Positions 1-28,720 of a stretch of DNA of 28,720 bases are shown here, one piece after another. Source of the DNA: a virus; IMG/VR virus record IMGVR_UViG_3300009703_000079, positions 1-28,720 of that record; one strand, 5' to 3'. Position 1 is the stretch's first letter. Each line of letters starts with the position of its first letter. The position numbers were made by a program, and so were the translations under genes. The notes beneath the pieces are model-generated. The model ran no database searches. It was not told the DNA's origin and was given only the letters and a program-made list of their open reading frames with translations.

Positions 1-1871
1 CCATCTGGTCTAAGTTGTAATTTCATTGATCCAAGTCTCCAGTTAGTATCATCTACTGTATTAGTTGCAAAATTTAATTTCACTGATCTTCCTCGTCCTC
101 TTATATTAATTTTGTCTGTTGTGCTACTTACAGTTCCTGTTGTTGTTTGACTAGTTGTGGATTGAGGATAATCTTCTAAAGTTAAAGTAACAGTTAAGTC
201 ATTAGCTAAAGAAGTAAAGTCTGGAACAAATTTACTTACAGACATAAATTGATCACCATCACCAATTTCAATTGATCCTGTAGTAAGAGAAGCACTAATA
301 GCAGTTCCATCCGCTTGGTTATTACCAGTCTCTTGATTGTATAAATAAGAAGCTCCTGCTGTTACACCAAATGGTGTATTAGTAACTCCTGTGCTTGTTG
401 TAGCATTAGCTACCAAAGAAGCATTGTATTCAGAAGAAATAGGATTTTCAAAAGTATAATTAGCAAGATAACTAGTTCGTCCTAAAGTTGAAGTGTACCA
501 AGTATTTTCAAGATAATTGTAGACTACTACTCTATCTATTTGTGTAGCATTCGCTGAAGGATAATACCAAAGTATTTCATTAAACTCAGGATTAACCCCA
601 CAAGCTATATCATTTTTATTAGTATAACTTAAATCGTCATAAACATAATCTTGAACTGAACAAGCCATTTTTTTAACAACCCCATCATACATATAAAATG
701 CATCATCACCCATCCAAAATGCTTTACCATTTACATCAATAGCTGCATGCTGTGCTATCAATCCACAGTTAGCCCCAAGCTGTCGTTGACCAAATGTAAA
801 TGGTGTTCCAACAAATTGAATACCATGTAGCGATTGATCAGTCCAAACTAGTATCTGACCAGTTGATCTAACAGCGCCTATAATACGTGAACCATCAGCA
901 ATACGAAGCGAACCTGCTTCATTTTCTGCTGTAGGTGCAAACACTGTTAAACTTTCACGATCAGCAAATCTAAAAAATAAATCATCTTGTGTAGCTGCAT
1001 CTGCAACCGTAGTGCATGTTCCAAATAAAAATAAATGTCGAGTGTCAGAAGAGACTAAAGAAAAACGAGAAGCAACAGGTGCTGTTGCACCAAGGCTCAC
1101 GGCCCTTGTACTTACTCCATTACTTTTATCCCATTGATAAGTACCACCATCTAAAACAGTAGCAATAAGATCTTCTCCAAAATTATCTAAAGACCAATTA
1201 CGAGCAGTAATAGTTACATCAGAGGAAGCACGAGCTGTTCCCCATGTACTTAGTCCCCAAGTTAAAATACCCCAACCATATCCATATGTTGATGTAGCTG
1301 GTCCCGTGTTAATTTGGTAGGTTGCTGTAACTGATCCACCACCCCCGGCTGTTGCCCCTGAAGCATTTGAAGAATAAGTAATCTTATAATTATCAGTATC
1401 TACTATTTCTGTAATTTCAAATTCGTTATTAAGTTCTATTCCATCTAATACATTATTAGCACTACCATCATCAAAAGTAACAAAGTCACCTAAGTCTGCT
1501 CCGTGAGCAGCATCGGCTACGGTTACAATTGGACTACCACTTACCGTTGTAAAAGGATTTGATAGACTAGCTGTTTCACGAATAGGGGTAATATCATAAA
1601 GAGCGCTGCCCTCTAATATATATAATTTTCTATCTGTACCTATAGCAAGGTATCTATTACCATCTAATGTAACCCATGAATGTGTATCACGAACTACGCC
1701 AATAACAGTTTCGTTAGGATTAGGAAGATAAGTCCACCCTTTCCAACGTTCTGGTTTTCCATAATGAAAACGTACTAATTGTGAATCAACATATTTTCTA
1801 TCATCACCTGCTGCATAAGGTGAATCTTGTTTATCTACTCCAGGTCTAAACTTTAAATCGGTTAATTGCAT
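1..1871 (-). CDS. Phage tail/stabilisation protein, C-terminus cut by the window edge
   Basis: An uninterrupted reading frame of about 623 codons runs from an ATG at 1871 off the left edge, so the N-terminus is complete and the C-terminus missing. The opening (FRPGVDKQDSPYA, then VDSQLVRFHYGKPERWKGW) matches what I know of podovirus tail-hub or packaged-DNA stabilisation (P22 gp10-like) proteins, where a 'FxPG...D...VRFR.G.PEK..GW' start is usual. The rest is rich in beta-forming G, T, S, N and D residues, as expected for a virion beta-propeller or tail-tube component. A tryptophan pentad repeat (W200-G, W205-G, W210-G) stands out. It is the last gene seen in a leftward operon, 16 bp after a glycosyltransferase gene. 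The structural role is fairly sure; the exact tail position is inference. Confidence 0.7.
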   Translation of the reverse strand, partial: MQLTDLKFRPGVDKQDSPYAAGDDRKYVDSQLVRFHYGKPERWKGWTYLPNPNETVIGVVRDTHSWVTLDGNRYLAIGTDRKLYILEGSALYDITPIRETASLSNPFTTVSGSPIVTVADAAHGADLGDFVTFDDGSANNVLDGIELNNEFEITEIVDTDNYKITYSSNASGATAGGGGSVTATYQINTGPATSTYGYGWGILTWGLSTWGTARASSDVTITARNWSLDNFGEDLIATVLDGGTYQWDKSNGVSTRAVSLGATAPVASRFSLVSSDTRHLFLFGTCTTVADAATQDDLFFRFADRESLTVFAPTAENEAGSLRIADGSRIIGAVRSTGQILVWTDQSLHGIQFVGTPFTFGQRQLGANCGLIAQHAAIDVNGKAFWMGDDAFYMYDGVVKKMACSVQDYVYDDLSYTNKNDIACGVNPEFNEILWYYPSANATQIDRVVVYNYLENTWYTSTLGRTSYLANYTFENPISSEYNASLVANATTSTGVTNTPFGVTAGASYLYNQETGNNQADGTAISASLTTGSIEIGDGDQFMSVSKFVPDFTSLANDLTVTLTLEDYPQSTTSQTTTGTVSSTTDKINIRGRGRSVKLNFATNTVDDTNWRLGSMKLQLRPD

Positions 1872-1887
1872 AAGATTATATACTAAA

Positions 1888-2673
1888 TTATTTCTTCTTT
1901 GGTGGCAAGAATTGAGTACCTACATTACCTTTAAAGGCATAAGTCCCATAGTGCGTCAGTCCACTAACAATGTCAGCATATACGGTGCCACCAATTTTCT
2001 GCCATAATCTACAGAAAGCATAGTCTTCTGACAAGTATCTTCTTGTTTTAGGCTCTATGGTTGTATCAAAAAAAGTATAATTCCATTTAGAATTATCATG
2101 ATAATCAAATGTTTTATCGTGAGGTTCATTTAAAGACTGATCTGATTTAAATTTAAGTCTAGGATAAGCCTTTGCCATTTTTTCAAAAACAGATCTTTTG
2201 ATTAACATAAATCCTGTAGCCCCATCTAATACCTCTATAAACCCCTTTTTAACTTCCACATGATTAGGATTTTTTACATTAAGATTATATTGTAAAGAAG
2301 AAGCTAATAATTCATTTTCTTTTATATTAGGATTTTCTTTGACCTTTCTTATAACTTTTGTCCAATCAATAGTTTTTCTTGGATAAACTCCCGTAACTAC
2401 TTCTTGATCTAATTCTAACATACGCATTACAGATTTTTCATTAAAACCTATATCAGCATCTATAAATAATAAATGAGTGTATTGTTTATCATCCATAAAT
2501 AATTGCACTAAAGTATTCCGAGCTCTTGTTACTAATGACTCATTTCCAATTGTACCAAATTGTAATCCTACATTATTAACTGCACATTCTGACATTAAAC
2601 GTAAACAACTTTCAAAATAATTTACAGAAATCATTCCTCCATAACATGGTGTTCCTACAAAAATATTATTCAT
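1888..2673 (-). CDS. GT-A fold glycosyltransferase-like protein
   Basis: A protein of 261 residues. It starts like a nucleotide-sugar transferase (NNIFVGTPCYGG), has RARNTL near residue 50 and a hydrophobic strand ending in the metal-binding DxD motif (LLFIDADIGF, D72 and D74). It continues with a GATGFMLIKR loop near 151-160 and an acidic SEDYAFC segment near 215-221 that could hold the catalytic base. This is the usual order of a family-2-like GT-A enzyme, which would move a sugar from a nucleotide donor to a surface glycan or virion protein; donor and acceptor are unknown. The ATG at 2673 overlaps the stop of the upstream oxygenase gene (TAATG). A TTG twelve bases earlier is possible but less likely. 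It lies between oxygenase genes and the tail gene. Confidence 0.65.
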   Translation of the reverse strand: MNNIFVGTPCYGGMISVNYFESCLRLMSECAVNNVGLQFGTIGNESLVTRARNTLVQLFMDDKQYTHLLFIDADIGFNEKSVMRMLELDQEVVTGVYPRKTIDWTKVIRKVKENPNIKENELLASSLQYNLNVKNPNHVEVKKGFIEVLDGATGFMLIKRSVFEKMAKAYPRLKFKSDQSLNEPHDKTFDYHDNSKWNYTFFDTTIEPKTRRYLSEDYAFCRLWQKIGGTVYADIVSGLTHYGTYAFKGNVGTQFLPPKKK

Positions 2674-3200
2674 TAATACATCCAAGTTATAATGGCGTGC
2701 CTATCACCAGAAATAATTTTTTTTACAGCATGAGGAAACATAAAGTTACTAGGAAAAACAATAGCCATTCCTTGTTGAGAAGGAATAGTATATTCGTTAT
2801 CAAAAAAAGAAAACTCTCCTCCCTCATAAGTATTATTTAAAAGAATAGAACAACTTAATATTCTTTTATGACTTAAAGTATTATCAACATGTTCTTTATA
2901 TTCTCCTTCATGAGAAGACATATATAATAAATGATCATAACCCGTATCTTTATTTTCAAACCCAGTAATTAAATGAGGATAATCTTTCATGTATCTATTA
3001 GTTATTTCAATAACTTTAAATTTAATTATTGATTCAAATTCAGGATTAAGTTTTTTAATTAAACATTGTCGATGAGAAACTACTCTTCCTTGAGTAGTAG
3101 CTGGAAAAAATTTTAAATCTTTTTCTTGTATAATTTTATTACAGGTTTCTGTGTCTAAAATTTTTCTGTAAACTTTTATATAGTCTAATAAATTATTCAT
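2673..3200 (-). CDS. 2OG-Fe(II) oxygenase, prolyl-4-hydroxylase-like
   Basis: A 175-residue protein with the double-stranded beta-helix signature of Fe(II)/2-oxoglutarate oxygenases: H104-V-D106 as the first two iron ligands, H157 as the third, and R167 (GDRHAI) ten residues later to bind the 2-oxoglutarate carboxylate. The strand YEGGEFSFFDN between them and the preceding LLYMSSHEGEYKEH are typical of the P4Hc class. Such enzymes hydroxylate proteins or small molecules using O2 and 2OG; the substrate here is unknown. The start ATG overlaps the stop of the preceding oxygenase gene (TAATG), and its own stop overlaps the glycosyltransferase start, so the three genes look translationally coupled. 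Class is well supported; substrate is not. Confidence 0.8.
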   Translation of the reverse strand: MNNLLDYIKVYRKILDTETCNKIIQEKDLKFFPATTQGRVVSHRQCLIKKLNPEFESIIKFKVIEITNRYMKDYPHLITGFENKDTGYDHLLYMSSHEGEYKEHVDNTLSHKRILSCSILLNNTYEGGEFSFFDNEYTIPSQQGMAIVFPSNFMFPHAVKKIISGDRHAIITWMY

Positions 3201-3727
3201 TAAAACCCCGCAGCTTTAGGTTGAGCTTTTTTATAAAAAATATTTAATGTATATCGAGGAGAGCTATCACCAAAAGATTGAAGATCTGTGTGAGCTATTT
3301 TAGCGCCATTAAAAAATATAGCTCTATTTTCTACAAACCCTACATGAGAAGAAAGTTGACCAGTGTCAGTAAAAAAACCTGTACCATTATTTAATAAAGG
3401 TTTACCTTTAACAAATAATAAAAAATTACAATCAGTTTTATGATCTGTATGTACCATAGGTTTGCTACTATTATGTCTTAAGTGTGCTGCAATTTCTGTT
3501 GGTTCTAAATCATAATAAGGAAAAAAAAATTCTTTTATACGATCTAATAAAGGATCTTTTTTCATTTTCTGTGTGTCGAAACGATGTCTATTTCCATACA
3601 ACCCATCTTCATTTACTCGTGGAGTATACTCTAATTGTAAAAAATTATCTTGAAGAGATTTTAAAGTTTTTTCATCTAAAAAATTATCTACATATTGTAC
3701 AAATCTAGTAGCTTTATTGTATTGCAT
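3200..3727 (-). CDS. Second HxD...H 2OG-Fe(II) oxygenase-like protein
   Basis: About 175 residues from the ATG at 3727. Iron-ligand pattern H93-T-D95, then H146 in KIAHTDLQ, then R158 in SPRYTLNIFY, which fits a small cupin-fold 2OG-Fe(II) oxygenase. It differs clearly from its downstream neighbour: the linker is short and contains GTGFFTD, so this is not a recent duplicate. I prefer the ATG at 3727 because AAAGG sits seven bases before it. An in-frame ATG at 3742 adds five residues and is also possible. The 5' end overlaps the sulfotransferase gene and the stop shares TAATG with the next oxygenase. Fold assignment is fairly good; the reaction is unknown. Confidence 0.65.
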   Translation of the reverse strand: MQYNKATRFVQYVDNFLDEKTLKSLQDNFLQLEYTPRVNEDGLYGNRHRFDTQKMKKDPLLDRIKEFFFPYYDLEPTEIAAHLRHNSSKPMVHTDHKTDCNFLLFVKGKPLLNNGTGFFTDTGQLSSHVGFVENRAIFFNGAKIAHTDLQSFGDSSPRYTLNIFYKKAQPKAAGF

Positions 3728-4313
3728 AATTAAACCTTTCATAATCTTCTTTATAATATTCTTTAACTAACTTTTTTACTTCTAGAGAAAGTAAAGGAAG
3801 AGGCTTACTATCATAATCTTCCTTAGGATAATCTCCTATTTTTCCCTCTAACTTAACATTTCCATATGAAGGAAGAGCTAACCACTCTACAAATACTCTT
3901 TCAAACTTAGCTTCTAATTTCCACCATACTGTTTTTTTATCAATAAAATAATGTTGAGGAGTAAACCAATTCATTCCTTTGGTCTGTTTTTTTAAATCTT
4001 CAATAGCATTTTTAAAGTCTTCTTTAGTTTTTATTTTATTAAAATCATAATCTACAATGCGACACATAGAAGTAAATCTATCTAAAGGATCTCGCACTAC
4101 TGCAAATTTAAAAACATCTTTTACTCCTGGAAGAAGATTGTAATCAGGATAACAAAGATGTCCTACAGGATTATCATTAATCAAATGATTCCAATCATAA
4201 TGTTCAATATTAAAATTATTCTGCACAAACCATTCAGACAAAGCACGCCCTGCTGTTCTGGGTATGTGAATAAAAAAAATTTTTTTACTATCGGGACTAG
4301 TTAATAAAGGCAT
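3714..4313 (-). CDS. Sulfotransferase-family protein
   Basis: A 199-residue protein with both signature sites of PAPS-dependent sulfotransferases. The 5'-phosphosulfate loop near the N-terminus reads FFIHIPRTAGRALSEWF (residues 13-29), the variant seen in Sulfotransfer_2-like carbohydrate sulfotransferases. The 3'-phosphate site reads FAVVRDPLDRFTSMCR (70-85), with Arg74 and Ser82 as expected binding residues. It would transfer sulfate from PAPS to a hydroxyl of a glycan or small molecule. The presence of a glycosyltransferase three genes downstream suggests a glycan acceptor (inference). The gene overlaps the upstream arginase-like gene by 17 bases and the next oxygenase by about 14. No PAPS-synthesis gene is visible, so donor would have to come from the host. 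Confidence 0.75.
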   Translation of the reverse strand: MPLLTSPDSKKIFFIHIPRTAGRALSEWFVQNNFNIEHYDWNHLINDNPVGHLCYPDYNLLPGVKDVFKFAVVRDPLDRFTSMCRIVDYDFNKIKTKEDFKNAIEDLKKQTKGMNWFTPQHYFIDKKTVWWKLEAKFERVFVEWLALPSYGNVKLEGKIGDYPKEDYDSKPLPLLSLEVKKLVKEYYKEDYERFNYAIQ

Positions 4314-4875
4314 ATTTATGATTAAGTAAAGTAGGTTTCATAAAGAAAAATTTATCTTTATTTTTTAATCTTGTTATAATTTCTATTAATATTCTGTAAG
4401 CACACAAAGAAAATTCATTAGTAGCATAAGAAGGAGATTCACAAATAAATAAATAATCAAATGAATCAAAAGCAATATCGTCAAATGTTTTAGTAATGGT
4501 TATCCAATCTTCACATTTAACTCCTGCATCGGGATCTGATGTATAATTAGATAACCAATATGCATTATCAATAAAATTAGGTTTCATTAAATAATATCCA
4601 AGCCAATTGCTAGAAGCTAATCCTTTATCAATAGGAAAGTTTGGATAAGTTAAATCATGGTGATGATCAATAGAAACTACATCTATAGTTTTTTTATTTT
4701 TTAATAAAGGTTCTAGAATATAATATATGTCTACATGTTTTTGAGATATTACAATGTGAGTATCTTCTATCTTATCTATATATTGTAAAACAAATTTAAT
4801 TAATTCTACTAAAGATCTAGAATCTTTAACAAAATCGCAATCAACTGATAAGATATTTTTATTTTTTTCTGTCAC
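4297..4875 (-). CDS. Arginase-like / UPF0489-like protein
   Basis: About 192 residues. The pattern ILSVDCDFVKDS near the N-terminus followed by DVVSIDHHHDLTY (about 66-77) recalls the metal-binding loops of UPF0489 and other ureohydrolase-fold proteins, where Asp/His clusters bind a metal pair. SNWLGYYL and AYWLSNYTSDPD follow, again as I remember for UPF0489. No product can be named. The frame lacks an early ATG; GTG at 4875 is chosen because AGGA lies seven bases before it, and TTG at 4878 is the alternative. The start lies within the last codons of the cupin gene. The assignment rests on motif memory only; it could be an unrelated metal-binding protein. Confidence 0.4.
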   Translation of the reverse strand: MTEKNKNILSVDCDFVKDSRSLVELIKFVLQYIDKIEDTHIVISQKHVDIYYILEPLLKNKKTIDVVSIDHHHDLTYPNFPIDKGLASSNWLGYYLMKPNFIDNAYWLSNYTSDPDAGVKCEDWITITKTFDDIAFDSFDYLFICESPSYATNEFSLCAYRILIEIITRLKNKDKFFFMKPTLLNHKYAFIN

Positions 4876-5377
4876 CAAAAAATCCTATTGAAGCAATAAT
4901 GCGAGGAGAACAAGCAATAGCTTTATGTCTAATTCCCCCTGGAATAAATAACAAGTCACCTTTTTCTACAATGTAATCTCTGCGATTTAAATAATCTTTA
5001 TAAATAGTGCTTCCTTTTAAACCTAAAAGAAATATACATTCTTCATCTATGTGTGGAGGTCCTACACATGTAGCAAAAGAAAAAAATAAATCTACACCGC
5101 TTCGAGGATCTTCATTAAAACTAAACATTTTTTTTAAAAAATCATAATAAGAAAACAAATCATAATCAACATTGTGTAAATGTTTAACTCCCCATACTTT
5201 TTCAAATGAATGATCTCCTCGTGAATAAATTTGTATACCATTTTCATCGCCTACATATTCATCAGCTACAACAGAGATATAATTAAAATCATATACTTTA
5301 TTAAGAGTAGTAAAGTTTCGAATAAAAGTTACTTTATCTTGTTGTATATCTTTAATTTGTTTTTTACTGAGCAGCAT
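4859..5377 (-). CDS. Cupin / JmjC-like putative oxygenase
   Basis: A 172-residue protein. The C-terminal half reads as one cupin barrel: GPPHIDEECIFLLGLKGS (about 106-123) gives a His-x-Asp metal pair, H109 and D111. KGDLLFIPGGIRHKA (139-153) gives the glycine-turn 'GD.l.iP.g..H' of cupins with the third ligand H151. This spacing is shared by JmjC-type 2OG hydroxylases and simpler cupins; I see no certain 2OG-binding residue, so oxygenase activity is likely rather than shown. The N-terminal hundred residues look like the usual lead-in of JmjC-like proteins. The start overlaps the preceding gene by 14 bases. It is one of five cupin-fold enzymes in this operon. Confidence 0.6.
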   Translation of the reverse strand: MLLSKKQIKDIQQDKVTFIRNFTTLNKVYDFNYISVVADEYVGDENGIQIYSRGDHSFEKVWGVKHLHNVDYDLFSYYDFLKKMFSFNEDPRSGVDLFFSFATCVGPPHIDEECIFLLGLKGSTIYKDYLNRRDYIVEKGDLLFIPGGIRHKAIACSPRIIASIGFFGDRKK

Positions 5378-5639
5378 AACTAATTGTTAAATATTCTATT
5401 TTAGTTACCCATCCTTTAGGTATAGCGATAGCACCACCACCATGGTTATCATCTTTATCTGTGCACCATGAACGCATAATAACAATTTTCTTATCTGTAT
5501 TAGTAACCATCCACCCTACTTCTTGACACACGGCTAACGGAGCATTAACAATATCCTTAGCAGGTAACCACCCAGTTTCCATATCACGGGCATCTAACCA
5601 CGTTACACGGACCATGGGAGTTTTGTTTATGTCAATCAT
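5364..5639 (-). CDS. Conserved small phage protein, function unknown
   Basis: A 91-residue soluble protein with many tryptophans. It contains VTWLDARDMETGWLPAKD near the start, EVGWMV in the middle and IAIPKGWVTKIEYL near the end. I recall short phage proteins of this type ('W-L-D...E-TGW', ending in an 'IP...I..I..L' segment) in many tailed phages with no known role. The ATG overlaps the stop of the upstream oxygenase gene as TAATG. No catalytic motif, signal peptide or membrane segment is visible. It sits between two oxygenase-like genes, which suggests co-expression with them but says nothing about function. Confidence 0.6.
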   Translation of the reverse strand: MIDINKTPMVRVTWLDARDMETGWLPAKDIVNAPLAVCQEVGWMVTNTDKKIVIMRSWCTDKDDNHGGGAIAIPKGWVTKIEYLTISYAAQ

Positions 5640-6259
5640 TAGTATGAAACTCTTTTAGAATCATAGGATACATTAAAATTCATAGCTAAAGTTATTCTTT
5701 CATTATCGGTTTGATTAGGAGTAACTGAATGAGAAACATTACCATTAAACATCATAACAGTACCATTTTTTACTTTTACTTCTTTTATAGAATTAATTTT
5801 AGTGCTGTTTTCTTTTTTCTTTATTAATCTAAAATTAGTGTTTTGATGAAATAAAAACGATGCCTCAGTATTTTCTACATCAACAAAATAAACTAATGAT
5901 AAATGACATATGTGACTATGTGGAATAGCATATTGATCTTTGTTATACCAATTAATCCAACAATCTTGAATCTCTAGTTTAGGAACATCAAAATCTTCTT
6001 TCTTAATAAAATCATAAATAATATGAGAAATCTTATTTGATAAAATAGAAATAGAACCATATTGTTTATGTGTATCCCAGGTTGTTCTGTTTGCTTTAAC
6101 ATTGCAATCTTCTTTAGGAATTGTTGAATAATCATGTATTGCTTTATTTTTTTCTACCAACACAATATTTTTAATTTGTTTTTCCCAATGATCATGATCA
6201 GGCATAATGAAAGAATAAACTTCTTCGGTAAAGAGTGGAATTTTTTCAACTGCAATCAT
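5639..6259 (-). CDS. Putative 2OG-Fe(II) oxygenase (2OG-FeII_Oxy_5-like)
   Basis: A 206-residue protein. The core CWINWYNKDQYAIPHSHICH (about 100-119) followed by LSLVYFVDVEN is the 'W.N.....a.pH.H....svVYFv' start of the 2OG-FeII_Oxy_5-like group, with H114-S-H116 as first ligands. GTVMMFNGNVSHSVTPN (166-182) supplies the distal H177, and NERITLAMNF supplies R188 for 2OG. This group uses HxH where classical enzymes have HxD; the in-line pattern supports function. It follows a related oxygenase gene head to tail with no gap (TAA directly against ATG). Substrate unknown. Confidence 0.7.
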   Translation of the reverse strand: MIAVEKIPLFTEEVYSFIMPDHDHWEKQIKNIVLVEKNKAIHDYSTIPKEDCNVKANRTTWDTHKQYGSISILSNKISHIIYDFIKKEDFDVPKLEIQDCWINWYNKDQYAIPHSHICHLSLVYFVDVENTEASFLFHQNTNFRLIKKKENSTKINSIKEVKVKNGTVMMFNGNVSHSVTPNQTDNERITLAMNFNVSYDSKRVSY

Positions 6260-6964
6260 TTATTTTAATAATTGTTTTTCTTCTTCTTTTTTAATTAAAT
6301 GAAGATTAAACGATACGGATCGTCTTTCTTCATTTTGTGTTCTAAAAGGATAGACACCATGTGCTAACCAATTTGGAAATAAAAATATGTCCCCTACTTC
6401 TGGAGAGTGTTGAAATTTATGACCACTAAAAGTAGAGGCACGACCATCAAACCAAACTATATCTCCTACAGTTGGGTAATGATCTTCTTTTGCATATTCT
6501 TCTGGAAGACTAGGAGGCACTCGTAAATAAAAAACTCCTGATAGTTGTCCCTCGTGTATATGAAAAGGATTAAAGTCTCCTGCCCATTGGCTCACGACCC
6601 ACATAGATTCAATAACCATTTTACCTACATACTCAGGTGTAATAGTTTCACTAGCTGGAGGAATAGAAATATATTGTTTAACCATTTCACCCATTAGATT
6701 TACCATCGGCATAAACTCTTCCGTGTTCATCCACTTCTGAGGGAACCTAACTTCTTGTTTAACATTACCTGCAAGAGAACCGGAATGATCAAATTCTTTT
6801 GCAAGTTTTTCATCTTCTAACATCTCGGTAGATTTTTTATCCATCAAATTAACAAGATATTTAGGTAACTTTCCTTTAACAATAGTAGGACCAAAAGGTC
6901 TAATAGCTTCAAAAGTTAATACTTCACTTTTATTTATTTCTTTTTTCTTTGTCTGCTGTTTCAT
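6260..6964 (-). CDS. Putative 2OG-Fe(II) oxygenase (2OG-FeII_Oxy_5-like)
   Basis: A 234-residue protein, the larger of two adjacent enzymes of this class. MWVVSQWAGDFNPFHIHEGQ (121-140) and LSGVFYLRVP give the H135-I-H137 pair; SPEVGDIFLFPNWLAHGVYP (187-206) gives H202; NEERRSVSFNLHL gives Arg214/215 for 2OG. The inserted DIVWFDGRAST near 168-178 is usual in phage members I remember. The first fifteen residues are lysine-rich and probably disordered. It overlaps the short upstream gene by 35 bases. Similar genes are frequent in marine phages, where proposed roles include modification of host or virion proteins; none is demonstrated for this one. Confidence 0.75.
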   Translation of the reverse strand: MKQQTKKKEINKSEVLTFEAIRPFGPTIVKGKLPKYLVNLMDKKSTEMLEDEKLAKEFDHSGSLAGNVKQEVRFPQKWMNTEEFMPMVNLMGEMVKQYISIPPASETITPEYVGKMVIESMWVVSQWAGDFNPFHIHEGQLSGVFYLRVPPSLPEEYAKEDHYPTVGDIVWFDGRASTFSGHKFQHSPEVGDIFLFPNWLAHGVYPFRTQNEERRSVSFNLHLIKKEEEKQLLK

Positions 6965-7082
6965 TATATTTCCTTATATTTTCCTGTACAAACGCCCATT
7001 CATCTTTAGTTAAAGGTCTTCCTGCAGAAGGATATGAAGGAACATAAATAACTTTAGGTTGTTTCTCTTTCTTCTTAACCAT
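6930..7082 (-). CDS. Small basic protein, first gene of the leftward operon
   Basis: A 50-residue protein starting MVKKKEKQPKV and containing a YVPSYPSAGRPLTKDEWAF stretch; very lysine-rich at both ends. I choose the ATG at 7082 because AAGGA sits a few bases before it, giving a clean ribosome site. A longer reading from 7139 would begin with nineteen hydrophobic residues that have no such site. The 3' end overlaps the oxygenase start by 35 bases. I do not recognise the family. As the first gene after the divergent intergenic region it is probably transcribed with all genes down to the tail protein. Confidence 0.5.
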   Translation of the reverse strand: MVKKKEKQPKVIYVPSYPSAGRPLTKDEWAFVQENIRKYNETADKEKRNK

Positions 7083-7192
7083 AATATCCTTGTCATATAG
7101 CAATAATTTCCATATAAATAAAGTATTAAATTGGCCCATTTTTCAAGTTTCGCCTCCTTGCTACATTGATATAATGCATTACAAGGAGATTG
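7083..7192. promoter_or_regulatory. Divergent intergenic region, possible promoters both ways
   Basis: About 110 non-coding bases separate the leftward accessory/tail operon from the rightward virion operon, so both should be promoted here. On the plus strand TGATATAAT (7167-7175) is a perfect extended -10, but no good -35 is seen, and a start about seven bases later would leave almost no leader before the AAGGAG ribosome site (7183-7188). On the minus strand a TTGAAA-like box (7141-7146) has only a poor -10 partner near 7118-7123. Neither is convincing alone; a phage-specific promoter is equally possible. Confidence 0.3.
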
Positions 7193-8356
7193 ATGAAAAA
7201 ACTTAAACTAATTAATGGCGGACTAGCTGACTTTCAAGATGCAATTCATGCTCTTAAAGATTTTGGACGATATGAAGATGATACTTTAGCTCACGTAGCA
7301 ACGGGGGAAACCATTGTTCCTATGGAAGTTTTTGAAAGTAATCCGCAGTTGCGAGATCAGGTATTTAAATCAATGGCCGACCTAGGCATTGATCCTACTC
7401 AATATATTGTAGGAAGTAATTTAAATTCTATTAACCCTGTTACAGGTCAACCAGAGTTCTTTCTTAAAAAATTATTTAAAAAAATAAAAAAAGCTGCACC
7501 TATTCTTTTACCGATAGCAGCTAGTTTTATTCCTGGAGCGGGGCCATTAACCATGGCAGCAGCAGGTTTTGGTGGCGGTAAATTAGCAGGACAAGATACT
7601 AAACAAGCTTTAATGTCTGGTATTATGGCCGGTCTTGGTGGTAAGTTTGCAGGTGGTACACAAGCTGCTCAGGCAGGACGACAACTAGGCGGTAAAACAT
7701 TAGGTAGTCAATTATTTAAAGGTATATCAAAAGAAGGATTAGGAAGTTTATTTTCTCAATCAGCTCCATCGTTTATGACAAACCCTGCTACGCAAGCAGA
7801 AATTTATTCAGGAGCTAACACCGCAGAACTTGCAGGAAGTGCAGCAGATAAAGCACTAAAAGGTGGAGGAGATAATTTTTCTAAGATGTTAAACTTATTT
7901 AGAAAAGGCGGAAAAGAAGGAGCAGACTTTAGTCCATATAGAATAATGACAGCAGGATCATTGATTAGTGCTTTACCTGGAATGTTTGGTGGTGAAGAAG
8001 AGGAAGAGTATGTAGATACAAACGTATACCCAGGTGACTTTGGTCAATTATTTCAATTAGGAAAAGCTAGAACATTTAGTCCAGGCTCAAACATTGTTCC
8101 TTTTCAACTAGCAAAAGGTGGTATAATAAATTTAAAACAAGGAGGGTTTCCTTATTCCACAGCTAAAAAAGCTAAAGGAGGAGTTACGGGTCCCGGAACA
8201 GGAACTAGTGATGATATACCCGCTTACCTAAGTAATGGTGAGTTTGTAGTTACAGCGAAAGCTGTTAAAAATGCTGGGGGTTCTGCTCCTATGTATGATA
8301 TGATGGATCATTTAGAAAAAGGTGGGAAGTTATCAATGGAATCGAGAGGTAAATAA
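7193..8356 (+). CDS. Virion-associated structural protein, first of the operon
   Basis: A 387-residue protein that I cannot place in a named family with certainty. The N-terminus (DTLAHVATGETIVPMEVFES) and the block GIDPTQYIVGSNLNSINP recall proteins encoded beside internal virion proteins in uncultured marine phages. A hydrophobic glycine/alanine segment (about 99-127, PILLPIAASFIPGAGP) may cross a membrane during DNA ejection. The C-terminus carries TSDDIPAYLSNGEFVVTAKA (about 336-355), a motif I remember at the ends of several marine phage structural proteins. ATG at 7193 is four bases after AAGGAG. The next gene starts two bases after this one stops, so it opens a tightly spaced virion operon. 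Confidence 0.55.
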   Translation: MKKLKLINGGLADFQDAIHALKDFGRYEDDTLAHVATGETIVPMEVFESNPQLRDQVFKSMADLGIDPTQYIVGSNLNSINPVTGQPEFFLKKLFKKIKKAAPILLPIAASFIPGAGPLTMAAAGFGGGKLAGQDTKQALMSGIMAGLGGKFAGGTQAAQAGRQLGGKTLGSQLFKGISKEGLGSLFSQSAPSFMTNPATQAEIYSGANTAELAGSAADKALKGGGDNFSKMLNLFRKGGKEGADFSPYRIMTAGSLISALPGMFGGEEEEEYVDTNVYPGDFGQLFQLGKARTFSPGSNIVPFQLAKGGIINLKQGGFPYSTAKKAKGGVTGPGTGTSDDIPAYLSNGEFVVTAKAVKNAGGSAPMYDMMDHLEKGGKLSMESRGK

Positions 8357-8358
8357 TA

Positions 8359-9411
8359 ATGGAAGAAACAATAGTCAGACAAGCCCCTTATATTGAAGAA
8401 CGTTCAGAGCAATTACTTGCTTCAGTATTTGGTGATCCAAATGCTGTAAGAAAAAAAGATGCTCAAGGTAACTTTACTGAAACAGAAGAAGCATTTAACT
8501 TACGACGATATGGTAGAGCAGGTGTAGGAAGAGATATACCAGCTTATCAAGTAGCTGGATTTGGTCCTGACCAATTAGCTGCAATGAATTTAGCTCGTCA
8601 AGGGATTGGAGGGTTTACTCCTTTTACAGCGGCGGCACAAGGAACTTTAGGTTCTGGTATTAGCGCACTACAACAAGGAATGCCTATTACTCAAGCAGGT
8701 GCAAATTTAGCAGCGGCAGGTACACCTTTAATTCAACAAGGAGCACAAGCTTTAACAGGAGCAGATATAAGTCAATACTTTAATCCTTATCAAGATTATG
8801 TAACTGATGAAATTATTAAACAAGGAGATCTTGCTACTAAAAGAGCGGGGGATGAAGCGCAAAAATATGGAGCATTTGGAGGTTCAAGACAAGGTGTTGT
8901 AGAAGGAACTATTGCAGCAGATACTGCGGCGAGAGTAGGACAATCTAGAGCGCAAGGATATGGACAAGCTTTACAAGCAGCAGAAGCAGCAAAGAAAAGA
9001 TCTCTTTACGGAGGACAAGGACTTGGACAATTGGGTGCAGGATTAGCGGGCATTGGTTCACGGTTCGGACAATTTGGAACACAACTAGGTCAACTAGGAG
9101 GAGCTCAAGCCGGATTAGGATTAGATGTTCAACGAGCAGGATTAACAGATGTTAGTTCACTAATGGGTATCGGCGGATTAAATCAACAACTAGCACAGGC
9201 AGGATTAGATGCAGCAAGAGCAACAGAGGAAGCAAGACAACTTGAACCATTTACAAGGCTTGGATATGCTAGTGATATATTACAAGGACAACCTTCTAGT
9301 TATTCTACTTATACAACAGGTTCTGCTCAACCACCGGTAAGTCCATTTAGTCAAATAGCAGGGCTTGGACTTGCAGGATTAGGAGCTTACAATAAAGGTT
9401 TGTTTGGTTAA
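8359..9411 (+). CDS. Gly/Gln/Ala-rich internal virion protein candidate
   Basis: A 350-residue protein with a central YFNPYQDYVTDEIIKQ segment (about 138-153), then KYGAFGGSRQGVVEG and a long alpha-helical Ala/Gln stretch. The C-terminal third is repetitive G-Q-L-G (GLGQLGAGLAG, FGQFGTQLGQLGG). I recall similar 'NPY...V.D...GAFGGSR' proteins in podovirus-like marine phages, encoded just before large internal proteins, roughly where T7 has gp14. Its likely job is to be packaged and ejected to help form the DNA channel (inference from order and composition). It overlaps the next gene by one base (TAATG). No enzymatic motif is visible. Confidence 0.55.
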   Translation: MEETIVRQAPYIEERSEQLLASVFGDPNAVRKKDAQGNFTETEEAFNLRRYGRAGVGRDIPAYQVAGFGPDQLAAMNLARQGIGGFTPFTAAAQGTLGSGISALQQGMPITQAGANLAAAGTPLIQQGAQALTGADISQYFNPYQDYVTDEIIKQGDLATKRAGDEAQKYGAFGGSRQGVVEGTIAADTAARVGQSRAQGYGQALQAAEAAKKRSLYGGQGLGQLGAGLAGIGSRFGQFGTQLGQLGGAQAGLGLDVQRAGLTDVSSLMGIGGLNQQLAQAGLDAARATEEARQLEPFTRLGYASDILQGQPSSYSTYTTGSAQPPVSPFSQIAGLGLAGLGAYNKGLFG

Positions 9412-12032
9412 TGGAAAATGTTTTAAATAGAAGAATGTTCATGCGCCCCGTGATGGCAGCAGAAGGTGTGTACATGCCAACCATAGAACAAATTATGAAT
9501 TTTTATGGAGGAGATTTTACTGATGATGGTAGACCTGTGGATATGGAAGGATTTGAAAAAGCTATTGAAATAGCAAGAAAAGCAGAAGCTGCTGGTTTGT
9601 TTCCTGGAGAAGGAGAACCAATAGATAATTATTTTGTTCCTTCAAGAAAAGTAAAAAATTTTGTAAAAGATCAAGGTGTAAAATTTTATGAACCTACTGG
9701 CGGTTATTTTGAAAGAGATTCTAGTAATATATTTGGCAAGGGAGACTATAGACCAGGTGAAAAGACAAGAAATTTTCTTAAAGATTTATATTCTATACCC
9801 GCAAGAAAAGAATATGCGGATAGTAGAGTAGAGGCTGATAAAATTAAAGAAGAAGCAGACACAAAAAAACAAAATTTTATTGATGCAATGGAAGCTACAA
9901 AAGATTTTCAATTTCCTGGAAAAGAACAAGTAGATGTTGAACAAGGATTTGTTGAGGAAGAAACACCTAACAAGTATGTTGAAGAACTAAAAGAAATGGT
10001 GAAGTTTCCTAATAAAACAGCCGGAGTAAATGTAGGTATGTCATTAGCTGATCAAGCAGCAACCATGCAAGAAGGAATGCCGAGAAAAGAATTAAATGAA
10101 AAAGAAATAGCAGCAATAAACATGAGAAATTACTTGAGAGAATATTCTGATTCTTTTGGTCAGCTTGATCCAAAAGAAGTTGAGAACCTGTTAAGTAAAG
10201 TAGTTTCAAAAAATGTAGGATTAAAAGATATAAACTCTCCACTTGATGAAGGTGGTTTTAATCGAGGAGATTACGTAGAAGGAGGAGGTGCAACAACAAC
10301 ACCAGGTTATGAAAATTTTGCTAGTGACATGTTAAATAAATATTATGACCGATTTCCAGAACAAAGACGTATACAAGAACCAGGAATAGAGAATGTGCAA
10401 GGAGAAGGAGGAATTTTTGCGCATCTTCCATTTTATGAAGGTATTACTGATATTGATTTTACAGATAATATTAAGCGTGGGGCTGTTGATGATCAGGGTG
10501 GGTCTGGTTGGAACCAAAGAAAATTTACAATTAATCCAGAGGGAAAGATTCTAGCGCTACCATATACTGATGAAGTAGGTGCTGAGAAATTAGCATTCCC
10601 AGGACTGGAACAAAAAGATACTATAACAAGTAAAGAAGATATAAAAAAAGAGATAATTGAAAAGAGTGGTGAAAGCACAGATAAAGAAGAAATAATTAAA
10701 GATACTACAACTCCAAAAGATGAGAGACAAAAAACAATTGATGAAATTAATGAGATGATTGATACAGGAATAACAACAAAAGAAAAAAGTACGGATAAAA
10801 AATCTAGTAAAGACGAACGATTCGGGGGATATGATTCAAAAGAAGAACAACTTTTAAATGAATCAAAGTTAAAGAAAAAATGGATTGATTTTGATTTTGA
10901 TGATTATGAATCTGAAGAATATCTTAAAGAATTTGATATAAATGGTGATGGAGAAATAGGATTCCTTGAAGTTATTCAAGCAGAAATTATGAAAAAAAAG
11001 GTAAACAAATATAAAAAAAATGTACTAGATAAGTATGAAAAAGAATATACGGAGAACCTTACAAAAGACGCAGAACGATATGATGATTCACAAGTTCCTA
11101 TGGATCCTGACGATGTTGAAAAATTAGATAAAGCAGAAGCAGAAGCAGAAGCAGGGGGAGTAGGAAAAGATAGTGAGGAAGCGGCAGCGGCAGCGGCGGA
11201 AACTTCAACTAGTAAAGATGTAAGTGAAACAAAATATGGTGGATTTAGTAAAGAAATAGCAGACGCAGCGGCGCAGGCAGGTTTTAGTTTTTCTGATATG
11301 ATTGGTGATGGATCTTCTAAAGATAATGATGCATTAGAAATGATTATGTATGGTTTAAGACTAGCTACTACACCTGGTGACTTTCAAGATGCAGCGGCAG
11401 AAAATGCTATGCTTTATTTAAATAACAAAATAAAAAGAAACTATAAAACAGCAGCGGCTAAAGCTGCACTTAAAAAAGATATTTTCGTTAAAATGTTAGA
11501 AGGTAATATTGAACTAAAAAAATACATGGCTAAAGAACAATACGAGGAAGGCAAGAAACCTTTTGATGAATCAAAATATTATGATGATAAAGAACGTGAC
11601 TCCATGATAGCCAATTGGGCAATGACAAATTATAAATTAGATCTTGAAGGAGCTGAACCCGGAACCGCTGAGTACGGAATACTTTTAGCTATGCGAGATG
11701 AAATAACAAACGTTGCAAGTGAATATAAAAAAGAAGGAAAAAGTCCACCAGCAAATGTAACTGATCTTGCATGGGGAAGAGTTAATGAGAGGTTTGGAAT
11801 AATACCTGGCGATGGTGGGATATTCGAAGGTATTCCTCTATTACAAAACTTCTTTAAAACAGATGCAAAAGCAGTAGCAAAAGTAAAGGTACCAGTAATA
11901 TCAGTAGCAAAATTTGAAGAGATTCAAGCAAAGTATCCTAACATGCGTAAAGAAGACTTAATAGCTGTATTAAAAAATGGTGTAGAAATAAACGGAAAAC
12001 TTACAAAATTTAACACAGAACTTATAGAGTAA
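9411..12032 (+). CDS. Large charged virion protein with one EF-hand loop
   Basis: An 873-residue, highly acidic and lysine-rich protein. The middle (about 400-620) is low in hydrophobic residues and probably disordered or coiled-coil, including the short repeats AEAEAEA and EEAAAAAAE. A canonical twelve-residue calcium loop, DINGDGEIGFLE, lies at residues 509-520 with Asp, Asn, Asp, Gly, Ile and Glu all in the expected places, flanked by helix-like sequence. The C-terminal 250 residues look more globular (MIMYGLRLATTPGDF, ANWAMTNYKLDLEG). It sits second of three large genes in a row, matching T7 gp15 in order and size, so I infer an internal virion protein. The family is not recognised. Confidence 0.55.
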   Translation: MENVLNRRMFMRPVMAAEGVYMPTIEQIMNFYGGDFTDDGRPVDMEGFEKAIEIARKAEAAGLFPGEGEPIDNYFVPSRKVKNFVKDQGVKFYEPTGGYFERDSSNIFGKGDYRPGEKTRNFLKDLYSIPARKEYADSRVEADKIKEEADTKKQNFIDAMEATKDFQFPGKEQVDVEQGFVEEETPNKYVEELKEMVKFPNKTAGVNVGMSLADQAATMQEGMPRKELNEKEIAAINMRNYLREYSDSFGQLDPKEVENLLSKVVSKNVGLKDINSPLDEGGFNRGDYVEGGGATTTPGYENFASDMLNKYYDRFPEQRRIQEPGIENVQGEGGIFAHLPFYEGITDIDFTDNIKRGAVDDQGGSGWNQRKFTINPEGKILALPYTDEVGAEKLAFPGLEQKDTITSKEDIKKEIIEKSGESTDKEEIIKDTTTPKDERQKTIDEINEMIDTGITTKEKSTDKKSSKDERFGGYDSKEEQLLNESKLKKKWIDFDFDDYESEEYLKEFDINGDGEIGFLEVIQAEIMKKKVNKYKKNVLDKYEKEYTENLTKDAERYDDSQVPMDPDDVEKLDKAEAEAEAGGVGKDSEEAAAAAAETSTSKDVSETKYGGFSKEIADAAAQAGFSFSDMIGDGSSKDNDALEMIMYGLRLATTPGDFQDAAAENAMLYLNNKIKRNYKTAAAKAALKKDIFVKMLEGNIELKKYMAKEQYEEGKKPFDESKYYDDKERDSMIANWAMTNYKLDLEGAEPGTAEYGILLAMRDEITNVASEYKKEGKSPPANVTDLAWGRVNERFGIIPGDGGIFEGIPLLQNFFKTDAKAVAKVKVPVISVAKFEEIQAKYPNMRKEDLIAVLKNGVEINGKLTKFNTELIE
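11133..11199 (+). repeat. Short in-frame tandem repeats inside the 873-residue gene
   Basis: Three and a half copies of GCAGAA (11133-11153) encode Ala-Glu repeats. After a short gap GCGGCA repeats (11181-11199) encode an alanine run. Both units are six bases, so changes in copy number keep the frame. They fall in a probably flexible linker. Confidence 0.7.
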
Positions 12033-12036
12033 AATC

Positions 12037-15000
12037 ATGGCTGATCCATTAGATTTATCTGATATTTTAGGTACAACAGAAACGGAAGATGCTATTGGCC
12101 AAACAATAAATGTAGATGATATTGTTGGTGAAGGAGATTACGTACCACAATTTGATTTTGATGTAGGCGGTTCAGAATTTAGTAGAGGACTGCAAAGAGG
12201 TTGGAATAATATACAAGCTCTTACAGGAGATGCTATTGAAGCATACGGTGAATTCTTTGAATTACCAGACGCTATTGCTTACGGTAGAGGAGTATCAGCA
12301 AAAAATAGATTAGAAGCAGCGCAAGTAGGTGCTCCAAGAATTCCAACCTTTGCACAACTAAAAGAAGAAGGAATGGATTTTAATAATCTATCTAGTTTTA
12401 CAGCAAAAACAATGGGTGAAGCTCTGCCTTCTTTTGTACCAAGTCTTGGTGGTGCTACAACTTTTAATTTATTATCTAATTTTATTCCTTACTTACGTGC
12501 TGTTAAATATGGCAAGATGGCAGTTACTGGATTAGGTTATTATATACCGTCACAAATTTTAGGAACAGGTGAAGCAGCAGCAGAACAAAAAAGACTAGCC
12601 GGCACCGAGGATATACCTGATGCAGAACAAGCAATCATGACTGGAGTTAAAACAGGAGCATTCGATATAGCAACGTTAGTTCCAATACTTCGTGCCTTTA
12701 AATTAAAAGGTGGCAAAATTAAAAGTCCAAAAGAAATAGAACAAGTCTTTGATGTTAAACCAAGTGTAGCAATACGTGCAGCAAAAGCAGTACCTGGTAT
12801 TGTAGCAACTGGTGTAGCAACTGGGGTTATAGAAGGTATTACTGAACAAGAACAAGAACGACAGTTCATGCTAGACGCTGAAAAAGTAACGGGTGTTGAT
12901 ATACCTGAAGAAGAATTTCAAGAACGTTTATTAGAATCTTTAGTGCAAGGATCAATAGGTGGGGGAGGAATAGGTATACTTGCAGGTACAACAGGAGCTG
13001 TTCTTCCTAATCGCACAGGAGATACAGGATTAAAATTAAATGATGTACAAGAAGGAACAGTGATTAAGTATTCTAGTTTTCAAGAATTTCAAAATGAACA
13101 AAAAAGAAATCCTGAATTATACAAAGATGAACAAGACAGGATTAAAACAAATTATGGTGTTATTTATCCTGATGGTATTACAAATAAAAAAGATTTTATG
13201 CGTCTTCGCAATGCAGAAATAAATCAAATAGTAGACAAACCAGCACGAGCAACCTTAGAAGAAATTTATGAAAAAGGAGGCAGACCAACCAATATAAATT
13301 ATTACGGAAGAGGAGACGAGTTTATTAAGTACAATGTGTTAGATAAAAAATCAGGGGAACTTGTATCACGAATGGAACCTTTAGATGTAGGAAGACTAAC
13401 ACGTTATAAAAAAAATATAGAAGAAGTAGGTAGAGTTATTCGAGATAAAACAGTAGGAAAATCTGTAAGTATGTTAGATGATTTAGCTAAAAGATCTAAA
13501 ACTGCAGATCAAATGCGTCGTTACTTTTCTTATTATGATGATGGTTCAGGAACAAAAACAAAACAAGAAGCAGATATATCTGAAAGTATTTTACTTAATA
13601 TGGGTAAGTACAGTGGTAAATTTCAAAAAGCTATAGACTTAATTTCTCGAAGTATTCGTGTGCCTGGTTTTATGGGTAAGGTAAGTCCTAAAACAAACCA
13701 ACAATTATATCTAGCATTATCAGATCCAAGTGCAGTAGTCCCGCCTAAAGTAAGACAAGCTGCTAATTTAATGCGTGAAGCTTTTGATGATTTATTTAAC
13801 TATGTAAAAAAAGCAGAGTTTGTAGATGGGAAAACACTTAATGGATCAAGGAACGTAGGATTTACTCCAGGGAAAGTTAATAATTATTTTCCTATTATGT
13901 TAAATTATAAAAAATTTTTAAGTGATAGTACGTTTAGACAACGATTTAGAGACTTGTTAGCTTCAAAAGGATGGACTGATCCTGATGCAACTATTCGAAA
14001 CATTATTGATGATAAAGGATTAACTAATCTTCATGATATGTCAGGGAAAATAATACCTACTAAAAAAGCAGGGGTCATTGAAGAACCACGAACTTTAAAA
14101 GATTTAACAGCAGAGGAACTAGCACCATTTACAAATACTAATGTCATTGATGTGTTTCAAAAATATCGTGATGGAGTAATTAGAAGAGTAGAGTATGCAA
14201 GAAGATTTGGAAAAGAAAATGAATTAATGAGAGAGATGATGGCAAAAATAGAACAAGAGTCTGCTGCTAAAGGTCTTCCTATGACAGAAGCAGAAAAACA
14301 AAGAATGTTTGACATAGGAAAAGCATTACAAAAACAATACAAGCCAATACAAAATGATTTTTTACGTAAATTAAATGCAGCATTAATTACTTATGGCTAC
14401 GTATTAACATTACCTTTTGCTACTATTTCTTCTTTTAGTGAGCCTTTTTTAGTTTTATCTCGTGGAGGAACAGGTCCTAAAGTAATATTAAAATCTTTAT
14501 TTAGTGGATTGAAGGGAGTTATTCGTAGTGTGTTTCCTCGTTTTCCTCGAGATGAATTTGATAAAGCTGTATCGGACATTGGATTAGGACTAGAAGCTTC
14601 TGTTATTGAACGACAAGCAGACGCATTTGGAGGAGGACAAGACACTAATAGATTTACTGAATATTTTTTTCGATTAAATTTTCTTTCTCAATTTACAAGA
14701 TGGAATAGGATGTTGGCTAATGCATCAGCTCGGCAAATGGTTTTTAGTCATGCAGGATTTTTATCTGATAATATGGAAAGAAGAAGATTAACAGATGTTA
14801 GTCAACTTCCTAACACTGGAAGATTTAAAACATACACAGAACAATTAACAGAACTAGGTGTTAATCCTCAAGATGCTGTTAATTTTGTTAGATCAGATGC
14901 ATTCAAAAAGAAAACAATTAATCCTGAAACAGGAGAGCTTCTTTATAAAGACACAGATTTTTATCAAGACCAAGTAAGACTAGCAGGGGTGCGTTATGTT

Positions 15001-15639
15001 AATGAAGTAGTTATGAACCCTCGTGCAACAACAAGACCTATATGGATGTCTGATCCTAAGCTTGCTATCTTTGCACAATTAAAAGGTTTCCAAGTAGCTT
15101 TTTCAAATACAGTTATTAAAAGATGGGCTCGGTTAATGGATCCACGTGGCGATGGTGGTTTTTATGGCGCCATGGAAAACGGTTCACGGTACGCAGCCGT
15201 TGGCGCAATTATGGTTGTAGCCGCTGCTTTAGGAAATGAACTTCGAGATACAATAAAATATGGATTAGGAGGTAATCCTCGTTATAAAGATGAATCAGAA
15301 TTTGACAGACTTAAAAGAGCATTTGAACGAACAGGTTTTTTAGGACCACTACAGTTTTTAATAGATGCAGCTCGTGCAGAAAAATATGGATCAGGTCCAG
15401 TCGAAGCATTAATGGGACCTATTACCACTAGACTTGTAAGTTATCTTGAGGGTATTTCTGATATGCTAACTAAAGATGAGAAGACAAAAATAATAAGAGA
15501 ACTAGTTAAAACTGTTCCTATTATAAGCGCTGTCCCTGCTGTTCGTGACAGGGTGTATGAAGCATTAGGAGTAGAATCAACTTTTGGACAAGGAGACGGG
15601 CTAGACTTTAGCATTGATTCCTTTACATTAAAGGAGTAA
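12037..15639 (+). CDS. Very large internal virion (ejection) protein candidate
   Basis: A 1200-residue protein, the largest in the window. The acidic start (PLDLSDILG, TINVDDIVGEGDY) is followed by a helical region, hydrophobic glycine-rich segments near 245-265 and 300-325, a middle globular part (about 450-800), an aromatic hydrophobic segment ITYGYVLTLPFATISSF near 787-803, and a likely membrane segment AVGAIMVVAAALG near 1050. The C-terminal block with IWMSDPKLAIFAQLKGFQ is a form I associate with the last large internal protein of marine podovirus-like phages. Size and place match T7 gp16, but I see no lytic transglycosylase motif at the N-terminus. A role in DNA passage through the cell envelope is inference. 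The start is four bases after the previous stop. Confidence 0.6.
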   Translation: MADPLDLSDILGTTETEDAIGQTINVDDIVGEGDYVPQFDFDVGGSEFSRGLQRGWNNIQALTGDAIEAYGEFFELPDAIAYGRGVSAKNRLEAAQVGAPRIPTFAQLKEEGMDFNNLSSFTAKTMGEALPSFVPSLGGATTFNLLSNFIPYLRAVKYGKMAVTGLGYYIPSQILGTGEAAAEQKRLAGTEDIPDAEQAIMTGVKTGAFDIATLVPILRAFKLKGGKIKSPKEIEQVFDVKPSVAIRAAKAVPGIVATGVATGVIEGITEQEQERQFMLDAEKVTGVDIPEEEFQERLLESLVQGSIGGGGIGILAGTTGAVLPNRTGDTGLKLNDVQEGTVIKYSSFQEFQNEQKRNPELYKDEQDRIKTNYGVIYPDGITNKKDFMRLRNAEINQIVDKPARATLEEIYEKGGRPTNINYYGRGDEFIKYNVLDKKSGELVSRMEPLDVGRLTRYKKNIEEVGRVIRDKTVGKSVSMLDDLAKRSKTADQMRRYFSYYDDGSGTKTKQEADISESILLNMGKYSGKFQKAIDLISRSIRVPGFMGKVSPKTNQQLYLALSDPSAVVPPKVRQAANLMREAFDDLFNYVKKAEFVDGKTLNGSRNVGFTPGKVNNYFPIMLNYKKFLSDSTFRQRFRDLLASKGWTDPDATIRNIIDDKGLTNLHDMSGKIIPTKKAGVIEEPRTLKDLTAEELAPFTNTNVIDVFQKYRDGVIRRVEYARRFGKENELMREMMAKIEQESAAKGLPMTEAEKQRMFDIGKALQKQYKPIQNDFLRKLNAALITYGYVLTLPFATISSFSEPFLVLSRGGTGPKVILKSLFSGLKGVIRSVFPRFPRDEFDKAVSDIGLGLEASVIERQADAFGGGQDTNRFTEYFFRLNFLSQFTRWNRMLANASARQMVFSHAGFLSDNMERRRLTDVSQLPNTGRFKTYTEQLTELGVNPQDAVNFVRSDAFKKKTINPETGELLYKDTDFYQDQVRLAGVRYVNEVVMNPRATTRPIWMSDPKLAIFAQLKGFQVAFSNTVIKRWARLMDPRGDGGFYGAMENGSRYAAVGAIMVVAAALGNELRDTIKYGLGGNPRYKDESEFDRLKRAFERTGFLGPLQFLIDAARAEKYGSGPVEALMGPITTRLVSYLEGISDMLTKDEKTKIIRELVKTVPIISAVPAVRDRVYEALGVESTFGQGDGLDFSIDSFTLKE

Positions 15640-15648
15640 AAAAACTAT

Positions 15649-16977
15649 ATGGAATTTTGGAAGGAACTATTTAGTAAAGAACCGATACCAGAAATGGATG
15701 ACGGCGGTAGTGTTGGTAAGGAAAGATTTATAACAGCTCAAGGAAAAAAAACAGGGGCTGATAGGAAAAGAGAGATAAAAGAAAGTATTGGAAGTTTAGA
15801 TCGCCGTGTTCAAAAAGCAGTAAAGGATGATAAACTTAAAGAAGCTAAAGACTTACGTTCTCGTCAAAAAAAGTTTGTTAAAGATTTAGGATACAGAGAA
15901 GCTGTTGACGCTATGAAAGCAGCGGGGGGTAAAGATTTAAAAATAGCAAGGACTAGTGATGGCTCTCCTCTCATGAGTGGAGCAGGAAAAGAAGTTTTTG
16001 ATCAGATCATGGACAAATATTATATAGATCCAACAAGAAATTTACAGAATACAAATCCAGCAGCATATGGAAAAATGTATCCGGGCGCTAATTTTTTACA
16101 AAGTGCTTTGCCTTCTTTAATGAAAAAAGGAATGAGTGTAGTTAATCCAGCGTTAGGAATTTTAGGATTAACTATGGGAGACAAAAATAAAAACATTCCA
16201 TATACAAATATGGAAACGCAAGGGCTTCCTGGAACAGAATTTCCTCTAGGATATGCGGAAGCTTTAGGAACGCCTGAAGCTTATAATTTAGATTCATTTG
16301 CACCAACCTTAGACTTAGAAAATACTGTAGACGGAATACAACCTATTCTTGCAAACACAACAGATGGTTATCAAGTGCCAGAGGGTTATCAAGTTATGAA
16401 CGCTAGTAGTTTAAATGATGGTTTACAACTTCTTTTAGACCAAGGAGCCATAGAGCCAGTTGAAAAATCAGGAAATATTAATTTAGGAAACTTGTTTGGT
16501 AGTGCTCAAGATGCAATACGTTTGTCAGAAGACTTTCTTCCTAACGAGGGAATTTTTTCAGGGTTCAATGAGATACGAGAAGGGGTTAACAAGTTAGATG
16601 ATAAAAAAGGTTTTGATTTTAATATTGGAGATAAAGAATTAAAATATAATAAACCAATGTTCGGTGGAGATGTACAATTTCAAATAAGCCCTGATCAAGG
16701 GGGAATTTTTTTTAAGAAAGAACTAGGTTCATTGGGAGAAGGACAAGGACAAGAAGGAACACAAGTAGCAGAATTAACTGGCAAACAAAAAAATTATATG
16801 AGAAATAGATTATTCTCACCAGATCTTCCAGGTGCTCCGACACAAGATGAACTTTATAATAGAGTAAAGGATAGAGAAAAAGGAGGATTTTTTGGTATCG
16901 GTGCACAGGAACCAACTACTAGAGAAGAATTTGACGATTACTACAATAATTTAAGAGAGAACTTTTACATAACATAG
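15649..16977 (+). CDS. Phage structural protein, function unknown
   Basis: A 442-residue protein with a basic, helical first hundred residues (KREIKESIGSLDRRVQKAVK, KEAKDLRSRQKKF), a hydrophobic patch near 157-180 (LMKKGMSVVNPALGILGL) and an acidic, glycine/asparagine-rich rest that ends in aromatic residues. It contains a small internal duplication, GYQVPEGYQV (about 242-251). I do not recognise the family. It follows the largest internal protein by nine bases, and an AAGGAG site overlapping the upstream stop serves its ATG, so it is probably a virion protein or an accessory to ejection. Confidence 0.5.
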   Translation: MEFWKELFSKEPIPEMDDGGSVGKERFITAQGKKTGADRKREIKESIGSLDRRVQKAVKDDKLKEAKDLRSRQKKFVKDLGYREAVDAMKAAGGKDLKIARTSDGSPLMSGAGKEVFDQIMDKYYIDPTRNLQNTNPAAYGKMYPGANFLQSALPSLMKKGMSVVNPALGILGLTMGDKNKNIPYTNMETQGLPGTEFPLGYAEALGTPEAYNLDSFAPTLDLENTVDGIQPILANTTDGYQVPEGYQVMNASSLNDGLQLLLDQGAIEPVEKSGNINLGNLFGSAQDAIRLSEDFLPNEGIFSGFNEIREGVNKLDDKKGFDFNIGDKELKYNKPMFGGDVQFQISPDQGGIFFKKELGSLGEGQGQEGTQVAELTGKQKNYMRNRLFSPDLPGAPTQDELYNRVKDREKGGFFGIGAQEPTTREEFDDYYNNLRENFYIT

Positions 16978-16989
16978 TATAGGATTTTA

Positions 16990-17181
16990 ATGATGTTAAG
17001 TACACGTGATTGGATATGGGCAGCTTGTATAGTAGCAGGTATAGCTTTTACAAATGGAATGCTTTCTTCACGAGTCTCAGCTCTTGAAGGAAAGATTCAA
17101 GATTTAGATATGCTGCGCATTGATGCAAGATTAGCAGTGATAGAAGAACAAGTTAAACAAATAAACTCTAAATTAGATTAA
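16990..17181 (+). CDS. Small membrane protein with C-terminal coiled coil
   Basis: A 63-residue protein: one membrane segment (about 8-26, WIWAACIVAGIAFTNGMLSS) followed by a heptad-like helix (VSALEGKIQDLDML, then LAVIEEQVKQINSKL). A short N-terminus, one membrane span and a coiled coil could suit a holin-like or spanin-like lysis protein, but the same build is common in phage proteins of other function, and no lysin gene is visible. It closes the virion operon. Its TAA lies in a TTAA shared with the stop codon of the converging gene on the other strand. Two consecutive ATG codons start the frame. Confidence 0.55.
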   Translation: MMLSTRDWIWAACIVAGIAFTNGMLSSRVSALEGKIQDLDMLRIDARLAVIEEQVKQINSKLD

Positions 17182-17408
17182 CTTAAAAATTCTTTTAACC
17201 AAGAGTTCTCTTTAAGTAATTCTTTGTACATCCAAGTGCAGTACTCTTTACTTAACTCCCATTCCATTGCCTCATTGTAAACACATTCTCTAATAAAAGT
17301 TTGATAGGGAGAATAGTAACGCCAAATACAAACACTTATAATAATGGTAACACAAATAAAAAAAAGCTTAAACACCTTTTTGATTAAAGCCTGGAATAGG
17401 AAAAGCAT
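17178..17408 (-). CDS. Small membrane-anchored protein
   Basis: A frame of up to 76 residues with one strong membrane segment (about 12-30, VFKLFFICVTIIISVCIW), then a polar, aromatic and acidic tail with two cysteines (ECVYNEAMEWEL, KEYCTWMYKELL). It is the last gene of the leftward replication operon. The ATG at 17408 has no clear ribosome site and lies 41 bases inside the previous gene. A GTG at about 17375 would shorten the N-terminus and is an alternative. I do not recognise the family; a late membrane or lysis-related function is possible but not supported by any motif. Confidence 0.45.
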   Translation of the reverse strand: MLFLFQALIKKVFKLFFICVTIIISVCIWRYYSPYQTFIRECVYNEAMEWELSKEYCTWMYKELLKENSWLKEFLS

Positions 17409-17598
17409 TAAAAGGAAGACAAAAAGCTTCTGTTAATAGCCCTTCCTTATAAACCTGAGGTTTGTTTTCATATGTCCTCATGTAACCATCAAGCGCTGTC
17501 ATACATTGATCCTCAGTAGAATAAACAGCAGCACTATACTTAACTGATGGTTGATTAGGCATGGATAAAAACATAACCAATAACCAAATTTTTATCAT
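17368..17598 (-). CDS. Small exported protein, two cysteines
   Basis: A 76-residue protein with a short hydrophobic start (MIKIWLLVMFLSMP) that looks like a signal peptide, followed by a small domain with two cysteines (Cys32 and Cys60) that could pair in the periplasm. EDQCMTALDGYMRTYENK and EAFCLPFNAFP are its most distinctive stretches; a spaced 'ST.e.C..al..y' pattern is common in small exported phage and bacterial proteins of unknown role. No lipobox is visible. It follows endonuclease VII by eight bases and overlaps the next membrane-protein gene, so the two may act together. Family not recognised. Confidence 0.5.
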   Translation of the reverse strand: MIKIWLLVMFLSMPNQPSVKYSAAVYSTEDQCMTALDGYMRTYENKPQVYKEGLLTEAFCLPFNAFPIPGFNQKGV

Positions 17599-17606
17599 TC
17601 ATTAAT

Positions 17607-18038
17607 TTACCCATGTTTTTTTTTATAAGCAATCATATTTTTTAAAGTCTTTATTTTTTCTTCTGTTAAACCGTAAGCTATATTACAAGCATGACATAAT
17701 AAACCACGAGGTAATAATGTTTTACTTTTTTTATATTGTTGTCGTGTATATTTATGATCGTGATCAATAACTAATTGGTTTGATCTACCACATCCTTTTA
17801 TTCGAGCAGGGGCTTTGTCTTTTTTCTTTTCACAAATAGCACAAATAGATTCTTGTTTTTCAAACCATTTAGCTATTCGGTTTCCCCAAGTACTTCTAAT
17901 TTTAATAATACGAAGTTCTAATCGTCCCTTTGCTGTCAATCTTTTTCCTTTTTGAGACTTTAATTTAGATTTACGTGCAGCAGCTTTACCTTTAGGTGTT
18001 GCTAAATATCGAGCTTGTCTTTTATTAGAGACTGCCAT
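17607..18038 (-). CDS. Recombination endonuclease VII-like HNH nuclease
   Basis: A 143-residue nuclease. After a very basic N-terminal region it shows CAIC (Cys66 and Cys69), then VIDHDHKYT (about 91-98) and RGLLCHACNIAYG with Cys115 and Cys118. This is the CxxC...DHDH...CxxCN order of the T4 endonuclease VII family (a zinc-stabilised beta-beta-alpha-Me nuclease), which cuts Holliday junctions and branched DNA before packaging. I start at the ATG 18038 because GGAGAAG precedes it at good spacing and it lies two bases after the polymerase stop. The longer frame from 18080 would begin inside that gene. Position next to the polymerase fits a DNA-debranching role. Confidence 0.85.
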   Translation of the reverse strand: MAVSNKRQARYLATPKGKAAARKSKLKSQKGKRLTAKGRLELRIIKIRSTWGNRIAKWFEKQESICAICEKKKDKAPARIKGCGRSNQLVIDHDHKYTRQQYKKSKTLLPRGLLCHACNIAYGLTEEKIKTLKNMIAYKKKHG

Positions 18039-18039
18039 G

Positions 18040-19911
18040 TTACTTTGCTTCTCCCCATGAAGGCCCTTTCTCAAAATCAATTACACTTGGAACATGACAT
18101 AACTTAAGACTAAAGCACTCCTCCATAATATCTACAATTTTCTTCGCCTCTTCAGGAGTTTCAAATGAAAGGTCTAATTCATCATGCACTTGAATAAGAG
18201 GTAGGAAACCCTCTTCATATAATGAAACCATAGCTTGTTTAGTTTGATCAGCAGCAGAACCTTGAATTAATCTATTCAATGCTTTGTATGTCCACCCTCT
18301 TTTAATCCTAGTAAACCCACCATACTCTCGTTCAGCTTCTTCTCTAGGCAAAGGTAATCCTGCTCCAAATTCTAATGGTTCCCATAAATCAAAGCGACAC
18401 TTACGTCCGCCAACAGTTCTAATGAAACCTACATCAGATGCCCTTTTTTGAGCGTTCTTAGTTAATTGTTTAACAAAAGGTACATTAGTATGGTATTTAG
18501 AAAAAAGATCTTCAGCTTCAAATTCTGTAAGATTTAATTCATTTGCTAATTTAGCTTTACCCATACCATACATCATACCTAAATTAATTGTCTTAGCTTG
18601 TTTACGATCAATGCCTGCCATATCAGCTACAGTTTGATGAAAGTCTATATTACCGGATTGATATCCTTCTACTAAATGCTGAGCCCCTTCAAGCTTAGTG
18701 ACGGCTGCATAGTGTACTAAAAGACGTGGCTCTTGTTGTGAATAATCAAAACATCCCCACTGTTGTCCCTCTTCAGGGATAAATAATTTTCTAATTAAAG
18801 GACCTATCTCTTTATTACGAGCAGGGATTTGTTGCAGGTTTGGATTCTGCATACTTAATCTACCAGAGATTGTACCTCCCTGCTCATTTCTCATTTGATT
18901 TATTTCAGCGTGAATCCGCCCTCGGTTCTCGTGCTTGAGGATACTGTCAATGAATGTGGTTCTCGCCTTATTAATCTCTCTAGCTTCAACAACCAATCGT
19001 GCAATTGGATTGCTATGATTTGACAAAAAGTCTTTGTCAAAGCGAGGCTGTTGAGACTTCTTAGTTCTCTCATAAGATACTCCGGCCGCATCAAAAGCTT
19101 TAGCGACAGATGTCGGAGTCCAAATATCAACGTGGACATTTGTAATCTCATGGATTTTTTTAAGTATCTTCTTCTCTGAAGTATGTAAAAACTTTTTCGT
19201 TTTCTCTGCATGATCGACATTTACTTTAACTCCCTTCTTTTTCATTTCAAATAAAACAGGAAATAAATCTGTTTCTAATTTGAATACATCTAGTAGTTCT
19301 TGTTTAACTATCTCACGTCTTAATACATCCCATAGTTTTAATGTTAGGGCAGCATCCTGTTCAGCATAAGGTCCAACGTACATAGGAGGAAGCCTCCACA
19401 TCTCAGTCTTTGCATTAACACCCCAATCTTTTGCTGCTTCATATAAAGCAGTTTGTGATTTTTTCTCTCCCACATATTTTTTTCCTAACTCGTCGAGAGA
19501 AAATCTTTTAGGTTCATTTTCATTTACCAAAGGTCCAGCTATCATTGTGTCAACAATACGGCCGTGAACCTTTAAACCCATTTGATGTAACCATCCTACA
19601 TCATAAATTGCATTATGAAATATTTTATCGCATGGTAATTCTAAAATTTTTTTAAGTTGTCTTGTAAAAACTTTCTCATCAATGTTGCCTCCACCCTCGT
19701 GGCGCAAAGGAAAATAACCTTGCCATCCTTCAACAGCTATAGCTACACCAATAACATAACCATTATTTACTGCCCATCCTGGACCTATGCCTTCATTTAA
19801 TCCTTTATCTCTTGTTTCTAAATCAATTGCTATTTCTTTTGCTTCAGTTAAATCTGGTATTCTTTCCGGAGGAAGCCATTCAATTTTAGTTTGAAATAAA
19901 GGTATTTGCAT
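18040..19911 (-). CDS. polA: Family A DNA polymerase with 3'-5' exonuclease domain
   Basis: A 623-residue replicative polymerase. Exonuclease motifs are intact: DLE (D30/E32), HNAIYD (N100/D104) and YAEQD (Y182/D186). In the polymerase domain motif A is CFDYSQQEPR (D389), motif B is RKQAKTINLGMMYG (R436, K440, Leu444, Y448) and motif C is QVHDELD (H576-D577-E578). Leu444 aligns with Phe762 of E. coli Pol I. No 5'-3' exonuclease domain is present, as in T7-type enzymes. ATG at 19911 is preferred, with AGGA before it and eight bases from the previous stop; a longer reading from 19956 starts inside the upstream gene. Lies between the helicase module and endonuclease VII. Confidence 0.95.
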   Translation of the reverse strand: MQIPLFQTKIEWLPPERIPDLTEAKEIAIDLETRDKGLNEGIGPGWAVNNGYVIGVAIAVEGWQGYFPLRHEGGGNIDEKVFTRQLKKILELPCDKIFHNAIYDVGWLHQMGLKVHGRIVDTMIAGPLVNENEPKRFSLDELGKKYVGEKKSQTALYEAAKDWGVNAKTEMWRLPPMYVGPYAEQDAALTLKLWDVLRREIVKQELLDVFKLETDLFPVLFEMKKKGVKVNVDHAEKTKKFLHTSEKKILKKIHEITNVHVDIWTPTSVAKAFDAAGVSYERTKKSQQPRFDKDFLSNHSNPIARLVVEAREINKARTTFIDSILKHENRGRIHAEINQMRNEQGGTISGRLSMQNPNLQQIPARNKEIGPLIRKLFIPEEGQQWGCFDYSQQEPRLLVHYAAVTKLEGAQHLVEGYQSGNIDFHQTVADMAGIDRKQAKTINLGMMYGMGKAKLANELNLTEFEAEDLFSKYHTNVPFVKQLTKNAQKRASDVGFIRTVGGRKCRFDLWEPLEFGAGLPLPREEAEREYGGFTRIKRGWTYKALNRLIQGSAADQTKQAMVSLYEEGFLPLIQVHDELDLSFETPEEAKKIVDIMEECFSLKLCHVPSVIDFEKGPSWGEAK

Positions 19912-19918
19912 AAGTATC

Positions 19919-20182
19919 CTATTCTGTATCTTGTATTTCTCCAGCGATTGCCGCATATCCCGCCATGTCTACATAGCAATCTTCTGTTCGTTTGTGTTTT
20001 AATCGTGCTACTTTTACGAGCAACATGCACATAGCTACATCATGCGCTGATATTTCATGATCTAAAAAACTGCTCCATAACTTTGCAATATTTTCATGGT
20101 TTTGTTTTTTATTTCCATAATCTCTTTCCCTTTGTCCTTTCACTACTCTAATAGTTTTTTCTAAATATTCTTTACTATCCAT
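19919..20182 (-). CDS. DUF6378-like small phage protein
   Basis: An 87-residue soluble protein. RERDYGNKKQNHENIAKLW, then ISAHDVAMCMLLVKVARL and YVDMAGYAAIAGEI form the pattern I know from the DUF6378 group ('R..YG....nf..ia.lw', 'dva..m.llKiaR', 'D.aGYaal'), often near phage replication genes. The helical, acidic/basic build recalls MazG-like nucleotide pyrophosphohydrolase folds, but I do not see the full metal motif. ATG at 20182 overlaps the helicase stop (TAATG) and has a strong GGAGG before it. Function unknown; a replication-linked role is inference from position. Confidence 0.65.
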   Translation of the reverse strand: MDSKEYLEKTIRVVKGQRERDYGNKKQNHENIAKLWSSFLDHEISAHDVAMCMLLVKVARLKHKRTEDCYVDMAGYAAIAGEIQDTE

Positions 20183-21711
20183 TATGCCCTCCAAAACATT
20201 TCAGAAAATTCTTTATCAGTTTCTGAACGAACCATATGTAATTCATTTTTTGCTCGTGTCATTCCCACATAGAATACACGACGTTCTATATCTCTATTTT
20301 TTCTATACCCCTCATCTACTTTATGAGTAAGCTGAGAAAATAATAATACATTACTTGCCTCTCCACCTTTTGATCCATGAATTGTAGAAAGTTTTACTTT
20401 CGCTTCGTGATTAAAATTTTGATTACGTCTTAATGATGCTAATAAATAAGCAACTCGTGTTGGAGAAATTCGATCTAGTGCCCGATCCCATTGCATTGTT
20501 TGTGGTAAAAGTAATCCATAATTATTTATTAATTCAAAATAATTATATTCTTTATCTTCACTTGCCCTGGGCATTGTTTTAGATCCATAACTTACACCAA
20601 CATCTACACTCATATAATGATACATAGCTTTTACACCTTGTAACGAAATAGATTTATTACGAGTAAGCTGTGTCCAACTATTAATAGCTAAGAGTAAACG
20701 ATCACTAACTGATTTAGAATTATGTCGCTGATAAAAAATTCCTCTAGTTTTTAATTCTTCTTCTACTTGATCAAGTAAATGATTTGTTCTAGCTAAGATT
20801 AACCAATCATCTTTTAAAAAATCTATGTTACGATAAGGATTTAATTGAAACTTTAACTTTCCTTTTCTCTCAGTAGCATTCCAATTCTTTTGAACACGAT
20901 CATCAATGCGATTAATCACGGCATCCGCACGCTGTTGCACGGCTAACGGTACACGGTACGATTGATTTAAAATAATTCTATTTCCTTTCTGTTGTTTAAA
21001 TCTCCAAGGATGAGCACCTGCCCATTCAAATATTGCTTGATCATCATCACCTGCAATGTAAGTATGAGTAGCATTTTTAGATAAAATGTCTACCATATTC
21101 CATTGAATTGCGCTAAGATCTTGCGCCTCATCTATAATAAGAAGTTTAAATTTAGGAGATTTCTTACGTTTTACAAACTCTAAAATCATATCAGTGAAAT
21201 CCATAAAACCATTTTGTTTTTTATATTTATCTAATCCAGATGCAATCTTACGTAACTTTAAAAAACCACCCGGTAAATGTCCAGTCTGTGGTTGACAGAA
21301 TTGATGTTCTAAACTAACATCTTTAATCCTTGCAAGATCAATAATACTTACGAACTTATCATCTTGCCATCCCATACCATAATTATCATACTTATTTGCG
21401 GGGTTAGATAATTTAACATTTAATAAATCTGATATATCTTTGTAGTCATTATCATCCATTAAAGAAGAATCTGTTAATCCTAATTCCATGTATGCTAAAC
21501 TATGTAACGTTCTAAAATATTTAAAATCTTTTTTATCGTACTGTGGAAATTGGCTCACGGCACGAGTAATAGCTTCTGTTGCGGCTTTACGAGTGTAAGC
21601 AAAGTAACCAATTTCATTAGGTTCAATTCCCTTTGCTAATCCTTCTTCTACAATGCTTAAAAGTTTATGTGTCTTACCTGTACCAGGCGGACCAAAAATA
21701 ATATTCATCAT
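20182..21711 (-). CDS. UvrD/Rep-like superfamily 1 DNA helicase
   Basis: A 509-residue helicase with the SF1A motifs in order: Walker A GPPGTGKT (7-14), motif Ia FAYTRKAATEA, Walker B LIIDEAQDLS (191-200), motif III IAGDDDQAIFEWAG (219-232), motif IV-like ILNQSYRVPLAVQQ, motif V STIHGSKGGEA and motif VI RRVFYVGMTRAKNEL near the C-terminus. It is shorter than cellular UvrD/Rep, as usual in phages, with reduced 1B/2B inserts. It would unwind DNA 3' to 5' at the replication fork or during recombination. It starts inside TAATGATG at the primase stop, so primase and helicase are translationally coupled, which fits a primosome pair. Confidence 0.9.
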   Translation of the reverse strand: MMNIIFGPPGTGKTHKLLSIVEEGLAKGIEPNEIGYFAYTRKAATEAITRAVSQFPQYDKKDFKYFRTLHSLAYMELGLTDSSLMDDNDYKDISDLLNVKLSNPANKYDNYGMGWQDDKFVSIIDLARIKDVSLEHQFCQPQTGHLPGGFLKLRKIASGLDKYKKQNGFMDFTDMILEFVKRKKSPKFKLLIIDEAQDLSAIQWNMVDILSKNATHTYIAGDDDQAIFEWAGAHPWRFKQQKGNRIILNQSYRVPLAVQQRADAVINRIDDRVQKNWNATERKGKLKFQLNPYRNIDFLKDDWLILARTNHLLDQVEEELKTRGIFYQRHNSKSVSDRLLLAINSWTQLTRNKSISLQGVKAMYHYMSVDVGVSYGSKTMPRASEDKEYNYFELINNYGLLLPQTMQWDRALDRISPTRVAYLLASLRRNQNFNHEAKVKLSTIHGSKGGEASNVLLFSQLTHKVDEGYRKNRDIERRVFYVGMTRAKNELHMVRSETDKEFSEMFWRA

Positions 21712-23222
21712 TAAAAAGCTTCTTTCTTTTTCATGTCTGGTAGTGGTAAATCTTTTTGATCCATAGGTCTAGAAGGTACATACCATAAGTAGTATGTAAT
21801 GCCTTTAACTTTTTTTCGATGGTTGCCTCCACCTAAATCCTGCATTACTCTTGCATGCATTTCTGTTTGAGTAAGAGCAACAAATCTTTTTTTATTTAAA
21901 TATTCTTTTAAAGTCTTAGGTTGAAAATAAATTTTACTGTCATGTTCCCAAGGCATTTCAATTGCTATTTCTTCTTCTCTATCTGATACACCTTGATCAT
22001 AAATAAAAGAATATAAATAAGAATCGAACTGACCATACTTGCTTATCTCTGCAGGTGTTTCAATTATTTCTACGTTCTCTAATAAACTTTGAATCTTAGC
22101 AGTCCATGCAGCAGGGCTTAAAGCATTAGGCAATTGAGTTAATGCATCCATACATTTTTTTCTAAACTTGCGCTGATCAAATAGTTCTTCTGTATTTAAA
22201 ACTAATCTTTCTTCTTCAAAATTTAAAAACCAAACAGGTTCATCAGAATCATATTTTTGTAAATCAGAAAATTTACTTTCATATTCTCCACCTATCCCAT
22301 ACTTTCTTAAACGACACTGTGGTGCATCACATCTTGAACACATGGGTTGATCTTTACATTTATATTGATAATCTTTTTTGTCATGTTGATTAATTGTTTT
22401 TGTTACTTGCGCATGACCAAGCGGTGGTTTCATATATTTAAAATTAAATTCAGCAATTTTATCTTGCCAATTCTCAGGCCATTTCTTTTTTGTATACACA
22501 GCATATTGATATAAAACATTATCTCTACCACCTTCATCAATACCAACACTAATTAATGTTTGTAAACAAGGAGGACCATCCTCTAACTCTTCGATTGTTT
22601 TAATTTGTTTTGTTTTAAAATTTTTTAAATTTTCTTTTGTTATTTTTCTTTCATCTACAAAAGAAAGAAACTCATTCAATGATAATGACTCACCTTTTTT
22701 ATCAAAAGCATATCGCATTGTCTCATCACCTGCATGATAAGGTAAGTTTAAAAAGTTTCCTGTGTCTCCACGATCTGCTTGTAGTTCTATTTGTTTAGGA
22801 AATATTTCACAATCAGCATAACCTAATAAAGAAGCAAAACTCGTCAATCGATTTCGCATTAATTTAGCTGTAGCAACACCATCTATAAATAAAAATAAAT
22901 GTGCACCCCCACTTTTTGATCGACATGCAATCAAAGGTAATTTTAATTTTTCTATACTCTTAATTAATTTTTTATGATCTAAAGGATATGTATCTACATC
23001 TATACATCCCCATCTACATGTAGCATCATCCATAATAGGAACGATACCAAGACTAGGATCTTTCCCCTCTATGTGATCAATCCAATGTTGAGGAGTAACG
23101 GGTTCTTTTTTTATGTAAGACTGACCACCTCGCTTACCATTGTCTTTGATCTCGCCCGGAACATATACACCATGAGCCCTTTCTAAACCCATAAAAATTT
23201 CTTTAAATTTTTCTACACTCAT
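21711..23222 (-). CDS. AEP-type primase (TOTE-like) with PriCT-like C-terminus
   Basis: A 503-residue protein. Archaeo-eukaryotic primase signatures are clear: WGCIDVDTYP with catalytic D75 and D77, then ACRSKSGGAHLFLF (99-112, the 'sGg.H.w' motif with H108), then CEIFPKQIELQ (138-148) and GNFLNLPYH (155-163). The 'EiFPKQ...GN.lnLP.H' form matches what I know as the TOTE conflict-system primase domain rather than DnaG. The next part (GRDNVLYQYAVYTKKKWP) looks like a PriCT domain and ends in a four-cysteine cluster, CKDQPMCSRCDAPQCRLRKYG. It would make RNA or DNA primers. No helicase domain is fused; the UvrD-like helicase follows in the same operon. A terminator-like hairpin precedes it. Confidence 0.85.
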   Translation of the reverse strand: MSVEKFKEIFMGLERAHGVYVPGEIKDNGKRGGQSYIKKEPVTPQHWIDHIEGKDPSLGIVPIMDDATCRWGCIDVDTYPLDHKKLIKSIEKLKLPLIACRSKSGGAHLFLFIDGVATAKLMRNRLTSFASLLGYADCEIFPKQIELQADRGDTGNFLNLPYHAGDETMRYAFDKKGESLSLNEFLSFVDERKITKENLKNFKTKQIKTIEELEDGPPCLQTLISVGIDEGGRDNVLYQYAVYTKKKWPENWQDKIAEFNFKYMKPPLGHAQVTKTINQHDKKDYQYKCKDQPMCSRCDAPQCRLRKYGIGGEYESKFSDLQKYDSDEPVWFLNFEEERLVLNTEELFDQRKFRKKCMDALTQLPNALSPAAWTAKIQSLLENVEIIETPAEISKYGQFDSYLYSFIYDQGVSDREEEIAIEMPWEHDSKIYFQPKTLKEYLNKKRFVALTQTEMHARVMQDLGGGNHRKKVKGITYYLWYVPSRPMDQKDLPLPDMKKKEAF

Positions 23223-23242
23223 TATAACTTTCGTTGTTAATT

Positions 23243-23280
23243 AAAAATGAGGGCGAACGATTAAAAATTATTCGCCCTCA
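23243..23280 (-). terminator. Terminator-like hairpin between the SSB-like gene and primase gene
   Basis: On the minus strand TGAGGGCGAA (23280-23271) pairs perfectly with TTCGCCCTCA (23257-23248), a ten-base stem with a 13-base AT-rich loop, followed directly by TTTTT (23247-23243). This is an intrinsic terminator form. It lies inside an operon, ten bases past the SSB-like gene's stop and 20 bases before the primase start, so it probably lets only part of transcription pass. Confidence 0.75.
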
Positions 23281-23289
23281 CCAGCATCC

Positions 23290-24087
23290 CTAGTACGGAG
23301 TAGCTTGCTCCGATTCGGTCGCATTGCCTTCTCCTTGTTCAGGAGCAACTTTCGCTTCTCCTTTACTTACCGTTTCAGCAAACGTTCTTGCTTCGGTGAA
23401 GAGTGCAATGTCCTTTTCATTTTTTTGATCGAGTAATCTATCAAACCCGAAATCAAATGTATGCCAAGTACCTTTATCATTCTTTTGTTTGGTCGTTGTT
23501 ACTCTGAATATTCCAGAGAACATTGGCCATTCATTAGGAATTACAGAACGAATAAGAGAATTAAATTTCTTACTACGTTTGTACCCTGTTGATTTAAGAG
23601 TGATAACACACGGACTACCAAGCATACCATTACTTGACTGCCCTCCTTCATTAACAACAAAGACAAAATGATTAGCACACGTTTCAATATAGTTTCCGTT
23701 TTCTAATCTGTCTTTATTTTGAGCGTCACGAGTAGTCTGCGATAAAATATCAGACGTGGCAGGATAGACATTTACCGGAGCATTACTTCCAGCACCTCTA
23801 TCATTCCACTCTACATACTCTCTTGCAAATCCACACGGCATAACGAGAATACCTTTCTCCCCATTATACAATTCCTCCGTGACATTGTTATAGATCATTC
23901 CAGGTTTAGCACCTGCAACGCTCTCTTCTGCTACCTCTGGAGATAAAGCCATTAAGACTTTTAATCTTGGAGTAGCGTAGTCTTGAGCATCGATAGTATC
24001 GAAACCCATCCCTCGAAACGATTCGAAGGGGACAACTTCTGCTAGTTGCCCATTCCCTTTTTTAGTTACAGCATTTTTATTAGCCAT
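23290..24087 (-). CDS. Possible ssDNA-binding/replication-associated protein
   Basis: A 265-residue protein with a predicted beta-rich core (GILVMPCGFAREYVEW, HFVFVVNEGG, SPCVITLKSTGYKRSKKFN, GTWHTFDFGFDR) and a flexible, acidic C-terminal tail (about 240-265) containing glutamates. Aromatic and basic residues on the strands and an acidic tail are features of phage ssDNA-binding proteins such as T7 gp2.5, and the place directly before primase, helicase and polymerase fits. I recall this protein type in many marine phages, usually unnamed. No decisive motif is visible, so the function is inference. Ribosome site AAGGAG is strong, and a hairpin just downstream could raise its expression over the primase. 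Confidence 0.5.
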   Translation of the reverse strand: MANKNAVTKKGNGQLAEVVPFESFRGMGFDTIDAQDYATPRLKVLMALSPEVAEESVAGAKPGMIYNNVTEELYNGEKGILVMPCGFAREYVEWNDRGAGSNAPVNVYPATSDILSQTTRDAQNKDRLENGNYIETCANHFVFVVNEGGQSSNGMLGSPCVITLKSTGYKRSKKFNSLIRSVIPNEWPMFSGIFRVTTTKQKNDKGTWHTFDFGFDRLLDQKNEKDIALFTEARTFAETVSKGEAKVAPEQGEGNATESEQATPY

Positions 24088-24114
24088 ATTATTCTCCTTT
24101 TTATTTTCATTTCA

Positions 24115-24669
24115 CTATGTAATTTTCACTTTGTTGGTTACATAGACACCAAATTTGTCTTGAGGAATATCAGATCCCTTTTGAATCTGTTCCTTGACAA
24201 ATGCTTTTAGGGTAGAGGCATGAACACCACTCTTCTGAATAGGAGCTTGTCCTTCATCACGTAAACGTGAATACAATTCAGTAGCATTATCTTCTTCACC
24301 TCTTCCAAAACTACAGACAATATCATTTTTAATAATATCGTCAAACCCATTATCTCTTAGCCATTTAAAAGCCTCAACTTTATTGGCCTCACTTATGTGT
24401 GCTTTATATACTTCTTGTATCTCTACTTTAGATCCGGAACTAAGTGTGACTGCTTTCATTCCTATCTCATCTAATAATGTTGGGATGGATTCGTTCTCTA
24501 GTTTGAACTCTTCCTCTTCTAATCTTTTAAGTTCTGCTTTTCTGTCAGATATTTTTTTACGAACAGTTTCTAACTGATCACAAAAAGTACCAACAGCTTT
24601 TAATCTATCATCTCCTGAACCCTCTAGTTCTTGGATGGCTTTCTTCGAATCTTCAAACAACGACGTCAT
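24115..24669 (-). CDS. Coiled-coil phage protein, function unknown
   Basis: A 184-residue protein. The first 65 residues form a strong charged coiled coil (RKKISDRKAELKRLEEEEFK). A small folded part follows (MKAVTLSSGSKVEIQEVYKA), then FKWLRDNGFDDIIK, and a conserved-looking end, GVHASTLKAFVKEQI with FGVYVTNKVKI. I remember this C-terminal pattern ('vh..TLkafv.e....g...P...Fgv...n.vki') in phage proteins from replication regions, with no assigned role. The start has a clear AGGAG. It lies between two other unnamed genes at the head of the replication operon, so early expression is likely. It could be a DNA-binding or recombination accessory; nothing here proves it. Confidence 0.55.
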   Translation of the reverse strand: MTSLFEDSKKAIQELEGSGDDRLKAVGTFCDQLETVRKKISDRKAELKRLEEEEFKLENESIPTLLDEIGMKAVTLSSGSKVEIQEVYKAHISEANKVEAFKWLRDNGFDDIIKNDIVCSFGRGEEDNATELYSRLRDEGQAPIQKSGVHASTLKAFVKEQIQKGSDIPQDKFGVYVTNKVKIT

Positions 24670-24689
24670 ATCTTTCTCCTATTAACGTT

Positions 24690-24995
24690 TTAATTTATAT
24701 CAACCTCCACAGGATAATACTTACTTAGTTTACGATCCCACTTTAGCATTTTAAATCTATTACGGTTCATGGTTGCCGCAACCACTGCGACAGTTGCTAT
24801 AATAGATGGATCACCTAGACACAAGATATAATCTTCATCAGAAAAATCTTTTAATTTTTTCTTCAGTGAATGTACTACAGGTTGTGAACTTATCATCAGT
24901 TGATCTTTACGAGGAAGAAGGTTTTGAAATTCTCCAAAGCGCAAAGCATCTGTTATATCCACACCAATTTTTTCTTGTACTACAAATACTGTCAT
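24690..24995 (-). CDS. First gene of the replication operon, function unknown
   Basis: A 101-residue protein with alternating strands and helices: MTVFVVQEKIGVDIT, LLPRKDQLMISSQ, DYILCLGDPSIIATVAVVAA (about 55-74) and a closing KMLKWDRKLSKYYPVEVDI. The 'LGDP..i...a.vaa..n.....lkWDr....Y..v' layout is one I recall from marine phage early regions, with no function known. The strongly hydrophobic IIATVAVVAATM is bounded by charged residues and is more likely a buried helix than a membrane span. It is transcribed divergently from the SNF2-like helicase gene. Confidence 0.55.
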   Translation of the reverse strand: MTVFVVQEKIGVDITDALRFGEFQNLLPRKDQLMISSQPVVHSLKKKLKDFSDEDYILCLGDPSIIATVAVVAATMNRNRFKMLKWDRKLSKYYPVEVDIN

Positions 24996-25011
24996 AAGCT
25001 TTCTTCATTTA

Positions 25012-25040
25012 CATATAGTTATTGATTTTTAAAAGTGCAA
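25012..25040 (-). promoter_or_regulatory. Possible promoter of the replication operon
   Basis: Reading leftward, TTGCAC (25040-25035) and TATATG (25017-25012) are separated by exactly 17 bases, a fair sigma70-like arrangement 16 bases before the first start codon of the operon. The -10 is only partly consensus. On the opposite strand a weaker TTGATT / TTAAAT pair (25022-25049) might serve the SNF2-like gene. Confidence 0.35.
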
Positions 25041-25088
25041 GTGTTAAATAAAAATTTAGAAAGAATTATTAACAGAATAGGAGAATAT

Positions 25089-26534
25089 ATGGATTATCCA
25101 TTTAAAACTGTGCCTTATGCACATCAAATTACTGCACTAAAAAAGTCATGGTCGCAGGAAAACTATGCTTATTTTATGGAAATGGGCACAGGAAAATCAA
25201 AAGTTCTTATCGATAATATGTCCATGTTATATGATAAGGGAAAAATTAATGGTGTATTAATACTTGCACCAAAGGGAGTGTATCGTAACTGGCAGCGCCA
25301 GGAGATACCTACACATTTACCAAATCATATTGAAGACTTTACTGTAGCTTGGACACCTACACCTAATAAGATTGAAAAAGAATTACTTGATAGTATTCTT
25401 AAAGATCCAAAGGACTTGACCCTTGATATATTCCTAATGAATATAGAAGCATTGCATACGACTAAGGGATCACGGTTCGCTGAACGATTTCTTAATGGAC
25501 ACCGAGCAATGGTAGCCATTGATGAGAGCACCACAATAAAAAATCCTAAAGCTATTAGAACTAAGAATGCACTCAAGTTAAGTACACTTGCAAAGTACAG
25601 GCGAATACTAACAGGCTCTCCGGTTACAAGAGATCCTATTGATTTATTTTCGCAGTGTGAGTTTCTTGATCCTGCTATCTTGGGCCATGCTTCTTATTAT
25701 AGTTTTAAAAATAGATACACCGTTCAAGTAAAAACGAATGTAGGTACACATACTTTTAATAAGGTAGTAGGGTATAAAAATTTAGAAGAGTTATCAGGAT
25801 TACTTGATCCTCATTCTTATCGTGTCTTAAAGACAGACTGTTTAGATTTACCAGAAAAGATATATACCAAACGACAAGTGGACCTTACCCCTGAACAAAG
25901 AAAAGCATACAATGAAATGAAAGAGTATGCCCTTGCACTATTTGATAATGGTGAAGTGCTTACTGCTAGCACAGTAATGACACAGTTACTTAGACTTCAT
26001 CAGATTAGTTGTGGTCATTTGATTATGGAAAGTGGTGAAACAAAAATATTTAAAAATAATCGTATCACCGAGTTGATGGATATTTTAGAAGAGGTAGATG
26101 GTAAGATTATTATTTGGGCTAACTATCGCCAGGACATACGAACAATCTATGATACCATAGCAAAGAAGTATGGGAAAGAAACAGTAGCCACCTACTACGG
26201 CGATACACCTGACCAAGATCGTCAAGATATTGTTTTAAAGTTTCAAGATCCTAAGTCTTCCTTACAATTTTTTGTGGGTAATCAACAGACTGCAGGGTAT
26301 GGGCTAACCTTAACGGCAGCAAGCACAGTGGTTTATTATTCTAATAACTATGACTTGGAGAAAAGAATACAATCAGAGGACCGTGCACACCGGATCGGAC
26401 AAAAGAATAATGTTACCTATATAGATCTCATTGCTGAGAAGACAGTTGATGAGCGAATAGTCAAGGCCCTTCGCAATAAAATCAACATTGCAAGTAAAGT
26501 ATTAGGGGAAGACTTTAAAGAATGGTTGACTTAA
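25089..26534 (+). CDS. SNF2-family (SF2) DNA-dependent ATPase/helicase
   Basis: A 481-residue protein containing little beyond the two RecA-like lobes of an SNF2 ATPase: PYAHQITAL at the Q-like start, Walker A MEMGTGKSKV (G33-K36), APKGVYRNW, Walker B AIDESTTIKNP (D145/E146, DEST in place of DEAH), LTGSPV (174-179), and the lobe-2 block GYGLTLTAASTVVYYS followed by EDRAHRIGQ (motif VI). No bromo-, chromo- or nuclease domain is fused. It is likely a DNA translocase used in replication, recombination or in removing bound proteins. I start at the ATG 25089 because AGGAG lies five bases before it; a GTG at 25035 is in frame but lacks a site. It heads a rightward operon. Confidence 0.9.
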   Translation: MDYPFKTVPYAHQITALKKSWSQENYAYFMEMGTGKSKVLIDNMSMLYDKGKINGVLILAPKGVYRNWQRQEIPTHLPNHIEDFTVAWTPTPNKIEKELLDSILKDPKDLTLDIFLMNIEALHTTKGSRFAERFLNGHRAMVAIDESTTIKNPKAIRTKNALKLSTLAKYRRILTGSPVTRDPIDLFSQCEFLDPAILGHASYYSFKNRYTVQVKTNVGTHTFNKVVGYKNLEELSGLLDPHSYRVLKTDCLDLPEKIYTKRQVDLTPEQRKAYNEMKEYALALFDNGEVLTASTVMTQLLRLHQISCGHLIMESGETKIFKNNRITELMDILEEVDGKIIIWANYRQDIRTIYDTIAKKYGKETVATYYGDTPDQDRQDIVLKFQDPKSSLQFFVGNQQTAGYGLTLTAASTVVYYSNNYDLEKRIQSEDRAHRIGQKNNVTYIDLIAEKTVDERIVKALRNKINIASKVLGEDFKEWLT

Positions 26535-26555
26535 TCTTTTATATGCTTATATAAT
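26526..26555 (+). promoter_or_regulatory. Sigma70-like promoter before the RHH regulator gene
   Basis: TTGACT (26526-26531) and a perfect TATAAT (26550-26555) lie 18 bases apart; the -35 overlaps the last codons of the SNF2-like gene. Transcription would start near 26562, followed by an AGAGGA ribosome site and the ATG at 26588. Confidence 0.7.
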
Positions 26556-26559
26556 AAAG
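26536..26559. promoter_or_regulatory. Imperfect palindrome over the -10 box, possible operator
   Basis: CTTTTATAT (26536-26544) and ATATAATAAAG (26549-26559) are inverted copies apart from a two-base bulge, centred on GCTT and covering the TATAAT. Placed directly before a ribbon-helix-helix gene it is a plausible autoregulatory site, but AT-rich sequence makes chance palindromes common. Confidence 0.35.
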
Positions 26560-26587
26560 TATAACCATATACAGAAAGAGGAATAAT

Positions 26588-26794
26588 ATGGATACAACTA
26601 AATTTAAATCTGTAACAATATCAATAGATACTTGGAATAGATTACATAAGATTGCTGCAAAAGATATGAGATCTGTCAGCAGAACCATTGAATATTTAGT
26701 GCATGAGCACAATTATTTAAATAAAAAATATGGAAAAAATGGGAATATAGATATGACTCCTAAAGAATATTTTAAGGAGGAACGTAATGGGTAA
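26588..26794 (+). CDS. Ribbon-helix-helix (CopG/Arc-like) regulator
   Basis: A 68-residue protein with the compact ribbon-helix-helix pattern: a beta strand KSVTISIDTWNRL (about 8-20) that would pair in a dimer and contact DNA, then two helices, HKIAAKDMRSVSRTIEYL (21-38). The 'S...i..l' in helix B is typical of CopG-type proteins. The rest is a polar tail. Such phage proteins usually repress their own promoter and a few others. It has a good promoter of its own and a near-palindrome over the -10. It overlaps the next gene by eight bases, with AAGGAGG inside its 3' end serving that gene. Regulator fold is well supported; targets are unknown. Confidence 0.75.
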   Translation: MDTTKFKSVTISIDTWNRLHKIAAKDMRSVSRTIEYLVHEHNYLNKKYGKNGNIDMTPKEYFKEERNG

Positions 26795-26972
26795 AGTAAA
26801 AGCATGGGTAATGTCGATGGAAGAAGATGCTGAAGTTCTTACGGCTCAAGAATTTGTTGACAAGCATGGTAAAATGAATTTAGATATTTGGTCTAAGGTT
26901 CAATGGGAACTAGGAAAGAGTAATATTCAAGAACAGTATTTAGCTGTTTGTAAAACAGAGGGGGACGCATGA
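26787..26972 (+). CDS. Small conserved phage protein, function unknown
   Basis: A 61-residue acidic protein: KVKAWVMSMEEDAEVLTAQE, DIWSKVQWELGKSN and a C-terminal AVCKTEGDA. No motif, signal or membrane span is visible. I recall short 'M.kvKaWvm.meEd' proteins in phages of this type without any function. Its start has an excellent AAGGAGG and overlaps the regulator gene (ATGGGTAA); its stop overlaps the next ATG (ATGA). Co-expression with the regulator is therefore nearly certain. Confidence 0.6.
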   Translation: MGKVKAWVMSMEEDAEVLTAQEFVDKHGKMNLDIWSKVQWELGKSNIQEQYLAVCKTEGDA

Positions 26973-27136
26973 TGTTTCATTTTTGGCACGTGCTTGCCAT
27001 TATATGTGTAGCTGTTCTAAGTGGAACTGCTGGATATATTTTTGCACGAGAAAAATATTCTAAATTGTATAGAGAACAAGTTGAAAACATGAAAGAATAT
27101 TATAGGCATATGGAAAATAGAGCGAGGGATATGTGA
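26969..27136 (+). CDS. Small single-span membrane protein
   Basis: A 55-residue frame, tightly placed between two others by ATGA and GTGA overlaps, which supports it being a real gene. One membrane segment covers about residues 6-25 (WHVLAIICVAVLSGTAGYIF), followed by a basic junction (AREKYSKLYREQ) and a helical polar tail with several methionines. By the positive-inside rule the C-terminal tail would face the cytoplasm. It resembles many unnamed phage inner-membrane proteins. No function can be assigned. Confidence 0.6.
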   Translation: MMFHFWHVLAIICVAVLSGTAGYIFAREKYSKLYREQVENMKEYYRHMENRARDM

Positions 27137-27354
27137 TTTGCCCTCGTTGTAAGGGAAATGGCTATGCTCGGGTGGTGTTTGAAGCAGAAAAAAGTATTGT
27201 GCAATGTCAAACTTGTCAAAGTCAAGGGGAACTTGATGATGAAAAATTTTATTTTCAAACATGGACAGAGCCACACGGATCAACAACCTTTTATCATGGG
27301 CCTTTACTTGATCCAGAGAGTTTTAAAGACTGGAAAATTCATCACAATAAATAA
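27133..27354 (+). CDS. Small zinc-finger protein, DnaJ-type CxxCxGxG motif
   Basis: A 73-residue protein starting at a GTG inside the GTGA overlap. CPRCKGNG (Cys3, Cys6) and CQTCQSQG (Cys25, Cys28) form the CxxCxGxG pair of the DnaJ cysteine-rich domain, enough to bind one zinc. The rest (FKDWKIHHNK and an aromatic middle) does not match DnaJ's J or substrate domains. Free-standing DnaJ-type zinc fingers are frequent in phages and usually thought to bind protein or nucleic acid partners. It is the last gene before a strong terminator. Another frame in the same stretch is longer at the 3' end but lacks these conserved cysteines. Confidence 0.7.
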   Translation: MICPRCKGNGYARVVFEAEKSIVQCQTCQSQGELDDEKFYFQTWTEPHGSTTFYHGPLLDPESFKDWKIHHNK

Positions 27355-27367
27355 TTTAAAATAGATT

Positions 27368-27390
27368 GGGGGTTTGATACCCCCTTTTTT
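27368..27390 (+). terminator. Intrinsic terminator after the small-gene operon
   Basis: GGGGGT (27368-27373) and ACCCCC (27379-27384) form a strong six-base stem with a five-base loop, followed by TTTTTT (27385-27390). It begins 13 bases after the zinc-finger gene's stop and ends the SNF2/regulator operon. A T-run on the opposite strand is lacking, so it should act rightward only. Confidence 0.9.
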
Positions 27391-27391
27391 A

Positions 27392-27420
27392 TTTACTTTC
27401 CTTATAAAATAACTTAAAAT
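27392..27420 (+). promoter_or_regulatory. Sigma70-like promoter right after the terminator
   Basis: TTTACT (27392-27397) and TAAAAT (27415-27420) are 17 bases apart, giving a start near 27427 and a short leader with AAGGAGG before the ATG at 27449. Being placed directly behind a terminator strengthens the case that the next gene has its own control. Confidence 0.55.
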
Positions 27421-27448
27421 CTCGCACGAACTAAACATAAGGAGGCCT

Positions 27449-27652
27449 ATGAGCATTCACTTGCCTAATAGCCCTGTTCGAAAAATATATGAGTGCCCTA
27501 AATGTGCCACTATTTCTGTAAAATTTTGGAATAATAAATATAATCGTAGCTATACTAAAGATGAATGGAACACGATTCGTGGACAAGGGATTGAAGTATT
27601 ACGTAAAATTATGCAACCAATAACAGAAGATCCAAAGTTTTTTTTAGAATAG
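27449..27652 (+). CDS. Small protein with one CxxC, function unknown
   Basis: A 67-residue protein: YECPKCATISVKFWNN holds a single CxxC pair (Cys15, Cys18), followed by a helical part, SYTKDEWNTIRGQGIEVL, and an acidic end. One CxxC alone could bind zinc only with partners or as a dimer. The ribosome site AAGGAGG is very strong. It is a one-gene unit between a terminator and the repeat-bearing non-coding stretch. I do not recognise the family; a small DNA- or protein-binding role would fit the surroundings but is not shown. Confidence 0.5.
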   Translation: MSIHLPNSPVRKIYECPKCATISVKFWNNKYNRSYTKDEWNTIRGQGIEVLRKIMQPITEDPKFFLE

Positions 27653-27706
27653 TAAGATGTTTTAAAAGTTATTAGTTAAATATTTTTTATAAAAACTTTC
27701 ATATTG

Positions 27707-27808
27707 AAGTAACCAAGTAACTTTAGTATGTAACTCTATGATATATAACAATAATATAGGTTACTTATACGGTTACTTACAGTTACCTGCCTCATCACAA
27801 AAGTAACC
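27707..27808. repeat. Seven-copy AAGTAACC-like repeat array
   Basis: Copies of the eight-base unit AAGTAACC/T occur forward at 27707 (AAGTAACC), 27715 (AAGTAACT) and 27728 (ATGTAACT), then reversed at 27759 and 27771 (both GGTTACTT) and 27781 (AGTTACCT), and forward again at 27801 (AAGTAACC). The GTAAC core is kept in all seven. Spacings are 8-13 bases within each cluster, and the two clusters face each other around about 27747. This looks like an array of binding sites for a dimeric or multimeric DNA-binding protein. Confidence 0.75.
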
Positions 27809-27855
27809 GACAAAAATATTTGTGTTTTACTTTTAAAACAACTATATACTTTTGT

Positions 27856-27873
27856 TAAACTAAGCTAAACTAA
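27856..27873 (+). repeat. Two TAAACTAA repeats at the terminase start
   Basis: TAAACTAA occurs at 27856-27863 and 27866-27873, ten bases apart, ending one base past which the overlapping ATG codons begin; similar ACTAAA words recur in the first codons of the gene. The ten-base period would put both on the same DNA face. No Shine-Dalgarno sequence is visible in this stretch. Confidence 0.5.
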
Positions 27874-27877
27874 ATGT

Positions 27878-28366
27878 ATGGGCACTAAACTTACACTAAA
27901 ACAACTTAAATTTGTTAATGAATTAGTTAGAGAAGATGGAGCTATTACTCCTACCGAAGCTGCAAGACGGGCTGGGTATTCTGTTGATAGAGCAAGAACA
28001 ACTGCTTCTGAATTATTAAATATTCAAAAACACCCTGAAATTGTTAGGTATGTAGATGAATTAAAAAAAGAAATGCAACACAAAACTGCAGTTACTTTTG
28101 ATCGTCATGTTAAAAGATTAGATGATTTATCTAGAGAAGCACAGAAAGATAAGGCTTGGTCAGCTTCTGTTCAAGCAGAAAAGAATCGAGGTCAAGCAGC
28201 AGGATTTTATAATCATACACAAAACATACATACACTAAACTCTATCGACACAATGAATCTTGAGCAAGTTCAGTCAAGATTAAAAGATATTCGCAAATTA
28301 TATGGGGATATAATAGATGCAGACTTTACAGAGATACCAGAGATTGAACAAAAAAAAGAGGGCTAG
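27878..28366 (+). CDS. terS: Terminase small subunit
   Basis: A 162-residue protein. LTLKQLKFVNELVREDG (about 5-21) followed by a helix-turn-helix ITPTEAARRAGYSVDRARTT and LLNIQKHPEIVRYVDEL is the Terminase_2-type N-terminus of phage small terminase subunits. The rest is helical and charged, as expected for the oligomerisation and tail regions. The protein would recognise the phage DNA start site and load the large subunit for packaging. The large subunit gene does not follow on the same strand within the window. The ATG at 27878 lacks a Shine-Dalgarno sequence. A repeat array lies just upstream, and the stop codon falls inside the hairpin that ends the converging operon. Confidence 0.8.
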   Translation: MGTKLTLKQLKFVNELVREDGAITPTEAARRAGYSVDRARTTASELLNIQKHPEIVRYVDELKKEMQHKTAVTFDRHVKRLDDLSREAQKDKAWSASVQAEKNRGQAAGFYNHTQNIHTLNSIDTMNLEQVQSRLKDIRKLYGDIIDADFTEIPEIEQKKEG

Positions 28367-28374
28367 TTGCCCTC
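28350..28374 (-). terminator. Intrinsic terminator of the leftward right-end operon
   Basis: On the minus strand GAGGGC (28374-28369) pairs with GCCCTC (28363-28358) around a five-base loop and is followed by seven or more T residues (28357-28350). It lies 20 bases after the stop of the last leftward gene. The end of the small terminase gene, including its TAG stop in the loop, forms part of it. Confidence 0.85.
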
Positions 28375-28393
28375 CTCTTCAAAATATTCTTCT

Positions 28394-28609
28394 TTAGTCA
28401 TCTTCATCCTCCTTAAATCTATCTGTTACATAAATGTGATCACAACCACCTACTTGATATCCAAGCTGTGATAATTGTGAACAACACTCATCTATAATCT
28501 TCCATACTTCTTCATCATTATTAACAACAGATATTGCGTCATCATCATTCTTTGCATCAACATCTATAAACATATCAAGTGTTGGAAATACTCTGTGCAT
28601 TTTATTCAT
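28394..28609 (-). CDS. Small acidic protein, function unknown
   Basis: A 71-residue, strongly acidic protein. It contains PTLDMFIDVDAKNDDDAISV, a WKIIDECCSQL helix with two adjacent cysteines, and a C-terminal GGCDHIYVTDRFKEDEDD. No motif that I can name; the 'DMFIDVDAKNDDDAI' part looks like a beta-alpha unit rather than an EF-hand. It has an excellent GAGGAGG ribosome site and its ATG overlaps the stop of the gene before it (ATGA). It ends the leftward operon at an intrinsic terminator. Confidence 0.55.
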   Translation of the reverse strand: MNKMHRVFPTLDMFIDVDAKNDDDAISVVNNDEEVWKIIDECCSQLSQLGYQVGGCDHIYVTDRFKEDEDD

Positions 28610-28720
28610 GCTACCTCCTCATTGTAAAAAACATCAGCCATATATTTTTCTTGACTCATATCTATTACATACTTGTCGCAATAATGTTGTAAATCACACA
28701 GCACATCAGCTACTCTTACA
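28606..28720 (-). CDS. Small phage protein, N-terminus outside the window
   Basis: A frame of 37 codons enters from the right edge and ends at a TGA shared with the next ATG (ATGA overlap). It reads VADVLCDLQHYCDKYVIDMS then KYMADVFYNEEVA. The 'adiL.DL.HyCd......f......A...Y..E' layout is one I recall from small unnamed phage proteins of early regions. The overlap and the absence of stops support a real gene; function unknown and the start is not visible. Confidence 0.55.
   Translation of the reverse strand, partial: VRVADVLCDLQHYCDKYVIDMSQEKYMADVFYNEEVA

Follow-up and report, generated by a model that had tools for sequence, protein, structure and literature searches.

A 99-bp array of short repeats in two facing clusters, just upstream of the small terminase gene (terS) in the marine phage DNA analysed here (the window, 28,720 nucleotides in full), is probably a set of iterons that the phage's own AEP-family primase binds through its C-terminal domain and that marks a replication origin. 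Binding of the array by the primase appears quite likely, given the covariation between the repeat unit and this protein; the role as an origin is argued from the part that the primase plays in replication and from the parallel with systems such as P4 alpha and PLE RepA. A local copy density far above background, a layout conserved in relatives and a unit that covaries with the primase, which are expected of an iteron origin, were all found.

A facing array of GTAAC repeats

An earlier note on this DNA, made from the letters only, had described seven GTAAC cores in about 100 bases, three forward, three reversed and one forward, with an AT-rich flank on the left and the small terminase gene alongside. 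It had considered the arrangement hardly a product of chance and had read it as either a pac site or an iteron array. The description proved accurate. The cores lie at 27709-27713, 27717-27721, 27730-27734 and 27803-27807 on the plus strand and at 27760-27764, 27772-27776 and 27782-27786 on the minus strand, in the exact order +++---+ and within 99 bp (Table 1). The array ends 70 bp before the start of terS, whose product matches Terminase_2, and its left flank and central spacer are 87% and 88% AT, against 66% for the whole window. The window contains 56 GTAAC cores in total, one per 512 bp, and the second-densest 140-bp stretch holds only three of them; no 105-bp stretch held more than four cores in any of 300 first-order Markov simulations of the window, against the seven observed. 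GC skew mirrors the orientation of the genes and gives no pointer to the array, and neither Rfam nor a DNA-similarity search returned a match. CTAAAC repeats (taaactaagctaaactaaatg) at 27858-27880 immediately precede the start codon of terS, and in one relative, L010, such repeats form a cluster downstream of the gene (4551-4623).

Table 1. Array, flanking elements and candidate reader genes in the window.
Feature	Position	Strand	Basis
AEP-family primase, 503 aa, proposed array reader	21711..23222	-	PF22548, 7nqd, PHROG 21866
Primase residues 426-484, C-terminal winged-helix-like domain (predicted)	21771..21947	-	AlphaFold2 secondary structure, covariation, domain swap
RHH (MatP_C-like) protein, rival reader	26588..26794	+	domain match, comparison
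AT-rich left flank of array, 87% AT	27640..27706	.	base composition
Array site 1, AAGTAACC	27707..27714	+	sequence
Array site 2, AAGTAACT, 8 bp from site 1	27715..27722	+	sequence
Array site 3, ATGTAACT	27728..27735	+	sequence; missing in most group-1 relatives
AT-rich spacer separating the facing clusters, 88% AT	27735..27758	.	base composition
Array site 4, GGTTACTT, reversed	27759..27766	-	sequence
Array site 5, GGTTACTT, reversed	27771..27778	-	sequence
Array site 6, GTTACC, reversed	27782..27787	-	sequence
Array site 7, AAGTAACC	27801..27808	+	sequence
terS, small terminase subunit, neighbour, probably not the array reader	27878..28366	+	Terminase_2 PF03592, E 3e-12

The layout is retained in relatives and the unit changes in concert

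Searching viral contigs for terS yielded 27 loci, and the number rose to about 360 with profile and group searches; the contigs are fragments without end repeats. We surveyed the DNA upstream of terS with an unbiased 6-mer cluster scan. The layout is shared by three TerS groups. Usually it begins with three forward units at intervals of 8-9 bp; after a spacer come two or three reversed units, and a single forward unit closes it. In the comparison with relatives that the earlier note had proposed, the closest relatives thus retain the array upstream of terS and, where the unit differs, all sites have changed in concert. Each of the long marine-relative contigs examined contains exactly one cluster of its own unit.

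The units seen include GTAACC, GTAATT, GTAATG, GTACTA, GTAGAA, GTAGCA, GTAGCG, GTTGCG, GTCTTG and GTAAAC. In L003, whose TerS is 96% identical to that of the window, all sites but one depart from GTAACC, mostly to GTAATT. The unit is GTAATG in L024-L026 and GTACTA in the rest of L013-L027; group 2 has GTAGAA, GTAGCA and GTAACC, and group 3 has GTAGCG, GTTGCG, GTCTTG, GTCTAA and CCATAGC. In groups 2 and 3 the same scan placed the array immediately upstream of terS in most loci that carry the RHH gene. Four group-2 contigs (L161, L167, L173 and L182) share an invariant block, AAAGCCGACCGCGTCATTTTTTTTCC, between array and terS, though their units differ.

Most of the more distant TerS relatives (L053-L123) showed no array in the 6-mer cluster scan, although an array does lie upstream of terS in two of their contigs, G108 (GTAACC) and G096 (GTAATG). 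L132 combines an RHH protein of the window's type with a distant TerS and yet carries a GTAAC-type array (GTTACAAG/CTTGTAAC, 3458-3541), which suggests that the array travels with the early module past terS. In one clade, whose primase is 38-39% identical, only ATATC-type repeats occur upstream of terS, and that primase carries G where the window's has T476. Such ATATC/GATAT repeats were seen at L451 316-384, at L485 5403-5432 and upstream of terS in L088, L092 and L123; they are possibly a degenerate or AT-only form of the array.

The unit covaries with the primase C-terminal domain

Because all sites of one array change together, the protein that reads them should change too. Among TerS, the RHH protein and the primase, the C-terminal domain of the primase fits best as what the unit would follow. 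The protein encoded at 21711-23222 matches the AEP/Prim-Pol superfamily both by family (PF22548, E 9e-11; PHROG 21866, primase) and by fold (CAPP Prim-Pol, 7nqd, E 1.5e-9). AlphaFold2 models its C-terminal 80 residues as beta-beta-helix-helix-wing, with the wing at residues 466-483. A fold search with the isolated C-terminal model gave no significant PDB match, winged helices included; from the predicted helix-helix-wing topology, the C-terminus is a putative winged-helix-like DNA-binding domain. T476 (codon 21795-21797) falls in the second wing strand, two residues before a conserved [RY][VLM]W strand.

It is this position that tracks the unit. In 18 close group-2 contigs, the alignment column of T476 (column 459) pairs one-to-one with the unit: T with GTAACC (5/5), S with GTAGAA (11/11) and N with GTAGCA (2/2). 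No other of the 121 variable primase columns does so, and no column of TerS or RHH is one-to-one in the same contigs; one gappy column of another family also is, with missing data, and we do not consider it meaningful. As the 18 contigs are related, they do not amount to 18 independent events. In other groups, GTAACC (group 1) again goes with T at position 476, and both GTAGCA and GTAGCG (group 3) go with N; the residue is D for GTTGCG, Q for GTCTTG, K for GTACTA and A for GTAAAC. The primase of L003 (GTAATT) retains T476 and shows two other changes in the wing, K471T and G474N, both absent from every GTAACC group-1 primase examined. The covariation holds within clades and has exceptions between them: S occurs at 476 with GTAAC-type units in L272 and G108, and N with CCATAGC arrays, so that residue 476 is one part of a context-dependent code.

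A natural domain swap, a single case, points to the same part of the protein. Over residues 281-400 the L323 primase shares 95% identity with its L187 counterpart, falling to 62% over 401-480; in the comparison with L308 the values run the other way, about 60% and then 88-95%. The array unit is GTTGCG in L187 and GTAGCG in both L308 and L323, so in this swapped primase the array goes with the C-terminal domain. Whole-gene distances compared by motif did not separate primase, TerS and RHH. The three gene trees are too congruent for parsimony to tell the candidates apart, the unit requiring 12-13 changes on each of them.

Arrays beside the primase gene in sequenced phages

The primase family, at 31-41% identity, is also present in sequenced gammaproteobacterial phages of Klebsiella, Acinetobacter, Providencia, Salmonella and Pseudomonas. 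In eight of these (PSA28, VLCpiS6a, K21lambda1, PMBT28, Kokobel2, JeffCo, Bhz9 and phage 53) it is the primase gene, in place of terS, that has an array upstream of it, within about 300 bp. The first five have three TGGAAC units, a spacer, two reversed units and one forward unit; in JeffCo, Bhz9 and phage 53 the primase gene is preceded by related arrays. The array spacer is GC-rich in the sequenced phages, against 88% AT in the window. In DSL-LC04, whose primase is 41% identical, no array was found near terS within the 24 kb of genome scanned.

A second complete array is present in PSA28 and VLCpiS6a, roughly half a genome from the first and no more than about 2 kb from the packaging genes. 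In JeffCo the unit of the first cluster recurs in another one near the genome end (coordinates of these second sets: L447 31252-31480, L446 1671-1893 and L445 42851-43002). PSA28 and VLCpiS6a are also annotated with an adenylosuccinate synthetase gene, the product of which may be the PurZ of 2-aminoadenine phages.

Alternative roles and readers

The primase might bind the array as a transcriptional control of the terS promoter or of its own gene, and not to start replication. In favour of this, the gene that the array immediately precedes is terS in the window and the primase gene in the sequenced phages, a TTGTGT-17-TATATA element is visible by eye between array and terS, and plasmid iterons often autoregulate too. 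We nevertheless regard such a role as unlikely: a consensus promoter scan passed over that element, the primase is a replication-module enzyme, the 3/2-3/1 layout is retained whichever gene comes next, and two complete arrays are present in each of PSA28 and VLCpiS6a.

A TerS-bound packaging site, whether the pac site of the earlier note or a cos site, is improbable. The array does adjoin terS in all marine groups, and the second arrays of PSA28 and VLCpiS6a lie close to packaging genes. However, the TerS helix-turn-helix is essentially constant across the three group-2 units, the only change in that region in L003 (A22S) is also present in the GTAACC phage L005, TerS had no column one-to-one with the unit, and in all eight sequenced phages one array sits at the primase gene. 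TerS was set aside as probably not the reader, since its helix-turn-helix appears unchanged while the units change. Because the unit changes together with the putative DNA-binding tail of the primase, an origin is the most likely role, not a packaging mark; the iteron part of the earlier proposal is thus strengthened, with a reader that the note had not suspected, and its pac part is weakened.

The RHH protein was the reader first favoured, on F6Y and S12D in L003 and on Y6/G12 against W6/P12 in group 2. S12 is at a predicted DNA-contact position, residues 6 and 12 split GTAAC from GTAG arrays in group 2, and L132, with its distant TerS, combines a window-type RHH protein and a GTAAC array. 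An operator or centromere-like site bound by this protein is still very improbable, and it was dropped because its DNA-contact strand (KSVATKM) does not change with the site, being identical in group 3 with GTAGCG, GTTGCG and GTCTTG arrays, and because no homologue was found in the array-bearing VLCpiS6a, PSA28 and JeffCo; it also fails to split GTAGAA from GTAGCA in group 2. RHH queries against the sequenced phages gave no matches. The RHH protein may also touch the array region.

Proposed mechanism and significance

In the origin reading, the winged-helix-like C-terminal domain of the primase would bind the facing sites, so that two facing groups of bound primase would sit either side of the AT-rich spacer and, with the phage helicases and PolA, would be delivered to start DNA synthesis at the array. 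Joint change of unit and wing would keep each phage's primase on its own origin. A wider generalization is tentative, namely that phage AEP primases of a widespread family also serve as sequence-specific origin-binding proteins, with position 476 as a main specificity switch, and that primase and array have co-diversified many times. The driver of such diversification is perhaps competition among phages, satellites or origin-directed nucleases, each lineage having a private origin code.

To our knowledge, replication origins are unmapped in most marine and many other tailed phages. If the origin reading is true, those of phages with this primase family could be located by sequence analysis alone, whether the phages are uncultured marine ones or infect Klebsiella, Acinetobacter, Providencia and Salmonella. 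It would also provide about a dozen naturally occurring primase/array pairs for studying how a wing reads DNA, and the same pairs would serve for the study of how origin specificity evolves.

Comparison with known systems

Iteron origins and winged-helix origin binding are already known. In the literature searched, and in the portions of it available, we found no AEP-family phage primase that reads a facing iteron array with a residue tracking the unit, and no report of iterons in Acinetobacter phages. In RSF1010, the origin layout and the C-terminal domain differ from those of the window. Its RepB' is a plasmid primase solved with initiator DNA (3h25), and it matches the window primase in fold (3h20, E 3e-4). 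The PrimPol of phage NrS-1, a weak fold match (E 0.04), is an AEP enzyme whose priming depends on a specific 8-nt sequence (PMC7102993); it recognises the template during primer synthesis, and the available part of that paper describes no array of facing duplex sites.

Other parallels lie in the domain architecture. The pRN1 ORF904/PolpTN2 family joins an AEP domain to a C-terminal winged helix, as predicted here, and origin recognition has been proposed for PolpTN2 (PMC5862659, PMC4234260); in the parts of these sources available, the proposed pRN1 origin is a stem-loop without iterons, and a covarying array is described for neither pRN1 nor PolpTN2. P4 alpha is a primase with a winged-helix domain that binds origin repeats (PMC4234260), by analogy the arrangement predicted for the window; it is a Toprim-type primase and a single multifunctional protein, whereas the enzyme described here is of the AEP superfamily and is encoded apart from the helicases. 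Finally, in the PLE satellites of Vibrio cholerae, which face an origin-directed nuclease of ICP1, the DNA-binding domain of the initiator RepA covaries with the origin, and swap experiments proved the cognate specificity (PMC8263062). Here too the putative DNA-binding domain covaries and swaps with the array, although the PLE initiator is of the RepA_N type and reads semi-palindromic iterons of about 30 bp, whereas the window and its relatives would use a primase and units of 8-9 bp.
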